The notes under the pieces are model-generated. The model searched no databases. It had not been told where the DNA came from and was given only the letters and a program-made list of their open reading frames with translations. 63,487 nucleotides of DNA from Bacteroidaceae bacterium (GTDB taxonomy: Bacteria > Bacteroidota > Bacteroidia > Bacteroidales > Bacteroidaceae), in NCBI GenBank assembly GCA_017534815.1, contig JAFXVS010000021.1:1-63487 (forward strand). Direction: 5' to 3'. This document shows positions 1-63,487 of the stretch, one piece after another. The first letter of the stretch is position 1, and each line of letters starts with the position of its first letter. Made by a program: the position numbers and the translations under genes.

Positions 1-1
1 C

Positions 2-76
2 TCGGGGCAGATTTACTTGTTGTTCCGCATGAGGGACGAACTGCTGAAACAGAATAAAGTGACAGGCGAGAAGTGA
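2..76 (+). CDS. C-terminal end of an unidentified protein (partial)
   Basis: An open frame enters from the left edge and stops at TGA 74-76, giving 24 residues ending LLKQNKVTGEK. The stop codon is followed at once by a hairpin and a T run, which supports a real gene end. The fragment is too short to name, and its 5' part lies outside the window. Confidence 0.5.
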   Translation, partial: SGQIYLLFRMRDELLKQNKVTGEK

Positions 77-96
77 TGTGCTTCCCGCCTGTTTTT
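62..96 (+). terminator. Intrinsic terminator overlapping the stop codon of the partial gene
   Basis: The 12-base arms 62-73 and 81-92 pair with one A-C mismatch around a 7-base loop, and a TTTTT run follows at 92-96. The left arm includes the last codons of the partial gene, so the stop codon falls at the base of the loop. It may also help to terminate ksgA from the other side. Confidence 0.75.
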
Positions 97-124
97 ATGA
101 TAGTTACCGATATGTGTCGAAAAG

Positions 125-916
125 TTATGCCTTGCTGTTGAGTTCCGCCTCCACTCGGTTGGTGAGGTCGATGTAGTCCTGTACGGAGAGTTGTTCAGGG
201 CGTTGGGTGAAGAGGGAATCGGCAAGCATGGGGGAGTCTTTACCGAGAATCTGCTTCATGCCGTTGCGCATCATCTTGCGTCGCATGGTGAAGACGGTCT
301 TGACGATGCGTCGGAAGAGTTGCTCGTCACATCCTAAAGTCTGCTTGTTGTTACGGGTGAGACGGATGACGGCGCTCTTCACCTTGGGTGGAGGATTGAA
401 CACGTTCTCATGTACGGTAAAGAGATATTCCACATCGTACCAAGCCTGTATGAGCACACTCAGCACCCCATAGGTCTTGCCGCCAGGATTGGCTGCCATA
501 CGTTCTGCCACTTCCTTCTGAATCATGCCTGTGCAGCAGGGGATGAGGTCGCGGTTCTCCACCATCTTGAAAAAGATCTGCGAGGAGATGTTGTAGGGGT
601 AGTTGCCCGTGAGGACAAAAGGTTTGCCGTCGAACACCTCCTGCAAGTCCATCTTCAGAAAATCCCCTTCGATGATATTGTCCCCCAGTTCGGGGAAATG
701 CTCGTGCAGATAAGGGACGGAATCGAAGTCAATCTCGACCACTTTGAAGGGACGTTGCTTGGGGATGATATATTGGGTCAAGACACCCATGCCGGGACCC
801 ACTTCGAGGATGGGAATGTCTGGGCATGCGTCCACCGTATTTGCAATCCGTTGCGCTACACTGAGGTCGGTGAGGAAATGTTGACCCAGAAATTTCTTCG
901 GTTTTATGCTGTCCAT
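125..916 (-). CDS. ksgA: 16S rRNA (adenine1518-N6/adenine1519-N6)-dimethyltransferase KsgA
   Basis: The 263-residue product is a SAM-dependent methyltransferase that dimethylates two adjacent adenines in the 3' hairpin of 16S rRNA during small-subunit maturation. It carries the KsgA N-terminal FLGQHFL motif (residues 9-15), the SAM loop EVGPGMGVLT (38-47), the acidic EID (61-63) and the catalytic GNYPYNISS motif (104-112). Length is normal for the family. A longer frame runs 20 codons upstream, but that extension (rich in F, H and T) is not family-like, so the start is placed at MDSIKPKKFLGQHF. The gene diverges from the flippase-like gene, with a minus-strand TAACTTTG box at 1007-1014. Confidence 0.95.
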   Translation of the reverse strand: MDSIKPKKFLGQHFLTDLSVAQRIANTVDACPDIPILEVGPGMGVLTQYIIPKQRPFKVVEIDFDSVPYLHEHFPELGDNIIEGDFLKMDLQEVFDGKPFVLTGNYPYNISSQIFFKMVENRDLIPCCTGMIQKEVAERMAANPGGKTYGVLSVLIQAWYDVEYLFTVHENVFNPPPKVKSAVIRLTRNNKQTLGCDEQLFRRIVKTVFTMRRKMMRNGMKQILGKDSPMLADSLFTQRPEQLSVQDYIDLTNRVEAELNSKA

Positions 917-960
917 GAAAAAAAATGTCGTTGATGAATGTTGAATTATGAATAATTTCG

Positions 961-968
961 TAACTTTG
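961..968 (+). promoter_or_regulatory. Bacteroidota -7 box for the flippase-like gene
   Basis: TAACTTTG matches TAnnTTTG, and TTG at 941-943 is a possible -33 element (17-bp spacing, slightly short). It lies about 58 bases before the start of the downstream plus-strand gene. Confidence 0.5.
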
Positions 969-1006
969 TGCTGCAAAAACGCTCAAGCTTGAAACGCTTC
1001 GCGCTG

Positions 1007-1014
1007 CAAAGTTA
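1007..1014 (-). promoter_or_regulatory. Bacteroidota -7 box for ksgA
   Basis: Read on the minus strand this is TAACTTTG. TTG at 1035-1037 (minus strand) with 20-bp spacing is a possible -33 element. It would place the ksgA -33 region inside the first codons of the divergent gene, so the two promoters overlap. Confidence 0.45.
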
Positions 1015-1026
1015 CAACTTTTCTTG

Positions 1027-2013
1027 ATGAACAGCAACAAAACACTCAAAAAGGCGATTAATATTGCCATACCATTTGTGTTAGGTGGCGGCATTCTGTG
1101 GTGGATGTATCGCGACACGGATTTTCATGCGATGGAGGAAACGCTTCTGCATGAGATGGATTGGGGCTGGATGCTCTTCTCGCTGGTGTTTGGTGTGACG
1201 GCGCAGATGTTTCGTGGCATCCGCTGGAAACAGACGCTGGAACCGATGGGTGAGCATCCTCGCATGATGGACTGCATCCATGCGGTGTTCATCTCCTATG
1301 CCTCCAGCCTGATTATCCCTCGAAGTGGGGAACTGAGCCGCTGTGGCATCTTGGCGCGATATGACGGGACATCGTTCCTGAAGGCGTTGGGTACAGTGGT
1401 GACGGAGCGTGTGATTGACTCGCTGCTCATCCTGTTCATCACGCTGGCGGTCATCCTGTCGCAGGTGCCTATCTTCAGTTCGTTCTTCAATCAGACGGGC
1501 ACCAACATCGGCGATGTCCTCAGAGGATTCACCACGACGGGTTATATTGTGACAGCCATCTGTCTGGTCATCACGCTGGTGTTCCTTTGGCTGCTGATGA
1601 AGCGGTTCACGTTCATGGAGAAGATCAAGGACATGGTGAACAAGGTGAAGGAGGGCATCCTGTCGCTGAGGGGCGTGGAACACAAGGGACTCTTTGTGTT
1701 TTATACCTTGGCTATCTGGGTCAGCTACTTCCTCCATTACTGGATTACCTTCAAGTGCTTCGACTTCACGGAGAACCTCAGTTTCACAGTCGCCATCGTG
1801 AGCTTCATCGTGGGCAGCATCTCCGTGATTGTGCCTACTCCCAATGGGGCAGGACCTTGGCACTTTGCTGTGAAGACCATCCTCATCCTCTATGGATTGG
1901 CAGACACGGATGCCGTGACCTTCGTGCTGATTGTCCACACCATCCAGACTGCTTTGGTCCCTCTCTTGGGCATCTTCTCGCTGGTGGCGTTAGGAGTGAG
2001 AGGGAAGAGATGA
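1027..2013 (+). CDS. Lysylphosphatidylglycerol synthase TM region / YbhN-like flippase-family membrane protein
   Basis: The 328-residue integral membrane protein has about eight hydrophobic segments, beginning with AIPFVLGGGILWWMY near residue 12. Its layout matches the LPG_synthase_TM / UPF0104 (YbhN, AglD) family. Members flip or transfer lipids or act beside glycosyltransferases. The family signature region FRGIRWK, SLIIPRSGELSR and VPTPNGAGPWHF is visible. No soluble LPG synthase domain follows, so it is the membrane part only. A TTG lies one codon upstream, but the ATG at 1027 is the simpler start. pepD follows 36 bases downstream and may be co-transcribed. The exact substrate cannot be told from sequence. 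Confidence 0.8.
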   Translation: MNSNKTLKKAINIAIPFVLGGGILWWMYRDTDFHAMEETLLHEMDWGWMLFSLVFGVTAQMFRGIRWKQTLEPMGEHPRMMDCIHAVFISYASSLIIPRSGELSRCGILARYDGTSFLKALGTVVTERVIDSLLILFITLAVILSQVPIFSSFFNQTGTNIGDVLRGFTTTGYIVTAICLVITLVFLWLLMKRFTFMEKIKDMVNKVKEGILSLRGVEHKGLFVFYTLAIWVSYFLHYWITFKCFDFTENLSFTVAIVSFIVGSISVIVPTPNGAGPWHFAVKTILILYGLADTDAVTFVLIVHTIQTALVPLLGIFSLVALGVRGKR

Positions 2014-2049
2014 TAAAGACAACAGTTATTCATAAAAAAATAGAAGACG

Positions 2050-3516
2050 ATGAATCCAATTGAAGAACTTTCCCCAAAAGGTGTGTGGAAAAATTTCTAC
2101 GCACTCACTCAGATTCCACGTCCTTCGGGACATACGGAAAAGGTGGCACAGTTTCTGGTTGATTTTGCCAAGCAACATGGTGCTGAAGCGTATATCGATG
2201 AGGCTGGCAATGTGGTGGTGAAGAAGGGTGCCACGTCTGGGTATGAAGACCGTGCCACCACTGTGCTGCAGGCACACATGGACATGGTGCCCCAGAAGAC
2301 CAAAGGCTGTCCCCACAATTTCGAGACAGACCCTTTGGATGTGTATATCGATGGTGAGTGGGTGACAGCTCGCGACACGACCTTAGGTGCTGATGACGGT
2401 ATGGGTGTGGCTGCTGCAATGGCGATCATCGAGGATGACACATTGGAGCATGGTCCCATCGAGGTGCTGATCACCCGTGATGAGGAGACGGGCTTGGAAG
2501 GTGCCTTCGGCTTGAAAGCTGATGAACTGGAGGGTAAGTATCTGCTGAATCTCGACTCGGAGGAGGAGGGTGAAATCACCATTGGCTGTGCTGGTGGCGT
2601 GGACATTCTTTGCCACATGCAATATCAGGAGATGAATGTGGAACCAGAGGGTATGCTCTGTTATGACATCGTTCTCAAGGGACTTCTGGGTGGTCATTCA
2701 GGCCTTGAAATTCCATTGGGTCGTGCCAACGCCAACAAGTTGATGGCGCGTCTGCTCTTTGCGGTGGTCAACACGGGCACAGCTTGGCTCTGCAGTTGGC
2801 ATGGAGGCAATATGCGCAATGCCATCCCTCGTGAGTGTGAGGCGAAAGTGCTCGTGCCCAAAGCCATGCAGGAGGAGTTCCTGGCGATGGTGGAGAAGTG
2901 CAGGCAGACCTTTGCTGAGGAATACAAGGACATCGAGACCAAGGGCTTCCTCTTGACTGCCACGCAGGTGGACGAGATACCTGCCAAGGCCATTCCCGAG
3001 GATATACAGGAGAATCTGATCAATGCTGTGCTGGCAGCACATGATGGTGTGTTGCGTTACACCCCATCCATGCCTGAACTGGTGGAGACCTCGTGCAACC
3101 TCGCCATCATCGACATTGCTGACGGCAAGGCAGAGATTATCACGCTGGCACGTTCGTCGCAGGACAGCATGAAGCAGTATCTCTGTAACCAATATATCGC
3201 CTGCTTCTCGATGGCAGGGATGGAAGTGAAGCTGGAAGGTGGCTACAGCGGTTGGCAACCCAATCCCAAGAGTCCGCTGGTGGAGATGATGTCCAGCATC
3301 TATGAGAAGATGTATGGCAAACGTCCTGTGGTGGGTGCCTGTCATGCAGGACTGGAGTGCGGTATCATCGGCGTGAACTACCCAGAGATGGATATGGCCA
3401 GTTATGGTCCCACATTGGTGAGTCCCCACACCCCCAACGAAGCCTGTCTCATCTCGAGCGTTGAGCGCTTCTACAACTTTACACTTGAAATATTAAAGAA
3501 CATTCCAAAACGATAG
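2050..3516 (+). CDS. pepD: Aminoacyl-histidine dipeptidase (M20C peptidase)
   Basis: The 488-residue product is a cytosolic zinc dipeptidase of family M20C, hydrolysing Xaa-His and other dipeptides. Visible metal and catalytic sites are HMD (H76, D78), GADDGMG (D115/D116), the general-base pair DEE (E145/E146), DSEEEG (D169) and a late HAGLECG motif supplying the last His ligand. GGHSGLEI belongs to the lid/dimerisation domain. Length matches the family. The start ATG is preceded by an A-rich leader. A MerR-family gene begins 5 bases after the stop, so the two are probably one transcript. Confidence 0.93.
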   Translation: MNPIEELSPKGVWKNFYALTQIPRPSGHTEKVAQFLVDFAKQHGAEAYIDEAGNVVVKKGATSGYEDRATTVLQAHMDMVPQKTKGCPHNFETDPLDVYIDGEWVTARDTTLGADDGMGVAAAMAIIEDDTLEHGPIEVLITRDEETGLEGAFGLKADELEGKYLLNLDSEEEGEITIGCAGGVDILCHMQYQEMNVEPEGMLCYDIVLKGLLGGHSGLEIPLGRANANKLMARLLFAVVNTGTAWLCSWHGGNMRNAIPRECEAKVLVPKAMQEEFLAMVEKCRQTFAEEYKDIETKGFLLTATQVDEIPAKAIPEDIQENLINAVLAAHDGVLRYTPSMPELVETSCNLAIIDIADGKAEIITLARSSQDSMKQYLCNQYIACFSMAGMEVKLEGGYSGWQPNPKSPLVEMMSSIYEKMYGKRPVVGACHAGLECGIIGVNYPEMDMASYGPTLVSPHTPNEACLISSVERFYNFTLEILKNIPKR

Positions 3517-3521
3517 ACACT

Positions 3522-3872
3522 ATGGCACTGAACAAAAACAAAGACTTGAAACTTTACTACAGCATCAGCGAGGTGGCTCAGATGTTCAACGTGACAGAGA
3601 CCCTCCTGCGCTTTTGGGAAAAAGAATTCCCAACCATCAAGCCTCAGAAGGCTGGTCGAGGCATCCGTCAGTACACCAAGGCCGACATCGAGCAGGTGAG
3701 GCTCGTCTATCACCTGGTGAAGGAGCGTGGCATGACCTTGCAGGGCGCACGCGACACCATCAGACGTGACAAGAGCAAGACCGTGAACCGCAACATCGAA
3801 GTGATCGAAAAACTGAAAGACATCCGCTCCCAGTTGCAAACCATCGGCAAAGAACTGAACGGACTGGTGTAA
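3522..3872 (+). CDS. MerR-family transcriptional regulator
   Basis: The 116-residue protein has an N-terminal MerR winged helix: YYSISEVAQMFNVTETLLRFWEKEFP at residues 12-37, then the wing GIRQYTKADIEQVRLV. A short coiled-coil helix forms the C-terminus. No effector-binding domain or cysteine cluster is present, so the signal is unknown. This compact form is common in Bacteroidota and its targets are not known. It sits 5 bases downstream of pepD. Confidence 0.85.
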   Translation: MALNKNKDLKLYYSISEVAQMFNVTETLLRFWEKEFPTIKPQKAGRGIRQYTKADIEQVRLVYHLVKERGMTLQGARDTIRRDKSKTVNRNIEVIEKLKDIRSQLQTIGKELNGLV

Positions 3873-3900
3873 CTCATTAAAGTTCTCCATTGTATTTTCT

Positions 3901-3945
3901 GGTCGCATTCGCTCAAAATCGGCAGAAAATCTAAGTCAAAATCTT
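3901..3945. repeat. Dispersed 45-bp repeat, copy A
   Basis: Bases 3901-3945 are almost identical to 63244-63287 near the other end of the window; the first 21 bases match exactly and the rest differ by one gap and two substitutions. This copy covers the last codons, stop codon and 3' flank of the minus-strand methyltransferase gene. Confidence 0.8.
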
Positions 3946-4254
3946 TTCCTCTTCCAGCATCTTGCGCTTTTTCTCTATCATTTCTCCAGTACGTTGACCA
4001 TGAAAACCTCCGAGGGTGCCGTTACTGGCAATAACACGATGGCAAGGGACATCGGGGGCGAAGGGATTGCGCTTGAGGGCTTGTCCCACAGCTTGAGCAC
4101 TTCGACAACCGATGCGACGTGCAAGTTCGCCGTAGGTGATGGTTTCGCCACGAGGCACACGGAGAAGCTCCAGATAGACGCGGCGTTGAAAGTTGGTGAT
4201 GTGGGTGTCAACGAGTACTCTTTGACGAATCTGCGAGATGTCAGACGTTATCAT
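3931..4254 (-). CDS. Methylated-DNA-[protein]-cysteine S-methyltransferase, short Ogt/ATL-type
   Basis: The 107-residue product is just the DNA-binding/catalytic domain of the O6-alkylguanine repair family. The active-site PCHRV motif is intact (Cys71), preceded by the helix-turn-helix region TITYGELARRIGC and followed by GTLGGFHGQ. The cysteine accepts the alkyl group, so it should be a true methyltransferase and not an ATL protein, which has Trp there. The N-terminal ribonuclease-like domain of full Ogt is missing, as in other short members. The final residues KILT and the stop codon lie inside a dispersed repeat. Confidence 0.85.
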   Translation of the reverse strand: MITSDISQIRQRVLVDTHITNFQRRVYLELLRVPRGETITYGELARRIGCRSAQAVGQALKRNPFAPDVPCHRVIASNGTLGGFHGQRTGEMIEKKRKMLEEEKILT

Positions 4255-4334
4255 AAGGGTTGATATTCAGCTTTGTATTGAGCGTTGATAATGTTTCGTA
4301 CAAGAATAGTTCTATAAAATATTTTACAGATGAG

Positions 4335-4369
4335 AAAGAGGGTGTGTCGATTGACAAACCCTCCTCTTT
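4335..4369 (-). terminator. Hairpin downstream of the DUF349 gene
   Basis: The arms AAAGAGGGTGTGTC and GACAAACCCTCCTCTTT pair with one bulge and one mismatch around GATT. The hairpin lies about 25 bases past the DUF349 stop. T-rich tracts flank both sides but no strong T run follows immediately, so it is a moderate candidate for the operon end. Confidence 0.5.
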
Positions 4370-4392
4370 GTATTACTATTTTGTATGTTCGA

Positions 4393-6288
4393 TTATTCGT
4401 CGAGCGCTTTCAGTTTGGCCTTGACTTCTTCCTTGTCGGCCTTGAGCTTCTCCATCTTACGGTTCAGTTCCTCGATGAGGGAGTTGCCCTGCTTGGACTT
4501 GCTGCTGAGGGTGAGGAAGCCGAGGTTGTTCTCGTAGGTCTTGATCTCATTGCTGAGGATGTCGAGCTGACGAAGCAGGCGTGAACGGACATCATTGCCG
4601 TTGCCACCCTTGATGCTCTCCTTGAAGCGGTCGATGCGACGTTTGGCGGCATGTTCGTTGGCATAGCCGTAGAGACGATCCATCTGTTCGCGGAGGAGCT
4701 TGTAGAGTTTGTCTTTCTCCTTGAATGGCACATGACCAATCTGGTTCCACTCTTCCTGAGCTTCACGGAGTTTGGTGCGCAGGTCACCTTCGAACTCTTC
4801 AGGAACGATGGCTGCTAAGGTGTCGATGATGGCACGCTTCTTCTCCATGTTGCTCTGCTGTTCGCTGTGTACGTCCTTGTTGGCCTCCTTCTTGGCGGCG
4901 AAGAAAGCATCGCAGGCTGTGTTGAAGCGTTCCCAAATCTGGTCGCTGTATTTCTTGGGCACGCTGCCAATCTCCTTCCACTTCTTCTGAAGTTCGACGA
5001 GGGCATCAGTCGTGGCCTTCCAGTCTGTGCTGTCCTTCAGTGCCTCAGCCTGCTCGACCAGTTCGAGCTTGAGGGCGTAGTTCTGGTTGAGGGTGTCGCG
5101 TACACTCTGGAAATAGGTGTTCTTGCTGGTGAAGAAGTTGTCGCAAGCGGCACGGAAACGCTCGAAGATCTTGGTGTTCATCTTCTGGGGCGCATAACCG
5201 ATGGTTCTCCACTCTGCCTGCAAGGCTGTCACCTTCTCTGAAAGGGCGTTCCAATCAGCAAAGGTCTTCAGTTCGTCGAGGTTGAAGCCTTCAATGGTTT
5301 CGCAGATGGCGGTCTTCTTGGCCAGATTCTCCTCCTCCTTCTGCTTGCGTGCCTCGAAGAACTCCTGATGACGCTTGTTGATGACGGTGGAGGCATCCTT
5401 GAAGCGGTTCCAAATCTCTTCACGCAGGTCGCTGGCTACAGGTCCCGTCTCACGGAAGTCCTGATGGAGTTGCTGCAATTTGCGGAAGGCGACAATGATG
5501 TCAGTCTCCTCTGTCAGTTTCTCGGCAGCCTCGCAGAGGGCAGTCTTGCGTTCCAGGTTCTTCTTGAAGTCATAGGCACGCAGTTCGTTGCTCAGTTTGA
5601 GGGTGTCGTAGAAGGCCTCGACAGCCTGCTGATAAGTTTTCCAAAGGGCAGTGGCCTTGTCGGCAGGCACTTCCTTGATGTCGTTCCACTGCTGCTGCAA
5701 GTCCTTGAAGTCATTGTAGCCGCGATTGATCTCGTCTGGATTCTCCGTGAGTGTCTTTATCTTGTCGATGATCTCGAGTTTCTTCTGATAGTTTGCCTCG
5801 CGTTCCTGTTCCAGTGCTGCAGCAGCTGCTGCACGTTTCTCACGGATGGCAGCCATCAATTCCTTGAAGGCAGTCTCTTCTGGGTCTGGCTCTGGAGCAT
5901 ACTCCTCGGCAGCACCTCCTTCTTCGATGAACTTCTTGTATGCGGCATCGGCTTCAGCGCGATGGATACGGTAGAAGTTGCTCTTGAGGCTGTCGAGTTC
6001 TTGGCGAGTGACCTCCTCGTCACTTTCTGAAATCTCCTTCAGTCGGTTCACGACTTCAGTCTCTGTCTCATAAGTAGCGATAGAAGTGGTAGAGGTTTCT
6101 GCCTGAGGCTCTTCGACAACTTCTTCAGCAACGGGTTCAGCAACTTCTTCGGCAACGGGTTCTGTTGCTTCTTCTGTTGTTGGCTCGGCAACGGTTGCAG
6201 ATTCTTCGACAACTGCAACAGCTTCTGTTGCGGGTTCTACTGTAGGTTCAACTACAGGTTCCTCAGTGGGGTTCTGAATTTCAGTCAT
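4393..6288 (-). CDS. DUF349 repeat protein with acidic N-terminal region
   Basis: The 631-residue, highly charged and mostly helical protein carries at least five DUF349 repeats between about residues 160 and 570. They are recognised by the recurring pattern W..IG.VP followed by iW.RF..A.D.FF. The first 75 residues are a low-complexity run rich in Glu, Pro, Val, Ala and Thr, and the C-terminus is a Lys/Glu coiled coil. No signal peptide or membrane segment is seen, so it is cytoplasmic. DUF349 proteins have no firmly established biochemical role. It is the last gene of the lptB-rsfS-ftsH-cdsA operon, 8 bases after cdsA. Confidence 0.85.
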   Translation of the reverse strand: MTEIQNPTEEPVVEPTVEPATEAVAVVEESATVAEPTTEEATEPVAEEVAEPVAEEVVEEPQAETSTTSIATYETETEVVNRLKEISESDEEVTRQELDSLKSNFYRIHRAEADAAYKKFIEEGGAAEEYAPEPDPEETAFKELMAAIREKRAAAAAALEQEREANYQKKLEIIDKIKTLTENPDEINRGYNDFKDLQQQWNDIKEVPADKATALWKTYQQAVEAFYDTLKLSNELRAYDFKKNLERKTALCEAAEKLTEETDIIVAFRKLQQLHQDFRETGPVASDLREEIWNRFKDASTVINKRHQEFFEARKQKEEENLAKKTAICETIEGFNLDELKTFADWNALSEKVTALQAEWRTIGYAPQKMNTKIFERFRAACDNFFTSKNTYFQSVRDTLNQNYALKLELVEQAEALKDSTDWKATTDALVELQKKWKEIGSVPKKYSDQIWERFNTACDAFFAAKKEANKDVHSEQQSNMEKKRAIIDTLAAIVPEEFEGDLRTKLREAQEEWNQIGHVPFKEKDKLYKLLREQMDRLYGYANEHAAKRRIDRFKESIKGGNGNDVRSRLLRQLDILSNEIKTYENNLGFLTLSSKSKQGNSLIEELNRKMEKLKADKEEVKAKLKALDE

Positions 6289-6296
6289 AGTTTTTT

Positions 6297-7153
6297 TTAA
6301 TGTATTATATTAAGCATAATTGTATAGACATAGACGACTGCCGCTGGAATGGCGAGCAGAGAGCTATCAAAGCGATCGAGCATGCCTCCATGCCCAGGAA
6401 GGATATTGCCAGAGTCCTTGATGCCCAGACGGCGCTTGAGCAGCGACTCCACAAGGTCGCCCCATGTGCCGACAATGACGGTGAGTACAGCAAGTCCAGC
6501 CCACAGGAGACGGCTCGTCGTATCGGAGAGGGTCTCAGCGAATGGGATGAAACTGGCAATGACTTGTGATGCAGCAATGGCTGTGAGGCCTCCACCGATG
6601 CTGCCCTCCCATGATTTATGGGGAGAGATGCGTGGGAAGAGGTGGTGTTTGCCCAGCCACGAACCGAAAAGGTAGGCGCCTGTGTCGCTTGCCCACAGGA
6701 AGATGAACAGGGACAGGGCGTACCAGAAATAGTAGGACACTCCAGCGGGAGTGCTGATGAAACAAAGCGTGTTCAGCGAAGCAAATGGCAGAGCGATGTA
6801 CAGCTGCGCCATAAAGGTCATGCCCCAATTCTGGATGTTCTCAGGGCGGTCGAAGTAAATCTCAGACACCAGCAGGTAGAGCATGGAAATGAGGTAGGGG
6901 ATGAACACCTCTGCCCCCATGATGTTGGTGTTGAATGCCCACACGGCAACAAAGAGATAGGCTGCTGCCACTGTGGTGATGAAACGGTTGACATGCAGGT
7001 GCATGTGCCGATTGACAATCGTAGTGAATTCCCACACCGTCAATGCTGTGATGACGGTGAAGAGAATCAGCAGAGAGTAGGGGTTGAACACGATTCCGCC
7101 CACAAGGACGATGACGAATAGTGCACCCGTGATGGCACGTATAATGAGATTCT

Positions 7154-7157
<4 letters not shown>
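6297..7157 (-). CDS. cdsA: Phosphatidate cytidylyltransferase
   Basis: The 286-residue inner-membrane enzyme makes CDP-diacylglycerol from phosphatidic acid and CTP, the branch point to all phospholipids. The diagnostic C-terminal CdsA signature is complete at residues 238-264 (SLLKRRLGIKD, then GHGGMLDRFDS). SDTGAYLFG (157-165) and ISPHKSWEG (177-185) also match. About eight hydrophobic segments are visible. Its start overlaps the ftsH stop by 4 bases (ATGA), which implies translational coupling. Confidence 0.94.
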
Positions 7158-9274
<2,117 letters not shown>

Positions 9275-9280
9275 TTCTGC

Positions 9281-9640
9281 TTAGTCAATGTCTGGAATGT
9301 CTGTGATTTCAGCGTCTTCCCAAAGGTTGTCCACATCGTAGAACTCGCGTGCGTCTGGTACGAAGATGTGTACCACCACATCGATGTAGTCGATGGCCAC
9401 CCAGAGATTGTTTCTGGTTCCGTCCAAAGCTGATGGACGTACATTCAGTTCTTTGCGTGTAAAATCGCGCACTGATTCTGTGATGGCGGCCACCTGACTG
9501 GGCGAGTTGCCTTCGCCGATGACCAGATATTTGGTGATGGTGTCGTCAATGCCTTCGAGGTTGACCACACGAATTTTCCTTCCCTTCTTCTCTTGAATGC
9601 CTGCGATGCAGGACTTTACCAACTTTTCGGTTTCTGTCAT
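9281..9640 (-). CDS. rsfS: Ribosomal silencing factor RsfS
   Basis: The 119-residue protein belongs to the RsfS/Iojap family. It binds ribosomal protein L14 on the large subunit and blocks subunit joining when nutrients run out. The conserved core is visible: ITKYLVIGEGNSPSQV, RPSALDG and WVAIDYIDVVVHIF followed by REFYDVDNLW. It lies 6 bases upstream of ftsH and 17 bases downstream of lptB, so it is an internal gene of this operon. Confidence 0.93.
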   Translation of the reverse strand: MTETEKLVKSCIAGIQEKKGRKIRVVNLEGIDDTITKYLVIGEGNSPSQVAAITESVRDFTRKELNVRPSALDGTRNNLWVAIDYIDVVVHIFVPDAREFYDVDNLWEDAEITDIPDID

Positions 9641-9657
9641 TTATATATTATATGTGT

Positions 9658-10506
9658 TTAATTTTCCTCCAACTCTTTCTTCTTCTTCTCCTCAATCATC
9701 TGGAAGTCCTTGGGGCGCAGCACGAAATTACTGCCCAAGTATTTCTCCTTGACGATGACGTTGCTGGCCAACTCTGGGGGCGTGCCCTTGAAGAGAATGC
9801 GACCTTCAAAAAGCAGATAGGCACGATCTGTGATGCAGAGTGTCTCCTGCACGTTGTGGTCTGTGATGAGGATGCCGATGTTCCTGTCCTTCAACTTCCA
9901 AACCACATATTGAATATCTTCCACTGCGATAGGGTCCACACCAGCAAAGGGCTCGTCGAGCATGATGAACTTGGGGTCGATGGCCAGACAACGTGCAATC
10001 TCACAGCGTCGTCTCTCACCACCTGAGAGCTGATTACCCTTGTTCTTCCTCACTTTCTGCAGGTTGAACTCATCCAGCAGACGTTCCAGATGCTCCCGCT
10101 GCTCATCCACTGATTTGTATTTCATCTCCAGCACCGTCATGATGTTGTCCTCCACACTCATGGTGCGAAACACACTGGCTTCCTGTGCCAGATAACCTAC
10201 ACCCTTCTTTGCACGAGTCGAGACAGGGTCTTTGGTGATTTCCTCGTCATTGATGAATACCTGACCGCTGTTAGGAACCACCAATCCCGTTGTCATGTAG
10301 AACGAGGTTGTCTTTCCTGCTCCGTTTGGTCCCAGCAACCCGACAATCTCACCTTGGCGCACACTGATAGACACGTTATTGGCCACAGTACGCTTGCCGT
10401 ACGTCTTGACCAGATTACGGGTATAGAGTGTGTTCCGTTCTGCGGAAAACTCGGGTATGTTTTCATCACCAGCGTTAGTGCTTATGGATGGTATTTTTTG
10501 CTCCAT
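9658..10506 (-). CDS. lptB: LPS export ABC transporter ATP-binding protein LptB
   Basis: The 282-residue ATPase powers lipopolysaccharide extraction from the inner membrane by LptFG. It has Walker A GPNGAGKTT (59-67), a Q-loop AQEASVF typical of LptB, the signature LSGGERRR (160-167) and Walker B LDEPFAGVDP (183-192). The product is about 40 residues longer than E. coli LptB, with a 27-residue leader and a Lys/Glu tail. It is the first gene of the five-gene minus-strand operon and diverges from mlaE. Confidence 0.94.
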   Translation of the reverse strand: MEQKIPSISTNAGDENIPEFSAERNTLYTRNLVKTYGKRTVANNVSISVRQGEIVGLLGPNGAGKTTSFYMTTGLVVPNSGQVFINDEEITKDPVSTRAKKGVGYLAQEASVFRTMSVEDNIMTVLEMKYKSVDEQREHLERLLDEFNLQKVRKNKGNQLSGGERRRCEIARCLAIDPKFIMLDEPFAGVDPIAVEDIQYVVWKLKDRNIGILITDHNVQETLCITDRAYLLFEGRILFKGTPPELASNVIVKEKYLGSNFVLRPKDFQMIEEKKKKELEEN

Positions 10507-10524
10507 ATCAATTCAAATGAGTTA

Positions 10525-10532
10525 CAAAATTA
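10525..10532 (-). promoter_or_regulatory. Bacteroidota -7 box for the lptB operon
   Basis: On the minus strand this reads TAATTTTG, matching TAnnTTTG, about 20 bases before the lptB start. No clear TTTG -33 element is seen at the usual distance. Confidence 0.4.
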
Positions 10533-10606
10533 CGAATTGTTTGTCGATTACCCACTTTCTAAATTAAAAAACTATGTTAAAAGCCGTTCTTTTTGAACAA
10601 AAATGA

Positions 10607-10614
10607 CTAATTTT
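10607..10614 (+). promoter_or_regulatory. Bacteroidota -7 box for mlaE-mlaF-topB
   Basis: TAATTTTG lies about 65 bases before the chosen mlaE start. A TTG occurs 12 bases upstream, too close for a standard -33 element, so this is a moderate call. Confidence 0.4.
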
Positions 10615-10678
10615 GCCCAGAATTTGCTGTTTATAACTCATTAAAATTGCAATAGACGTGCTTTCAATAAAGAGTGGA

Positions 10679-11404
10679 ATGACTCATTTGGGCAGGTATG
10701 TACTGCTGATGGGTCGCGTGCTTTCACAGCCGGACAGGTGGAGAATGTTCTTGAAACAGTATGTGACGGAGATGTATCAGTTGGGATATAACTCAATCGG
10801 CATCGTGCTCATCATTTCCTTCTTCATCGGCGCTGTGATCTGTCTTCAAATCAAACTGAACATTCAGAGCCCCTGGATGCCTCGAATGGTGGTGGGCTAT
10901 ACCACCCGTGAGATCATGTTGCTGGAGTTCTCTTCCAGTATCATGTGTCTGATTCTGGCAGGTAAGGTGGGATCTAATATAGCTTCAGAAATTGGTACAA
11001 TGAGAATAACTCAACAAATTGATGCTCTTGATATTATGGGTGTCAATTCTGCTAATTATCTCATTCTGCCGAAGATTGTTGGACTGATGACCATCATGCC
11101 TATTTTGGTCACCTTGAGTGTGGCGGCAGGCATCATGGGCGCCTATGCCACATCGTTGATGGGAACGACCACTGTGCCTGAATTGGATGAGGGTTTCCGC
11201 TATCAGTTCAACCAGTGGTTCTTCTGGTGTGGTATGATCAAAGCGGTGGTCTATGGCTTCATCATCACCAGCGTCTCTGCCTACAAGGGCTACACCGTTG
11301 AAGGTGGTAGTGTGGAGGTGGGTAAGTCGAGTACCGATGCTGTGGTCACCAGCAGCATTCTGATCCTATTCTCTGATATTTTCCTGACAAATATGCTGAC
11401 ATGA
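10679..11404 (+). CDS. mlaE: MlaE-family phospholipid ABC transporter permease
   Basis: The 241-residue inner-membrane permease is of the MlaE/YrbE type, part of the system that moves phospholipids between outer and inner membrane. Recognisable are IGIVLIISFFIGAVICLQ, the conserved block LAGKVGSNIASEIGTMRITQQIDAL and the C-terminal SAYKGY....GG...VG segment. The frame opens 7 codons upstream at GTG 10658; ATG 10679 is preferred but GTG is possible. The gene overlaps the ATPase gene by 4 bases. No MlaD-type MCE protein lies in the window next to it. Confidence 0.9.
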   Translation: MTHLGRYVLLMGRVLSQPDRWRMFLKQYVTEMYQLGYNSIGIVLIISFFIGAVICLQIKLNIQSPWMPRMVVGYTTREIMLLEFSSSIMCLILAGKVGSNIASEIGTMRITQQIDALDIMGVNSANYLILPKIVGLMTIMPILVTLSVAAGIMGAYATSLMGTTTVPELDEGFRYQFNQWFFWCGMIKAVVYGFIITSVSAYKGYTVEGGSVEVGKSSTDAVVTSSILILFSDIFLTNMLT

Positions 11405-12171
11405 TTAAAGTAGAACATTTATACAAGAGTTTTGAGGACAAGGAAGTGCTCAAGGACATCAACGCCACGTTTCGTGATGGGGAGGTCAACCTCATCATCG
11501 GCCAGAGTGGTAGTGGCAAGACGGTGCTGATGAAGAATATCGTGGGACTGCTCACGCCAACGAAGGGCAGCATCTACTATGACGAGCGTGATTTTGTGTC
11601 GCTGACGAAGAAGGAAAAAATCCTCTTACGACGTGAGATGGGCATGATATTCCAGAGTGCCGCCTTGTTCGATTCTATGTCGGTGCTCGACAACGTGATG
11701 TTTCCCCTGAATATGTTCTCTTACGATGCGTACGAAGACCGCAAACGTCGGGCACTCGACTGTCTGGCACGTGTCAACCTGCAAGGTGCTGAGAACAAAT
11801 TCCCTGGCGAGATTTCAGGTGGTATGCAGAAACGTGTGGCGATTGCACGCGCCATCGTGCTCCAACCCAAATACCTCTTCTGCGACGAACCCAACTCAGG
11901 TCTTGACCCCAAGACGAGCATTGTGATTGACGAACTCATCGCTGGCATCACTCACGAGGACAAGATCACCACCATCGTCAACACGCACGACATGAACTCT
12001 GTGATGGGCATTGGCGAAAACATCACCTTCATCTGCGAGGGTAGGGCTGAGTGGCAGGGCAACAACAAAGAGATTATGGATGCCACCAACAAGAAACTGG
12101 AAGATTTCATCTTTGCCAGCGACATCCTGCGTCAGGCAAAGGAACTGCATGACCAACAGAAGGGGAGATGA
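11401..12171 (+). CDS. mlaF: MlaF-family phospholipid ABC transporter ATP-binding protein
   Basis: The 256-residue ATPase pairs with the preceding MlaE permease. It has Walker A GQSGSGKT (34-41), the Q-loop FQSAALFDSMSV, the signature ISGGMQKR (138-145) and Walker B CDEPNSGLDP (161-170). ISGGMQKR and DEPNSGLDP are characteristic of the Mla/Ttg2A branch. It overlaps mlaE at its start and topB at its end, each by 4 bases (ATGA), suggesting one coupled transcript. Confidence 0.93.
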   Translation: MIKVEHLYKSFEDKEVLKDINATFRDGEVNLIIGQSGSGKTVLMKNIVGLLTPTKGSIYYDERDFVSLTKKEKILLRREMGMIFQSAALFDSMSVLDNVMFPLNMFSYDAYEDRKRRALDCLARVNLQGAENKFPGEISGGMQKRVAIARAIVLQPKYLFCDEPNSGLDPKTSIVIDELIAGITHEDKITTIVNTHDMNSVMGIGENITFICEGRAEWQGNNKEIMDATNKKLEDFIFASDILRQAKELHDQQKGR

Positions 12172-14372
12172 TTGTTTGTATAGCAGAGAAACCAAGTGTG
12201 GCACGAGACATTGCCAATGTGTTGGGTGCCAGAGAAACCAAACAAGGATATATCGAGGGAAACGGTTATCAGGTCACATGGACGTTCGGACACCTATGCG
12301 AACTCAAAGAACCTGATGAGTACAATCCCCGTTGGAAGCGTTGGGACTTATGGGATCTCCCCATGATACCCCAGCGTTATGGCATCCGTCTGAAGAATGA
12401 CGATGGGGTGCAGCGTCAGTTCGCCACCATCGAGAAACTGATGCAGGCTGCGGATTGCATCATCAACTGTGGCGATGCTGGACAGGAGGGTGAACTCATC
12501 CAGCGCTGGGTCATGCAGAAGGCTGGAGCAAAATGTCCTGTCAAACGACTTTGGATTTCTTCGCTGACAGAGGAAGCCATTCGTGAGGGCTTCAACAACC
12601 TGAAAGACCAAATCGAATACCAGTCGCTCTATGAGGCGGGGCTTTGCAGAGCCATCGGCGACTGGACTTTGGGCATGAACGCCACACGCCTCTACACCCT
12701 CAAATATGGACAGCAGAAACAGGTGCTCTCCATCGGTCGTGTACAGACTCCCACCTTGGCGTTGATTGTACGTCGCCAACAGGAAATCGAAAGTTTCGTG
12801 CCCAAGCAAAGTTGGGTGCTTTCGACCCTCTATCGCGACACTAAATTTACGGCTGTCGCACATGATGAAGAAGCGGAAGCAGAGGATGCAGCAGAGGTAA
12901 AAGCAGCTGCTGAGCAAGGTAGAACTATTAAAAGTAAGGGTTCGATATTCAGACAAATAGAGTTTTTGACTAAAGAAGAAGGTGAGGCGGTGCTGCATGC
13001 CATAGAAGGTCAGCCTTTCAAGGTGACAGACATCCAAAAGAAGAAGGGAACGGAAGCCCCTCCTCGCCTCTACGACCTGACCTCTTTACAGGTGGATTGC
13101 AATAAGAAGTTTGGTTATTCAGCCGAACAGACCCTGCAACTCATCCAGAGTCTTTATGAGAAGAAATTCACCACTTATCCACGTGTGGACACCACCTTCC
13201 TTAGTGATGATATTTACGCCAAATGTCCCCAGACGCTTCGAGGACTGAAGGGCTATGAGCAGTTCACGCAACCGCTCGAAGGAAAGCCCCTTCCCAAGTC
13301 CAAGAAAGTCTTCGATTCCTCTAAGGTGACTGACCACCACGCCATCATCCCTACAGGTGTGCCTGCTATCAGCCTTACAGATATGGAACGTCGTGTCTAT
13401 GACCTTGTCGCTCGTGCCTTCATCGCTGTCTTCTATCCTGACTGCAAGTTCGAGACCACTACCGTATATGGCGAGGTGAAGCCACAAGAGGGTGATGTGG
13501 TGCTTTTTCGTACCAGTGGTAGAACCATCTTGGATGAGGGTTGGAAAGTCATTTACAAGAAGACTGTATCGGACAGCGTGGATGATGAAGAGAATGCTAA
13601 TGCCGATGATGACCGTTCCTTGCCCCTCTTCACCAAAGGCGAGAGTGGGCCACACATTCCTTCGCTCACAGAAAAGTGGACGCAGTCGCCCAAGCCCTAT
13701 ACAGAGGCTACTTTGCTTCGTGCGATGGAGACAGCAGGTAAGTTTGTTGACAACGAGGAACTGCGTGATGCGATGAAGGAGAACGGCATAGGTCGTCCTT
13801 CCACTCGTGCTGCCATCATCGAGACTCTCTTCAAGCGCCGTTATATCCGCAAGGAGCGCAAAAGTCTGGTTGCCACGCCTACAGGTGTGGAACTCATTGG
13901 CATCATCCACGAAGAACTCCTCAAGAGTGCTGAACTCACAGGCATCTGGGAAAAGAAACTGCGTGAGATCGAGAAGAAGCAATATGATGCCCAAACCTTT
14001 ATTGCTGAACTCAAGCAGATGGTCACAGACATCATCAATCAAGTGCGCAGCGACCATTCCAACCGTCAGGTAAGTGTAACGACTGAGGAAGACCTCAAGA
14101 AAAAGAAGGTCAATAGGCAACCTTCAGCGGATAACGGGCAGAAGGTGGCAGGGAATGTTCCTGCTGGTTTCCAGCCACAAAAGAAAGCGCCAGCACGGAA
14201 GACCCCAAAGAAAACAACGGAAGAGGTCAAGGCTGCCCACAATCCAGATGAGATCATTGGCATGCCTTGTCCCCTTTGTAAAGAAGGTCATATCATCAAA
14301 GGTAAAGCTGCTTATGGCTGTTCCCGTTGGAAGGAAGGTTGCACTTACCGGCTTCCCTTTGACCAAGCTTAA
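12168..14372 (+). CDS. topB: DNA topoisomerase III
   Basis: The 734-residue type IA topoisomerase resolves catenanes and recombination or replication intermediates. The Toprim Glu is in CIAEKPSVARDIA (Glu7), and the active-site tyrosine is Tyr338 in FTTYPRVDT. The type IA landmarks LSIGRVQTPTL and GIGRPSTRAAII are present. A C-terminal zinc-finger-like unit has CPLC then C...C. The second Toprim motif reads GDAGQEGEL (D103, G105, E107) where E. coli TopB has D-x-D-x-E, so the middle acidic residue is absent. It converges with the TonB receptor gene with only 8 bases between stops. Confidence 0.93.
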   Translation: MIVCIAEKPSVARDIANVLGARETKQGYIEGNGYQVTWTFGHLCELKEPDEYNPRWKRWDLWDLPMIPQRYGIRLKNDDGVQRQFATIEKLMQAADCIINCGDAGQEGELIQRWVMQKAGAKCPVKRLWISSLTEEAIREGFNNLKDQIEYQSLYEAGLCRAIGDWTLGMNATRLYTLKYGQQKQVLSIGRVQTPTLALIVRRQQEIESFVPKQSWVLSTLYRDTKFTAVAHDEEAEAEDAAEVKAAAEQGRTIKSKGSIFRQIEFLTKEEGEAVLHAIEGQPFKVTDIQKKKGTEAPPRLYDLTSLQVDCNKKFGYSAEQTLQLIQSLYEKKFTTYPRVDTTFLSDDIYAKCPQTLRGLKGYEQFTQPLEGKPLPKSKKVFDSSKVTDHHAIIPTGVPAISLTDMERRVYDLVARAFIAVFYPDCKFETTTVYGEVKPQEGDVVLFRTSGRTILDEGWKVIYKKTVSDSVDDEENANADDDRSLPLFTKGESGPHIPSLTEKWTQSPKPYTEATLLRAMETAGKFVDNEELRDAMKENGIGRPSTRAAIIETLFKRRYIRKERKSLVATPTGVELIGIIHEELLKSAELTGIWEKKLREIEKKQYDAQTFIAELKQMVTDIINQVRSDHSNRQVSVTTEEDLKKKKVNRQPSADNGQKVAGNVPAGFQPQKKAPARKTPKKTTEEVKAAHNPDEIIGMPCPLCKEGHIIKGKAAYGCSRWKEGCTYRLPFDQA

Positions 14373-14380
14373 CGTCCTTT

Positions 14381-16486
14381 TTAATTTCCAGGCGAAGTGT
14401 GAAATGAAAGCGGCACCACCACCTTCATTACCACATTTCTTCCCATATTGTACACGCCCATTCGGCCTGTCGCCTCATTGATGTCCGTATATTTGAGTCG
14501 GCTCAAGTGACTCTGATAGGCTCTGTTCAGGAGGTTTTCAGCAGTCACATACAATTCAGCCACCTTCTTCTTGCGTATCATCAGGTCTGTGCCTGTTGAG
14601 ATATTCAGGAGTGTGTAACTGGGTGTGGAAGTCTCCGTCTGTTCTGCCTTGTAATAGTGGTTTTGACGCAGATGGCAGGTCAAACCCAAAGCCACGTAGG
14701 CGTTATTGAACAACTTTCCATGATGCGTAATCTCATATTTCACCTCTGACGTCCAGCGAGGTGCTGGCGTGAAAGGCAGATAGCGTGTATCCTCTGGCTG
14801 GTTCAGTTGGCGGGCGTCCACATAGGAGAACGTGTTGCCTACGTGCAGACGGTGAATTGGGTGTACATCCACGCCTGCCTCGAAGCCTAACAGACGGGCG
14901 TCCCCTTGCGTGTATTCATAAGTGTTGTAGCCCTCTTCCATTACCTCATCAATGCGTTTCGTGAAGATGTAGTTGCTGATTCTGTTGGCAAAGAGCGCCA
15001 CCTGTGCAGACACATAGCGAGAGGTGAAATCTACGCCCAAGTCCGCTTGCCAACTATACTCGGATTTCAGGTTGGCATTGCCCAATTCATAGCGCACAGT
15101 GCCTTCATGCACACCGTCAGCTCCCAATTCGCTCATGTTGGGCGCACGGAAACCACGTGCCACATTCAGGCGTACGTCAAGATGCTCATTCGCGTTCCAC
15201 ACAGCACCCATGCTGCCTGTCACACCATCAAAATTCTTGGTCTGGTCATACTTCAGATGACGTCTGTCGTAGCGGATACCTCCGTTCAGCGTCCAACGTT
15301 CCCATTCCTTGCTCACAGTGGCATAACCGCCCCAGTCGAACAGCCGATATTCAGGAATCAGCGCCTCCTCGCCTAAGTTCTGTGACTTCTGCCACATGCC
15401 GTTCACGCCAGCAGCCACCTTCCAACCGTCAAACTCTTGTGTCAGGTACCTCACGTCGTAGGTCACAGTGTGCAGCTTGAAGAACACTTCATAATCATCC
15501 ATCGACTCTTCAAACTCCTGACGCCTGTTCTGCTGATAACCCACAATCACCTTCATATAGCCTTTGGGCAGATTGACAGCATTGTCCCACACCGCTTTAT
15601 AGTGCTTCACCTGCTGGAAGGGCAGCGTCTTGGAGTAAGTTCTGTGATGGTCAGTTGTCCATACCAATGCTCCTGTCTCCTCATCACGCTCACCCTCTAT
15701 GATGCTGGGTGTCAGATGGTAGCACGTCCATATCAGGTGCGAGTGTCCCCATTGTTTGTCCAGTCCCAGCATCAGTCTGCCAGCCCTTTCCTTGAATTGC
15801 GAACCAGCCACATATCCGTCATACTTATTCTTATAGGCATGCGCCATCTTGTCCGAAAATCGTGCGTCCCACACAAAACCCCGATGATTGCCAGCTGCAT
15901 TCAGTGAGTAGGCAAACAGTCCGTTGTTCGTCTGGTATTCTGTGCTTGCATTCATCCTCATCTCGCCATCCAAGGGTGAGGGTGCATCATGCAAAATCAG
16001 CACGCCTGCCATCGCATCTGAACCATACATCAGCGAGGCAGGGCCTTTCAGTATCTCCACAGAACCGACGCTTTGACCGTCCACCTCAACACCATGTTCA
16101 TCGCCCCATTGCTGTCCCTCCTGGCGCACACCCTCGTTCATCACAATGATACGGTTATAGCCCAAACCTCGGATAATGGGTTTTGAGATGCCTCCACCTG
16201 TTGTCACCTGTGACATGCCTGGCTGCTTCGCCACAGCATCAATCACATTCGTCGAGGTTGTCTGCCTCAGTTCCTTGCCTGTCACCACAGAGATGGGTGC
16301 CGTTGAGTGCTTTAGCTTTGTGTTGCCCGTCACACCAGTCACCATCACCTCGTTCAACTCCAAATGGCGGTAGAACATATCTGTGCTGTCCTCCGCCTGC
16401 TTGCCATCGTTCATCATACGATGGTTTTGTGCTGTCATCGTTATGGTGGAGCACAACAATGACAGCATCACATATCTTGTCTTCAT
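14381..16486 (-). CDS. TonB-dependent outer-membrane receptor (metal/metallophore type)
   Basis: The 701-residue product has a signal peptide (MKTRYVMLSLLCSTITMTAQ), a plug domain from the TonB-box-like ELNEVMVTG (about residue 45) through VEILKGPASLMYGSDAMAG, then a 22-strand-type barrel ending in a hydrophobic strand. It lacks the carboxypeptidase-like N-terminal domain of SusC proteins, and no SusD partner follows, so glycan import is unlikely. The plug has WGDEHGVEVD, and His-rich loops suggest metal or metallophore uptake, but this is inference. The frame extends 29 codons upstream without signal-peptide character. The preceding small His/Cys-rich protein may be functionally linked. Confidence 0.85.
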   Translation of the reverse strand: MKTRYVMLSLLCSTITMTAQNHRMMNDGKQAEDSTDMFYRHLELNEVMVTGVTGNTKLKHSTAPISVVTGKELRQTTSTNVIDAVAKQPGMSQVTTGGGISKPIIRGLGYNRIIVMNEGVRQEGQQWGDEHGVEVDGQSVGSVEILKGPASLMYGSDAMAGVLILHDAPSPLDGEMRMNASTEYQTNNGLFAYSLNAAGNHRGFVWDARFSDKMAHAYKNKYDGYVAGSQFKERAGRLMLGLDKQWGHSHLIWTCYHLTPSIIEGERDEETGALVWTTDHHRTYSKTLPFQQVKHYKAVWDNAVNLPKGYMKVIVGYQQNRRQEFEESMDDYEVFFKLHTVTYDVRYLTQEFDGWKVAAGVNGMWQKSQNLGEEALIPEYRLFDWGGYATVSKEWERWTLNGGIRYDRRHLKYDQTKNFDGVTGSMGAVWNANEHLDVRLNVARGFRAPNMSELGADGVHEGTVRYELGNANLKSEYSWQADLGVDFTSRYVSAQVALFANRISNYIFTKRIDEVMEEGYNTYEYTQGDARLLGFEAGVDVHPIHRLHVGNTFSYVDARQLNQPEDTRYLPFTPAPRWTSEVKYEITHHGKLFNNAYVALGLTCHLRQNHYYKAEQTETSTPSYTLLNISTGTDLMIRKKKVAELYVTAENLLNRAYQSHLSRLKYTDINEATGRMGVYNMGRNVVMKVVVPLSFHTSPGN

Positions 16487-16541
16487 TTGAATTCTTATAA
16501 TAAGATTTGTTTGCGTTGTTTTTAATTCTCTCCTGTGAAAA

Positions 16542-16889
16542 TTAGAGTACAGGAGGAGCACGCCCGAAGACAATACCCTTCACGCCGGCAACAACACCTT
16601 GTTCTGTTCGACATTGAGGGGCTACATGGATGAACTTTTTTGTGGTAAAAACCAGTACAGGCACCAGCAAGAAGGGCAGTGTGAGGAACTGGCACAACGC
16701 GCAGTCAAATGTACAGAACGTCTGACTACCGATGTGTCCAGCATGTGGCAAGTGATGTACACACTCCTTGCAATAGTCACCCTCATGAGGTGCCTCTGGA
16801 TGCACATGAAAGGACGCCAGCAAGAGCATTGGCAAGAATACCGCCAACAGCACCAAAGAAGCATAATATCGTCTTGCCGTCTCTTTCAT
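16542..16889 (-). CDS. Small His/Cys-rich membrane protein of unknown function
   Basis: The 115-residue protein starts with a hydrophobic segment (about 9-27) ending ASFHVHPEAPH. A cluster YCKECVHHLPHAGH at residues 39-52 and a CxxxCxxC group (58-65, CTFDCALC) follow, then a second hydrophobic segment (LPFLLVPVLVFTT). Three cysteines, three histidines and a further CxxC in the exported loop look like a metal site. The length and pattern resemble small proteins found beside TonB receptors in Bacteroidota, but I cannot name a family with certainty. It lies 55 bases upstream of the receptor and 30 downstream of pheS. Confidence 0.65.
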   Translation of the reverse strand: MKETARRYYASLVLLAVFLPMLLLASFHVHPEAPHEGDYCKECVHHLPHAGHIGSQTFCTFDCALCQFLTLPFLLVPVLVFTTKKFIHVAPQCRTEQGVVAGVKGIVFGRAPPVL

Positions 16890-16919
16890 GGGTGCAATAA
16901 AATGGTAGAATGAGGCCTA

Positions 16920-17939
16920 TTAGTTGGCGGCCTCAAACTCTTTCAGGAAACGGACATCGTTCTCGGAGAAGAGTCGGAGGTCTTTCACCTGATACTTGAG
17001 ATTGGCGATGCGCTCGATACCCATGCCAAACGCATAACCCTTGTACTTAGTGGAGTCGATGCCGTTAGCTTCGAGCACGTTGGGGTGAACCATACCACAC
17101 CCGAGAATTTCGAGCCAGCCAGAGCCTTTGCACATGCTGCAGCCCTTGCCCTTGCAGAGGGTGCAACTTACGTCCATCTCGGCACTGGGTTCCGTGAAGG
17201 GGAAATAGGATGGGCGAAGACGAATTTGGGTGTCTTCACCAAACATCTCTTTGGCAAAGAGGAGGAGCACCTGCTTGAGGTCTGTGAAGCTGACCTTCTC
17301 ATCGACATAGAGTCCTTCGACCTGATGGAAGAAGCAGTGGGCACGGGCAGAGATGGCTTCGTTACGATAGACACGGCCAGGGCAGAGCACACGGATGGGT
17401 GGCTGCTGCTTCTCCATCACTCGAGCCTGTACAGAGCTGGTGTGAGTGCGCAAGATGATGTCAGGGTGTGCCTCGACGAAGAAGGTGTCCTGCATGTCGC
17501 GTGCTGGATGGTCATCGGCAAAGTTCATGGAGGAGAACACGTGCCAGTCGTCTTCCACCTCTGGTCCTTCAGCCAATGAGAAGCCGAGGCGTGAGAAGAT
17601 GTCGATGATTTCATTCTTCACAAGGGTGAGCGGATGGCGTGTGCCAAGACCAATGGGGTAGGCGGTACGGGTGATGTCAAGGTGGTTGACCTCTGTCTCC
17701 TGTACGGCAAAGTTGTCGCGAAGCGCATTGATTTTCTCCTGCGCTTTGTCTTTCAGTTCATTGATCTTGATACCAATTTCCTTCTTCTGCTCAGCAGGCA
17801 CATTGCGGAAGTCTGCCATCAATGCAGGAATGACGCCTTTCTTGCTCAGGTATTTGATACGAAGTTGTTCTATCTCTTCGGCAGAATTAGCGGTGAGACC
17901 TTCAACTTCTTGGAGTAAACTTTGAATCTTTTCTAACAT
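16920..17939 (-). CDS. pheS: Phenylalanine-tRNA ligase alpha subunit
   Basis: The 339-residue catalytic subunit of the (alpha-beta)2 phenylalanyl-tRNA synthetase. It has the N-terminal coiled coil that binds tRNA, then class II motifs: motif 2 around YRNEAISARAHCFFHQVEG and motif 3 in FGMGIERIANLKY, with HPARDMQDTF and GCGMVHPNVL between. Length is typical. pheT is not in the window, so the two subunits are encoded apart, as is usual in Bacteroidales. A minus-strand TAACTTTG box lies at 17969-17976. Confidence 0.96.
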   Translation of the reverse strand: MLEKIQSLLQEVEGLTANSAEEIEQLRIKYLSKKGVIPALMADFRNVPAEQKKEIGIKINELKDKAQEKINALRDNFAVQETEVNHLDITRTAYPIGLGTRHPLTLVKNEIIDIFSRLGFSLAEGPEVEDDWHVFSSMNFADDHPARDMQDTFFVEAHPDIILRTHTSSVQARVMEKQQPPIRVLCPGRVYRNEAISARAHCFFHQVEGLYVDEKVSFTDLKQVLLLFAKEMFGEDTQIRLRPSYFPFTEPSAEMDVSCTLCKGKGCSMCKGSGWLEILGCGMVHPNVLEANGIDSTKYKGYAFGMGIERIANLKYQVKDLRLFSENDVRFLKEFEAAN

Positions 17940-17968
17940 ATTTGATGTCGTTTTGTGAAAAATCGCTG

Positions 17969-17976
17969 CAAAGTTA
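17969..17976 (-). promoter_or_regulatory. Bacteroidota -7 box for pheS
   Basis: Reads TAACTTTG on the minus strand, 30 bases before the pheS start. It is paired with a plus-strand TAACTTTG at 18000-18007, so pheS and the lipoprotein gene diverge from a compact promoter region. Confidence 0.45.
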
Positions 17977-17999
17977 GTGATTTTTAATGAGGAATGCGT

Positions 18000-18007
18000 T
18001 AACTTTG
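18000..18007 (+). promoter_or_regulatory. Bacteroidota -7 box for the lipoprotein-murB operon
   Basis: TAACTTTG, 22 bases before the chosen start of the lipoprotein gene. The -33 region is T-rich without a clean TTTG. Confidence 0.45.
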
Positions 18008-18028
18008 CAAAGTTTTTATGAAAAAAGC

Positions 18029-18871
18029 ATGAGAAAAGGTTTAGTTATAGCAGGAGCAACGTTGATTCTTCTTGGTTCGTGCAGGGATAAGAAGATGACG
18101 AACGCTTTTGATGATGAGGATGACTTGGAGGAGGATTCCATCGAAGCATTTGTTGGCGACACACTTCATCTCTTTGAGGAGGAAGCGCTCCCTGATGCTG
18201 TGGATGAATTGTTTGATGACTTTTTTTATAATTTTCTTGATGACGACCGTTTTCAGGGACAGCGCATCGCCTACCCGTTGCCTTGCAAGGAGGGTGGGGA
18301 GGCTGAGAAACTGACGAAGGATGATTGGCATCGGTTTGACCACTTCAATGATCAGGAGGTGCTTTCTGTGCTTTATGAACGTGAACAGGATTATGCGTTG
18401 TCGAAGGACACGTCGATGCAGCATGTGGGTGTGGAATGGATTCAACTGAAAAATGATGAGGTGGAAAGGTTCCTGTTCAACCGTGTGGAAGGCAAGTGGA
18501 TGCTGACTGAAATAGAAAAGAAGAGACGTTCAGATATGCCGAATGGGGAGTTTCTGGATTTCTATGCTCATTTTGTGGCAGATACGGTGTTCCAGCGTCA
18601 TTCTTTGGCTGAGAACGTGAAGGTGATTCTGACTTCTGATGATGGAGAGGAAGAGCCGGAGGAGGAACTGCTGAATGCGGACGAGTGGTTTGAGATGAGG
18701 AATAGTCTGCCGCTTCCGACAGAGGAGATTGTCAATGTGGACTACGGACAAGCTTGCATCAGCCAGAATCGCAAGACACTCTTGTTGCAGGGCGTGAGCA
18801 ATGGGATGCAGATCAAGTTCAAATTTACGAAGGATGGTGAAGACTGGAAACTGATGGAGATTGAGTATTAG
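18029..18871 (+). CDS. DUF4348-like lipoprotein
   Basis: The 280-residue protein has a lipoprotein signal, MRKGLVIAGATLILLGSC, with the lipobox LLGSC putting the lipidated Cys at residue 18. An acidic stretch follows (FDDEDDLEEDS). Two later copies of a W...V....W.L..I pattern (VEGKWMLTEIEK and DGEDWKLMEIEY) suggest a duplicated beta-rich domain of the kind annotated DUF4348 in Bacteroidales; function is unknown. The frame opens 14 codons earlier, but that start would lie upstream of the predicted transcription start. murB begins 8 bases after the stop. Confidence 0.8.
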   Translation: MRKGLVIAGATLILLGSCRDKKMTNAFDDEDDLEEDSIEAFVGDTLHLFEEEALPDAVDELFDDFFYNFLDDDRFQGQRIAYPLPCKEGGEAEKLTKDDWHRFDHFNDQEVLSVLYEREQDYALSKDTSMQHVGVEWIQLKNDEVERFLFNRVEGKWMLTEIEKKRRSDMPNGEFLDFYAHFVADTVFQRHSLAENVKVILTSDDGEEEPEEELLNADEWFEMRNSLPLPTEEIVNVDYGQACISQNRKTLLLQGVSNGMQIKFKFTKDGEDWKLMEIEY

Positions 18872-18879
18872 TTTAGAGA

Positions 18880-19902
18880 ATGATGAGAGAATATAACGAT
18901 TATAGTTTGTTGAGCCACAATACGTTTGGAATGGATGTGAAAACTAAACGTTTTGTGGAATATGACAGCGAGGAAGAACTTCAGGCATTGATCCCAACGC
19001 TGAGTGGGGAAGTGCTTCACATCGGTGGAGGCAGCAATCTGCTCTTCAAGGGAGACTTTGACGGCACGGTTCTGCATAGTGCCATTCGTGGTATTGAGGA
19101 GCTATCATCTTTTGCTTCTAACCCCTTCATGAATGAGGATGAAGTGCTGGTGCGTGTGGGTGCTGGTGAAGTGTGGGATGAATTCGTGGCATGGGCTGTG
19201 GAACGTGGTTATGGTGGTGTGGAAAACTTGTCGCTCATTCCTGGTGAGGTGGGTGCAAGTGCCGTGCAGAATATTGGCGCATACGGCGTGGAGGTGAAGG
19301 ATGTATTGGTGAGAGCGGAAGCCATCGACCTGCAGCGTGGTGAGAAACGTGTGTTTGAGAATGCCGAGTGTGCGTATGCCTATCGTCAGAGCATCTTCAA
19401 GAACGCGTTGAAAGGCAGATATGCCATCACTTATGTCACCTATCGTTTGCAGAAACATCCTCAGTTGAAATTAGAATATGGCAACATCAAGGCCATGCTG
19501 AGCCACAAAGCGCAACCCTCTATCAGCGACGTGCGTCAAGCCATCATAGACACTCGTAACGCCAAACTGCCCGACCCTAAGGTGCAGGGCAACGCAGGCA
19601 GTTTCTTCATGAATCCTGTGGTGAGCAGGGAGAAGTTCCTGTCCATCCAGAAGGACTATCCCCAGATGCCTTTCTACGATGTGGAGGGTGGGGTGAAGAT
19701 TCCTGCCGGCTGGATGATAGAGCAATGCGGATGGAAGGGCAAGTCGCTCGGACGTGCTGCTGTACACGACAAACAAGCGTTGGTGCTGGTCAACTTAGGG
19801 GGCGCCACCTCTGACGAAATACTCACGCTCTGCAACACCATCTGCAAGGATGTGCAGGAGAAGTTTGGCATCGACATTCACCCAGAAGTGAACTTTATAT
19901 GA
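18880..19902 (+). CDS. murB: UDP-N-acetylmuramate dehydrogenase
   Basis: The 340-residue FAD enzyme reduces UDP-GlcNAc-enolpyruvate to UDP-MurNAc in peptidoglycan synthesis. The FAD-binding segment LHIGGGSNLLF, the block LSLIPGEVGASAVQNIGAYGVE and the catalytic serine region GNAGSFFMNP are intact, and the type I C-terminal extension with AGWMIEQCGWKG is present. The start could be either of two adjacent ATGs. The stop overlaps the next gene by 4 bases. Confidence 0.95.
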   Translation: MMREYNDYSLLSHNTFGMDVKTKRFVEYDSEEELQALIPTLSGEVLHIGGGSNLLFKGDFDGTVLHSAIRGIEELSSFASNPFMNEDEVLVRVGAGEVWDEFVAWAVERGYGGVENLSLIPGEVGASAVQNIGAYGVEVKDVLVRAEAIDLQRGEKRVFENAECAYAYRQSIFKNALKGRYAITYVTYRLQKHPQLKLEYGNIKAMLSHKAQPSISDVRQAIIDTRNAKLPDPKVQGNAGSFFMNPVVSREKFLSIQKDYPQMPFYDVEGGVKIPAGWMIEQCGWKGKSLGRAAVHDKQALVLVNLGGATSDEILTLCNTICKDVQEKFGIDIHPEVNFI

Positions 19903-20663
19903 AAATCACGATACTTGGCAGCGGAACCTCCTGTGGTGTGCCTCAGATAGGCTGCACCTGCGAGGTGTGTACATCGACCGACCCCAAAGACAAACGTCTG
20001 CGCTGTTCGAGCCTCTTGGAGGTGAGGGGCAAGCGCATCCTCTTCGATTGCAGTCCAGACTTTCGTCAGCAGATGTTGGGACTCGACTTCAAACAGCTCG
20101 ATGCTGTGCTGATCACCCATGAGCATTATGACCACGTGGGCGGACTTGACGACCTGCGTCCATACAGCATCTTTGGCGATGTGAATGTCTATGCGGAGAA
20201 GTTCTGTGCCGACCATCTGATGGAACGCATCCCATACTGCTTCACACCTTTGGATAAGCGCTATCCGGGCGTGCCGACCCTCAACCTGATAGAGATGGAA
20301 CCGCATGTGCCCATTGTTGTGGGCGATGTGGAAATCCTGCCCATCCGTGTGATGCATGGAAAATTGCCCATCGTGGGGTTCCGCATCGAGAACTTCGCCT
20401 ACATCACAGACATGAAGACCATTCCTGGCTCTGAGCTGCCCCTGCTCCAAGGTGTGGACTATATGATTGTCAATGGTCTGCGTCACAAGGAGCATCCCAG
20501 CCATCAGAGCATGGAGGATGCCATCGCCTTTGCTCGACAAGTAGGGGTAAAGGAGGCTTGGCTTATTCACATGAGTCATCACATCAAACCCCATGCAGAA
20601 GAAGAGAAAACCCTCCCTGTCGGCATTCACTTGGCTTACGATGGGGAAGTGATAGCATTCTAA
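19899..20663 (+). CDS. Metallo-beta-lactamase-fold hydrolase (PhnP-like)
   Basis: The 254-residue protein starts with the fold's first strand, KITILGSGTSCGVPQIGC, and holds the metal motif THEHYDHVGG (residues 74-83). A later Asp (ITDMKT) and C-terminal HMSHH complete the dinuclear site. A Cys cluster, CTCEVC, near residue 20 matches the structural zinc site of PhnP-type phosphodiesterases. It likely cleaves a cyclic or linear phosphodiester, but the substrate is not evident. ATGA overlap with murB suggests co-transcription. Confidence 0.85.
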   Translation: MKITILGSGTSCGVPQIGCTCEVCTSTDPKDKRLRCSSLLEVRGKRILFDCSPDFRQQMLGLDFKQLDAVLITHEHYDHVGGLDDLRPYSIFGDVNVYAEKFCADHLMERIPYCFTPLDKRYPGVPTLNLIEMEPHVPIVVGDVEILPIRVMHGKLPIVGFRIENFAYITDMKTIPGSELPLLQGVDYMIVNGLRHKEHPSHQSMEDAIAFARQVGVKEAWLIHMSHHIKPHAEEEKTLPVGIHLAYDGEVIAF

Positions 20664-20734
20664 TCATCATCTTATTCAGACTTTCAAGGATTGCAATAAA
20701 AGGGGAGGTCGCTGAGTGCAACCTTCCCCAAAAA

Positions 20735-20868
20735 CGTACCGTTGGCTCTGCCGTCATCGCTTGCGCTTTCGTAACAATGTGAAGAAAGAACGTACTTTCG
20801 TTCGACAATAAAAGTGAAAAATATGCTTTTTCCCTTTGTATTGTCCTCACTTAATCGTACCTTTGCAC
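20735..20868 (+). repeat. Promoter-bearing repeat, copy 1
   Basis: This stretch matches 27874-27969 on the opposite strand at roughly 90 percent outside a 34-base insertion (20754-20787, approximate). Shared parts are CGTAC-GTTGGCTC-GCC, the inverted repeat GAACG...CGTTC, TTAAAAGTG-like spacer, and TTTTTCCCTTTGTATTGT through TCACTTAATCGTACCTTTG. The repeat ends exactly with the promoter of the downstream gene in both places. Confidence 0.8.
20835..20865 (+). promoter_or_regulatory. Consensus Bacteroidota promoter of the cobalamin-riboswitch operon
   Basis: TTTG at 20835-20838, exactly 19 bases, then TACCTTTG at 20858-20865. This is a full match to the housekeeping sigma consensus. Transcription should begin near 20872, just at the 5' edge of the riboswitch. 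Confidence 0.8.
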
Positions 20869-20869
20869 C

Positions 20870-21125
20870 CGCATTTGGTTCCCCCCCCACATCTGATTTG
20901 GGCGGTGTGGCGACGGGGCTAAGATGGGAATGGGGTGTGAATCCCCGACATTACCCGATGCTGTGAGTCCTTTTTCAACAGGCTGCCAACAGTGTCACTG
21001 GAGTCAAGGAAGGGTCTGACGGACGTGACCTTGAAATCTCTGGGAAGACCGGACAGCGTGGAGGACGAGTCAGAAGACCTGCCATTTGCCAGCGGAACGC
21101 GTGTCTGCGGGACTACGGACATCGA
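20870..21125 (+). promoter_or_regulatory. Cobalamin (B12) riboswitch
   Basis: The leader carries the landmarks of the cobalamin aptamer in order: the GGGAAT...GGTG.GAATCCCC core (about 20934-20957), GCTGTGAG (20960-20968), TGTCACTGGAGTCA (20993-21006), CTGGGAAG (21040-21047), and the B12 box AGTCAGAAGACCTGCCA at 21068-21084. Such elements usually lower expression when adenosylcobalamin (or another cobalamin) is bound. Here it precedes an anion transporter and an acyl-CoA carboxylase, not a B12 transporter or biosynthesis gene. Confidence 0.92.
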
Positions 21126-21178
21126 CGGAAACATACTACATATTTTATTTTATATCAGTTTAAGTGTTGTAAATGCCG

Positions 21179-21208
21179 GAGAGCCCCGGCAGTGATGCCC
21201 GGGCACTC
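21179..21208 (+). promoter_or_regulatory. Possible expression-platform hairpin of the riboswitch
   Basis: GAGAGCCCCGGC and GCCCGGGCACTC can form 10 of 12 pairs around the loop AGTGAT. It lies between the aptamer and the start codon at 21240. No T run follows, so it does not look like an ordinary intrinsic terminator; it may control translation or Rho access. Confidence 0.5.
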
Positions 21209-21239
21209 CTTTGGTGACTATTCTTAATTATTCAAGTAT

Positions 21240-22745
21240 ATGTCAATTTTTAACAACAAACTGTTCCACCTGCATTTGTTCAGCAGGTTGGAACCGCAGA
21301 GAGGTGGAAAGTTCGGCAACAAGTTGTCGAAGAGGTTTAACAACAAGTCGTTCATCGCGTCGCTCATTTCGGTCATCGCCATGGTGGTGGTGGCTTGTCT
21401 GCCGACGGAGTGTTTCGGCATTGAGGGTCTGACGGTGGTGCAGCAGCGCATCATCGCGCTCTTCGTGTTCGCCACGCTGATGTGGCTGACGGAGGCGATC
21501 CCAGCCTGGGCAACGTCGGTGTGCCTCATCTGCATGCTCCTGTTCGCCACGTCGGACAGTGCGCTGAGTTTCTATTCGTCGGGTCTGGAGAAGACGGACA
21601 TGCTGAGCTACAAGGTGCTCATGGCGACGTTTGCCGACCCGATCATCATCCTGTTCCTGGGTGGTTTCGTGCTGGCTATCGCAACGACGAAGAGTGGTCT
21701 GGACGTGGTCATGGCGCGCTATCTGCTGAAGCCTTTCGGCAAGCGGAGTGAGGTGGTGCTCCTGGGTTTCATCCTCATCACGGGGCTGTTCTCGATGTTC
21801 ATCAGCAACACGGCGACGGCGGCGATGATGCTGACGTTTCTGGCTCCTGTGTTCAAGGCGCTGCCTGCTGACGGCAAGGGTCGTGTGGCGCTGACGCTGG
21901 CCATTCCGCTGGGTGCCAACATCGGTGGTATCGGCACACCCATCGGCACGCCTCCGAACATGATTGCGCTGAAATATCTGAACGACCCTGAGGGCATGAA
22001 CCTGAACATCGGCTTCGGCGAGTGGATGATGTACATGGTGCCCATGACGCTCATCCTGCTCGTCTTCGGCTGGTGGCTCTTGTTGCGCCTGTTCCCCTTC
22101 AAGCAGAAGACGATCGAACTGAACATCGAGGGCAACATCCAGCACAACTGGCGCACGACGGTGGTGATCGTGACTTTCATCGTGACGATTCTCTTCTGGT
22201 TGCTCGACAAGGTGACGGGTGTGAATGCCAATACGGTGGCGATGATTCCTATCGCTGTGTTTGCCGCCACGGGTGTCATCACGGCAAAGGACTTGCAGGG
22301 TGTGAACTGGAGCGTGCTCTGGATGGTGGCCGGCGGTTTCGCATTAGGTGTGGCGCTGAACGAGTCGGGCTTGGCAGAGAATGCCATCCAAAGCATTCCG
22401 TTCAATGAGTGGTCGCCGCTTGTGATTCTCATCATCGCCATGTTGGTGTGCTACGCCATGTCGAACTTCATCAGCAACACGGCCACGACGGCGCTGTTGG
22501 TTCCTGTGCTCGCTGTGGTGTGCAAGGGTATGGGCGACCGCCTCGAAAGCATCGGCGGTGTGACCACCATGCTTATCGCCATCGCCATCACGGCATCCGT
22601 GTCGATGTGTCTGCCTATCAGTACGCCTCCTAACGCCATCGCCCACTCGACGGGTCTGGTGAAGCAGAACGAGATGCTGAAGGTGGGTATCGTCATCGGC
22701 GTGGTCGGCATGGTGCTAGGATATTTCACGCTTCGTTTAATGTAA
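21240..22745 (+). CDS. DASS/SLC13-family sodium:anion (dicarboxylate-type) transporter
   Basis: The 501-residue membrane protein has two inverted-repeat halves, each with the Ser-Asn-Thr motif that binds sodium and substrate (SNT 189-191 and 412-414). The two associated proline loops GTPIGTPPN and PISTPPNAIA are also present. This is the architecture of VcINDY-type transporters for succinate and other di- or tricarboxylates, though sulfate members exist. It is the first gene behind the cobalamin riboswitch and is followed after 9 bases by the biotin carboxylase gene. Direction (import or export) cannot be told from sequence. Confidence 0.9.
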   Translation: MSIFNNKLFHLHLFSRLEPQRGGKFGNKLSKRFNNKSFIASLISVIAMVVVACLPTECFGIEGLTVVQQRIIALFVFATLMWLTEAIPAWATSVCLICMLLFATSDSALSFYSSGLEKTDMLSYKVLMATFADPIIILFLGGFVLAIATTKSGLDVVMARYLLKPFGKRSEVVLLGFILITGLFSMFISNTATAAMMLTFLAPVFKALPADGKGRVALTLAIPLGANIGGIGTPIGTPPNMIALKYLNDPEGMNLNIGFGEWMMYMVPMTLILLVFGWWLLLRLFPFKQKTIELNIEGNIQHNWRTTVVIVTFIVTILFWLLDKVTGVNANTVAMIPIAVFAATGVITAKDLQGVNWSVLWMVAGGFALGVALNESGLAENAIQSIPFNEWSPLVILIIAMLVCYAMSNFISNTATTALLVPVLAVVCKGMGDRLESIGGVTTMLIAIAITASVSMCLPISTPPNAIAHSTGLVKQNEMLKVGIVIGVVGMVLGYFTLRLM

Positions 22746-22754
22746 AAGGAAAAT

Positions 22755-24269
22755 ATGATCAGAAAGATATTAGTAGCAAATCGTGGGGAGATAGCCATCA
22801 GGGTGATGCGCAGCTGCTACGAGATGGGCATCCGTTCGGTGGCTGTGTATAGCACCGCCGACCGCCTCTCGCGCCATGTGCTCTTTGCCAACGAGGCGGA
22901 GTGCATCGGTGGGGCAGCGAGCAGCGACAGCTATCTGAACATCGACCACATCATCGAGGCGGCTCGCAAGCACAAGGTGGATGCCATCCATCCGGGCTAC
23001 GGCTTCCTCTCGGAGAATGCGGAGTTTGCCCGCCGCTGCGAACAGGAGGGCTTCATCTTCATCGGTCCCCGTCCAGAGACGATGGAGGAGATGGGCGACA
23101 AGATCAGCGCACGTCGGAAGATGATTGAGGCTGGCGTGCCTGTAGTGCCTGGTACGGAAGAACCGCTGACGTCGGCAGAAGAGGCTGTGGCGGTGGCCAA
23201 GAAGATTGGCTTCCCCGTCATGCTGAAGGCGTCGATGGGTGGCGGCGGCAAGGGCATGCGTCTCATCGAACGGGAAGAAGATGTGGTGGAAATGTACAAT
23301 GCCGCCAAGAGTGAGGCCATGTCGGGCTTTGGCGACGACACGGTCTATATCGAGAAGTTTGTGGAGGAACCTCATCATATCGAGTTCCAGATCTTGGGCG
23401 ACAAGCATGGCAACGTCATCCACCTTTTCGACCGCGAGTGCTCTGTGCAGCGCCGTCATCAGAAGATTGTGGAGGAGAGCCCGAGCCCGTTCATCGACTA
23501 CAACCTGCGTATGGAGATGGGTGCCAAAGCTGTGGCTGCTGCCCGTGCCGTGGGTTATGAGGGGGCGGGAACCATCGAGTTCCTTGTCGATAAATACCAT
23601 AAGTTCTACTTCTTGGAGATGAACACACGACTGCAGGTGGAGCATCCCATCACGGAGGAAGTGGTGGGCATCGACCTGGTGAAGGAGCAGATTCTTGTGG
23701 CAGATGGTCAGCAGTTGCGCTATCGTCAGGAGGACATCCGTCAGCGAGGTCATGCCATTGAGTGCCGTATCTGTGCCGAGGACACAGAGCACAACTTCAT
23801 GCCATCGCCTGGCGTCATCCAGCAACTTACGGAGCCTCATGGCATCGGCACGCGCATCGACTCGTATGTGTATGAGGGCTATGAGATTCCTATGCACTAC
23901 GACCCGATGATTGGTAAGCTCATCGTGTGGGCAACGACACGCGAGTATGCCATCGAACGCATGCGCCGTGTGCTCTATGAATATAAGATTACGGGCTTGA
24001 CCACCAACATTCGTTATCTGCGTCGCATTATCGATGTGCCCGATTTCAAGCAGGGCAACTACAACACCTACTTCATCGAGCGCAACCAAGACAGGCTCCG
24101 TCCACGTCCGGGCTTCAAGAACGACTCGGAGCCGATGGCGGTCATTGCGGCCTACATAGACTATCTGATGAACCTTGAAGAGAATAACCCCACCACGTCC
24201 ACAGCGGAGAACACGGCAATCAGTCGCTGGAGGGCATTCGGATTGCAGAAAGGAGTGCTGAGAGTGTAA
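22755..24269 (+). CDS. Biotin carboxylase subunit of an acyl-CoA carboxylase
   Basis: The 504-residue ATP-grasp enzyme carboxylates biotin using ATP and bicarbonate. The N-terminal KILVANRGEIAIRV, glycine loop GGGGKGM (162-168), DRECSVQRRHQK and the catalytic EMNTRLQVEHP (288-298) are intact. About 50 extra C-terminal residues beyond a minimal AccC are present, but there is no fused biotin domain. Its partners are the next two genes, with which it overlaps (TAATG). This makes a complete BC-BCCP-CT enzyme, of the acetyl-/propionyl-CoA carboxylase class. Confidence 0.93.
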   Translation: MIRKILVANRGEIAIRVMRSCYEMGIRSVAVYSTADRLSRHVLFANEAECIGGAASSDSYLNIDHIIEAARKHKVDAIHPGYGFLSENAEFARRCEQEGFIFIGPRPETMEEMGDKISARRKMIEAGVPVVPGTEEPLTSAEEAVAVAKKIGFPVMLKASMGGGGKGMRLIEREEDVVEMYNAAKSEAMSGFGDDTVYIEKFVEEPHHIEFQILGDKHGNVIHLFDRECSVQRRHQKIVEESPSPFIDYNLRMEMGAKAVAAARAVGYEGAGTIEFLVDKYHKFYFLEMNTRLQVEHPITEEVVGIDLVKEQILVADGQQLRYRQEDIRQRGHAIECRICAEDTEHNFMPSPGVIQQLTEPHGIGTRIDSYVYEGYEIPMHYDPMIGKLIVWATTREYAIERMRRVLYEYKITGLTTNIRYLRRIIDVPDFKQGNYNTYFIERNQDRLRPRPGFKNDSEPMAVIAAYIDYLMNLEENNPTTSTAENTAISRWRAFGLQKGVLRV

Positions 24270-24793
24270 TGGAAATACAAGTTGGAAATAAGACCTTGGA
24301 GGTGACCCTGCTGAGCAAGGAGGGCAACCAAGTGAAGATAGACATCGACGGCAAAGTGTATGATGTGGATGTGGCGATGCTGCAGAACGGCACCTGCTCA
24401 CTCATCTACGACGGCAACTCGTACAATGCTGAGCTCATCCGTGAGAGTGGGGAGAAGCACTACCGTGTGAACCTCAACTACTCCACCTATCAGATTGACA
24501 TGCTCGATTCACAGGCGAAGTACATGAAGATGCGTCGTGGAGGCTCACAGGACAGCATTCAGGCCGACGTGATTACGGCGCCAATGCCCTGCAAGATTGT
24601 GAACATCTATGTGAAGCCTGGCGACTTGCTCAAGGCTGGCGACACCGTGCTGACGATGGAGGCCATGAAGATGCAATCGAACTACAAGGTGAGTGCCGAC
24701 TGTACCGTGAAGGACGTCCTGGTCGGGGTAGGGGAGAGTGTGCGTGTGGAACAGCCGCTCATCAAGTTGGACATTAAAAAGGAAGAAAAATGA
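24269..24793 (+). CDS. Biotin carboxyl carrier subunit of the acyl-CoA carboxylase
   Basis: The 174-residue carrier has a C-terminal biotinyl domain with the modification motif EAMKMQ (Lys134). The first 95 residues form a separate beta-rich region (KIDIDGKVYDVDV, NYSTYQIDML) that may play the BT-domain role of linking carrier to enzyme core; this is inference. A partner PMP hairpin (ITAPMPCKI) precedes the biotin turn as usual. It overlaps the biotin carboxylase stop by one base and the carboxyltransferase start by four. Confidence 0.92.
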   Translation: MEIQVGNKTLEVTLLSKEGNQVKIDIDGKVYDVDVAMLQNGTCSLIYDGNSYNAELIRESGEKHYRVNLNYSTYQIDMLDSQAKYMKMRRGGSQDSIQADVITAPMPCKIVNIYVKPGDLLKAGDTVLTMEAMKMQSNYKVSADCTVKDVLVGVGESVRVEQPLIKLDIKKEEK

Positions 24794-26226
24794 AACTGAC
24801 AGCAAGAGAACGTATAGAGACCCTGCTCGACCGCGGCACCTTCGTCGAGTTGGACAAGCATGTGGTGCATCGTTGCACCGATTTCGGTATGGAGAACAAG
24901 CGCATTGAAGGTGACGGTGTGATTTCAGGTTATGGCAAGATAGACGGACGCATCGTCTTTGTCTATGCCTTTGACTTTGCCGTCTTGGGAGGTTCGCTTT
25001 CAGCAGCCAATGCGCAGAAGATTGCTAAGGTGCAGGATCTGGCGCTGAAGAACGGCGCTCCCATCATCGGACTGAACGACTCGGGCGGCGCACGTATTCA
25101 GGAGGGCGTCGAGTCCTTGACCGGCTTCGCACATATATTTAAAAGGAACGTGATGGCCTCAGGCGTCATTCCACAGATTAGCGCCATTCTCGGTCCCTGT
25201 GCCGGTGGTTCGTGCTACTCGCCAGCCTTGACGGATTTCATCCTCATGGTGAAGGAGCAGAGCCAGATGTTCGTCACGGGACCCAATGTGGTGAAGGCTG
25301 TGACGAATGAGGATGTCGATAAGGAAACCCTCGGCGGTGCGTTGACCCACAATTCCGTGAGCGGTGTGAGCCACTTCATTTGCAACAGCGACGAAGAGAC
25401 CCTCATGACCATCCGCGAACTCATCGGCTTCATCCCCTCGAACAACATGGAAGATGCTCCAGTGCATCCTGTCACCGACGAGGTCTCACGCATCTGCCAC
25501 GAACTGGACAACGTCGTGCCGACTGACCCCAACGTACCCTACGACATCCGCAACATCATAGAACCCGTCTGCGACCAACAGTACTTCTTCGAGATTCAGC
25601 CAGAGTTTGCCAAGAACATCGTCATTGGCTTCGGACGTATGGCAGGACGTACCGTCGGTTTCGTCGCCAACCAACCGAATTTCTTGGCAGGTGCCCTCGA
25701 CATTGACGCTTCTGACAAGGCCGCACGTTTCATCCGCTTCTGCGACTGCTTCAACATCCCCCTCATCGCTGTGGAGGATGTGCCAGGCTTCCTGCCCGGT
25801 GTGCAGCAGGAGCACAACGGCATCATCCGTCATGGTGCCAAGATTGTCTATGCCTTTGCTGAGGCGACGGTGCCAAAGATCACCCTCATCACCCGCAAAG
25901 CCTATGGAGGTGCCTACATCGTGATGAACTCGAAGTGCATCGGTGCAGACGTGAACCTCGCCTATCCAACGGCTGAAATCGCTGTGATGGGAGCCGAAGG
26001 AGCCTGCAACATCCTCTATCGTAAAGCCACACCCGAAGAGCGTGCCGAGAAGATTGAGGAGTATCGCCAGAAATTCGCCAATCCCATGCCTGCGGCACAG
26101 TTGGGCTACATCGACGAAATCATCCAGCCCTGCGACACCCGCATCCGTCTCATTCAGGCGCTGGAGATGTCGCGCAACAAGAATCAGAGCAACCCGCCCA
26201 AGAAACATGGTAACATGCCATTGTGA
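24790..26226 (+). CDS. Acyl-CoA carboxyltransferase (beta) subunit, PccB/AccD-like
   Basis: The 478-residue carboxyltransferase has both crotonase-like halves: [13 protein letters not shown] and [16 protein letters not shown] in the N-domain, and [23 protein letters not shown] and TRKAYGGAYIVM in the C-domain. It transfers CO2 from biotin to an acyl-CoA. At the position that in Streptomyces separates propionyl-selective PccB (Asp422) from broad AccB (Ile420), it has Ile377, arguing against strict propionyl specificity. It begins directly at KLTARERIE, lacking about 30-40 N-terminal residues seen in relatives, including the paralogue at 58905. A terminator follows. Confidence 0.9.
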   Translation: MKLTARERIETLLDRGTFVELDKHVVHRCTDFGMENKRIEGDGVISGYGKIDGRIVFVYAFDFAVLGGSLSAANAQKIAKVQDLALKNGAPIIGLNDSGGARIQEGVESLTGFAHIFKRNVMASGVIPQISAILGPCAGGSCYSPALTDFILMVKEQSQMFVTGPNVVKAVTNEDVDKETLGGALTHNSVSGVSHFICNSDEETLMTIRELIGFIPSNNMEDAPVHPVTDEVSRICHELDNVVPTDPNVPYDIRNIIEPVCDQQYFFEIQPEFAKNIVIGFGRMAGRTVGFVANQPNFLAGALDIDASDKAARFIRFCDCFNIPLIAVEDVPGFLPGVQQEHNGIIRHGAKIVYAFAEATVPKITLITRKAYGGAYIVMNSKCIGADVNLAYPTAEIAVMGAEGACNILYRKATPEERAEKIEEYRQKFANPMPAAQLGYIDEIIQPCDTRIRLIQALEMSRNKNQSNPPKKHGNMPL

Positions 26227-26232
26227 GAAAGA

Positions 26233-26266
26233 AGCCCGTGCAATCAACGCTGCGCGGGCTTTTTAT
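26233..26266 (+). terminator. Intrinsic terminator of the riboswitch operon
   Basis: AGCCCGTGC (26233-26241) pairs with GCGCGGGCT (26252-26260), followed by TTTTATT. It closes the transporter-carboxylase transcript. Confidence 0.85.
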
Positions 26267-26292
26267 TGCTTATAAATTTGGTATTTCTCTCA

Positions 26293-26327
26293 CTTAATTC
26301 TTAATTCTTAACTCTTAATTCTTAACT
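26293..26327. repeat. Five tandem 7-bp repeats in the SDR promoter spacer
   Basis: CTTAATT, CTTAATT, CTTAACT, CTTAATT, CTTAACT run without interruption and end 6 bases before the TACCTTTG box. They occupy the spacer and -33 region of the promoter. Confidence 0.85.
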
Positions 26328-26333
26328 TTTTTG

Positions 26334-26341
26334 TACCTTTG
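26334..26341 (+). promoter_or_regulatory. Bacteroidota -7 box for the SDR gene
   Basis: TACCTTTG, 37 bases before the start codon. The expected -33 site falls in the heptamer repeats and has no TTTG. Confidence 0.6.
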
Positions 26342-26378
26342 CACCCAAAATTTTTCATAACATAAACACGATAATAGA

Positions 26379-27089
26379 ATGAAAGAGAAAATTGCATTGG
26401 TGACAGGTGCCAATAAGGGCATCGGTTTTGGAATTGTGAAACATCTGGGACTCGGCGGATGGAAGGTCATCGTTGGTGCACGTCATCAGGGACGTGCTGA
26501 GAAGGCGATGGCGGATTTGAAGGCGCTGGGCATTGACGTGCTGGGATGGGTGAACATCGAACTGGCTGACCTCGACGGTATCGAAAAGGCAGCCAAGGAC
26601 GTGAACGAGCGCTTCCCTGGATTGTCGCTGCTGGTGAACAATGCGGGCATCCCAGGCGACATGAGTGTGGACAGTTTGCACACGGACATCAAGGACATCA
26701 AGGAGACGGTGGACGTGAATTTCATCGGCACATTTGCCCTGACGAAGGCGCTGATGCCGCTGCTGAGCCAGAACGAAGGAAGGATTGTGAATGTGACCGT
26801 ACCGTCGGAGATCAGCCCCTATTGGCATCCGCTGGCATACGTGGCAAGTAAGGCTGCGCAGAATGCCATGATGGGTGTGATGGCGATGGAGTTTGAGCAG
26901 AACGGCACGCCGTTAGAGATATTCTCCGTACATCCTGGTCCCACAACGACCGACCTGAACGGCAACATGAGTCTGCCAGGCTTCCACGACATCGAGACGG
27001 TAGGTCAGAAGATGGCTGAACTCATCAACGACGGCAACAACCATCAAGGTGAGTTCGTCGAGCTCTACCCAATCGTGAAAGAGGACTGA
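26379..27089 (+). CDS. Short-chain dehydrogenase/reductase
   Basis: The 236-residue Rossmann-fold oxidoreductase has the classical SDR signs: cofactor loop TGANKGIG (9-16), NNAG (near 88-91), and the catalytic Tyr-x3-Lys in YVASK. The Ser of the triad position reads within VTVPSEIS, so a serine is available. GARHQGRAEKA after the second strand (Arg rather than Asp) favours NADP(H). Length is typical. Substrate is unknown; plant carbonyl-reductase-like SDRs are the nearest pattern. It is a single-gene unit converging with tcdA, 15 bases apart. Confidence 0.88.
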   Translation: MKEKIALVTGANKGIGFGIVKHLGLGGWKVIVGARHQGRAEKAMADLKALGIDVLGWVNIELADLDGIEKAAKDVNERFPGLSLLVNNAGIPGDMSVDSLHTDIKDIKETVDVNFIGTFALTKALMPLLSQNEGRIVNVTVPSEISPYWHPLAYVASKAAQNAMMGVMAMEFEQNGTPLEIFSVHPGPTTTDLNGNMSLPGFHDIETVGQKMAELINDGNNHQGEFVELYPIVKED

Positions 27090-27104
27090 GCGAAAACTTC
27101 GGCA

Positions 27105-27854
27105 TCAGTCAGCCCCTTGGCTACTGATGTCCTGAACCACCAGTCCCGACAGCGTGAAACCGAAAATTCCCGTGATATGAGCGAGGGAGCCGTTCGTCTG
27201 AGCCTTATGGAAGGATGTCGGCTCCTCGCTGTCTTCTGCTGGCGACCCCACATTCGTGAGCAGCTCGTCGCTATACACGCACAGGAACTTCTTCGCAGGG
27301 AAACGCTTCTCCCGCTTGAAACGGTTCCGCAACGCACGCGCCAACGGGTCACCCTTCACCTTCCAGAACTCCGTCACCTGAATGCGCGTAGGGTCAAGCT
27401 TCAAGGCCGCACCCATCGACGAGAAAAACCTTGCTCCCGTCTGACAAGCCATCAGAATCAGCAACGCCTTATCCTTCAGCGAATCAATCGCATCGATGAT
27501 ATAATCATAACTACCGAGATCAAACTCCTCAGCCGTCTCCTCATTGAAAATCTTCTGCATCGCCATGATGTCCGCCGACGGGTTGATCGTCAGTAGCCGT
27601 TCCCTCAGCGCCTCCACCTTCACCCGTCCCACCGTCTCCGTCGTCGCCATCAGCTGCCGGTTGATGTTCGTGATGCTCACGCGGTCAGAATCGACAATTG
27701 TCAAGTGCCTGATGCCGCTGCGCACCAGACTCTCAGCGCACCACGACCCCACGCCGCCCACGCCAAACAGAATCACCCGTTTCTGAGCCATGCGCTCCAT
27801 TGTATCCCTGCCCAAAAGCAGTTCAGACCGTCTAAAAATACCTTCTTCCTTCAT
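27105..27854 (-). CDS. tcdA: tRNA threonylcarbamoyladenosine dehydratase
   Basis: The 249-residue E1-like ThiF-family enzyme dehydrates t6A at position 37 of tRNAs to cyclic t6A. The nucleotide-binding GVGGVGSW, the acidic-Arg segment IVDSDRVSITNINRQL, and DAIDSLKDK match TcdA/CsdL. The C-terminus has HITGIFGFTLSGLVVQDI. The frame extends to 28001, but those 49 codons run through a promoter at 27876-27906, so the start is placed at MKEEGIFRRSELLLG. ATG 27866 is a possible alternative. Confidence 0.9.
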   Translation of the reverse strand: MKEEGIFRRSELLLGRDTMERMAQKRVILFGVGGVGSWCAESLVRSGIRHLTIVDSDRVSITNINRQLMATTETVGRVKVEALRERLLTINPSADIMAMQKIFNEETAEEFDLGSYDYIIDAIDSLKDKALLILMACQTGARFFSSMGAALKLDPTRIQVTEFWKVKGDPLARALRNRFKREKRFPAKKFLCVYSDELLTNVGSPAEDSEEPTSFHKAQTNGSLAHITGIFGFTLSGLVVQDISSQGAD

Positions 27855-27873
27855 CTCGTGAATCATTTGTGTG

Positions 27874-27969
27874 CACAAAGGTACGATTAAGTGAGCACAA
27901 TACAAAGGGAAAAATCCTTTTTCCACTTTTAATGTCGAACGTGAGTACGTTCGGCGGAGCCAACGTACG
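27874..27969 (-). repeat. Promoter-bearing repeat, copy 2
   Basis: On the minus strand this is the second copy of the element at 20735-20868, without its 34-base insertion. The inverted repeat is longer here: GAACGT and ACGTTC around ACTC. The copy drives tcdA. Confidence 0.8.
27876..27906 (-). promoter_or_regulatory. Consensus promoter of tcdA inside the repeat
   Basis: On the minus strand TTTG (27903-27906), 19 bases, TACCTTTG (27876-27883). Transcription should begin near 27869. Confidence 0.8.
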
Positions 27970-28129
27970 ACTTTTTTCCAAAACGGCCACGCATCACACA
28001 AATAAAATATGTGCTAATTCTTTTCCGTAAATACCATATATTGTTGAGAAAATCTCCGAAAAAAGAAAAAAATGAAGAAAAATATTCAATTTTTTGTAAA
28101 ATGTAAGGCATTATTTAATATTTTTTACG

Positions 28130-28137
28130 TAGATTTG
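28130..28137 (+). promoter_or_regulatory. Bacteroidota -7 box for the reg_prop sensor gene
   Basis: TAGATTTG, about 60 bases before the chosen start at 28198. There is no TTTG at the -33 position. The rest of the gap between tcdA and this gene (27970-28129) is AT-rich and holds nothing else I recognise. Confidence 0.45.
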
Positions 28138-28197
28138 CAAAAAGAATGGTACGATGACAAGAAGGGGTTGACTAGTCACTCATATACTGATAATTTT

Positions 28198-30717
28198 ATG
28201 AAGAAGACTCTTTTTTTGTTTTTAATGCTTCTGTGTGGAATAAGAGCATCGGCACAGGAAGAGTATCACATCAAAAATTTCGGAAAGGCGGATGACTTGA
28301 AAGTGCGCAGTAGGGTGTGCTTCGCTCAAGTCAATGGATTCATGTGGATTGGAACGACGAATGGCGTGATTGTGTTTGATGGCCGTCATGCTCACTTATA
28401 TCCCATTCCCGACCCAGACGGGATGGGTGGTTACTTCTGCCGTGTCACCGACATTCAGGTGGCACCCGACGCCTCCATTTGGGTGGGCACAAAGCGTGGT
28501 ATCTACATGTTCAACATCACCAAGGAGAGTCTGGAACCGTTCCAAGTCAAGGGATTGCCGAAGAATGCTAACATCTCAAAACTTCGTGTTGACTATGAAG
28601 GACGGCTGTGGGCATTGGTGGACAGCCGCGTGTATGTGGTGGATGTGAAGAAGAAGACAGCGGAGAGGGTGGGCGACGAATTGTTGATGCCGTGTTGCCT
28701 GACGGTGGCTCACGATGGCAAAGTGTGGATGGGCGACAATCAAGGTGTGCTGTACAGCTATGATACGAAGACGAAACTCATCCATTCCTATACGGCCAAG
28801 CCTGAGGGTCAGGACAAGTTTGGCAGAATCGAGAGCATCACAGAGATGAAGAACGGTTTGCTGGCATTGGCAACATCCTCTGAGGGAGTGTATCTGTTCA
28901 GTCCAAAGACACACACGTCTAAGTTGCTCTTCTCTCACGACGATAAAGGCGATCCCATCTTTGCCCACACGTCTATCACCACCGATGGGGAGGCGCTGTG
29001 GATTGGTACGGAGCATGGCATAGTGATTTATCACACGAAGGATGGCAGCATGACCAGCCTTCGTCAGTCTTCCATATCTGCCAACTCGCTGTCGGGCAAT
29101 GCCGTTCACTCGCTCTTTGTGGACAGGGAGCGTGGTGTGTGGGCAGGCACGTTCTTTGGTGGCATCAACCGCATCAGCATCTCATCGCAGAACTTCAGCA
29201 CGTTTAGGCCTGAAAGTGAGAGCCATGATGTAGATGTGGTGCGCGAGATGTGTGAGGATTCACAGGGTCAGTTGTGGGTTGGTACCGAGGATGGTGGACT
29301 GTATGAACTGAATCGCCAGGAGGGCAGATTACAAGTGGCCAATGTGGCTTGGGGCGGGGAGCCTGTCCCCTTTAATGTACAGAGTCTGATGATGGTGGGC
29401 GACGACTTGTGGGTGCTGACCGTCAGTCTCGGCATTTATGTGGTGGACACAAAGAACCGTCAGTTGAAGCGCCGCTACACGAAGGCAAACGATCAGGAGA
29501 TGAGCTTTGCGCTGGGCGGCATCAGCATGTGCCAACAGAATGGTACCATCTTTGTCGGTTCGTCGCAAGGTGTGTTCATCTTTGACGAACAGAAGGGCTC
29601 CTTCGACCTGATGCCCGAACTGGCTCGCACGTATGCACACCATCTGTATGCTGACCGACATGGTGAGGTGTGGGTGGCGACCTACGACAGGGGTCTATGG
29701 CGCATCCATCAAAATAAGGACATGTGGGGTACTCAACAGCACAAAGGGCAGTGGAAAGCCGAACGAACCTCCTTCAACTATACCTGCACGACAGTAGTGT
29801 ATGAGGACTCGAGGGGCTACTACTGGGTGGGAACCGACAAACGTGGCCTGATGGGTTACGATGCCCGAAGCGGGAAGACGAGACAGCTGACCGTGTCGAG
29901 ACATTTGGCACAGGAGTCCGTCAACAACATCATGGAAGATGACAACCACAACTTGTGGCTGAACACATTCGACGGACTTTACAGCTACAACATCGATAAT
30001 GGGTCGTTCCGCCACTTCACGACAGACAATGGTCTGCCGTCAGACTACCTGAACTATTCTGCGGGCTATATTGGCAAGAACGGTCGGGTGTATGTGGGCA
30101 CCTATATGGGTCTGGTAAGTTTTAACCCCAAAGTGTTTAATGCGCCAGAAGAACGTCTGACTCCTTACATCCTGAATCTCTATATGAATGGTAGGTTTGT
30201 CCTTCCTGGCGACAGCACCAACATTCTGAAGCAGACCCTCTACACGACCAAGGAATTGACCTTGAAGTTCAGCCAAAACACGTTCGCCATCAACTATGCC
30301 ACACCAGTCTTTCAGCATGGAGTCAACGTATGGTACAGGTATCGCCTCAATCCGGATGAGCCATGGGTAGTCAATCATCGTGCAGACATGTTGCAACTGA
30401 CCAACCTGGCAGTAGGCACTTATGACTTAGAGCTTCAGGCCAGCTTCAACCCAGAGGAGTGGAACGGCGAAGTGGCAAAACTGCGCATCACCATTCTGCC
30501 TCCAGCATGGTTAAGTCCAGTTGCCATTGTGTGCTATGTGCTCTTAATTGCGCTATTGATGTACGGTGTCATGTGGTACCTCAATAAGAGACGAACCAAC
30601 AAGAGCGCTGAAAAAGAGGAAGAAATACTGGAAGAAGAAGCATTGGAGGAGGAAATAACCCAGGAGGAATCCGTAACCCAAGAGGAATCGATAGATACGG
30701 GTATGCAAGAGTTTTAA
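28198..30717 (+). CDS. Reg_prop/Y_Y_Y periplasmic sensor without kinase or DNA-binding domain
   Basis: The 839-residue protein has a signal peptide (MKKTLFLFLMLLCGIRASAQ), then two seven-bladed-propeller-type arrays of reg_prop repeats of the form W(I/V)GT..G(I/L)..(F/Y) (for example FMWIGTTNGV, ALWIGTEHGI, QLWVGTEDGG, EVWVATYDRG, YYWVGTDKRG). A Y_Y_Y domain (about 695-765) and one membrane helix (about 771-793) follow. Hybrid two-component systems of Bacteroidetes have this front half, but then continue with histidine kinase, receiver and AraC domains. Here only a 44-residue Glu-rich tail follows. No kinase remnants are visible downstream. The frame opens 42 codons earlier, upstream of the signal peptide. 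Confidence 0.88.
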   Translation: MKKTLFLFLMLLCGIRASAQEEYHIKNFGKADDLKVRSRVCFAQVNGFMWIGTTNGVIVFDGRHAHLYPIPDPDGMGGYFCRVTDIQVAPDASIWVGTKRGIYMFNITKESLEPFQVKGLPKNANISKLRVDYEGRLWALVDSRVYVVDVKKKTAERVGDELLMPCCLTVAHDGKVWMGDNQGVLYSYDTKTKLIHSYTAKPEGQDKFGRIESITEMKNGLLALATSSEGVYLFSPKTHTSKLLFSHDDKGDPIFAHTSITTDGEALWIGTEHGIVIYHTKDGSMTSLRQSSISANSLSGNAVHSLFVDRERGVWAGTFFGGINRISISSQNFSTFRPESESHDVDVVREMCEDSQGQLWVGTEDGGLYELNRQEGRLQVANVAWGGEPVPFNVQSLMMVGDDLWVLTVSLGIYVVDTKNRQLKRRYTKANDQEMSFALGGISMCQQNGTIFVGSSQGVFIFDEQKGSFDLMPELARTYAHHLYADRHGEVWVATYDRGLWRIHQNKDMWGTQQHKGQWKAERTSFNYTCTTVVYEDSRGYYWVGTDKRGLMGYDARSGKTRQLTVSRHLAQESVNNIMEDDNHNLWLNTFDGLYSYNIDNGSFRHFTTDNGLPSDYLNYSAGYIGKNGRVYVGTYMGLVSFNPKVFNAPEERLTPYILNLYMNGRFVLPGDSTNILKQTLYTTKELTLKFSQNTFAINYATPVFQHGVNVWYRYRLNPDEPWVVNHRADMLQLTNLAVGTYDLELQASFNPEEWNGEVAKLRITILPPAWLSPVAIVCYVLLIALLMYGVMWYLNKRRTNKSAEKEEEILEEEALEEEITQEESVTQEESIDTGMQEF

Positions 30718-30878
30718 ATACAGTTTATTATAAAAAAAGGAAGGCCACATCCCCATTCATGGATAGATGAGACCCCATCTCAATTTGCCTTATATATAAA
30801 TATGTGTACGTTTTTTGACCAATTATTGGGACGTGTGACTGAAAATTTGTCGTGTCGGGAAAAATAATTGGGATTTTG

Positions 30879-30910
30879 TTTGGTGGGGTCGTGAAAAAGC
30901 GCTACCTTTG
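30879..30910 (+). promoter_or_regulatory. Promoter of the tRNA-Arg / rpmB transcript
   Basis: TTTG (30879-30882), 20 bases, TACCTTTG (30903-30910). Transcription would start near 30917, leaving a leader of about 107 bases before the tRNA. The interval 30718-30878 holds only a weak hairpin (TGAGA/TCTCA near 30769-30782). Confidence 0.7.
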
Positions 30911-31023
30911 CATCCGCAAATTGCGTGGGCTATGTCCGTGCAACTTTGTTTGTGTGGCTCAATCACACAGAAAAGCTCCGATTGGATGAGACCTGAGAGA
31001 AGGACGGCAGTCCATGAGAGGAT

Positions 31024-31097
31024 GGTTCCGTAGCTCAGCTGGATAGAGCAACAGCCTTCTAAGCTGTGGGTCTTGGGTTCGAATCCCAACGGAATCA
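31024..31097 (+). tRNA. tRNA-Arg (anticodon UCU)
   Basis: A complete cloverleaf: acceptor GGTTCCG/CGGAATC (one G-U pair), D-arm GCTC...GAGC, anticodon stem ACAGC/GCTGT with loop CTTCTAA and anticodon TCT at 31058-31060, T-arm with TTCGAAT. The discriminator is A (31097). CCA is not encoded. It reads AGA (and AGG) codons. Confidence 0.97.
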
Positions 31098-31184
31098 CAA
31101 AGACTCCTTGAGAGGAAGAACGAAAGTTCACTTTCAACTTATAAAAGAAACACCCCTAATTTTCAAAAACAAAAAGGGTTGAGC

Positions 31185-31226
31185 GTTCCAAATTTCGCAA
31201 GGCGGGCATTGCGGGCCTGCCGGAAT
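31185..31226 (+). promoter_or_regulatory. Structured leader upstream of rpmB
   Basis: Two mutually exclusive hairpins can form: CGCAA (31196-31200) with TTGCG (31209-31213), or GGCGGGC (31201-31207) with GCCTGCC (31215-31221), the latter extended by GTTCC/GGAAT outside. Such alternatives are typical of attenuators or ribosomal-protein leaders. A TAGATTTG box at 31257-31264 could also start a separate rpmB transcript. Confidence 0.4.
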
Positions 31227-31290
31227 CGTGAAAACCTGTACTTCTCCAAGTAAAATTAGATTTGAAAATTATCAAAAGAATAACAAGAAA

Positions 31291-31551
31291 ATGTCAAAAA
31301 TTTGTCAGATTACAGGTAAGAAGTCGGTAGTGGGCAACAACGTGTCTCACTCACTTCGCAGAACAAAGAGACGCTTCGATGTCAACTTGTTCACTAAGAA
31401 ATTCTACTATGTAGAGGAAGATTGCTGGATTGTGCTCAAGGTGAGTGTAGCAGGTTTGCGTATCATCAACCGCATTGGTCTTGATGCAGCCTTGAAGCAG
31501 GCTGTGGCTAAGGGTCACTGCGAATGGAAGGACATCCAGGTTATTGGCTAA
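31291..31551 (+). CDS. rpmB: 50S ribosomal protein L28
   Basis: The 86-residue protein begins [11 protein letters not shown] and has the L28 core [21 protein letters not shown] and a C-terminal [16 protein letters not shown]. It has two cysteines (Cys5 and one in EDCW) but not a full zinc site. The open frame extends 21 codons upstream without homology. rpmG follows after 48 bases of 8-bp repeats. Confidence 0.95.
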
Positions 31552-31564
31552 TCTTCAGAAGAGA

Positions 31565-31596
31565 ATTGAAAAATTGAAAAATTGAAAAATTGAAGA
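31565..31596. repeat. Four tandem 8-bp repeats between rpmB and rpmG
   Basis: ATTGAAAA occurs three times in a row and is followed by ATTGAAGA, ending 3 bases before the rpmG start codon. The A-rich repeat forms the whole translation-initiation region of rpmG. Confidence 0.85.
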
Positions 31597-31599
31597 ATT

Positions 31600-31788
31600 A
31601 TGGCAAAGAAAGCTAAAGGCAATCGTGTGCAGGTCATCCTCGAGTGCACAGAAATGAAGGATAGCGGTCTTCCAGGCACATCAAGATACATCACTACCAA
31701 GAACCGCAAGAACACTCCAGACCGTTTGGAACTGAAGAAGTATAACCCAATCCTGAAGCGCATGACTGTGCACAAGGAGATCAAATAA
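31600..31788 (+). CDS. rpmG: 50S ribosomal protein L33
   Basis: The 62-residue protein has the L33 pattern [19 protein letters not shown], then [24 protein letters not shown]. Only one Cys remains, so this is a zinc-free (C-minus) type. It lies between rpmB and a DUF4295 gene, the usual Bacteroidota order. Confidence 0.95.
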
Positions 31789-31797
31789 GATTAGACT

Positions 31798-31950
31798 ATG
31801 GCAAAAAAAACCGTCGCAACCCTCCAGAACAAGGATGGTCGTTCTTACACGAAAGTCATCAAGATGTTCAAGTCTCCCAAGACTGGTGCATACGCTTTTG
31901 ACGAGAAGATGATTCCTGCCGACATGGTGAAGGAATACATGAAGCAGTAA
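31798..31950 (+). CDS. DUF4295 small protein
   Basis: A 50-residue basic protein starting MAKKTVATLQNKDGRSYTKVIKMF and ending VKEYMKQ. The small conserved protein downstream of L28 and L33 in Bacteroidota is annotated DUF4295 and is probably ribosome-associated, by location and charge; the function is not established. It starts 9 bases after the rpmG stop. Confidence 0.88.
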   Translation: MAKKTVATLQNKDGRSYTKVIKMFKSPKTGAYAFDEKMIPADMVKEYMKQ

Positions 31951-32040
31951 TCTGACGTGATGAGCGGAACCAGCCGCTCTGCGTGGTCAAACATAGGCCT
32001 GCAAGGCACATTTCGGGTGCTTTGGTGGGCAAAAACACTC

Positions 32041-32070
32041 AACCTCTCCATTTTTTGGGGAGGTTTTTTT
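32041..32070 (+). terminator. Intrinsic terminator after the rpmB-rpmG-DUF4295 unit
   Basis: AACCTCTCC pairs with GGGGAGGTT (one G-U) around a T-rich loop, followed by a run of seven or more T. The T run also supplies the TTTG -33 element of the ftsY promoter. Confidence 0.85.
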
Positions 32071-32098
32071 GTTTTTTCGCTGAAACTCTGTACCTTTG
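32068..32098 (+). promoter_or_regulatory. Consensus promoter of ftsY
   Basis: TTTG (32068-32071), 19 bases, TACCTTTG (32091-32098), 33 bases before the ftsY start. The -33 box lies in the T tail of the preceding terminator. Confidence 0.8.
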
Positions 32099-32130
32099 TA
32101 GATTAAAAGATTATAAAAAAGGAATTAGAT

Positions 32131-33084
32131 ATGGGACTTTTTGATATGTTCTCCAAGAAGAAGAAGGAGACGCTGGATAACGGATTGGCCAAGACGAAGG
32201 AAAGCGTGTTTGGCAAGATTGCCCGTGCTGTGGCTGGCAAGTCGAAGGTGGATGATGATGTGCTGGACAATCTGGAGGAGGTGCTGATTACGAGTGATGT
32301 GGGTGTCGATACTACTTTGGAGATTATCCGCAGGATTGAGGAGCGTGTGGCTCGTGACAAGTATGTGGGCACGGATGAACTGAACAGGATTCTGCGTGAG
32401 GAGATTGCTGGTCTGCTGACGGAGAACAACACGGATGATACGGAGGGTTTCCAGATTCCTGAGAGCGGGCACAAGCCTTATATCATTCTGGTTGTGGGTG
32501 TGAACGGCGTGGGTAAGACCACCACCATCGGCAAGTTGGCTTATCAGTTCAAGCAGGCTGGCCTGAAGGTCTATCTGGGTGCTGCCGACACATTCCGTGC
32601 CGCTGCTGTGGAGCAGATTTGCATCTGGGGCGAACGAGTGGGTGTGCCTGTTGTGAAGCAGCAGATGGGTAGTGACCCTGCAGCTGTGGCATTCGACGCT
32701 GTCAGTTCAGCTAAAGCCAATGGCGCTGATGTGGTGCTGATTGACACGGCTGGCCGTCTGCACAACAAGGTGGGTTTGATGAATGAGTTGACGAAGATAA
32801 AGAATGCCGTGAAGAAGGCTGCTGGATATGAGGCTGACGACGTGATGCTGGTGCTGGATGGCTCTACAGGACAGAATGCTTTCGAGCAGGCCAAGCAGTT
32901 CACGAAGGCGACGGAGGTCACGTCGATGGCCATCACCAAATTGGACGGAACGGCGAAGGGTGGGGTAGTCATTGGCATCAGCGACCAGTTCAAGATTCCT
33001 GTGCGTTACATCGGTCTGGGAGAGGGTATGGAAGACCTTCAGGCGTTCAATCGTAAGGAATTTGTGGATAGTTTGTTTGGTTGA
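32131..33084 (+). CDS. ftsY: Signal recognition particle receptor FtsY
   Basis: The 317-residue SRP GTPase receives ribosome-SRP complexes at the membrane. The helical N domain covers residues 1-95. The G domain has GVNGVGKTT (123-131), the insertion-box motif DTFRAAA (153-159), DTAGR, TKLDGTAKGG and GLGEGMEDL. It lacks the long acidic A domain of E. coli FtsY and starts with a short amphipathic MGLFDMFSKKKK, which probably binds membrane directly. Confidence 0.96.
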   Translation: MGLFDMFSKKKKETLDNGLAKTKESVFGKIARAVAGKSKVDDDVLDNLEEVLITSDVGVDTTLEIIRRIEERVARDKYVGTDELNRILREEIAGLLTENNTDDTEGFQIPESGHKPYIILVVGVNGVGKTTTIGKLAYQFKQAGLKVYLGAADTFRAAAVEQICIWGERVGVPVVKQQMGSDPAAVAFDAVSSAKANGADVVLIDTAGRLHNKVGLMNELTKIKNAVKKAAGYEADDVMLVLDGSTGQNAFEQAKQFTKATEVTSMAITKLDGTAKGGVVIGISDQFKIPVRYIGLGEGMEDLQAFNRKEFVDSLFG

Positions 33085-33086
33085 GA

Positions 33087-33135
33087 GTTGAGGGGATAGT
33101 GTTGAGAGTATAGAGTTTAGAGCCTAGGGTTTTGA
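33087..33135. repeat. Seven degenerate 7-bp repeats between ftsY and rimO
   Basis: In strict 7-base phase: GTTGAGG, GGATAGT, GTTGAGA, GTATAGA, GTTTAGA, GCCTAGG, GTTTTGA. The last unit contains the TTG start codon of rimO (33132-33134). Confidence 0.85.
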
Positions 33136-34436
33136 GAAAGAATACGATAGATATTATCACCTTGGGGTGCTCCAAGAATCTGGTGGATTCGGAGCGGCTG
33201 ATACGTCAGTTGGAACTGAACGGTTACAGGGTGACGCACGACAGCGCCAATCCTCAGGGTGAGATAGTGGTGGTGAACACGTGCGGCTTCATTGCCGATG
33301 CGCAGGAGGAGAGTGTCAACATGATTCTCGAGCTGTGTCAGGCCAAAGAAGAGGGGCGCGTGAAGCAGGTGTATGTGATGGGTTGTCTGTCCCAACGCTT
33401 CATGAAGGAGCTGGGGCACGAGATTCCTCAAGTGGACAAGTTTTACGGCAAGTTTGACTGGAAGGATCTGTTGACTGATCTGGGCAAGGTCTATCAGCAG
33501 GATCGTCAGTACGAGCGCCGTCTGACTACGCCCAAGCACTATGCCTACCTGAAGATTTCGGAGGGCTGCGACCGCCATTGCGCCTACTGTGCCATCCCCC
33601 TGATTACGGGTCGCCATCAGAGCCGTCCCATCGAGGACATCGTGGCTGAGGTGGAGCATCTGGTCGATGAGGGTGTGAAGGAATTTCAGTTGATTGCGCA
33701 GGAATTAACTTATTATGGGTTAGATCTGTATGGTGAACAGAAGATAGCTGAGCTGGTGGAGAGGATAAGCGACGTGAAGGGAGTGAAGTGGATACGCCTC
33801 CACTATGCCTACCCGACGAATTTCCCTTGGGATTTGCTTCGGGTCATCCGTGAACGGAAGAACGTGTGCAAGTACCTCGACATCGCCTTGCAGCACATCA
33901 GCACAAAGGTGCTCACCAACATGCAGCGCCACGTGGACAAGGAGGAAACCTACGAGCTGATTCGACGTATCCGTCAGGAGGTGCCAGGCATTGCCATCCG
34001 CACGACGCTGATGGTCGGGTTCCCAGGCGAGGGAGAGACTGAGTTTGAAGAACTGAAGGAGTTTGTACGATGGGCTCGTTTCGACAGGATGGGCGCCTTC
34101 GCCTATTCAGAGGAGGAGGGTACGCCTGCCCAGAAGAACTTCAAGGACGAGGTACCCGATAAGGTCAAGCAGCGGAGATTGAGCGAGTTGATGGATCTGC
34201 AGCAGGGCATATCCGCAGAGGTGCAGGCAGAGAAGGTGGGTAAGGTGCTGAGGGTCATCATCGACAGGAAAGAAGGGGAGTACTACGTGGGCAGGACAGA
34301 GTTCGACTCGCCTGAGGTTGATCCTGAAGTGCTCATTCCTGTGGTCGATGGCGTGTTGAGAAGGGGAAACTTTTATGATGTGCAAATCGTTGATTCCGAC
34401 GATTTCGACTTATACGGAAAAATAAAAAGGGAATGA
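33132..34436 (+). CDS. rimO: Ribosomal protein S12 methylthiotransferase RimO
   Basis: The 434-residue radical-SAM enzyme adds a methylthio group to an Asp of S12. The MTTase N-domain cysteines are C13, C51 and C85; the radical-SAM cluster is CDRHCAYC (C146, C150, C153). A TRAM domain forms the C-terminus (KVLRVIIDRKEGEYYVGRTE). The start is TTG: the product begins MRKNTIDIITLGCSKN, exactly where the family starts, and no ATG or GTG lies nearby. It follows ftsY after 47 bases of heptamer repeats. Confidence 0.94.
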   Translation: MRKNTIDIITLGCSKNLVDSERLIRQLELNGYRVTHDSANPQGEIVVVNTCGFIADAQEESVNMILELCQAKEEGRVKQVYVMGCLSQRFMKELGHEIPQVDKFYGKFDWKDLLTDLGKVYQQDRQYERRLTTPKHYAYLKISEGCDRHCAYCAIPLITGRHQSRPIEDIVAEVEHLVDEGVKEFQLIAQELTYYGLDLYGEQKIAELVERISDVKGVKWIRLHYAYPTNFPWDLLRVIRERKNVCKYLDIALQHISTKVLTNMQRHVDKEETYELIRRIRQEVPGIAIRTTLMVGFPGEGETEFEELKEFVRWARFDRMGAFAYSEEEGTPAQKNFKDEVPDKVKQRRLSELMDLQQGISAEVQAEKVGKVLRVIIDRKEGEYYVGRTEFDSPEVDPEVLIPVVDGVLRRGNFYDVQIVDSDDFDLYGKIKRE

Positions 34437-34477
34437 AAGGAAGGGAAGAAAAAAAGTGAGTAAAAAAAGAAACGATC

Positions 34478-34756
34478 ATGACGAACAAGGAGTTTTTAGA
34501 AAAAGTCTCGCAGAAGACCAACCTCGGGATGGATCAGGTGAAGGACATGTCGGCTTCGCTGGTCAGCGCTGTGCTCGAAGGCATCGCCCAGGGCAATAGC
34601 GTGACCATCCAAGGTTTCGGTTCGTTCGAACCACGTGAAAAGGCCAGTCGCAGAATCTACAACCCCACCTCCAAGACCTACTTGGTGGTGCCGTCGAAGA
34701 CCACGCTCAGCTACAAAATGAGTGCGGCGCTGAAGACTCAACTCAACAAGGAATAG
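34478..34756 (+). CDS. HU-family DNA-binding protein
   Basis: The 92-residue nucleoid protein has the HU fold: an N-terminal helical dimerisation body and the beta-arm region GFGSFEPREKASRRIYNPTSKTY. The usual RxxRNPxTG arm tip reads RRIYNPTSK, a slight departure. It is followed after 3 bases by a gene whose product starts with another HU domain. Confidence 0.9.
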   Translation: MTNKEFLEKVSQKTNLGMDQVKDMSASLVSAVLEGIAQGNSVTIQGFGSFEPREKASRRIYNPTSKTYLVVPSKTTLSYKMSAALKTQLNKE

Positions 34757-34759
34757 CCT

Positions 34760-36079
34760 ATGCACGAGAAACTTTCATTCCAGTACATCATCGACAGGCT
34801 GGCACAGATGTCAGGCGTATCGAAGAAGGTGTCAGAGTCTTTTTCCAAGGCGTTCTTCGACACCATCGTCGAGGCTTTGTCTGCCGGTGAATCCCTCAAA
34901 ATCAAAGGGCTTGGCACGTTCAAGCTCGTTGAGGTAGGCGATCGTGAGAGTGTGAATGTCTCCACGGGCATGCGTTTCGTCATTCCTGGGTATAAGAAGG
35001 TGGCTTTCACTGCCGAGGACAGCGTGATTGAGGAGCTGAATGCTAATGTGGAGAATGTGGATCACGCAGATTTGACTGATAAAGAAGAATCTGTGGAACC
35101 TGTGAGTGCAAAAGAAGAACCCGTGAGAGAAGAAATAGAGGAGGAACCAGATATTGAAACCCTGATTCAGGTGCCGGAACCAGAGCAAGTGGAGCAACCG
35201 CAGGACTCTTTTGCGGGTATCGACATGCTCATCTCTACGCCTGAGAGCGTGGAGGACATCCGCCAGCAGTATGAGGAGGCGAAGACGAAGATGGAGACCG
35301 CTGTGGAGGAGGCTCGCAAGGCCAATGCCGAGAAGATCAGGTTGGAAAAACTGCTGGAAAGGTTGGAGAAGAACGTGGAACCAGAGAGAATGGATCGTCC
35401 AGAAGAACGTCCAGAATGTGCGGAAAATATTAAGATCGAGGAATCGAAGAAAGATAAAGAAGAACCTACGAGCGATGAGGAGGCTAAGCGACAGGAAGCG
35501 TTCAATCGTGTGATGGCTGCTCCCAAGACCGAAGAAGTTAAACCTGAACGTAAGAAGTCGAGTAAGCGTAGCATGTGGCTTACTTTGCTTATCGTCCTAC
35601 TCGTGGCGATTCTGGGTGTCTTCGTCTATCTGATTTATCGCAACATCGAGGCTGTGGAGCAAGTGCAGCCAGAGCAGACTACGCAACCAGCCAAGCCGTC
35701 GAAGCCTGCTGCTAAACCTACCAAGCCTGCCCAGCCGACGGCTTCGAAGACTGACAAGGATTCTCTTCAGAAGGCATCGAAGCCTGACAGCATCAAGGCG
35801 CCCAAGCCTGACGCTCCGAAGCCTCAGACTGAGCCTGTCAAGGAACCGAAGGAATCTCCCAAGACCGAACCAGCCAAACCCGCGAAGCCTGATGCTAAGC
35901 CTGCCAAGGAGCAGAAGCCCGAGGTGCCCAAGACCCACCGGATGCAGCGAGGCGAGTCCCTCACCCGTGTCTCCCAGAAATACTACGGCACGAAGGATTC
36001 CGTTCGAGCCATCTTGCGCATCAACACCTTCGCCAACCCCGACAACATCCCTGTGGGTGCGGTGGTGAAGCTGCCGTGA
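34760..36079 (+). CDS. HU-domain / transmembrane / LysM fusion protein
   Basis: The 439-residue protein combines an N-terminal HU/IHF-like domain (1-92, with IKGLGTFKLVE and VIPGYKKVAFT), an acidic region (100-150), a predicted coiled coil (165-205), one membrane helix (272-293), a Lys/Pro/Ala-rich linker (300-390) and a C-terminal LysM (392-438: MQRGESLTRVSQKYYG...NPDNIPVGAVVKLP). Basic KKSSKR just before the helix puts the N-terminus in the cytoplasm. It could thus bind DNA inside and peptidoglycan outside. The arm that inserts in DNA is reduced, so DNA binding is inference. It lies 3 bases after an HU gene. Confidence 0.88.
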   Translation: MHEKLSFQYIIDRLAQMSGVSKKVSESFSKAFFDTIVEALSAGESLKIKGLGTFKLVEVGDRESVNVSTGMRFVIPGYKKVAFTAEDSVIEELNANVENVDHADLTDKEESVEPVSAKEEPVREEIEEEPDIETLIQVPEPEQVEQPQDSFAGIDMLISTPESVEDIRQQYEEAKTKMETAVEEARKANAEKIRLEKLLERLEKNVEPERMDRPEERPECAENIKIEESKKDKEEPTSDEEAKRQEAFNRVMAAPKTEEVKPERKKSSKRSMWLTLLIVLLVAILGVFVYLIYRNIEAVEQVQPEQTTQPAKPSKPAAKPTKPAQPTASKTDKDSLQKASKPDSIKAPKPDAPKPQTEPVKEPKESPKTEPAKPAKPDAKPAKEQKPEVPKTHRMQRGESLTRVSQKYYGTKDSVRAILRINTFANPDNIPVGAVVKLP

Positions 36080-36110
36080 TGATCGGTCTTATATAATAAT
36101 GTATAATGTT

Positions 36111-36145
36111 GGAAGGTCGCAGAAATTGCGGCCTTCCCTTTGTTT
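36111..36145 (+). terminator. Intrinsic terminator after the HU-LysM gene
   Basis: GGAAGGTCGCA (36111-36121) pairs fully with TGCGGCCTTCC (36127-36137), with one T-G pair, followed by a T-rich tail. Confidence 0.85.
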
Positions 36146-36249
36146 GCGGAGCGGGTGTGGAGGGGTTAACTATTCTTAATTTCTGGGGTTTGGAGCTGCT
36201 TTTTATATTTTTTAATATGTAGAAGGGTGGCGGTGTGGGGAAAATGGCG

Positions 36250-36257
36250 TATCTTTG
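36250..36257 (+). promoter_or_regulatory. Bacteroidota -7 box for the moxR-bat operon
   Basis: TATCTTTG, 26 bases before the moxR start. No TTTG is seen at the -33 distance. Confidence 0.5.
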
Positions 36258-36283
36258 CATGAATTTTGCAAATAATCATAACA

Positions 36284-37276
36284 ATGGAATCGATTGATAT
36301 TAGGGAATTAAATGAGAAGATTGAACGCCATTCGGCGTTTGTGACGAATCTGATGGCAGGCATGGATCAGGCCATCATCGGACAGAAACATCTGGTGGAG
36401 TCCCTCTTGTTGGGACTTCTCTCTGACGGTCATGTGCTGTTGGAGGGTGTGCCGGGATTGGCGAAGACGAAGGCGATTAAGACGCTGGCGTCGTTGATTG
36501 ATGCGCAGTTCTCACGCATCCAGTTCACACCAGACTTGCTGCCTGCGGATGTCATTGGTACGATGATATATTCGCAGAAGGACGGTGAGTTCAAAGCGAA
36601 GAAGGGTCCTGTGTTTGCGAACTTCATCTTGGCGGACGAGATTAACCGTGCGCCGGCGAAGGTGCAGAGTGCCTTGCTGGAGGCGATGCAGGAGCGTCAG
36701 GTGACGATTTCGACGCAGACTTATGAGCTGCCGAAGCCCTTCCTGGTGTTGGCAACGCAAAACCCCATCGAGCAGGAGGGTACATATCCGCTGCCTGAGG
36801 CACAGGTGGACCGTTTCATGCTGAAGGTGGTGATTGACTATCCGAAGCTGGAGGAGGAGAAGATGATTATCCGCCAGAACATCAAGCAGGAGGACGTGAA
36901 GATTCGTCCTGTGATGGGTACGGGAGAGATCGAGGAAGCACGCAAGGTGGTTCGTGAGGTGTATCTGGACGAGAAAATTGAACAGTATATTGCTGATATC
37001 GTGTTTGCTACACGTTATCCAGAGAAATATAATTTGAAGGAACTGAAGGGTTTGATTGGCTTTGGCGGTTCACCTCGTGCGAGCATCAATCTGGCATTGG
37101 CTGCCCGCTCGTTTGCTTTCATCAAGCATAGGGGTTACGTGATTCCAGAGGATGTGCGCGCTGTGGCTCAGGATGTGCTTCGTCACCGCATCGGCTTGAC
37201 GTATGAGGCAGAGGCCAGCAACGTGACGAGCGAGGAAATCATCAGCAAGATATTGAATAAAGTCGAAGTGCCTTGA
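36284..37276 (+). CDS. MoxR-family AAA+ ATPase
   Basis: The 330-residue chaperone-like ATPase heads the Bat operon. It has Walker A GVPGLAKT (55-62), Walker B LADEINRAP, sensor-1 region LATQNPIEQEGTYPLPEAQVDRF and the C-terminal lid with GGSPRASINL. MoxR ATPases work with von Willebrand A (VWA) domain proteins, which are encoded downstream. The frame has 6 extra codons upstream; ATG 36284 is chosen. Confidence 0.93.
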   Translation: MESIDIRELNEKIERHSAFVTNLMAGMDQAIIGQKHLVESLLLGLLSDGHVLLEGVPGLAKTKAIKTLASLIDAQFSRIQFTPDLLPADVIGTMIYSQKDGEFKAKKGPVFANFILADEINRAPAKVQSALLEAMQERQVTISTQTYELPKPFLVLATQNPIEQEGTYPLPEAQVDRFMLKVVIDYPKLEEEKMIIRQNIKQEDVKIRPVMGTGEIEEARKVVREVYLDEKIEQYIADIVFATRYPEKYNLKELKGLIGFGGSPRASINLALAARSFAFIKHRGYVIPEDVRAVAQDVLRHRIGLTYEAEASNVTSEEIISKILNKVEVP

Positions 37277-37278
37277 TG

Positions 37279-37313
37279 GTTTAGAGTATAGGGTTTAGAG
37301 TTTAGAGTGGATG
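37279..37313. repeat. Heptamer repeats between moxR and the DUF58 gene
   Basis: GTTTAGA, GTATAGG, GTTTAGA, GTTTAGA, GTGGATG in strict 7-base phase. The ATG of the DUF58 gene (37311) is inside the last unit. Confidence 0.85.
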
Positions 37314-38180
37314 GAAACTGAGGAACTGTTACAGAAGGTCAGGAAAATCGAGATTAAGACGAAGGGTCTCTCGAACAATATCTTTGCGGGCGAATACCAT
37401 TCAGCCTTCAAGGGTAGGGGTATGGTGTTCAGCGAGGTCAGGGAGTATCAATATGGTGATGACGTCCGTGACATCGACTGGAACGTGACTGCCCGTTTTG
37501 GCAAGCCTTTCGTGAAAGTCTTCGAGGAGGAACGTGAGCTGACGGTGATGCTGCTGGTGGACGTGTCGGGGTCGCTGGACTTTGGTACGCAGAAACAGTC
37601 GAAGCGTGACCTGCTCACTGAAATTGCCGCCACCCTGGCGTTCTCGGCCATTCAGAACAATGACAAGATTGGGGTCATCTTCTTCTCTGACAAGGTGGAG
37701 AAGTTCATCCCTCCAAAGAAGGGCAGGAAGCACATCCTGTTCATCATCAGAGAACTGCTGACGTTCCAGCCTGAGAGCCATCGGACAGACGTGGGTCAGG
37801 CGGTGGAGTTCATGACGAACGCCATCAAGAAGCGTTGCACGGTGTTCCTGCTGAGCGATTTCTTCGACTCGAAGGACTACACGAGCCAACTGACCATCGC
37901 CAACAGCCGTCATGATGTGGTAGCTCTTCAGATTTATGACCGCCGAATGGTGGAATTGCCTGACGTAGGCATTGTCAAGATGCTGGATGCGGAGACGGGT
38001 AAGGCGACGTTTGTCGATACTTCGTCAAGTGCGGTGCGTCGTGCCCATCACGAGTGGTGGGTGAGTCATCAGGGATGGCTGAAGAATGCTTTCACGAAGT
38101 CGAATATCGACAGCATTTCTGTACGGACGGATGAAGACTACGTGAGGGCTTTGATGAACTTGTTTAGACGTAGAGCATGA
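37311..38180 (+). CDS. DUF58 (VWA-like) protein
   Basis: The 289-residue protein has the DUF58 signature YGDDVRDIDWNVTAR (48-62) and a VWA-like MIDAS motif DVSGS (84-88). No membrane segments are seen, so it is a cytoplasmic form. It sits between moxR and the bat genes, the standard order, and overlaps the next gene by 4 bases. Confidence 0.9.
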   Translation: METEELLQKVRKIEIKTKGLSNNIFAGEYHSAFKGRGMVFSEVREYQYGDDVRDIDWNVTARFGKPFVKVFEEERELTVMLLVDVSGSLDFGTQKQSKRDLLTEIAATLAFSAIQNNDKIGVIFFSDKVEKFIPPKKGRKHILFIIRELLTFQPESHRTDVGQAVEFMTNAIKKRCTVFLLSDFFDSKDYTSQLTIANSRHDVVALQIYDRRMVELPDVGIVKMLDAETGKATFVDTSSSAVRRAHHEWWVSHQGWLKNAFTKSNIDSISVRTDEDYVRALMNLFRRRA

Positions 38181-39259
38181 AAGATTTGAGATGTTATATA
38201 TTGTTGGTAATCTGTTGTTTGATGTCATTTGCTGATGCAGAAGCTCAAGTGACGGTGGATGCCAAATTGGACTCGGCGAGCATCTTTATCGGTCAGCGGA
38301 TAGGCATGACGCTGGAGGTGAGTGCCGATGTGAAATCGACGGTGGAACTGCCTGAATGGGACTCTCTTGCTCAGGTGGCTCCAGGCATTGAATTTGTGAG
38401 GGCAGAACAGACGGACACGAGCCTGCTGAACGACGGCAAGCGAATGATGCTGTCCCGCCGCTACTACTTTACGTCGTTTGACTCGGCGCTGTATCTGATG
38501 CCTGAGATGGATGTGAAGGTGGATGGCAAGGACTATCTGTCAAAGAAGTTAGCGCTGAAGGTGGTGACCTTCGACATCGACACATTGCATGCTGACAGCA
38601 TCTTCGGCATCAAGGAGGAACTGGCGCCGCCTTTCGATTGGGCTGAGTGGCGTGAGGTCATTTGGTTCTGTGTGCTGGCGCTTGTGATTGGCGGTCTGTT
38701 GGGTTATGTGATTTACCGTCTGAAGACCAACAAGCCTATCATCCGCCGCATTCGTAACAAACGTCGTCAGCCTGCCCATCAAGTGGCAATGCAGAAGATT
38801 GAGCAAATCAAGGAGGAGAAGATTTGGCAGAGCGAGGACTCAAAGGAATATTACACGCAGCTGACAGACACCTTGCGCAACTACATCAAGGAGCGTTACG
38901 GGTTCAATGCGATGGAGATGACCTCGTTTGAGATTATCCAGAAGTTGCAGGAGGTGAACGATGAGGAGGCCATTCAGGAACTGCGTGAACTCTTCCAGAC
39001 GGCTGACCTTGTGAAGTTTGCCAAGTACAGCACCCTCATTAATGAGAACGACCGCAACTTGGTGAACGCCATTGAGTACATCAACCAAACGAAGCTGGAG
39101 GAGCCAGAACAGAAACCGCAGCCTGAGGTGATTGTGGTGGAGGAGAAGCGCTCGAAGATTGCCAAGTGGACGCTCATCGGCGCCATTGTGGTGGCGAGTC
39201 TTGTGCTGGTCGGCGTTCTCGTGTATGTAGGTTATAGAATTTATATGCTTACCTTATAA
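38177..39259 (+). CDS. Bat-operon membrane protein of unknown function
   Basis: The 360-residue protein has a signal peptide (MKDLRCYILLVICCLMSFADAEAQ), a periplasmic beta-rich domain (about 25-145) like the N-terminal repeats of BatD, a membrane helix (about 160-180), a cytoplasmic helical region with a DUF4381-like pattern YYTQLTDTLRNYIKERYGFNAMEMTSFEI, and a second membrane helix near the C-terminus. It probably belongs to the Bat complex. It overlaps the DUF58 gene by 4 bases. Confidence 0.75.
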   Translation: MKDLRCYILLVICCLMSFADAEAQVTVDAKLDSASIFIGQRIGMTLEVSADVKSTVELPEWDSLAQVAPGIEFVRAEQTDTSLLNDGKRMMLSRRYYFTSFDSALYLMPEMDVKVDGKDYLSKKLALKVVTFDIDTLHADSIFGIKEELAPPFDWAEWREVIWFCVLALVIGGLLGYVIYRLKTNKPIIRRIRNKRRQPAHQVAMQKIEQIKEEKIWQSEDSKEYYTQLTDTLRNYIKERYGFNAMEMTSFEIIQKLQEVNDEEAIQELRELFQTADLVKFAKYSTLINENDRNLVNAIEYINQTKLEEPEQKPQPEVIVVEEKRSKIAKWTLIGAIVVASLVLVGVLVYVGYRIYMLTL

Positions 39260-39280
39260 TTTAGGGTTAAGAGTTTAGAG
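39260..39280. repeat. Short heptamer repeat before batA
   Basis: TTTAGGG, TTAAGAG and TTTAGAG fill the first 21 bases of the 31-base gap between the preceding gene and batA. This is the same degenerate 7-bp family seen elsewhere in the operon. Confidence 0.7.
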
Positions 39281-39290
39281 ATCAATAGAT

Positions 39291-40280
39291 ATGGAATTTA
39301 AGAATCCGTTATTCTTCCTGTTGCTGCTGGTGCTCGTGCCTTACATCGTGTGGTACGTCATGCGATATAAGCAGAGCCTGCCGTCGCTGAAGGTGCCCGA
39401 TACGTCCAAGTACGTGAAGGTACCTAAGACATTCCGTCTCTATCTGATGCATGTGCCCTTCCTGCTGAGGCTCATCCTGATGACCTTGGTGGTGTGCATT
39501 CTGGCACGCCCCCAGAGCAAGCATTCGTGGAGCGACACCGATGTGGAGGGCATTGACATCATGTTGGCAGTTGATGTTTCCACCTCCATGCTGGCACAGG
39601 ACTTCAAGCCTAATCGTGTGGAGGCACTGAAGGAGATAGCGCAGCGGTTTATCGAGAAGAGACCGAACGACAATATGGGTCTGACGATGTTTGCAGGCGA
39701 GGCCTACACCCAATGCCCGCTAACGACCGACCACACCGTGCTGATGAATCTGTACAACAGCGTGGACTGCAACATGGCCATGCGTGGAATTATTGATGAC
39801 GGTACCGCTATAGGTGATGGCATCATGAACGCCATCCTCCGACTGAAGGAGAGTCAAGCGAAGTCGAAGGTGATTATCCTGCTGACTGATGGTGTGAACA
39901 ACTCGGGCAATATTTCTCCGCAAACGGCGGCTGAGATAGCAAAGAAGTATGGCATCCGTATCTATACCATCGGCATCGGAAAGAACGGCATGGCACCTTA
40001 TCCGCTGCCTACTGGTGGCACAGCCATGTTGCCAGTAGAGATTGATGAGCAGACCATGACGAAGATATCCACAGAAACAGGCGGTCAGTATTTCCGTGCG
40101 CAGAAGAATGCGGAACTGGATGCCATCTATCAGGACATTGACAAGATGGAGCGTACCAAGTTCAACGTCAAGCAGTTCAGCAGACGTGGAGAACTGTACC
40201 AACCCTTCGCTTTGGCTGCCTTGGTGGTCATGCTGTTGGAGATTCTGTTGAGAACGGTGGTGTTGAAGAGATTGCCTTAA
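39291..40280 (+). CDS. batA: Aerotolerance protein BatA (VWA domain)
   Basis: The 329-residue inner-membrane protein has two N-terminal membrane helices (about 7-23 and 55-72), a VWA domain with the MIDAS motif DVSTS (95-99), and a C-terminal membrane helix. TDGVNNSG and the order with the neighbouring VWA, TPR and BatD genes identify it as BatA of the Bacteroides aerotolerance operon. In B. fragilis this operon supports survival in oxygen; the molecular action is still unclear. Confidence 0.9.
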   Translation: MEFKNPLFFLLLLVLVPYIVWYVMRYKQSLPSLKVPDTSKYVKVPKTFRLYLMHVPFLLRLILMTLVVCILARPQSKHSWSDTDVEGIDIMLAVDVSTSMLAQDFKPNRVEALKEIAQRFIEKRPNDNMGLTMFAGEAYTQCPLTTDHTVLMNLYNSVDCNMAMRGIIDDGTAIGDGIMNAILRLKESQAKSKVIILLTDGVNNSGNISPQTAAEIAKKYGIRIYTIGIGKNGMAPYPLPTGGTAMLPVEIDEQTMTKISTETGGQYFRAQKNAELDAIYQDIDKMERTKFNVKQFSRRGELYQPFALAALVVMLLEILLRTVVLKRLP

Positions 40281-40325
40281 AAAATAATCGCAATAACGTC
40301 ATAAACGTGATAACGACAATTAAAG

Positions 40326-41348
40326 ATGTTTAGATTTGCAAGTCCAATATACTTATATCTGTTGATTCTCATCCCTGTCTTCACGGCTGTGTATGTGCTG
40401 GTGCAGATGAGGATGAAGAAGCAAATCAAACTGTTTGGCGACCCAGAACTGATGCGTAGCTTGATGCCCGACGTCAAACCCTCACGCCGTCACATTAAGT
40501 TTTCGCTGATGATGCTGGCGCTGGGACTGTTGGCAGTGGTCTTGGCACGTCCACAGTTCGGCACCCGAAACGAAGAGGTGAAGCGTTCAGGCATAGAAGT
40601 GGCCATCGCTGTCGATGTGTCCAACTCGATGCTCTGTCAGGATGTGAGTCCCAGCCGATTGGACAAGTCGAAGATGATTGTCAGCAAGCTCATCGAACAG
40701 TTTGACGAGGACAAGGTGGGGCTTGTGGCCTTCGCTGGTAGTGCCATCACCCTGTTGCCCATGACGAGCGACTATGTGTCGGCTAAGATGTTCCTCGACC
40801 AGCTGAATCCTGCCACCATTTCCATTCAGGGAACGAATGTGGCGGAGGCCATCACAAGGGCTACAGCAGGGTTCTCGAAGAAGAAGGATGTCAACGTCGG
40901 TCGTGCCTTGATCCTGATTACAGACGCTGAGGACAACGAGGCTGGAGCCATCGAAGCCGCTAAGGAGGCAAGGGACGAGGGCATCCAGATATTTGTCCTG
41001 TCGGTGGGAACGACGCAGGGCGGCCCCATCCCTATGAGCGATGGAAGCTACAAGCGTGACCAAGCTGGCAATGTGGTGACCACCAAGCTGAATGAGCAGA
41101 TTGGCAAGAACATCGCCCAGGCTGGTGGCGGTATGTATGTGCATGTCGATCAGACCAATTTGGCGCAGTCGCTTTTGGATAAGGAAATAGAGAAGATGCA
41201 GAAGGAAGACATCTCGCAGTCGATGTACTCAGAGTATGACGAGCAGTTCGTGGCCGTGGCTCTGTTGCTGTTCATTGTGCTTGTGGTGGAATTCTGTATC
41301 ATGGAGAGAAAGAATCATGTGTTCACGAAATTCAAACTTTTCAAGTGA
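40326..41348 (+). CDS. batB: Aerotolerance protein BatB (VWA domain)
   Basis: The 340-residue paralogue of BatA has membrane helices near residues 8-26 and 58-74, MIDAS DVSNS (97-101), and a C-terminal membrane helix (FVAVALLLFIVLVVEFCIM). Its gene follows batA after 45 bases, which include three related 9-mers (CAATAACGT, CATAAACGT, GATAACGAC). batC starts one base after its stop. Confidence 0.9.
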   Translation: MFRFASPIYLYLLILIPVFTAVYVLVQMRMKKQIKLFGDPELMRSLMPDVKPSRRHIKFSLMMLALGLLAVVLARPQFGTRNEEVKRSGIEVAIAVDVSNSMLCQDVSPSRLDKSKMIVSKLIEQFDEDKVGLVAFAGSAITLLPMTSDYVSAKMFLDQLNPATISIQGTNVAEAITRATAGFSKKKDVNVGRALILITDAEDNEAGAIEAAKEARDEGIQIFVLSVGTTQGGPIPMSDGSYKRDQAGNVVTTKLNEQIGKNIAQAGGGMYVHVDQTNLAQSLLDKEIEKMQKEDISQSMYSEYDEQFVAVALLLFIVLVVEFCIMERKNHVFTKFKLFK

Positions 41349-41349
41349 G

Positions 41350-42102
41350 ATGAAGAGATATATCTTTAGCATCGTATTGATGATGATGGTCTTGCCGATG
41401 ATGGCCCAGAGTGCTCGTGACTTTATCCGCATGGGCAACAAGGCTTATCGGGAGAAACAGTATGACAAGGCTGAGACGATGTATCTGAAGTCGATAGCCA
41501 AAGACCCCACTTTCGAGGGCTACTATAATTTGGGCAATGCCTATGTGATGCAGATGAAGGACTCGACTGCCTTTGAGAATTACAAGAAGGCTGACTCCAT
41601 CGGCACGAATGACCCTATGCGCAAAGCGAAGAACTACCATAATTGTGGCAACATCTGGTATGCTCAGGGACTGGCGGCCTCACGTCAGCAGGGTGGCAAT
41701 GCCGTTGCAGCTTTCCAGCGTGCTATCGAGTTCTATAAGAATTCTCTGCGCTGCAATCCTGAAGACGATGAGACCCGCTACAATCTGGCGATGGCTCAGC
41801 ATCAGCTGAAGAAGAATCAGGATCAGCAGCAACAGAATGGTAATGACAAGAATCAGGATCAGCAGGATAAGGACAAGCAGCAACAGCAGCAGAAGCAAGA
41901 CCAGCAGAAACAGGATGAACAGAAGAAGGATGAGGACAAGCAGCAGCAACAACAGCAGCAACCTCAGCCGAAGAAGGATGAGATGAGTGATCAAGCTGCT
42001 GAGCAACTCCTCAACTCTGCCCAGCAGGATGAGAAAGGCGTGCAGCGTAAGGTCAATAAGAATCAGAACAACAGACGTCGCAGCTTAGAGAAAGACTGGT
42101 AG
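41350..42102 (+). CDS. batC: Aerotolerance protein BatC (TPR)
   Basis: The 250-residue exported protein has a signal peptide (MKRYIFSIVLMMMVLPMMAQ), TPR-type helices (AYREKQYDKAETMYLKSIAKDP, YYNLGNAYV, NPEDDETRYNLAMAQ) and a long tail of Gln, Lys and Asp (about 160-220). The tail is encoded by CAG/AAG-like runs and looks disordered. A longer frame opens inside batB but lacks a signal peptide, so the start at 41350 is chosen. Confidence 0.88.
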   Translation: MKRYIFSIVLMMMVLPMMAQSARDFIRMGNKAYREKQYDKAETMYLKSIAKDPTFEGYYNLGNAYVMQMKDSTAFENYKKADSIGTNDPMRKAKNYHNCGNIWYAQGLAASRQQGGNAVAAFQRAIEFYKNSLRCNPEDDETRYNLAMAQHQLKKNQDQQQQNGNDKNQDQQDKDKQQQQQKQDQQKQDEQKKDEDKQQQQQQQPQPKKDEMSDQAAEQLLNSAQQDEKGVQRKVNKNQNNRRRSLEKDW

Positions 42103-42103
42103 A

Positions 42104-42145
42104 GTTTAGATATTTGGTTTTAGAGTTTAGTGTATAGAGTTCAGA
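42104..42145. repeat. Heptamer repeats between batC and batD
   Basis: GTTTAGA, TATTTGG, TTTTAGA, GTTTAGT, GTATAGA, GTTCAGA in 7-base phase. The last base is the A of the batD ATG. Confidence 0.8.
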
Positions 42146-44010
42146 TGAAACGGCTATTCTATTTATATATTTGTTTGTGCATATCCATCAGCGCTTTTGC
42201 TGATGAGGTGTCATTACGTGTCTCTGCACCTTCCTCAGTGGAGGCAGGAGGAAAGTTCAGGGTGCAGTTCACGGTCAACACGCAGAACGTGTCAGGCTTC
42301 AGCGCTCCCGACTTCAAGGGCTTTGAGGTCATCTACGGACCCGCCACCTCCTCGCAGAGCAGTTTCCAGATGATTAATGGACGCACATCCCAGAGCAGTA
42401 GCATCATCTACACTTATGTGCTGCTGGCTGAGAGTCCTGGCAACTACACCATCGGAAGTGCCACTGTGCATGTCGATGGCAAGGCCGTCAAGTCTAAGCC
42501 TGTACAGGTGAGAGTTCTGGCTGGTGGTGCTGGCGGTGGTGCCAATGGCGGTGGCTCATACGGAGGCAATGGCAGTAATGGTGGAAACAGCGCCTATGAC
42601 AACGGACGCCAACCCTCTGCTTCTGCACCATCTTCCACCAATATCTCAGCCAAAGACCTCTTCATGACCGCTACAGCCTCACGAACCACTGTGCATGAAC
42701 AAGAGGCCATCTTGCTGACCTACAAAATCTATACTTTGGTGGATTTGAGGCAATTGGACGGTAAACTGCCTACGTTGGATGGTTTCCAGATTCAGGAAAT
42801 TCCTCTGCCACGCACCAAGGAATTTGACATTGAGCAATATAACGGACGTAATTATCGAACGGTGACTTGGAGCCAGTATTTGCTGTTTCCTCAGAAGTCA
42901 GGCAAACTGACCATCCCTTCCATCACCTACGAAGGGGTGGTCATCACCCGTAATCGCAACCTTGACCCCATCGAGGCGTTCTTCAATGGCCAGAGCGGCT
43001 TTGCGGAGGTGAAACGTAAAATCACCACACCGACCCTGACCATCAATGTGTCTCCGCTGCCCAACAAACCTGAAGGATTCTCTGGGGCTGTGGGCAAATT
43101 CTCCGTTTCCTCCAACATCAGCACGAAGGAGGTGGATGCTAACGAGGCTGTCACCCTCAAAATCAGTGTGAAGGGTAGTGGTAACATGAAACTCATCTCC
43201 ACGCCTGAAGTGAAGTTCCCCAAGGACTTTGAGACCTACGACGCCAAGGTGAATGACAATTTCCAGCTCACCCGTTCAGGACTTTCAGGAACAAAGGACT
43301 TCGAATACCTGTTCGTGCCTCGTCATGCTGGCACCTACGAGATTCCTGCGGCTGAATTCATCTATTTTGACACAGAATCACGTTCCTACAAGACACTCAA
43401 GACAGAAGCCTATACCCTGAAGGTGAACAAAGGAAAGGGTGGAGCAGGGCAGAGCGTCTCCAACTACAGCGGTCAGCAGCAGGATGTGCAGCAACTCAAT
43501 CAGGACATCCGTTTCATCAAGACAGGCGATGTGGAACTACATCAGCCAGGTGACACCTTCTTCGGCACTTGGAAATGCTGGGTGGCTTACGTTTTACCTC
43601 TGGTGCTTTTCCTTCTGGTGATGGTGCTGGGACGCAAGCGGATGAAGGCCAATGCCAATGTGGCTCTGTCTCGTGGCAAGAAGGCCAACAAGGTGGCGCT
43701 TAGGAAGATGAAGACAGCCAAGAAACTGTTGGATGCCCATGACAAAGACAAATTCTATGACGAAGTGCTCCGTGCCCTTTGGGGATATGTGGGTGATAAG
43801 TTCAACATGTCGCAGGAGTCCTTGAACAAGGAGAACATCGAACAGTCACTCACATCACGTCAAGTGCCAGAGGAACAGATTCGACAGTTCATGAAGGTGC
43901 TGAACGACTGCGAGTTTGCCCGTTATGCTCCAGGCGATGTGAATGAGAACATGGAGAATGTGTATAATAGTGCCATCAGTGCCATCAGCAAAATGGAGGA
44001 CAACTTATGA
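42145..44010 (+). CDS. batD: Aerotolerance protein BatD
   Basis: The 621-residue protein has a signal peptide (MKRLFYLYICLCISISAFA), periplasmic BatD domains with repeated immunoglobulin-like strands, a Gly/Asn/Ser-rich linker (about 128-160), a membrane helix (about 475-495) and a cytoplasmic helical domain. Gene position between batC and batE and the match to the BatD oxygen-tolerance family are clear. A start 5 codons upstream is possible but would lie within the repeat. Confidence 0.9.
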   Translation: MKRLFYLYICLCISISAFADEVSLRVSAPSSVEAGGKFRVQFTVNTQNVSGFSAPDFKGFEVIYGPATSSQSSFQMINGRTSQSSSIIYTYVLLAESPGNYTIGSATVHVDGKAVKSKPVQVRVLAGGAGGGANGGGSYGGNGSNGGNSAYDNGRQPSASAPSSTNISAKDLFMTATASRTTVHEQEAILLTYKIYTLVDLRQLDGKLPTLDGFQIQEIPLPRTKEFDIEQYNGRNYRTVTWSQYLLFPQKSGKLTIPSITYEGVVITRNRNLDPIEAFFNGQSGFAEVKRKITTPTLTINVSPLPNKPEGFSGAVGKFSVSSNISTKEVDANEAVTLKISVKGSGNMKLISTPEVKFPKDFETYDAKVNDNFQLTRSGLSGTKDFEYLFVPRHAGTYEIPAAEFIYFDTESRSYKTLKTEAYTLKVNKGKGGAGQSVSNYSGQQQDVQQLNQDIRFIKTGDVELHQPGDTFFGTWKCWVAYVLPLVLFLLVMVLGRKRMKANANVALSRGKKANKVALRKMKTAKKLLDAHDKDKFYDEVLRALWGYVGDKFNMSQESLNKENIEQSLTSRQVPEEQIRQFMKVLNDCEFARYAPGDVNENMENVYNSAISAISKMEDNL

Positions 44011-44792
44011 AAATATACAATTTACATTATTCTATGCAGCGGGTTCGTACTCTGTGTTTGTTGACCCTCGTCGCGTTAGCCCTCCCCCTTTGGGGGCAGG
44101 GGGGCTCTAAGGCAGAGGCTGATGCCCTATATGAGAAAGAGCAGTATCAGGAAGCTGCTGCTGTTTATGAGTCTGTTCTGAAACAGCAAGGTGTGGCGGC
44201 TGAAGTCTATTATAACTTGGGCAACTGCTATTACAAGTTGGATGAAATCCCGATGGCAGTGCTCAACTACGAACGTGCCTTCTTGCTCGACCCTGGAGAT
44301 GCCGACATCAGAGCCAATCTGGCCTTGGCACGTGGAAAGACCATCGACAAGGTTGTGCCTCCCTCTGAAATGTTCTTCGTCACTTGGTGGCGTGACCTGA
44401 CCAACTGCATGAGCATCAACGCTTGGACCATCACAGGCATTGTGGCCTTCATCCTCATGCTCGTAGGTGTACTGGCCTACATTTTCATGTCGCAGTTGAC
44501 GGTGCGAAAGATTGGGGTCTATGGAGCGATGGTCATGCTTGTCATCGTCATCATAGCCAACTTGGCAGCCTTGTCCCAACACGCCGATCTGACCCATCGA
44601 GACACAGCCATCATTATGGCACCAGCGGTGACCGTGAAGAGTTCACCCAGCGAGACCAGCACCGACCTCTTCCTCATCCATGAGGGTTCCAAGGTCGAGA
44701 TTCTCGACAACTCCATGAAGGAATGGCTGGAAGTGAAATTTGAGGAAGGAAAGCAAGGCTGGGTTCCCCTCAGCACCCTCGAAATCATCTAA
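44007..44792 (+). CDS. batE: Aerotolerance protein BatE (TPR and SH3-like)
   Basis: The 261-residue protein has a signal peptide, two TPR units (EADALYEKEQYQEAAAVYESVL, VYYNLGNCYYKLDEIPMAVLNYERA), two membrane helices (about 135-160 and 168-190), and a C-terminal SH3-like domain (VKSSPSETSTDLFLIHEGSKVEI...WLEV...GWV) that may bind cell wall. It overlaps batD by 4 bases. A GC-rich palindrome (44078-44106) falls within codons for the signal-peptide end. Confidence 0.88.
   Translation: MKIYNLHYSMQRVRTLCLLTLVALALPLWGQGGSKAEADALYEKEQYQEAAAVYESVLKQQGVAAEVYYNLGNCYYKLDEIPMAVLNYERAFLLDPGDADIRANLALARGKTIDKVVPPSEMFFVTWWRDLTNCMSINAWTITGIVAFILMLVGVLAYIFMSQLTVRKIGVYGAMVMLVIVIIANLAALSQHADLTHRDTAIIMAPAVTVKSSPSETSTDLFLIHEGSKVEILDNSMKEWLEVKFEEGKQGWVPLSTLEII
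44078..44106. repeat. GC-rich palindrome inside batE
   Basis: AGCCCTCCCCC and GGGGGCAGGGGGGCT flank a TTT loop. It resembles the C-tract/G-tract palindromes scattered in Bacteroidales intergenic regions, here read as LALPLWGQGGS at the signal-peptide end. Confidence 0.55.
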
Positions 44793-44794
44793 TT

Positions 44795-44850
44795 CTCTCT
44801 ACTCTCAACCCTAAACTCTCAACTCTATACTCTAAGCTCTCAACTCCTTC
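44795..44850. repeat. Eight heptamer repeats between batE and the PAP2 gene
   Basis: CTCTCTA, CTCTCAA, CCCTAAA, CTCTCAA, CTCTATA, CTCTAAG, CTCTCAA, CTCCTTC in 7-base phase, ending one base before the start codon ATG 44852. It is the reverse-complement orientation of the family at 33087 and 37279. Confidence 0.85.
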
Positions 44851-44851
44851 A

Positions 44852-45544
44852 ATGCACGAACTGAACGAACTTGACCATCAACTGACACTCGCCATCAACG
44901 GCAGCGACAGCCTCTTTTGGGACAATCTGATGTACACCGTCACAGACACGTTTTCGTGGACCGTGGTCATCATCACCTTGCTCCTCATCATTTTCAAGAA
45001 CAACTCTTGGAAGGAGGCTGTGATGATCTATGTTACCATCGCCCTGCTCATCTTTGTGGCTGACCGCATTTGCTCTGGTATGGTGAAGCCAATGGTGGCA
45101 AGGTGGCGACCCACACAAGACCCTCAACTGATGTATCTAGTGGATGTGGTGCGTGACTATCGTGGAGGACGTTTTGGCTTCTTCTCCGGTCATGCCTGCA
45201 ACACAATGTGCGTGGCTGTGTTCCTCTCTTGGTTGTTCAGAAGTCCGAAAGTGACAGCCACTCTCATCTTTTGGTCATTGACGACCACATTCACACGCCT
45301 CTATCTGGGTGTGCATTATCTGGGCGATGTCACGGTGGGCTTCATCATTGGAGCCATCCTTGGGTGCCTGTTCTATTGGGTGATGGAGGGTTTTGTGCAT
45401 CCCCACATCGGTATGAAGCACTACATATCCGAGCAGTTCACCTCCACTGGTTATATGCGTAGTGACATGGATACCTTCATGGGCATCATCTTCTTCAACT
45501 ATATCTGCGTCCTCATTTTCTCGATGACTTTAGGTATAGGATAG
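44852..45544 (+). CDS. PAP2-family membrane phosphatase
   Basis: The 230-residue membrane protein has the three phosphatase motifs KPMVARWRP, SGHA (with FFSGHACN), and RLYLGVHYLGDV. Five or six hydrophobic segments are visible. Likely substrates are lipid phosphates such as undecaprenyl diphosphate, phosphatidylglycerol phosphate or lipid A; sequence does not choose among them. It follows batE through a repeat-filled gap and may be the last gene of the operon. Confidence 0.88.
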   Translation: MHELNELDHQLTLAINGSDSLFWDNLMYTVTDTFSWTVVIITLLLIIFKNNSWKEAVMIYVTIALLIFVADRICSGMVKPMVARWRPTQDPQLMYLVDVVRDYRGGRFGFFSGHACNTMCVAVFLSWLFRSPKVTATLIFWSLTTTFTRLYLGVHYLGDVTVGFIIGAILGCLFYWVMEGFVHPHIGMKHYISEQFTSTGYMRSDMDTFMGIIFFNYICVLIFSMTLGIG

Positions 45545-45712
45545 CCGAATCTCTGACAGAAGGGTCGCTTTCTTTATTGTTTATTATCAGCTGATTAATT
45601 ATTGTTTTATTTTTCGACTGGTTTTCTCGAAAAAAGGGATGCTTTTGCAAAGTACACATAGCAATTAGCGTGAAAAAAGTCCCGATAATTCTTTATTCTC
45701 CGAAATTCTCAC

Positions 45713-45720
45713 TACCTTTG
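45713..45720 (+). promoter_or_regulatory. Bacteroidota -7 box for the secreted FlgT/CsgG-like gene
   Basis: TACCTTTG, 19 bases before ATG 45739. The -33 area (CTTTATTC) has no perfect TTTG. Confidence 0.55.
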
Positions 45721-45738
45721 GGGCAAATTTGGAAAGTT

Positions 45739-46653
45739 ATGAATACAAAGCTACAAAATCTACCAGTTCAAATGTGTTTCCAACCTGTGAAGAAGATGCT
45801 GCTGACGGCTGCTCTCTGTTGCTGCGCCATGTTCGTTTCTGCCCAGGTGGAGAGGAATCAGGTGTACAATATCTTCTTGGGCGAGGTGAAATACTCCAAC
45901 CCCAACGATAGATTGACTTCGACCGATGCGCTCGGCCAAATCATGAGGGCTGCCGTGACGGGAAAGGCGACGGTGCAGGCGCCCGAATATCAGGAGGTGG
46001 TGAAGACTGCCGTGGTGAATGGTCTCTCCAGAGCCTACCGCTATCGACTCAGTGAGCGTCAGGCTCAGTTCGGCGACGCATCGGAGGTGGGCAACCTTGT
46101 GGCTGATGTCAATATCACCAACATCGCGGCATCGTCGGAAACGTCTTCCTATAAGGATAAGAATGGCCGGACTCACATCAGCACCAAGTACAGGGGCGAT
46201 GTGGATGTGACCATCACCCTGACGGATGTGGGGACTGGCGATGTGCTGGGCTCTCCCTCGTTCTCAGCTTCAGGCACCAGCTCTTCCGCCACTCCCAGTC
46301 AGGAGGAGGCTTTCAGGAATGGCATGGGCTTGTTCGTCAATCGCATCACCAATTGGCTCAACCAGACTCTGCCGCTGCAGGCCAACATCATCGAGGGCAA
46401 TGCCGTAAAGAAGGACAAGCAGAAGACGGTCTATATCGACTTGGGTAACCGCGAGGGTGCTTATGCTGGCATCCACTTCGGCGTCTATGTCATCACGATG
46501 GTGGCAGGCCGCGAGGCGAGACAACAGATCGGCAAGCTGAAGGTTGAGTCTGTGATGGGCGACGACATCAGTCTCTGCAAGGTGCAAAGTGGTGGCAAGG
46601 ACATCAAGAAAGCCATCGATGCAGGCAAGCAGCTGTTAGTCATCTCCCAATAA
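45739..46653 (+). CDS. Secreted protein with FlgT/CsgG-like C-terminal domain
   Basis: The 304-residue product has an N-terminal export signal ending MLLTAALCCCAMFVSAQ. A middle alpha/beta region follows (VVKTAVVNGLSRAYRYRL, GNLVADVNITNIA, DVDVTITLTDVGTGDVL). The C-terminus (about 220-304) has the pattern GNREGAYAGIHFGVYVI...G...IGKLKVESV...S.CKV, which resembles the C-terminal domain of FlgT and related CsgG-type outer-membrane-associated proteins. I cannot assign a function. ATG 45772 is a possible shorter start. A terminator overlaps its stop codon. Confidence 0.7.
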   Translation: MNTKLQNLPVQMCFQPVKKMLLTAALCCCAMFVSAQVERNQVYNIFLGEVKYSNPNDRLTSTDALGQIMRAAVTGKATVQAPEYQEVVKTAVVNGLSRAYRYRLSERQAQFGDASEVGNLVADVNITNIAASSETSSYKDKNGRTHISTKYRGDVDVTITLTDVGTGDVLGSPSFSASGTSSSATPSQEEAFRNGMGLFVNRITNWLNQTLPLQANIIEGNAVKKDKQKTVYIDLGNREGAYAGIHFGVYVITMVAGREARQQIGKLKVESVMGDDISLCKVQSGGKDIKKAIDAGKQLLVISQ

Positions 46654-46679
46654 GAATGAATATTGGGAGGTTGTTTTAT
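46644..46679 (+). terminator. Intrinsic terminator overlapping a stop codon
   Basis: CTCCCAATA (46644-46652) pairs perfectly with TATTGGGAG (46661-46669), followed by GTTGTTTTATTT. The left arm includes the last codons and the stop codon. Confidence 0.8.
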
Positions 46680-47116
46680 TTGGCTTCCTCTGCAGCCTCT
46701 TCTTCTCCCTCTTCTTCTTTGGCAGCAAACTCGGTGTAGCCGTCAGCCGTGAGTATGTTATACCAGGCAAGAACCTTGCGCATATCGGAAACGCGGACAC
46801 GGTCTGTGTCGTAGTTGGGGAGCACCTTGGCAAAGAAGGCGATGATGTCGTCTTGCGAGGCCTTCTTGGGAGAGAGGTCGAGAGGTTCGGCACCGTAGTT
46901 TGTCTTGATGGACTCGAATACGTCGGCAAGTGGCACTTCGCTATCGTCGTTGGTGTAGATGGAGATGTCGCCGAGCGATACGACACGGTCTGCTCCGAAG
47001 GCTGGAATGCGCTTCTTCTGGGCATCGACGGTTTCAACGATGAGGCTCTTGTTGCCTCGTGAAATGAGTTTGTAGAGTCCGGGCTTGCCGGAGATTGCGA
47101 GAATTTTCTTGATCAT
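46676..47116 (-). CDS. DUF5606 protein
   Basis: The 146-residue soluble protein begins IKKILAISGKPGLYKLISRGNKSLIVE and has a helical middle and a Glu/Ala-rich tail. The family is confined to Bacteroidota and its function is unknown; the first 60 residues look like a small beta-barrel. Its start overlaps the coaE stop by 4 bases, so the two are translated together. Confidence 0.82.
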   Translation of the reverse strand: MIKKILAISGKPGLYKLISRGNKSLIVETVDAQKKRIPAFGADRVVSLGDISIYTNDDSEVPLADVFESIKTNYGAEPLDLSPKKASQDDIIAFFAKVLPNYDTDRVRVSDMRKVLAWYNILTADGYTEFAAKEEEGEEEAAEEAK

Positions 47117-47706
47117 ATTGTTTTGTTTTTTTGAGTTATCGCTTCTATGAGTTGGTCTATTTGCGCTTCCAAGTCTGTGCCATCATTGAGGATGACATAA
47201 TCGGCTTTGGAGCGTTTTTCGTCTTCGTCCATCTGCTGTGCCATGCGGGCTTGAATCTGATCGGCGGTGGCATGGTCGCGAAGGATGGCTCGCTGGAGCC
47301 GTAGGTCGTGAGGAGCGTAAACCTCGACGGTGAGGTCAACGGTGTCTTGGAATCCTGCTTCGAAGAGTAGGGCGCATTCCTGGACGACGATAGGGCTCTC
47401 CTGAAGGTCTGCCCATTGGAGAAAGTCCTGACGGACAGCCGGGTGTACGATGGCATTGACACGAGCGGCATTTTCAGCGTCAGCAAAGAGATAGGCGGCG
47501 ATGCGAGGCTTGTTCAGCTCATTATATATATTATATGTGTCGTCGCCGATGAGCTGACGGAGTTTCTGTCGGATGACGGGGCTCTCTGTCATGAGGCGGC
47601 GAGCCTGGTCATCGCAATGATAGACGGGAATGCCGCGCTGCTGAAGCAGGTGACAGACGTATGTCTTGCCGCTGCCGATTCCTCCTGTGATGCCGATGCG
47701 TGTCAT
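47113..47706 (-). CDS. coaE: Dephospho-CoA kinase
   Basis: The 197-residue P-loop kinase phosphorylates dephospho-CoA in the last step of CoA synthesis. The P-loop GGIGSGKT (8-15), HCDDQARRL (30-38) and the lid region with AILRDHATADQIQARMAQQ match CoaE. It overlaps the ybbR-like gene upstream and the DUF5606 gene downstream by 4 bases each. Confidence 0.95.
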   Translation of the reverse strand: MTRIGITGGIGSGKTYVCHLLQQRGIPVYHCDDQARRLMTESPVIRQKLRQLIGDDTYNIYNELNKPRIAAYLFADAENAARVNAIVHPAVRQDFLQWADLQESPIVVQECALLFEAGFQDTVDLTVEVYAPHDLRLQRAILRDHATADQIQARMAQQMDEDEKRSKADYVILNDGTDLEAQIDQLIEAITQKNKTI

Positions 47707-48683
47707 TCGTTGGCTTGCTCTATGATGTATTCGACGGTTTCAGGCATCAGGCGCAAGTTGCGGATGTTGGTTGGCCGTTGTCGGACATGGAGACGGCATC
47801 GCTTGGCTTCGGAGTTGAGTTCATTGTAGTCAATGACGAGGAGAAAGTCGCTGGGCGTGATTTCATCGTAGAGCGTGGCACTGACAAGGAAGGTGATGGT
47901 GGCCTTCATGGGGAATGTGCGGATAAGCTTGCTGCGTGGCACATTCTCGCTGTAGATGGGCACCTGAAGAGTCTTGTCTGTGAAGATGTCAACGCAGATG
48001 CTGGCATCGACGGAATCTGGAATGGCCTTAGCGCCGCGTGGGACGAGGAGGGCAAGCTTGGTATGAAGGGTGTCCTCGAGGTCGGTGAAAGTGACGTTCT
48101 CAGTCTTGACGCTGTTGATGCCTCCGTAGATGTGCTTAGGTGCGAAGATATCGACGGAGTCAGGCAGCAGGATGGTGCCGCACTGGTAACGTCCTGCTGT
48201 GGTGGTGATGCGTCCGTTGAAGATGACGGGCACGCGCTTGTGCTGTCCGTTGGAGTAGTAGGTCTCGATCTTGTTGGGCGATGTGGACTTGAAGGTCATG
48301 CCCTGTGGTTTCTTGCGCAGGATGGCACGACGGAGCGTGTTGGTGTCGATGATAATCTTGCCGGACTTTTGGCTCACCTCTTTGAAGTTGATGACGAGCT
48401 CAGGGTCTTCGTTGCGCATGAACTTGTGGTAGAAAGCGTTCCAACCCTTGCTGGTGTAGGTGACGTGGATTTCGGAGGGCATGTCGCCCGTAAAGACAAC
48501 GTCCCGTGGTAAGTCCTGAATGGTGAGCCGGTAGGACAAAGTTACTTCCGTGCTTTCCTGAATGGTCTGCAGGAACCAGAAGATGGTTGACAGCATGAGA
48601 AAGATAAGAAACACAGGGAGATTGCGGTCAATCTTGATCAATCGCAATCTTCTAAACAACACTTTGATGAACCCTGTCCCCAT
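47703..48683 (-). CDS. YbbR-domain protein
   Basis: The 326-residue protein has a membrane helix near residues 22-42 (LPVFLIFLMLSTIFWFLQTI) and then repeated YbbR-like beta units (TLSYRLTIQDLPRDVVF, VPVIFNGRITTTAGRY, VPIYSENVP). It should face the periplasm. YbbR proteins accompany CdaA diadenylate cyclases in Firmicutes, but no such cyclase is nearby. It overlaps coaE by 4 bases. Confidence 0.82.
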   Translation of the reverse strand: MGTGFIKVLFRRLRLIKIDRNLPVFLIFLMLSTIFWFLQTIQESTEVTLSYRLTIQDLPRDVVFTGDMPSEIHVTYTSKGWNAFYHKFMRNEDPELVINFKEVSQKSGKIIIDTNTLRRAILRKKPQGMTFKSTSPNKIETYYSNGQHKRVPVIFNGRITTTAGRYQCGTILLPDSVDIFAPKHIYGGINSVKTENVTFTDLEDTLHTKLALLVPRGAKAIPDSVDASICVDIFTDKTLQVPIYSENVPRSKLIRTFPMKATITFLVSATLYDEITPSDFLLVIDYNELNSEAKRCRLHVRQRPTNIRNLRLMPETVEYIIEQANE

Positions 48684-48758
48684 GCCTCTCGCTTCTCACT
48701 TTTTCCTTCTTCCTTCAAACCTACAGTCTCTTATCACCAACTTTTAATCACAAACCTC

Positions 48759-49079
48759 TTATTGTTGTGGCTGCTGGCTGCCCTCGGCATAGACGTAGTT
48801 GCGGTCAATCTGCACGGTGACGCCCTTTGCTATTTCGATGGTGAGGTAGGATTCGCCTTCGTTGAGTGATTTTACTACGCCATGCACGCCACTGGCTGTG
48901 ATGACCTTGCTGCCGATGGTAAGACCCTTGCGGAAATTCTCGATTTCCTTCTGACGCTTACGCTGTGGCTTGATCATGAAGAAATAGATAATGGCGAACA
49001 TGGCAACAATCATGATGATCATGCTCCAATCGAATCCGCCCTTTGCAGCACCCTGTGCTGCTTGAATCATTGTAAACAT
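48759..49079 (-). CDS. yajC: Preprotein translocase subunit YajC
   Basis: The 106-residue protein has one N-terminal membrane helix (WSMIIMIVAMFAIIYFFMI), the motif IKPQRKRQKEIENF, then the small beta domain GLTIGSKVITASGVHGVV. It is an accessory subunit of SecDF-YajC. It lies between nusB and the ybbR-like gene. Confidence 0.94.
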   Translation of the reverse strand: MFTMIQAAQGAAKGGFDWSMIIMIVAMFAIIYFFMIKPQRKRQKEIENFRKGLTIGSKVITASGVHGVVKSLNEGESYLTIEIAKGVTVQIDRNYVYAEGSQQPQQ

Positions 49080-49127
49080 AGTTCTTATTGATTATGATAG
49101 ATAATTCTTGTTTATTATAATAATGTG

Positions 49128-50054
49128 TCACGATTTGGAGAGCTTGTTCTCCTTCTTGAGTTTCTTCGCCACCGCATCGATGATGCCATTGACGTAGCCA
49201 CCGCTCTTGGGTGTGCTGTACCACTTGGCAATCTCGACGTATTCGTTGATGGTGACAGAAACGGGTATCTGCGGAAAACTGAGGATTTCTGCCACAGCAA
49301 TCTGCATGATGATGACATCCATGTAGGCAAGGCGGTTGAACTCCCAGTTCTTAACGCTCTGGCTGATGAGTGTGCGGTAGTACTCGTCGTTGGTGATGGT
49401 GCGTCGGAAGAGTCGGATAGCGAAATCCTGATCTTCGATGTCCTTGTATTCGGGCACGAGCTCCTGGTTGGCACCGTTGGCAGGGTCGAAACGCTTGATG
49501 GTCTTGAGCACGAAGGTGTCCACCACCTCGCGGTCATCGTTCCAGTAGAGGCTCTGCTCCTCAAGGATGTCATCGATGCGCTCATCCTTCATGATGATAT
49601 TCTTGTAAAGTTTGCGCCACAACTCGCGGTCATCTGCATAGGTGGCCTTCTCCAGCGCCATATACTCCTTGTAGTACTCGCTCTGAACAATGTCGGCATA
49701 CAGTTTCTTGATGTAGTCGAGGTCATTGTTCCAAGACTTCTTCTTGGTGTCAACAAACTCTTGCAGTTGCTTGTTCTTTTCCAGCTGTGCAGCAAACTGA
49801 TTGTCGGCAAATCGGTGGCTGACCACCTCGTCAATATGCCCGATGCGGTTCATCTGCTCTCTGTGCTCCACATCCTCGAAGGCGTAGCGCGACACGCTCA
49901 CGATGAGCAACAGCATGTAGTTGTAAAGATCATAAGCCTTGGACAGACTAAAAAGCAGTTCCTTTTCGGCAGTATCAAGGCTTTTCCCACCGTTCTGGTA
50001 GAAAGCATAAATGAGTTGTACAATTTTCAGACGAATAAGTGTGCGGTTTATCAT
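49128..50054 (-). CDS. nusB: Transcription antitermination factor NusB
   Basis: The 308-residue protein has a NusB domain in its C-terminal half (about 180-300; ILEEQSLYWNDDREVVDTFV, then LAYMDVIIMQIAVAEILSFPQIPVSVTINEYVEIAKWYS and GYVNGIIDAVAKKL). The N-terminal half holds a related helical start (MINRTLIRLKIVQLIYAFYQ) and an insertion. It is twice the length of E. coli NusB, which is usual in Bacteroidota. It heads the nusB-yajC-ybbR-coaE-DUF5606 cluster and diverges from the PUR-domain gene. Confidence 0.92.
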   Translation of the reverse strand: MINRTLIRLKIVQLIYAFYQNGGKSLDTAEKELLFSLSKAYDLYNYMLLLIVSVSRYAFEDVEHREQMNRIGHIDEVVSHRFADNQFAAQLEKNKQLQEFVDTKKKSWNNDLDYIKKLYADIVQSEYYKEYMALEKATYADDRELWRKLYKNIIMKDERIDDILEEQSLYWNDDREVVDTFVLKTIKRFDPANGANQELVPEYKDIEDQDFAIRLFRRTITNDEYYRTLISQSVKNWEFNRLAYMDVIIMQIAVAEILSFPQIPVSVTINEYVEIAKWYSTPKSGGYVNGIIDAVAKKLKKENKLSKS

Positions 50055-50136
50055 AATTCAAAAACTCTTTTTTGTGTGTGTTCTTTTTGTATTGGTGAAA
50101 ACTTGTGCTGTTTCGATGTTGTAAATAATTTGAGTG

Positions 50137-50144
50137 CAAATTTA
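50137..50144 (-). promoter_or_regulatory. Possible -7 box for nusB
   Basis: TAAATTTG on the minus strand, about 83 bases before nusB. The -33 region lacks a clear TTTG, so this is tentative. Confidence 0.35.
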
Positions 50145-50288
50145 GGGAATTTCTTTGAAAAAAAGGGCTTTTCACAAGAATGATTGCATGAAAATGAAAA
50201 AAAACAGCCCAAAATCTTGTGTAAACGAAAAAAAAGTAACAATTTTGTGGCAAATTTCAAGAACATACATATTTACAATAACAATATT

Positions 50289-50714
50289 ATGGGTGATACA
50301 GACAAAGACTTGGTGTACTCTGAGAGTATCAAGGCGGGCAAGCGCATCTATTATTTTGATGTGAAGCAGAGCAGAAATGGCGACCGCTACATTGCCATTA
50401 CGGAGAGTAAGAAAATCAATGAGGGTACAATGGACAACCCTCGCTTCGTGTTCGAGAAACACAAACTGTTCCTCTATAAGGAAGACTACGAGAAGTTTGT
50501 TGACGCGTTGATGAAGACATTGGACGTGGCAAAGGGCAACGCTCCTGCTGTGGCTCCTGTTGCCGAAACTCCAGCACCTACTGAAGCTCCAGCCGCTGCT
50601 GCTCCAGCCGCAGAAGAGGCCGCTCCAGCAGTGGAGGCCGCTCCAGCTGAAACGACAGCAGAGGAACCTGCAGAAAAGAAGAGTTTCCTTGACAAGGTGA
50701 AGGATATTTTCTAA
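50289..50714 (+). CDS. PUR-domain (DUF3276) nucleic-acid-binding protein
   Basis: The 141-residue protein has an N-terminal PUR-alpha-like domain: VYSESIKAGKRIYYFDVKQSRNGDRYIAITESKK, then FVFEKHKLFLYKEDYEKF. Bacterial PUR proteins (for example from Borrelia) bind single-stranded DNA and RNA. The second half is an Ala/Pro/Glu-rich linker (about 83-125) and a short basic helix KKSFLDKVKDIF. The frame opens 35 codons upstream, but the start is placed at MGDTDKDL, preceded by an A/T-rich initiation region. Confidence 0.87.
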   Translation: MGDTDKDLVYSESIKAGKRIYYFDVKQSRNGDRYIAITESKKINEGTMDNPRFVFEKHKLFLYKEDYEKFVDALMKTLDVAKGNAPAVAPVAETPAPTEAPAAAAPAAEEAAPAVEAAPAETTAEEPAEKKSFLDKVKDIF

Positions 50715-50728
50715 TAGATTACGGTGCA

Positions 50729-50756
50729 CATTCTGACACATAATCGTGTCGGAATG
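50729..50756 (+). terminator. Terminator-like hairpin after the PUR-domain gene
   Basis: CATTCTGACAC and GTGTCGGAATG form an 11-bp stem (one T-G pair) with loop ATAATC. A T-rich segment (GTTTCTT) follows only after 5 bases, so termination is likely but not certain. Confidence 0.55.
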
Positions 50757-50819
50757 ACACTGTTTCTTAAGGGAAAAGTCTCAAATCTTATATGTAACAA
50801 GAATTTTCCGGGTAAAACT

Positions 50820-50850
50820 TTTGTCATATTCGGCAAAAGTCGTACCTTTG
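50820..50850 (+). promoter_or_regulatory. Consensus promoter of the L25/Ctc gene with a long leader
   Basis: TTTG (50820-50823), 19 bases, TACCTTTG (50843-50850). The leader of about 139 bases before ATG 50996 can form small hairpins (CCACCTCGGTGG at 50880-50893; ATGGGGTGTCCCTAT near 50936-50950), so expression may be controlled in the leader. Confidence 0.8.
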
Positions 50851-50995
50851 TGCCGCTTTTTTGGGCAACACATCAAGCCCCACCTCGGTGGAGGGTATCG
50901 TGTGATGGCGAATTAAGCGCAGAAGGTATGCTGTATGGGGTGTCCCTATGGCTGCCGAAAGTAAACTTAATTTATAGTAACACAAAACTTAAAAA

Positions 50996-51601
50996 ATGAA
51001 AGAAATTACATTGAACGCCCAGACTCGCAAAGAGTTTGGCAAGAAGGCAAGTCGTGACCTTCGTCGCGCTGGTCAGATCCCAGCAGTTTTCTATGGAGTT
51101 GAGAAGGATGAGAAAGGCCTTCCAGTAGCAAAGTCAATCCAGATTTCAGAGAAGGAACTGGCAAAGCTTCTTTACACTCCTAATGTGTATATCGTAAACC
51201 TCGTGGTAGATGGTAAGGCTGTTAAGGCTATCCTCAAAGATCTGCAGTGTGACTTCGTGACAGACCGTCCTGTTCACGTTGACTTCTACGAAATCACAGA
51301 AGACAAGCCTGTTGTGATTGAAATCCCAGTGAAGCTCAACGGTCTCGCAGAAGGTGTACGTGCCGGTGGTAAGCTTGCACTCAACGTTCGCAAGTTGGCT
51401 GTAAAGGCTCTCTACACTCAGTTCCCTGATACACTTGACATCGATGTGACCAACCTCGCATTGGGCAAGGCCATGAAGGTAGGCGAACTCTCTTACGAAG
51501 GTCTCGAAATCATCACTTCAAAGGAGGTGGTTGTATGTGCCGTTCGTATGACTCGTGCTGCTCGTGCCGCTGCTGCTGAGGCTGAGTCAAATGAGGAATA
51601 A
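50996..51601 (+). CDS. rplY: 50S ribosomal protein L25/general stress protein Ctc
   Basis: The 201-residue protein has the 5S-rRNA-binding L25 domain (MKEITLNAQTRKEFGKKASRDLRRAGQIPAVFYG) and the longer TL5/Ctc C-terminal domain (residues about 95-185: VVIEIPVKLNGLAEGVRAGGKL). An Ala/Glu tail ends it. A terminator follows before pth. Confidence 0.94.
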   Translation: MKEITLNAQTRKEFGKKASRDLRRAGQIPAVFYGVEKDEKGLPVAKSIQISEKELAKLLYTPNVYIVNLVVDGKAVKAILKDLQCDFVTDRPVHVDFYEITEDKPVVIEIPVKLNGLAEGVRAGGKLALNVRKLAVKALYTQFPDTLDIDVTNLALGKAMKVGELSYEGLEIITSKEVVVCAVRMTRAARAAAAEAESNEE

Positions 51602-51628
51602 TCCTTAAGGGAAGAAACAATATCCTAT

Positions 51629-51672
51629 GAGGGTGTATCGGCGGTCGTCAGACCTGTGGTACACTCTCTTTA
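51629..51672 (+). terminator. Intrinsic terminator between L25 and pth
   Basis: GAGGGTGTA (51629-51637) pairs with TACACTCTC (51660-51668, one G-T pair), with a further inner pairing, followed by TTTATATAA. Confidence 0.65.
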
Positions 51673-51685
51673 TATAATATAATGT

Positions 51686-52303
51686 ATGTGGTTGTTTAAT
51701 TTCTTTCGGCGGAAGAAGTCGGAAACGGAAGATAGTGGTATGAAGTATTTGATTGTTGGTCTTGGAAACATCGGCTCTGACTATGCAGGTACCCGTCACA
51801 ACATAGGGTTCCGTGTTGTGGATGCTTTTGCCACGAAACAGGGCGCAGAATGGGCGGACAAGCGATATGGCTTTGTCGCCAAGACCCGTGTGAAGAATGC
51901 CGAACTCATTCTCCTCAAGCCTTCCACCTATATGAATCTGTCTGGTCAGGCGGTTCGTTATTGGGCGCAGCAAGAGAAGATTCCTGTGGAACGCATCCTT
52001 GTCATTGTCGATGACCTCAGTCTTCCTGTTGGTAAGATTCGTATGCGTGGTAGCGGAAGTGCTGGAGGACACAACGGATTGAAGAACATTGAATCGTGCA
52101 TGATGACCCAGAACTATGCCCGCATTAAATTCGGCATTGGCAATGAGTTTCCTAAGGGGACACAGATAGACTTCGTACTGGGTCAGTTCAGCGATGAGGA
52201 CAACAAACTCATCGATGAGAAACTTGATTATGTGGGTGAGATGATCAAGAGTTTTTGTTTGCAGGGGCTCGACCGCACGATGAACCAATATAACAAGAAA
52301 TAA
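51686..52303 (+). CDS. pth: Peptidyl-tRNA hydrolase
   Basis: The enzyme frees tRNA from stalled peptidyl-tRNA. [24 protein letters not shown] carries the catalytic His and the first Asn; [26 protein letters not shown] and [12 protein letters not shown] complete the family. The frame gives 205 residues with an 18-residue front ([17 protein letters not shown]). Homologues usually start at [10 protein letters not shown] (ATG 51740), so that shorter start is possible. It shares one base with the S4-domain gene. Confidence 0.93.
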
Positions 52304-52743
52304 TGGAAGCACGATTAGATAAATGGCTATGGGCGGCACGTGTCTTCAAGACGCGTTCCATCGCTGCCGACGCCTGTAAGAATGGGCGTGTTACGATGGC
52401 AGGTGTGAAGCAAAAGGCTTCCAAGATGATCAAGGAAGGCGACGTCATCGAAGTGCGCAAGCCTCCTATCACCTATGCCTTCAAGGTACTCAAGGCCGTT
52501 CAAAATAGGGTGGGAGCCAAACTCGTGCCCGAGGTGATGGAGAATGTTACAGCCCCCGACCAACTTGAGCTCCTTGAGATGAACCGTATCAGCGGCTTTG
52601 TGGGTCGTGCAAGAGGTACGGGACGTCCCACGAAAAAGGAACGCCGTGAATTGGACGAATTCATCCAGCCTGCTTTCTTTGGTGATTTTGACTTCGATTT
52701 CGATGATGATGATGACGATGAAGAAGAAGATCTAGACAAGTGA
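52303..52743 (+). CDS. S4-domain RNA-binding protein (Hsp15/HslR-like)
   Basis: The 146-residue protein starts with an S4 RNA-binding domain (RLDKWLWAARVFKTRSIAADACKNGRVTMAG). Hsp15 binds free 50S subunits carrying a stuck nascent chain. The C-terminus is very acidic (FDFDFDDDDDDEEED). Its start codon overlaps the pth stop (TAATG), joining two translation-rescue genes. Confidence 0.88.
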   Translation: MEARLDKWLWAARVFKTRSIAADACKNGRVTMAGVKQKASKMIKEGDVIEVRKPPITYAFKVLKAVQNRVGAKLVPEVMENVTAPDQLELLEMNRISGFVGRARGTGRPTKKERRELDEFIQPAFFGDFDFDFDDDDDDEEEDLDK

Positions 52744-52865
52744 GGAGTCGCAAGTGTAGGATAGGGTAGATGGAAACAGCGGGGCTTCAAATCTTGTTTT
52801 TGAGGTCAAAAAAGTGTACTTCCATGAGGTGAAGAAAGAAAAAACATTAATTTTTAGAGTTTTTT

Positions 52866-52896
52866 TTTGTGCTGTGATTGATTTGTGTTATCTTTG
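52866..52896 (+). promoter_or_regulatory. Consensus promoter of ftsK
   Basis: TTTG (52866-52869), 19 bases, TATCTTTG (52889-52896), 35 bases before the ftsK start. Confidence 0.8.
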
Positions 52897-52931
52897 CAAA
52901 CTTTCTAATTGATAACACATTGACCTGACGA

Positions 52932-55442
52932 ATGGCAAATAAAGGTAAATCGAAAAATAAGAAGAACAACAAATACGCAGCGGCTCAGAAGGAGAAGCTG
53001 TCGGCAAGTGATTTTTTTGTAGGCTTCGGAAAATGGGAAACAATCTCGTTTTGTGTGGGTCTGCTGATTGGTGTCGTTGCGCTCTTCATGCTGGTGGCGT
53101 TTGTTTCCTATCTGTTTACGGGTGAAGCGGACTATAGTCTGCTGGAAAGTCATACGGATCCCCTGAATAGCGGACTGCACTACAAGAATGTGTGTGGTTC
53201 GTGGGGTGCTATAGTGGCGTTCTTTTTCCTGAACGACTTGTTCGGATTGGCGTCATTCATTATGATTCCTTATTTGATCATTCTGGCGATGAGGATGATG
53301 CGCATCTTCAAGTTCACGCTGATCAGAAAGTTCATCCTGTTTACGGTGCTGATGTTGTGGACGAGTGTATTCTTGTCTGCTTTTGGCTATTTGTTCCCTT
53401 ACTTCGAGGGCTCATTTGTGAAATTAGGTGGCAATCACGGCATTCAAGTCGTGAAGTTTCTCACGCAGTTGGTGGGTACTCCCGGTCTTTTGGCTGTACT
53501 GGTGGTGACAGCTGTGCTCTATCTTATCTACCTGAGCGCGAAGACGATTGAAGTCATTCGTGATTTGTTCCGTCTGAACTTCTTGAAGAAGATGAGTCCT
53601 GAGCGTTGGAAGCGCTTGGTGAATAAGGACGAGGATGATGACGATGAAGAAGAGGATGAGGAAGACGAATCTTCTGATGAGGTGATTGGACAGCAGACAC
53701 CAGAAGAAACGGTGGAGGTAGTATTTCCTGTAGAGGGAAGAATTGACGAGCCTGATGAGAATGATGAAAATGAAGGCAAGGATGAGGCCGAAGAGGATGA
53801 ACTGGAAGATGAGAAGAATGCTCGTGGTGAGTCGGAAGGGAAGGGCAAGAAGGATGATGGAACGAAGATGGACATCGAAGCGAATGAGACGGAGAAGGGT
53901 AGTGGAAAGATAGATCGTGGTGACATCAACACGCCCTACGACCCTAAACTGGATTTGGAACACTATAAATATCCCACGCTGAATTTATTGAGGAAGGCAG
54001 ATGATCAGGGACCTCAGATTGATATGTTTGAGCAAAATGCGAACAAGAACCGTATCATCGAGGTGTTGAGACAGTTTGGTGTGGAAATCAAGAGTATCAA
54101 GGCGACGATTGGTCCGACCATTACACTCTATGAGATTGTGCCTTCAGAAGGTACGCGCATCAGCAAGATTCGCAATCTGGAAGATGACATTGCCCTGTCG
54201 CTGGCTGCTGAAGGTATCCGTATCATTGCGCCGATTCCAGGTAAGGGAACGATTGGTATTGAGGTGCCGAACAAGAAGAAGTGCATCGTCTCGATGGAGA
54301 GTGTCATCAACAGTCGCACCTATCAGGAGAGCAAGATGGAACTTCCTTGTGCTGTGGGAAAGACCATCAGCAATGAGGTGTTCATGTTCGACTTGGCAAA
54401 GGCGCCTCACCTCTTGGTGGCTGGTGCGACAGGTCAGGGTAAGTCCGTGGGTCTGAATGCCATCGTGACTTCGTTGCTCTACAAGAAGCATCCGTCAGAG
54501 TTGAAGATTGTGATGGTGGATCCCAAGAAGGTGGAATTCAGCATATACAGCCCGATTGAGAATCATTTTTTGGCACGTCTGGAGGAAGAAGAGGACTGCA
54601 TCATCACTGATGTGCAGAAGGTGGTGAAGACCTTGAACTCTCTATGTGTGCTGATGGATACGAGATATGACCTCCTGAAACGTGCTCATGCAAGAACCAT
54701 CAAAGAATATAACGAGATGTTCAAGGCTCGTCGTCTGAACCCTGAACATGGACACGAGTACATGCCTTACATCGTGGTGATTGTCGATGAGTTTGGCGAC
54801 CTCATCATGACGGCAGGTAAGGAAGTTGAATTGCCGATTTGCCGCATTGCGCAGTTGGCTCGTGCTGTGGGCATCCACATGATCATCGCCACGCAGCGTC
54901 CGCAGGCTAGCATCATCAGCGGTGCCATCAAGGCGAACTTCCCCACAAGAATTGCTTTCAAGGTAAGTTCGATGATGGACTCACGTGTGATTCTCGACCG
55001 TGCTGGTGCCAACCAGTTGATTGGTAAGGGTGACATGCTCTATTTAGGCAGTGCAGAACCAGTGCGTGTCCAGTGTGCTTTTGTCGATACGCCCGAGGTG
55101 AACGACATCTGTGCTTACATCGCCAAGCAGCAGTCATTCATGCATCCGATGTATCTGCCAGAAGTGGTGGATCCTGAAGGTGATGCCGCTGGTGGTATGG
55201 GCACTGTGGACAAGGGGCATCTTGACCCGATGTTTGCCGATGTGGCGAAGTTTGTGGTGAACAACCAGAGTGGTTCTACCTCGATGATTCAGCGTAACTA
55301 CTCGATTGGTTACAATCGTGCCGGCAAGATTATGGATCAGTTGGAACGTATGGGCGTTGTGGGTCCACAGGTGGGAGCCAAGCCTCGTGAGGTGCTGATT
55401 AAAGATCCGATAACGCTGGATAGTTTGTTGAATACACTATAA
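52932..55442 (+). CDS. ftsK: DNA translocase FtsK
   Basis: The 836-residue protein pumps DNA through the closing septum and activates dimer resolution. It has four hydrophobic segments (about 40-62, 88-122, 131-157, 180-203), an acidic linker (230-330), the motor with Walker A GATGQGKSVG (498-507), Walker B YIVVIVDEFGDL, and a C-terminal gamma winged helix (about 770-830; SMIQRNYSIGYNRAGKIMDQLE). The linker is dense in Asp and Glu and lacks the Pro/Gln repeats of E. coli. Confidence 0.96.
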   Translation: MANKGKSKNKKNNKYAAAQKEKLSASDFFVGFGKWETISFCVGLLIGVVALFMLVAFVSYLFTGEADYSLLESHTDPLNSGLHYKNVCGSWGAIVAFFFLNDLFGLASFIMIPYLIILAMRMMRIFKFTLIRKFILFTVLMLWTSVFLSAFGYLFPYFEGSFVKLGGNHGIQVVKFLTQLVGTPGLLAVLVVTAVLYLIYLSAKTIEVIRDLFRLNFLKKMSPERWKRLVNKDEDDDDEEEDEEDESSDEVIGQQTPEETVEVVFPVEGRIDEPDENDENEGKDEAEEDELEDEKNARGESEGKGKKDDGTKMDIEANETEKGSGKIDRGDINTPYDPKLDLEHYKYPTLNLLRKADDQGPQIDMFEQNANKNRIIEVLRQFGVEIKSIKATIGPTITLYEIVPSEGTRISKIRNLEDDIALSLAAEGIRIIAPIPGKGTIGIEVPNKKKCIVSMESVINSRTYQESKMELPCAVGKTISNEVFMFDLAKAPHLLVAGATGQGKSVGLNAIVTSLLYKKHPSELKIVMVDPKKVEFSIYSPIENHFLARLEEEEDCIITDVQKVVKTLNSLCVLMDTRYDLLKRAHARTIKEYNEMFKARRLNPEHGHEYMPYIVVIVDEFGDLIMTAGKEVELPICRIAQLARAVGIHMIIATQRPQASIISGAIKANFPTRIAFKVSSMMDSRVILDRAGANQLIGKGDMLYLGSAEPVRVQCAFVDTPEVNDICAYIAKQQSFMHPMYLPEVVDPEGDAAGGMGTVDKGHLDPMFADVAKFVVNNQSGSTSMIQRNYSIGYNRAGKIMDQLERMGVVGPQVGAKPREVLIKDPITLDSLLNTL

Positions 55443-55468
55443 AAATGAGATACTGAAATAATGAAATC

Positions 55469-56086
55469 ATGAAGGCAGATATGATGAAGAAGATAACATT
55501 GACATTGATGTTGCTTGTTTTGACGGTGATGTCGTATGCACAGACTGCGACACAGTTGTTGGACAGGTCGGCAGCCACTTTGAGAGCGGCTGGCAATGTG
55601 AAGATTGGCTTCACGATGGAGGTGGAAGGTGGTTCCTCGACGGGCTACATCAAGCTGCAACGTCAGAAGTTCGTGATCAACATGGGAGGCTCCATCACTT
55701 GGTTTGACGGCAAGACGATGTGGACCTATGTGCAGGCGAATGACGAGGTAAATGTGACAACACCCTCTGCTGATGCGGTGGCAAAGATGAACCCTTACGC
55801 CTTCCTATCCTTCTACAAGAAAGGTTACACGGCTAAGATGGGAAAGAGTACAGCCAAAGAACATGAGGTGATTCTGACAGGCAAGCAAGGGAGTCCCTAC
55901 AAGAAAGTGGTGGTGCGCATCAACAAATCGACCCGCTATCCATCTGTCATCACGATGACCTCTTCCAAGGATGCTGTGACGACGATTCGTTGCAACTCTT
56001 TCCTGAAGAATCAGAAGTATAAGGACTCGACGTTCCAGTTCAATAAGAAGAACTATCCTAATGCAGAAATTGTCGATTTGAGATGA
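55469..56086 (+). CDS. LolA-like periplasmic lipoprotein carrier protein
   Basis: The 205-residue exported protein has a signal peptide (MMKKITLTLMLLVLTVMSYAQ; ATG 55481 is an alternative start) and a LolA-like half-barrel (FTMEVEGGSSTGYIKLQRQKFVINMGGSITWFDGKTMWTYV). LolA proteins ferry lipoproteins across the periplasm. It starts 26 bases after ftsK and overlaps the DUF5687 gene by 4. The ftsK-lolA neighbourhood is a frequent arrangement. Confidence 0.85.
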   Translation: MKADMMKKITLTLMLLVLTVMSYAQTATQLLDRSAATLRAAGNVKIGFTMEVEGGSSTGYIKLQRQKFVINMGGSITWFDGKTMWTYVQANDEVNVTTPSADAVAKMNPYAFLSFYKKGYTAKMGKSTAKEHEVILTGKQGSPYKKVVVRINKSTRYPSVITMTSSKDAVTTIRCNSFLKNQKYKDSTFQFNKKNYPNAEIVDLR

Positions 56087-57591
56087 CCTTTTCCAGAGCC
56101 TGGCTTCTTTATCGTTCCATCTCTCAAAACCAGCGGTTGCAGACACGTCGCCACCCGATGTTTGAGAAGAACCTGGCAATGAAGATTCTGAGTTACTTCT
56201 TCGTTGCTTTCTGGGCAGTTTATTTGGTCATGCTTGGTTTCACGGCCTTTTCTTATTTCGAAGGTTCAGCCTTGGAGGCATTCGACTGGATTGATGGGGG
56301 CATGATTTGGTTCCTCATCGTCGATTTCCTCTCCCGATTCTCTATGCAGGAAACCCCTGCGCAGAACATCAAGCAATACAAGCTTCACAACATTCCGACA
56401 GGCTTCTTGCTCCACACCTTCTTGTTGCGCATGGGGCTGCAGCCATACAACCTCTTCTGGGCATTCTTCTTCGTTCCATTCGGACTTCGTGCCATTCCTC
56501 AGTTCTACGGCATCATGGGCTTCTTCGGCTTCATCATTGGCTGGTGGCTCATGTATGTGCTCAACAGTTATTGGTATCTGTTTTGGCGCACTTTGATGAA
56601 CAGAAACTTCTTCTTTGTCATCATTCCCCTGATCATCTATGCGGCATTGGCCTATTTCGGCATCCTCTTCGACTCCGACAACCAATGGCTGTTTACGGGC
56701 ACCATCCACCTCATGCGTGGCTTCTGCCAGTGGAATCCCTTGTGCTGGTTGTTCTTCCTCATTGCTGTGGTGCCGCTCTACCTCGTTAATTTCCGTTTGC
56801 AGCGTGTCGCCATCTATGTGGAGATTGCCAAGACGGAAGTGGTCAAGCAGTTCAAGACGCATAACATGACCTTCCTCGATCGCTTTGGCGTGATTGGCGA
56901 ATATCTGAAACTGGAAATGATATCGATGGTGCGCAACTTGGTGGTTCGTAAGCAGTTCATCACAGGCTCCTTGTGTATGCTCATGTTGTGTGGCCTCTTC
57001 TCCTTCTCCGACATTTATGACGATTTTCCCCTGATGCGCGTGTTCATCTGCATCTATTGCTTTTCATGTTTTGGAGTGATGACGCTGACCACAGTGATGT
57101 GTGCAGAAGGAAACTACATTGATGGGTTGATGGTGCGCAGGGAGACCGTGCTGTCACTGCTGAAGGCCAAGTACTATTTCCAGTGCCTGCTGCTGATCGT
57201 GCCGTTGCTCTTCTCGCTCATGCCCGTGATGGAGGGCAAGATCTCCTGGCTGACGGCGTTGGGATGCATGCTGTTCACGTCGGGTGCCGTGTTCCCTTTC
57301 ATCTTCCAGTTGGCCGTCTATAACGACGTCACCATCCATCTGAACGAGAAGCTGACCAAGAAAGGACGCGACACCAAGGTGCAGATGCTCATGTCGAGCG
57401 CGGCACTTTTCCTGCCCATGCTCCTCATGTATTCGCTGGTGGAATTTTTTAACGACGACATCGCCGCCATCTCGATGATCTCCGTCGGACTGATAGGGAC
57501 GCTGCTGCATCCCTGGTGGCTCCGCAACATATACAAACGATTTATGAAACGTCGATACGACAATATGGACGGATTCAGGAACTCAAGATAG
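56083..57591 (+). CDS. DUF5687 membrane protein, probable ABC permease
   Basis: The 502-residue membrane protein has about 12 hydrophobic segments grouped in two halves, with a cytoplasmic loop (about 235-290) between. It matches the DUF5687 family of Bacteroidota. An ABC ATPase begins 2 bases after the stop, so this pair probably forms an exporter. Substrate is unknown. Confidence 0.83.
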   Translation: MTFSRAWLLYRSISQNQRLQTRRHPMFEKNLAMKILSYFFVAFWAVYLVMLGFTAFSYFEGSALEAFDWIDGGMIWFLIVDFLSRFSMQETPAQNIKQYKLHNIPTGFLLHTFLLRMGLQPYNLFWAFFFVPFGLRAIPQFYGIMGFFGFIIGWWLMYVLNSYWYLFWRTLMNRNFFFVIIPLIIYAALAYFGILFDSDNQWLFTGTIHLMRGFCQWNPLCWLFFLIAVVPLYLVNFRLQRVAIYVEIAKTEVVKQFKTHNMTFLDRFGVIGEYLKLEMISMVRNLVVRKQFITGSLCMLMLCGLFSFSDIYDDFPLMRVFICIYCFSCFGVMTLTTVMCAEGNYIDGLMVRRETVLSLLKAKYYFQCLLLIVPLLFSLMPVMEGKISWLTALGCMLFTSGAVFPFIFQLAVYNDVTIHLNEKLTKKGRDTKVQMLMSSAALFLPMLLMYSLVEFFNDDIAAISMISVGLIGTLLHPWWLRNIYKRFMKRRYDNMDGFRNSR

Positions 57592-57593
57592 AT

Positions 57594-58331
57594 ATGAACT
57601 TAACAATCGAAAAACTGACCAAATCTTTTGGCGAGAAACAAGCCCTCAACATCGACCACTATGCCATCCACTGTGGCGAGACGATTGGTCTGGTGGGCAA
57701 TAATGGGGCAGGGAAGACCACCCTGTTCCGCATCATCCTTGACTTGCTCCATGCCGACACGGGATGTGTGACGATCGATGGCATTGTCGATGGAATGCCC
57801 GTGTCGTGCGACACCTCCAAGAGCGAAGCATGGAAGGCCTACACAGGTGCCTTTGTCGATACGGGCTTTCTCATCGACTATCTGACGCCAGAGGAATACT
57901 TCCGCTTCATCGCCAAGATCTCAGGCATTCCCGATATAGTGCTGCGCGACCGACTCCTCCAGTTCGATGGCTTCATGAACGGCGAGATTTTAGGGCAGAA
58001 GACGCTCATCCGCAACCTCTCCATGGGCAACAAGCAGAAGGTCGGCATCATTGGTGCCATGCTCCACTATCCCCAACTCCTCATTCTCGACGAGCCCTTC
58101 AACTTCCTCGATCCCACCTCCCAGCTCGCCATGAAATATCTGCTTGAGACCTACAGTAAGGAGCATCATGCCACCATCATCGTATCGTCCCACAACCTCA
58201 CCCACACCCTCGACATCTGTTCGCGCATCACCCTGCTCGAACATGGTCTCATTATCAAGGACTATGATCGCGACTATGCAATGTTGACTTCCGAAATCGA
58301 GGCATATTTCAAAGGAAATATCAATATTTAA
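57594..58331 (+). CDS. ABC transporter ATP-binding protein paired with DUF5687
   Basis: The 245-residue ATPase has Walker A GNNGAGKTT (34-42 region), signature LSMGNKQK (a variant of LSGGQ), Walker B LLILDEPFNFLDPTS and the H-loop SSHNLTH. It is a lone ATPase domain of the drug/lantibiotic exporter type. A longer frame opens within the permease gene, but MNLTIEKLTKSFG is the natural start. Confidence 0.9.
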   Translation: MNLTIEKLTKSFGEKQALNIDHYAIHCGETIGLVGNNGAGKTTLFRIILDLLHADTGCVTIDGIVDGMPVSCDTSKSEAWKAYTGAFVDTGFLIDYLTPEEYFRFIAKISGIPDIVLRDRLLQFDGFMNGEILGQKTLIRNLSMGNKQKVGIIGAMLHYPQLLILDEPFNFLDPTSQLAMKYLLETYSKEHHATIIVSSHNLTHTLDICSRITLLEHGLIIKDYDRDYAMLTSEIEAYFKGNINI

Positions 58332-58384
58332 GTCGAAGAAGTGTTTTTTTCACTTAATACTTTCTCCGAACCACAGAAAAGCTG

Positions 58385-58392
58385 TATCTTTG
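58385..58392 (+). promoter_or_regulatory. Bacteroidota -7 box of the methylmalonyl-CoA operon
   Basis: TATCTTTG, with TTTC at 58361-58364 near the -33 position. It lies 95 bases before the mce start. Confidence 0.55.
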
Positions 58393-58486
58393 CATTTGTT
58401 TTCTGTGGCACATCCAATTTGTGTCTCAATGTTTAGAAAAACTCATAAGTATTTATCATTAAATAACATCAACAACATTTTTTATT

Positions 58487-58900
58487 ATGAAGATTTCGAG
58501 AATCGACCACCTTGGAATAGGTGTGGAGAGCATCGACGCAGTGCTCCCTTATTTCGAAAATGTGCTTGGCCTGAAGTGCTATGCAGTAGAAGAAGTGGCT
58601 GACCAGAAGGTGAAGACCGCCTTCCTGAAAGTTGGCGAAGTGAAACTGGAATTGCTCGAACCAACGTCTCCCGAGTCAGCTGTTGCGAAGTGGCTGGAGA
58701 AGGGTGGCAAAGGTGTTCACCATGTGGCTTTCGCCGTTGAAGACGGTGTGGCTGAGGCACTCGTAGAGGCTGAAGGCAAGGAGATTCGTCTGATTGACAA
58801 GACTCCTCGTGCTGGTGCTGAGCAGATGAACATCGCTTTCCTGCACCCCAAGTCAACAGCCGGCATTTTGACAGAACTTTGCGAACCACAGAACAAGTAA
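58487..58900 (+). CDS. mce: Methylmalonyl-CoA epimerase
   Basis: The 137-residue vicinal-oxygen-chelate enzyme interconverts (R)- and (S)-methylmalonyl-CoA, linking the B12-dependent mutase to the decarboxylase. Metal ligands appear in IDHLGIGV (His8), GVHHVAF and LTELCE (Glu near the C-terminus). It starts the operon and is followed 4 bases later by the decarboxylase alpha subunit. Confidence 0.93.
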
Positions 58901-58904
58901 GACT

Positions 58905-60470
58905 ATGAGTAAGCAGACAGAAAGAATACAGGAGTTGATCGAACTCCGTCAGAAAGCGCGTCTGGGCGGTGGCGAGAAAGCTATCGACAAGCAGCACGCT
59001 AAAGGCAAGTTCACGGCACGTGAGCGTATTGCTATGCTCCTCGACGAGGGCAGTTTTGAAGAGTACGACATGTTCAAGCTCCACCGTTGCACCAACTTCG
59101 GTATGGAGAAGAAGCAGTATCTGGGCGATGGTGTCGTAACCGGTTCAGGTACGATTGGTGGTCGTCTCGTGTTCATTTTCGCTCAGGACTTCACGGTCAA
59201 TGCTGGTTCACTCTCTGAGACGATGAGCCAGAAGATTTGCAAGATTATGGATATGGCCATGAAGGTGGGTGCTCCAGTCATTGGTTTGAATGACTCAGGT
59301 GGTGCTCGCATCCAGGAGGGTATCAACGCTTTGGCTGGTTACGCAGAAATCTTCCAGCGTAACATTATGGCTTCAGGTGTGATTCCTCAGATTTCTGGTA
59401 TCTTCGGTCCTTGTGCTGGTGGTGCCGTGTACTCTCCTGCTCTGACCGACTTCACTCTCATGATGGAGAACACCTCATTCATGTTCCTGACAGGTCCTGC
59501 TGTGGTGAAGACTGTGACTGGCGAGGATGTGGATCAGGAGAGTTTGGGTGGTGCATCTGTTCACTCTACCAAGTCAGGTGTGACTCACTTCACAGCTGCC
59601 ACAGAGGAGGAAGCTATGGCGATGATTCAGCAGCTCATCTCTTACATTCCTCAGAACAATCAGGAGGAGACTCCACGTGTGGAATGCACAGACCCTATCG
59701 ACCGTCTGGAGGATTCCCTCAACGAAATCATCCCTGACAATCCTAATCAGGCATACGATATGTACAAGGTCATTGCGGCCACTGTCGATAATGGCGAATT
59801 CTTTGAGGTGCAGCCACGCTACGCTCAGAACATCATCGTGGGCTTCGCTCGCTTCAACGGTCGTTCTGTGGGTATCGTTGCCAACCAGCCTAGCAAGTTC
59901 GCAGGTGTGCTCGACTGCAACGCCTCTCGCAAGGGCGCTCGTTTCGTTCGTTTCTGCGATGCCTTCAACATTCCAATCGTCAGCTTCGTCGATGTGCCAG
60001 GCTTCTTGCCAGGTACAGGTCAGGAGTACAACGCTGTCATCCTGCACGGTGCCAAGTTGCTCTATGCTTACGGAGAAGCTACAGTGCCAAAGGTGACTGT
60101 CACGCTCCGCAAGTCTTATGGCGGTTCCCACATCGTGATGTCATGTAAGCAGCTTCGTGGCGACATCAACTACGCATGGCCATCCGCTGAAATCGCCGTG
60201 ATGGGTGCCAGTGGTGCAGCCGCTGTGCTCTATGCTCGCGAGGCCAAGCAAATCAAGGAAGAGGGTGGGGATGCTAAGGCATTCATCGCTGAGAAGGAGG
60301 AAGAATACTCCAAGCTCTTTGCCAACCCCTATCAGGCTGCTAAGTATGGCTACATTGATGATGTCATCGAGCCACGCAACACACGTTTCCGTGTCATCCG
60401 CGCCCTCGAGCAGTTGGCCAACAAGTCACTCACTAATCCCGCAAAGAAGCACGGTAATATTCCATTGTAA
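58905..60470 (+). CDS. mmdA: Methylmalonyl-CoA decarboxylase alpha (carboxyltransferase) subunit
   Basis: The 521-residue carboxyltransferase moves the carboxyl of methylmalonyl-CoA to biotin, giving propionyl-CoA. Landmarks: [45 protein letters not shown] and [12 protein letters not shown]. It has the N-terminal region ([20 protein letters not shown]) missing from the paralogue at 24790. Its neighbours (epimerase, OadG, biotin carrier, OadB) identify the sodium-pumping decarboxylase rather than an ATP-driven carboxylase, as there is no biotin carboxylase here. Confidence 0.93.
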
Positions 60471-60475
60471 ACATT

Positions 60476-61495
60476 ATGAGAAAGTTATTATCAATCGTCT
60501 CATTCCTCATAGCATCCTCAGCTGCTATGGCACAAGGCGCACACGACTTCAAGCTCAACGAGGTCTTTGTGCTGGGATGCCCCAAGCAGTGCACGGCTGT
60601 GGACGATAGCGGCTATGTGTCGCCTGCTATCGCAGAATCATGCCCCAAGCCTGAGTTCTATGTGGATGAATATGCTCAGCCAGCCTCTTGGATTGAGATT
60701 GAGAACACTTCTTATTCGACCCACGACATAAGAAACTGTTTCCTCACCATCAATCCCGCTGTGCTTGACAAGAACATGTCTGCACCTGAGCGTGAAAAAC
60801 TCATGTCAGTCATTCCTGCGGGCGATCCACGCACATCCATTGGCGCCAAGCAGCGCATCACATTCTTTGCTGATGGCCACACGAATCGTGGTACGCTTCA
60901 CCTCAACTTCACGTTGCCTGTGGGCGAGCCTTTCACCATTTATCTCTTCGACGGTAACGCGGTCGATTTGCTCGACTCCGTACGTGTGGAAGCCCTCCCT
61001 GTAGGTTCCAGTTACGCTCGTCTCGACGAGGGCAAATGGCAGGTATGTGAAGCCGATGACATGACGCCCAACGCTCCCAACGTGACCTACAACAACGACA
61101 AGATCAAGGAGTTCAAGGAGAAAGACCCACACGGCATCGCTATGACCCTCATGTGCATGGGCGTCGTGTTCTCCTGCCTCATTCTGCTCTTCGTCTTCTT
61201 CCATATCTTCGGTTGGGCGATGAACCGTGCTGCTAAGTTAGCCCGTGTACGTGCTATCCGTGCCATCCACGAGCAGGCAGCAAGGGTGGTCGAGATGGCC
61301 AAGCAAGGTACTACTGAGACCAAAGGTGTCGAGATGGAGAACTACGCTGCCGCTATCGGTCTGGCGCTCCACGAATACTTTGGTGGTACTCACGACCTTG
61401 AGTCAGGTATCCTCACCATCAATCAGACACCAACTACCTGGGCAGACAAGAGCCACGAGCTTCGTGTCACCCCACAGCATCATCAAGCAAACTAA
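60476..61495 (+). CDS. OadG-family gamma subunit fused to a periplasmic lamin-tail domain
   Basis: The 339-residue protein has a signal peptide (1-20), a lamin-tail-like beta domain (about 25-185: FKLNEVFV, SWIEIENTS, TSIGAKQRITFFAD, LHLNFTLPVGEPFTIYLFDG), a membrane helix (221-246) and a cytoplasmic tail with the OadG-like basic stretch. Gamma subunits normally are about 80-120 residues and just anchor the complex. The added domain would face the periplasm. It is placed between mmdA and the biotin carrier, so it belongs to the pump. Confidence 0.85.
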   Translation: MRKLLSIVSFLIASSAAMAQGAHDFKLNEVFVLGCPKQCTAVDDSGYVSPAIAESCPKPEFYVDEYAQPASWIEIENTSYSTHDIRNCFLTINPAVLDKNMSAPEREKLMSVIPAGDPRTSIGAKQRITFFADGHTNRGTLHLNFTLPVGEPFTIYLFDGNAVDLLDSVRVEALPVGSSYARLDEGKWQVCEADDMTPNAPNVTYNNDKIKEFKEKDPHGIAMTLMCMGVVFSCLILLFVFFHIFGWAMNRAAKLARVRAIRAIHEQAARVVEMAKQGTTETKGVEMENYAAAIGLALHEYFGGTHDLESGILTINQTPTTWADKSHELRVTPQHHQAN

Positions 61496-61510
61496 ATCAT
61501 TATTAAAGCA

Positions 61511-61939
61511 ATGAAAGAATATAATTATAAGATTAAGGGTGCTCCTTACAATGTGAAGATTCAGGGCATTGAAGAGAACATCGCAAAAGTTGAGGTCAAC
61601 GGCATCGAATTCGAGGTGGAACTCGAGAAGCCAGTAGCTCAGCCCAAACCAGTGGTGCGTGCCGTTGCCGCTCCCGTCAAGACGATTGAGGCTCCCAAGG
61701 CAGCTCAGGAAGCAGTCGAGGCAGGCGTATCAGCTGTTCGCGCTCCGCTGCCAGGCACCGTCAACGACATCAAGGTCACAGTGGGTCAGGCAGTCAAGAA
61801 GGGTGAGACACTTGTCATCCTCGAGGCCATGAAGATGGAGAACAACATCGACTCTGACCGTGACGGAAAGATTCAGGAAGTGAAGGTTCAGAAGGGCGAC
61901 ACCGTGATGGAAGGTTCCATCCTCGTCACGATTGCGTAA
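61511..61939 (+). CDS. Biotin carrier subunit of methylmalonyl-CoA decarboxylase
   Basis: The 142-residue carrier has a short N-terminal domain, a Pro/Ala-rich linker (42-72) and a biotinyl domain with EAMKMEN (biotin on Lys108). It carries the carboxyl group from MmdA to the OadB-type membrane subunit. The 39 bases to the next gene hold two copies of a TCAA(A)TTGTAAAT repeat. Confidence 0.93.
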   Translation: MKEYNYKIKGAPYNVKIQGIEENIAKVEVNGIEFEVELEKPVAQPKPVVRAVAAPVKTIEAPKAAQEAVEAGVSAVRAPLPGTVNDIKVTVGQAVKKGETLVILEAMKMENNIDSDRDGKIQEVKVQKGDTVMEGSILVTIA

Positions 61940-61978
61940 CAAGATAGTCAATTGTAAATCGTCAAATTGTAAATTACT

Positions 61979-63151
61979 ATGATGTTACTCGAAAGTGTTT
62001 CCACAATGGACTTTATCGGAACCAAGCTCGTTGACTTCCTGACATACACAGGCTTCGCCAATGTAGAATGGGCCAACATCATCATGATAGCTGTGGGCGC
62101 CTTCTTCATTTGGTTGGCCATCAAGAAGGACTTCGAGCCGCTGCTGCTCATTCCGATAGGTCTCGGCATCATTTTGGGAAATATCCCCTTCAAGGATGCC
62201 GGTCTTGAAATAGGTCTTTACGAGGACAACTCCGTACTCAACATCTTCTATCAAGGTGTTCGTCTCGGATGGTATCCTCCTCTCGTGTTCCTCGGCATTG
62301 GCGCTATGACCGACTTCTCGGCGCTCATCGCCAATCCAAAACTGATGCTAATCGGCGCAGCTGCCCAGTTTGGTATCTTCGGTGCTTACATGGTGGCACT
62401 TGCCCTCGGCTTCGAGCCCAACCAGGCAGCAGGTATCGCCATCATCGGTGGTGCAGATGGTCCTACAGCCATCTTCCTCTCCAGCAAGTTGAGCCCCAAC
62501 CTCATGGGAGCCATCGCCGTGTGTGCCTACTCCTATATGGCACTCGTTCCTGTCATCCAGCCAGGCATCATGAAGCTGCTCACCACTAAGGCACAGCGTC
62601 AGATTAAGATGAAGCCAGCCCGTCAGGTCAGCCAGACAGAGAAGATGCTCTTCCCCATCGTCGGACTGCTCATCACCACCTTCATCGTTCCGTCAGGTCT
62701 TCCCCTGCTCGGCATGCTCTTCTTTGGTAACCTCCTCAAGGAATCCACCAAGACGACTCGCCTTGCAAAGACAGCAGGCTCAGCCCTCAACGACATCGTG
62801 GTGATGCTCCTCGGTCTCACCGTAGGTTGCTCCACCCAGGCATCAGAGTTCCTCACTTGGAACACCATCTTCATCTTCATCATCGGTGCATGCGCATTCG
62901 TTGTGGCCACAGCCAGTGGCGTCATCTTCGTTCACATCATGAACATCTTCCTCCCCAAGGATCAGAAGATCAATCCGCTCATTGGCAACGCAGGTGTGTC
63001 AGCCGTTCCGATGGCTGCCCGCATCTCCCAGAACGAAGGTCTCAAGGCCGATCCCCACAACTTCCTTCTCATGCACGCTATGGGTCCGAACGTTGCAGGT
63101 GTCATCGGTTCCGCTGTTGCCGCAGGTGTTCTCCTCGGCTTCCTCTCGTAA
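61979..63151 (+). CDS. mmdB: Sodium-pumping decarboxylase beta subunit (OadB/MmdB)
   Basis: The 390-residue membrane subunit decarboxylates carboxybiotin and exports Na+. It has about 10 hydrophobic segments and the hallmark GGADGPTAIF with Asp160, which corresponds to the essential Asp203 of oxaloacetate decarboxylase beta. IGNAGVSAVPMAAR and the C-terminal HAMGPNVAGVIGSAVAAG are also conserved. Two adjacent ATGs start the frame; MDFIGTKL is a possible internal start. A terminator follows. Confidence 0.94.
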   Translation: MMLLESVSTMDFIGTKLVDFLTYTGFANVEWANIIMIAVGAFFIWLAIKKDFEPLLLIPIGLGIILGNIPFKDAGLEIGLYEDNSVLNIFYQGVRLGWYPPLVFLGIGAMTDFSALIANPKLMLIGAAAQFGIFGAYMVALALGFEPNQAAGIAIIGGADGPTAIFLSSKLSPNLMGAIAVCAYSYMALVPVIQPGIMKLLTTKAQRQIKMKPARQVSQTEKMLFPIVGLLITTFIVPSGLPLLGMLFFGNLLKESTKTTRLAKTAGSALNDIVVMLLGLTVGCSTQASEFLTWNTIFIFIIGACAFVVATASGVIFVHIMNIFLPKDQKINPLIGNAGVSAVPMAARISQNEGLKADPHNFLLMHAMGPNVAGVIGSAVAAGVLLGFLS

Positions 63152-63178
63152 GAGCTACACATTATTATATATATGGCA

Positions 63179-63213
63179 AGGGACGTTCCTTTTGGAGCGT
63201 CCCTGCTGTTTTT
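63179..63213 (+). terminator. Intrinsic terminator of the methylmalonyl-CoA decarboxylase operon
   Basis: AGGGACGTTCC pairs with GGAGCGTCCCT (one T-G pair) around TTTT, followed by GCTGTTTTT. Confidence 0.85.
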
Positions 63214-63243
63214 GTGGATTGACGTACTTCTTTTTTTATTATA

Positions 63244-63287
63244 GGTCGCATTCGCTCAAAATCGACAAAAATCTAAGTCAAAATCTT
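63244..63287. repeat. Dispersed 44-bp repeat, copy B
   Basis: Nearly the same as 3901-3945. Here it lies in a non-coding stretch after the mmd operon terminator. No gene is seen in 63214-63487. Confidence 0.8.
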
Positions 63288-63428
63288 CAAAAAAATGGCA
63301 ATAGGAATTAGTAAACAATCCACCAGTTTGGCTACGCCGAGCTGAAGGTTCTCGGTAAGAAACCATAAGTTTGTCGTAATGCTCCATCTGTTTGTTGCTT
63401 TGGGTTAGAACTGACCTGAAATTACGCC

Positions 63429-63481
63429 AGTTAACTCGATTCATCAAACGAGTTAACTCGATCGATGAAATGAGTTAACTC
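63429..63481. repeat. Array of GTTAAC palindromes at 22-bp spacing
   Basis: GTTAAC occurs at 63430, 63452 and 63474, each within AGTTAACTC, exactly 22 bases apart. The two complete spacers are GATTCATCAAACG- and GATCGATGAAATG-like. The array runs to the window edge and may continue. Confidence 0.75.
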
Positions 63482-63487
63482 AGGGTC

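Follow-up and report, generated by a model that had tools for sequence, protein, structure and literature searches.

Why would a cobalamin riboswitch stand in front of a transporter and a biotin-dependent acyl-CoA carboxylase? The question is raised by a DNA stretch of 63,487 bases from a Bacteroidaceae bacterium (positions 1-63,487 of contig JAFXVS010000021.1, GCA_017534815.1), here called the window, whose coordinates are used throughout. The host genome, a draft of 2.31 Mb with 74.7% completeness, is that of a Prevotella-like gut bacterium. Cobalamin riboswitches are a known class, but a carboxylase operon is an unusual target for them. In the main texts of the open-licence papers searched, we found no earlier description of a transporter-carboxylase operon behind a B12 switch.

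The riboswitch leader and its operon

The leader contains the following elements:

20835-20865, + strand: promoter-like pair, read by eye, of TTTG (20835-20838), a 19-base spacer and TACCTTTG (20858-20865)
20859-21100, + strand: cobalamin riboswitch aptamer, full-length RF00174 (model positions 1-189 of 189, 81.2 bits, E 2e-18)
21098-21127, + strand: P13-like hairpin 3' of the aptamer from the predicted fold, with the loop CGGGACUA as candidate L5 partner
21179-21208, + strand: second leader hairpin with a GUGA (GNRA-type) tetraloop, from fold and covariation

An earlier sequence-only reading had described a well-formed aptamer with a B12 box and had suggested a covariance search with the Rfam models. 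This search confirms the aptamer, with a score far above the gathering score of RF00174 (81.2 versus 31.5 bits) and the B12 box AGTCAGAAGACCTGCC starting at 21068, inside the aptamer. A chance match was rejected as its source in view of the E-value and of its conservation across genera. Apart from the riboswitch, the window gave a single Rfam match at gathering level, a tRNA (31024-31097). From the class of the aptamer, the leader is predicted to bind cobalamin and to control expression.

The promoter-like pair agrees with the Bacteroidetes promoter consensus and, as a consensus match with an unmapped start, puts the aptamer in a putative 5' leader. Of the 50 leaders compared, with a few genomes represented by two locus ids, 48 carry a TAnnTTTG string at 130-300 bases 5' of the B12 box; this count has no chance control. 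The P13-like hairpin and a similar loop are also seen in related leaders, and the candidate L5-L13 kissing contact is a loop complementarity judged by eye, with one mismatch in the leader of the window. The second hairpin was present, among the fetched loci, only in leaders of the same genus. In 14 leaders picked for carrying it, 11 of them distinct, 98.5% of its pairs are standard, seven double-change cells were counted, and the covariation score lies above those of all 500 shuffles. A leader peptide in this hairpin was rejected, as the reading frames vary among leaders (by eye) while the hairpin itself covaries. At 156 nt between B12 box and ATG, and with the extra hairpin, the leader of the window is long. 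Folded as a whole, it showed nothing beyond chance when compared with shuffles (z -0.38; 36/100 shuffles as good), and hence neither an ON nor an OFF platform is readable from it.

Four genes and a terminator-like element follow:

21240-22745, + strand: DASS family transporter, 501 aa (TIGR00785, 265.6 bits, cut-off 198.6)
22755-24269, + strand: biotin carboxylase (BC), 504 aa (TIGR00514 accC, 661.5 bits, cut-off 626.5)
24269-24793, + strand: biotin carboxyl carrier protein (BCCP), 174 aa, with an EAMKM site (PF00364, 50.4 bits, cut-off 22.1)
24790-26226, + strand: acyl-CoA carboxyltransferase (CT) of PccB/MmdA type, 478 aa (PF01039, 622 bits, cut-off 22.3)
26229-26264, + strand: terminator-like hairpin of 14 pairs with a T run, directly 3' of the CT stop

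The gene order DASS-BC-BCCP-CT with gaps of +9, -1 and -4 bases, as well as the hairpin, agree with the uninterrupted and terminated operon read from the letters; the scan found nine such terminator-like sites in 6 kb compared to 4.4 in shuffles. Profile scores and alignment likewise support a DASS transporter with both SNT motifs and a complete BC-BCCP-CT enzyme. The best PDB relative of the transporter is VcINDY (E 8e-39), and both motifs are visible in that alignment. DASS proteins of known transport are often importers. The BC is the only PF02785 match found in the host draft genome.

Occurrence of the arrangement in related genomes

Within the genus, a CT orthologue (71-100% identity) was found in 32/45 genomes. 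In 28 of these 32, the riboswitch shares contig and strand with the CT gene and lies 5' of it; the remaining four operons are cut by contig ends. Beyond the genus, 10 of 17 named loci scanned show an Rfam match ahead of the same operon, with carriers including Bacteroides nordii, Paraprevotella xylaniphila and Parabacteroides An277. In the other seven (7/17) the Rfam scan found no riboswitch; one of them is a locus whose CT is 92% identical to that of the window (L163). Some relatives encode an additional small unnamed protein in the operon, which has no Pfam match above cut-off, no NCBIfam match and no convincing PDB match.

The DASS gene is missing from many operons in which the carboxylase stays. 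The conserved target of the riboswitch is thus the carboxylase, and the transporter is optional. Of the joint targets named in the sequence-only reading, the switch before the operon stands, whereas the transporter is not a core target, and it was rejected as the main one. This distribution also bears on the original idea of a succinate module, taken here to mean that transporter and carboxylase both deal with succinate and acyl-CoA when B12 is lacking and that malonyl-CoA supply plays no particular part. Transporters do recur behind such switches: genome G027 has one switch before a DASS homologue and another before the carboxylase, and in G025 an AspT/YidE-type transporter lies downstream of a cobalamin switch. 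Yet many operons drop the transporter and keep the carboxylase, and we know of no step in the disposal of succinate for which a biotin carboxylase is required; we consider a pure succinate function unlikely.

In G025 and G130, a riboswitch precedes an OadA/PycB-like carboxyltransferase, another enzyme type able to charge biotin. The idea that OadA-like genes generally have a riboswitch was rejected: among 30 loci (L237-L266), an exact B12 box lies ahead of the gene only in L237, with weaker, mismatched strings in L242 and L257, and an Rfam scan of L237 and L238 gave a match in L237 only.

Carboxylase identity and the proposed role of B12

The best PDB match of the CT is a PCC beta chain (E 1.3e-189). 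The motif GGAYIVM of the CT has Ile where the beta chains of human and Methylorubrum PCC have Asp (GGAYDVM), a position linked to the acyl-CoA substrate. Since other PCC beta chains among the PDB matches listed also differ here, with Val in 3n6r and Ile in 1vrg, the residue is weak evidence for acetyl-CoA. Against the profile of methylmalonyl-CoA decarboxylase alpha (TIGR01117, cut-off 998.8), the CT reaches 737 bits and its paralogue in a second operon of the window 786.7 bits, both below the cut-off. The companion operon is:

58487-63151, + strand: Mmd operon without riboswitch, encoding methylmalonyl-CoA epimerase, MmdA (57% identical to the CT), an ORF with an OAD-gamma domain (MmdD-like), an MmdC-like carrier and the Na+-pump beta subunit (MmdB)

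None of the four genes behind the riboswitch encodes a membrane Na+-pump subunit, the window's copy lying at 61979-63151. The CT as a subunit of a Na+-pump decarboxylase was rejected because its operon lacks the membrane decarboxylase subunit and has its own BC, and because the Mmd operon lies elsewhere. The window scan gave no RF00174 match at the Mmd operon. A riboswitch on the mutase or Mmd operon was rejected as well, with no Rfam match in loci L298 or L300.

AccA was found above cut-off in none of 121 sampled family genomes; 7 of 14 control genomes pass this cut-off. A biotin carboxylase is present in 39/121, one each, and 37 of these 39 belong to the operon described here; it occurs outside the operon in only two of the 121 genomes and is not detectable in 82. 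These counts make the earlier notion of rerouted acyl-CoA carboxylation more specific. The target is unusual, yet with AccA missing and other BCs nearly absent, the operon resembles a B12-independent substitute and would follow the classical logic of such switches more than break with it. As the CT is absent from 84/121 genomes, the operon is dispensable. With an OadA-like protein in 111/121, oxaloacetate may be a source of carboxyl groups that is already available without B12.

Among operon-bearing genomes, the switch is present in 18 of 31 with a B12-dependent mutase and in none of six without it (one-sided p 0.012, ignoring descent), which fits the proposed link to methylmalonyl-CoA mutase. 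The other 13 of the 31 have the operon without riboswitch, including G084, whose contig covers just 267 bases of the leader.

As a tentative explanation, which we rate just short of probable, we favour an OFF switch that releases a B12-independent, ATP-dependent route of biotin charging to malonyl-CoA, together with a succinate transporter, when B12 is lacking. With plentiful cofactor, the riboswitch would most likely shut the operon off, and methylmalonyl-CoA would be the usual carboxyl donor. Without B12, methylmalonyl-CoA mutase would halt, succinate would have to exit the cell and methylmalonyl-CoA could no longer donate activated carboxyl groups. In this state the switch would release the DASS transporter, presumably acting in succinate export, and the self-contained BC-BCCP-CT enzyme, which would charge biotin with ATP and bicarbonate and carboxylate acyl-CoA. 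We infer acetyl-CoA as its main substrate, so that it would chiefly form malonyl-CoA as a B12-independent stand-in. Keeping it off in the presence of B12 would also prevent ATP from being wasted in a cycle with the Na+-pumping methylmalonyl-CoA decarboxylase. Besides the conserved arrangement, the AccA and BC counts and the co-occurrence with the mutase, the switch-led OadA/PycB-like gene of G025 and G130 and the two switches of G027 speak for this explanation. Against it speak the switch-free operons (13/31 mutase-bearing genomes, 7/17 loci), the lack of the CT in most family genomes, the frequent OadA-like protein and the importers among known DASS transporters.

The ATP-wasting cycle could itself be the whole reason for control. 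The enzyme would then be a propionyl-CoA carboxylase that is kept off with B12 solely because MmdABCD decarboxylates methylmalonyl-CoA and the carboxylase would re-add the carboxyl group at ATP cost, with a minor other use without B12. The companion Mmd operon, the closeness of the CT to PCC beta structures and the lack of the switch where the mutase is missing agree with this. However, it offers no positive reason for expression without B12, when succinate-derived propionyl-CoA is gone, and leaves unexplained why hardly any biotin carboxylase other than the operon's BC occurs in the family; it appears improbable to us. An ON switch, by which B12 induces succinate uptake and a reversed carboxylase that decarboxylates methylmalonyl-CoA to propionyl-CoA and yields ATP, would unite both functions in one B12-dependent route, and the leader of the window is unusual. 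Against it, the distance from B12 box to start codon is 54-68 nt in 15/50 related leaders, resembling the 58 nt of a second cobalamin switch in the host genome, which precedes a TonB-dependent receptor; a Na+-pump decarboxylase is already present in the window, and most known switches of the class repress, according to the text of PMC11575231. We regard an ON switch as very unlikely.

The favoured OFF switch could be part of a wider scheme, which we consider rather doubtful. Most of the family would have no usual acetyl-CoA carboxylase and would make malonyl-CoA through MmdA/MmdC (with an OadA-like protein), which would move carboxyl groups onto acetyl-CoA from either methylmalonyl-CoA or oxaloacetate. 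The B12 riboswitch would pick the donor: methylmalonyl-CoA with B12 and, without it, either ATP and bicarbonate (carboxylase operon) or oxaloacetate (switch-led OadA-like gene, as in G025 and G130).

Meaning and comparison with known systems

With this operon, an enzyme of central carbon and lipid metabolism joins the B12 riboswitch targets of bacteria that are abundant in gut and rumen, and the carboxylase appears tied to the mutase, on which the choice between succinate and propionate depends. This raises the question of the source of malonyl-CoA in the 82/121 relatives without detectable BC and in all 121 without detectable AccA. The switch may let the cell keep making fatty acids once B12 runs out. 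Should methylmalonyl-CoA serve as the donor, the effects of B12 supply would extend to the synthesis of membrane lipids.

In X. ruminicola KHP1, which belongs to the same bacterial group, the text of PMC11575231 reports four cobalamin switches, naming two of their targets, with many of the strongest B12 responders nearby and none of the switches near propionate-pathway genes. The full aptamer, B12 box, P13-like hairpin and upstream promoter-like box are shared with RF00174 switches before TonB-dependent B12 receptors; the switch of the window differs in its target operon and in the long leader of its own genus, in which a second hairpin is conserved. Acetyl- and propionyl-CoA carboxylases with separate BC, BCCP and PccB-type CT have all three parts in common with the enzyme, motifs intact, to which the window operon adds riboswitch control. 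The CT resembles MmdA of the Na+-translocating methylmalonyl-CoA decarboxylase (MmdABCD), but the operon of the CT encodes a biotin carboxylase and lacks the membrane decarboxylase subunit. Familiar B12-independent isoenzymes are metE and the B12-independent ribonucleotide reductases. Such isoenzymes are a named class of B12 riboswitch targets in the text of PMC3766115, and they share the proposed logic of a substitute that is released when the B12-dependent enzyme stops. The carboxylase, in contrast, is no isoenzyme of the mutase and would replace one use of the mutase product.

Gene organization and leader of the carboxylase operon

The sequence-only reading had placed genes for a dicarboxylate-type (DASS) transporter, a biotin carboxylase (BC), a biotin carboxyl carrier protein (BCCP) and an acyl-CoA carboxyltransferase (CT), followed by a terminator, behind a cobalamin riboswitch. 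This order was borne out by the open reading frames, their families and a 3' hairpin, and the covariance-model search it had proposed with the Rfam cobalamin model gave a full-length match. The following features were located in the window, which is contig C45 of a draft genome of 2.31 Mb (74.7% complete):

20859-21100, full-length cobalamin riboswitch (RF00174, 81.2 bits, E 2e-18)
21179-21208, second leader hairpin (GUGA tetraloop), 3' of the riboswitch and 5' of DASS
21240-22745, DASS, above the curated cut-off
22755-24269, BC, above the curated cut-off as AccC
24269-24793, BCCP, Pfam domain above the curated cut-off
24790-26226, CT, Pfam domain above the curated cut-off
26229-26264, terminator-like hairpin 3' of CT

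A promoter-like pair (TTTG-19-TACCTTTG) lies at the aptamer start, and a TAnnTTTG string occurs in 48/50 leaders (in the 170-base stretch 5' of the B12 box, counted without a chance control and with a few genomes under two locus ids). We take such pairs to be the Bacteroidetes promoter consensus; together, these elements suggest that transcription most likely starts at the riboswitch.

The window leader is long, 156 nt separating the B12 box from the start codon. In 15 of 50 related leaders this distance is 54–68 nt, akin to the 58 nt before a TonB-dependent receptor of the window's genome, where a second cobalamin riboswitch was found upstream of this receptor. For X. ruminicola KHP1, the available parts of the B12 study place many of the most B12-responsive genes near cobalamin switches and report 10/13 changed proteins as higher without B12, the text giving no gene-by-gene direction (PMC11575231). 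By analogy with this spacing and these data, the carboxylase operon is most likely turned off by B12. The GUGA hairpin is conserved in leaders of the window's genus, both DASS-first and BC-first, with compensating changes. Among 14 leaders (11 distinct) selected for carrying it, 98.5% of pairs are standard and seven double-change cells occur; none of 500 shuffles matched the pairing percentage, the double-change cells or the covariation score, and the two remaining measures were equalled by 8/500 and 14/500 shuffles. The leaders of loci L100 and L093 contain a GTTA-rich repetitive stretch with the P13-like hairpin on one side and the second leader hairpin on the other. Elsewhere, at L120 (genome G002) and L124 (G024), a cobalamin riboswitch lies 5' of ORFs which by eye are TonB-receptor-like, membrane and CbiK-like.

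With regard to substrate, the CT motif reads GGAYIVM, compared with GGAYDVM in the human and Methylorubrum propionyl-CoA carboxylase (PCC) beta chains. Asp at this position favours propionyl-CoA, and Ile goes with a broader range. Since Asp is also missing in two PDB chains with a PCC beta label, 3n6r with Val and 1vrg with Ile, and in the MmdA of the window, which likewise has Ile (GGSHIVM), the CT motif would allow acetyl-CoA as a substrate and proves nothing.

Conservation within and beyond the genus

All 45 genomes searched from the window's genus carry at least one RF00174 match, and 32/45 encode a CT orthologue (71–100% identity). In 28 of these 32, coordinates and locus sequences place a riboswitch upstream of the operon, on the contig and strand that carry CT; in the remaining four (G008, G019, G038, G040), the CT contig stops short of the expected leader, and elsewhere in each draft a riboswitch reaches a contig end with its downstream side. 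DASS is not always part of the operon: it was matched at E 1e-40 or better in 22/45 genomes and at 87% identity or more in 17/45, and no DASS match was found between riboswitch and BC in G043, G035, G016, G018, G020, G042, G004 and others. G027 has the carboxylase on one contig and a DASS homologue (57% identity) on another, each with its own switch. G060, from another genus, retains only the two ends of DASS around a large internal deletion (locus L267, in the order riboswitch, DASS remnant, small ORF, carboxylase), so loss of the transporter need not entail loss of the switch.

A small protein (MDIYHSTY...ETFLPTxELLxITK, 120–131 residues in fully read copies) was observed in 12/45 genomes of the genus and in G060:

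L301-L312, small protein, genus copies
L267:2134-2502 (-), small protein, G060

By coordinates, all 12 genus copies lie in the operon, either in the gap between DASS and BC, between riboswitch and BC, 3' of CT (G042) or behind the riboswitch at a contig end (G008). It had no Pfam match above cut-off and no NCBIfam match, and a search of the window's draft genome did not find it. It could be an accessory subunit.

In a scan of named genomes, the best 80 of at least 589 confirmed CT relatives were retained, and 23 of these loci (L157-L179, some from genomes also counted under G handles) show the order BC-BCCP-CT. Rfam, run on 17 of them (L160-L176), placed a cobalamin match upstream of BC in ten (L160, L161, L162, L164, L170, L172-L176), including Parabacteroides An277, Bacteroides nordii and Paraprevotella xylaniphila, and gave no cobalamin match in seven (L163, L165-L169, L171), of which L163 is a close relative with a 92% identical CT. 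By box search only, a B12 box was seen in L157-L159 and L177 and none in L178-L179. In Bacteroides sp. STD2_73 (L174, 1296-10786, minus strand), the carboxylase operon has four FopS small RNAs, a Bacteroidetes family, around it.

Propionate route and carboxyl donors

A B12-dependent propionate route looks present in the window's genome, as a methylmalonyl-CoA mutase match (PF01642) lies on contig C77 and an Mmd operon in the window:

58487-63151, methylmalonyl-CoA epimerase, MmdA, oxaloacetate-decarboxylase-gamma-domain ORF (MmdD-like), biotin carrier, Na+-pump beta subunit

Both are without a detectable cobalamin riboswitch: Rfam found no riboswitch in 14 kb around the mutase match (L298) and no cobalamin riboswitch at the Mmd operon. 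In a sample of 121 family genomes, evenly drawn from a larger group and mostly drafts, the mutase is present in 31 of the 37 CT-bearing genomes and was not found in six. The operon carries a riboswitch in 18/31 genomes with the mutase versus 0/6 without (one-sided Fisher p 0.012, which overstates independence as the genomes are related); riboswitch status was read from an Rfam scan upstream of the operon in 31 genomes and from coordinates in the other six, all of the window's genus. The 13/31 mutase-bearing genomes with a switch-less operon count against this association, although in one of them (G084) the contig reaches only 267 bases upstream of BC. The operon of G075, which is switch-led, is a divergent neighbour of the mutase genes, a single 218-aa ORF separating the two.

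In profile searches of these mostly draft genomes, which a divergent replacement would escape, no protein reached the AccA cut-off in any of the 121 (0/121; earlier 0/12), and no biotin carboxylase was matched in 82/121. Seven of 14 control genomes pass the AccA cut-off, and the weak AccA matches, where compared, had CT or MmdA coordinates. The biotin carboxylase C-terminal domain occurs in 39/121 genomes, one each (34/86 high-quality genomes). As it adjoins the operon CT in 37/39 (exceptions G053 and G101) and is present in 37/37 genomes with a CT of at least 71% identity, nearly all ATP-dependent biotin carboxylases of the sample belong to the operon.

A parallel case was found in G025, which has no orthologue of the operon CT, its single CT being 56% identical. 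This genome has two riboswitches on the same strand, one upstream of a LysR-type regulator (about 750 bases to the gene) and an AspT/YidE-type transporter, the other directly 5' of an OadA/PycB-like carboxyltransferase (L126). A close homologue of the latter directly follows a riboswitch in G130 (L237), where a profile search gave no biotin carboxylase match. Such switch-led OadA-like genes are rare, with an exact B12 box upstream in 1/30 loci (L237-L266). Biotin carboxylases and OadA/5S-type proteins are both able to carboxylate biotin without methylmalonyl-CoA. Because both switch-led types would charge biotin in this way, gene content favours a reading in which the switch concerns the carboxyl donor. 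The absence of the operon CT from 84/121 family genomes counts against this role, as does the OadA-like protein encoded by 111/121, given which oxaloacetate may serve as donor throughout.

Comparison with known cobalamin regulons

Reconstructed cobalamin regulons, including 11 Bacteroidaceae genomes, comprise B12 synthesis, B12 transport, cobalt transport and isozymes as target classes, and the word "carboxylase" is absent from the main text (PMC3766115). In the available parts of the respective sources, a cobalamin switch precedes the mutase large subunit in Veillonella (PMC7160235), and KHP1 has no switch near its propionate genes, with not all four switch targets named in the main-text parts (PMC11575231). 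Acetyl-CoA carboxylase is marked as common across 20 pooled Bacteroidetes, a phylum-level statement that does not test Bacteroidaceae (PMC3199775), and the parts available of PMC9896722, PMC10542786 and PMC9600662 have no bearing on a riboswitch-carboxylase arrangement. We found no earlier report of a cobalamin riboswitch on a carboxylase operon in the open-licence papers searched. The arrangement joins a known riboswitch to a target class for which these searches gave no report, and its logic is probably that of the known B12-independent substitutes.
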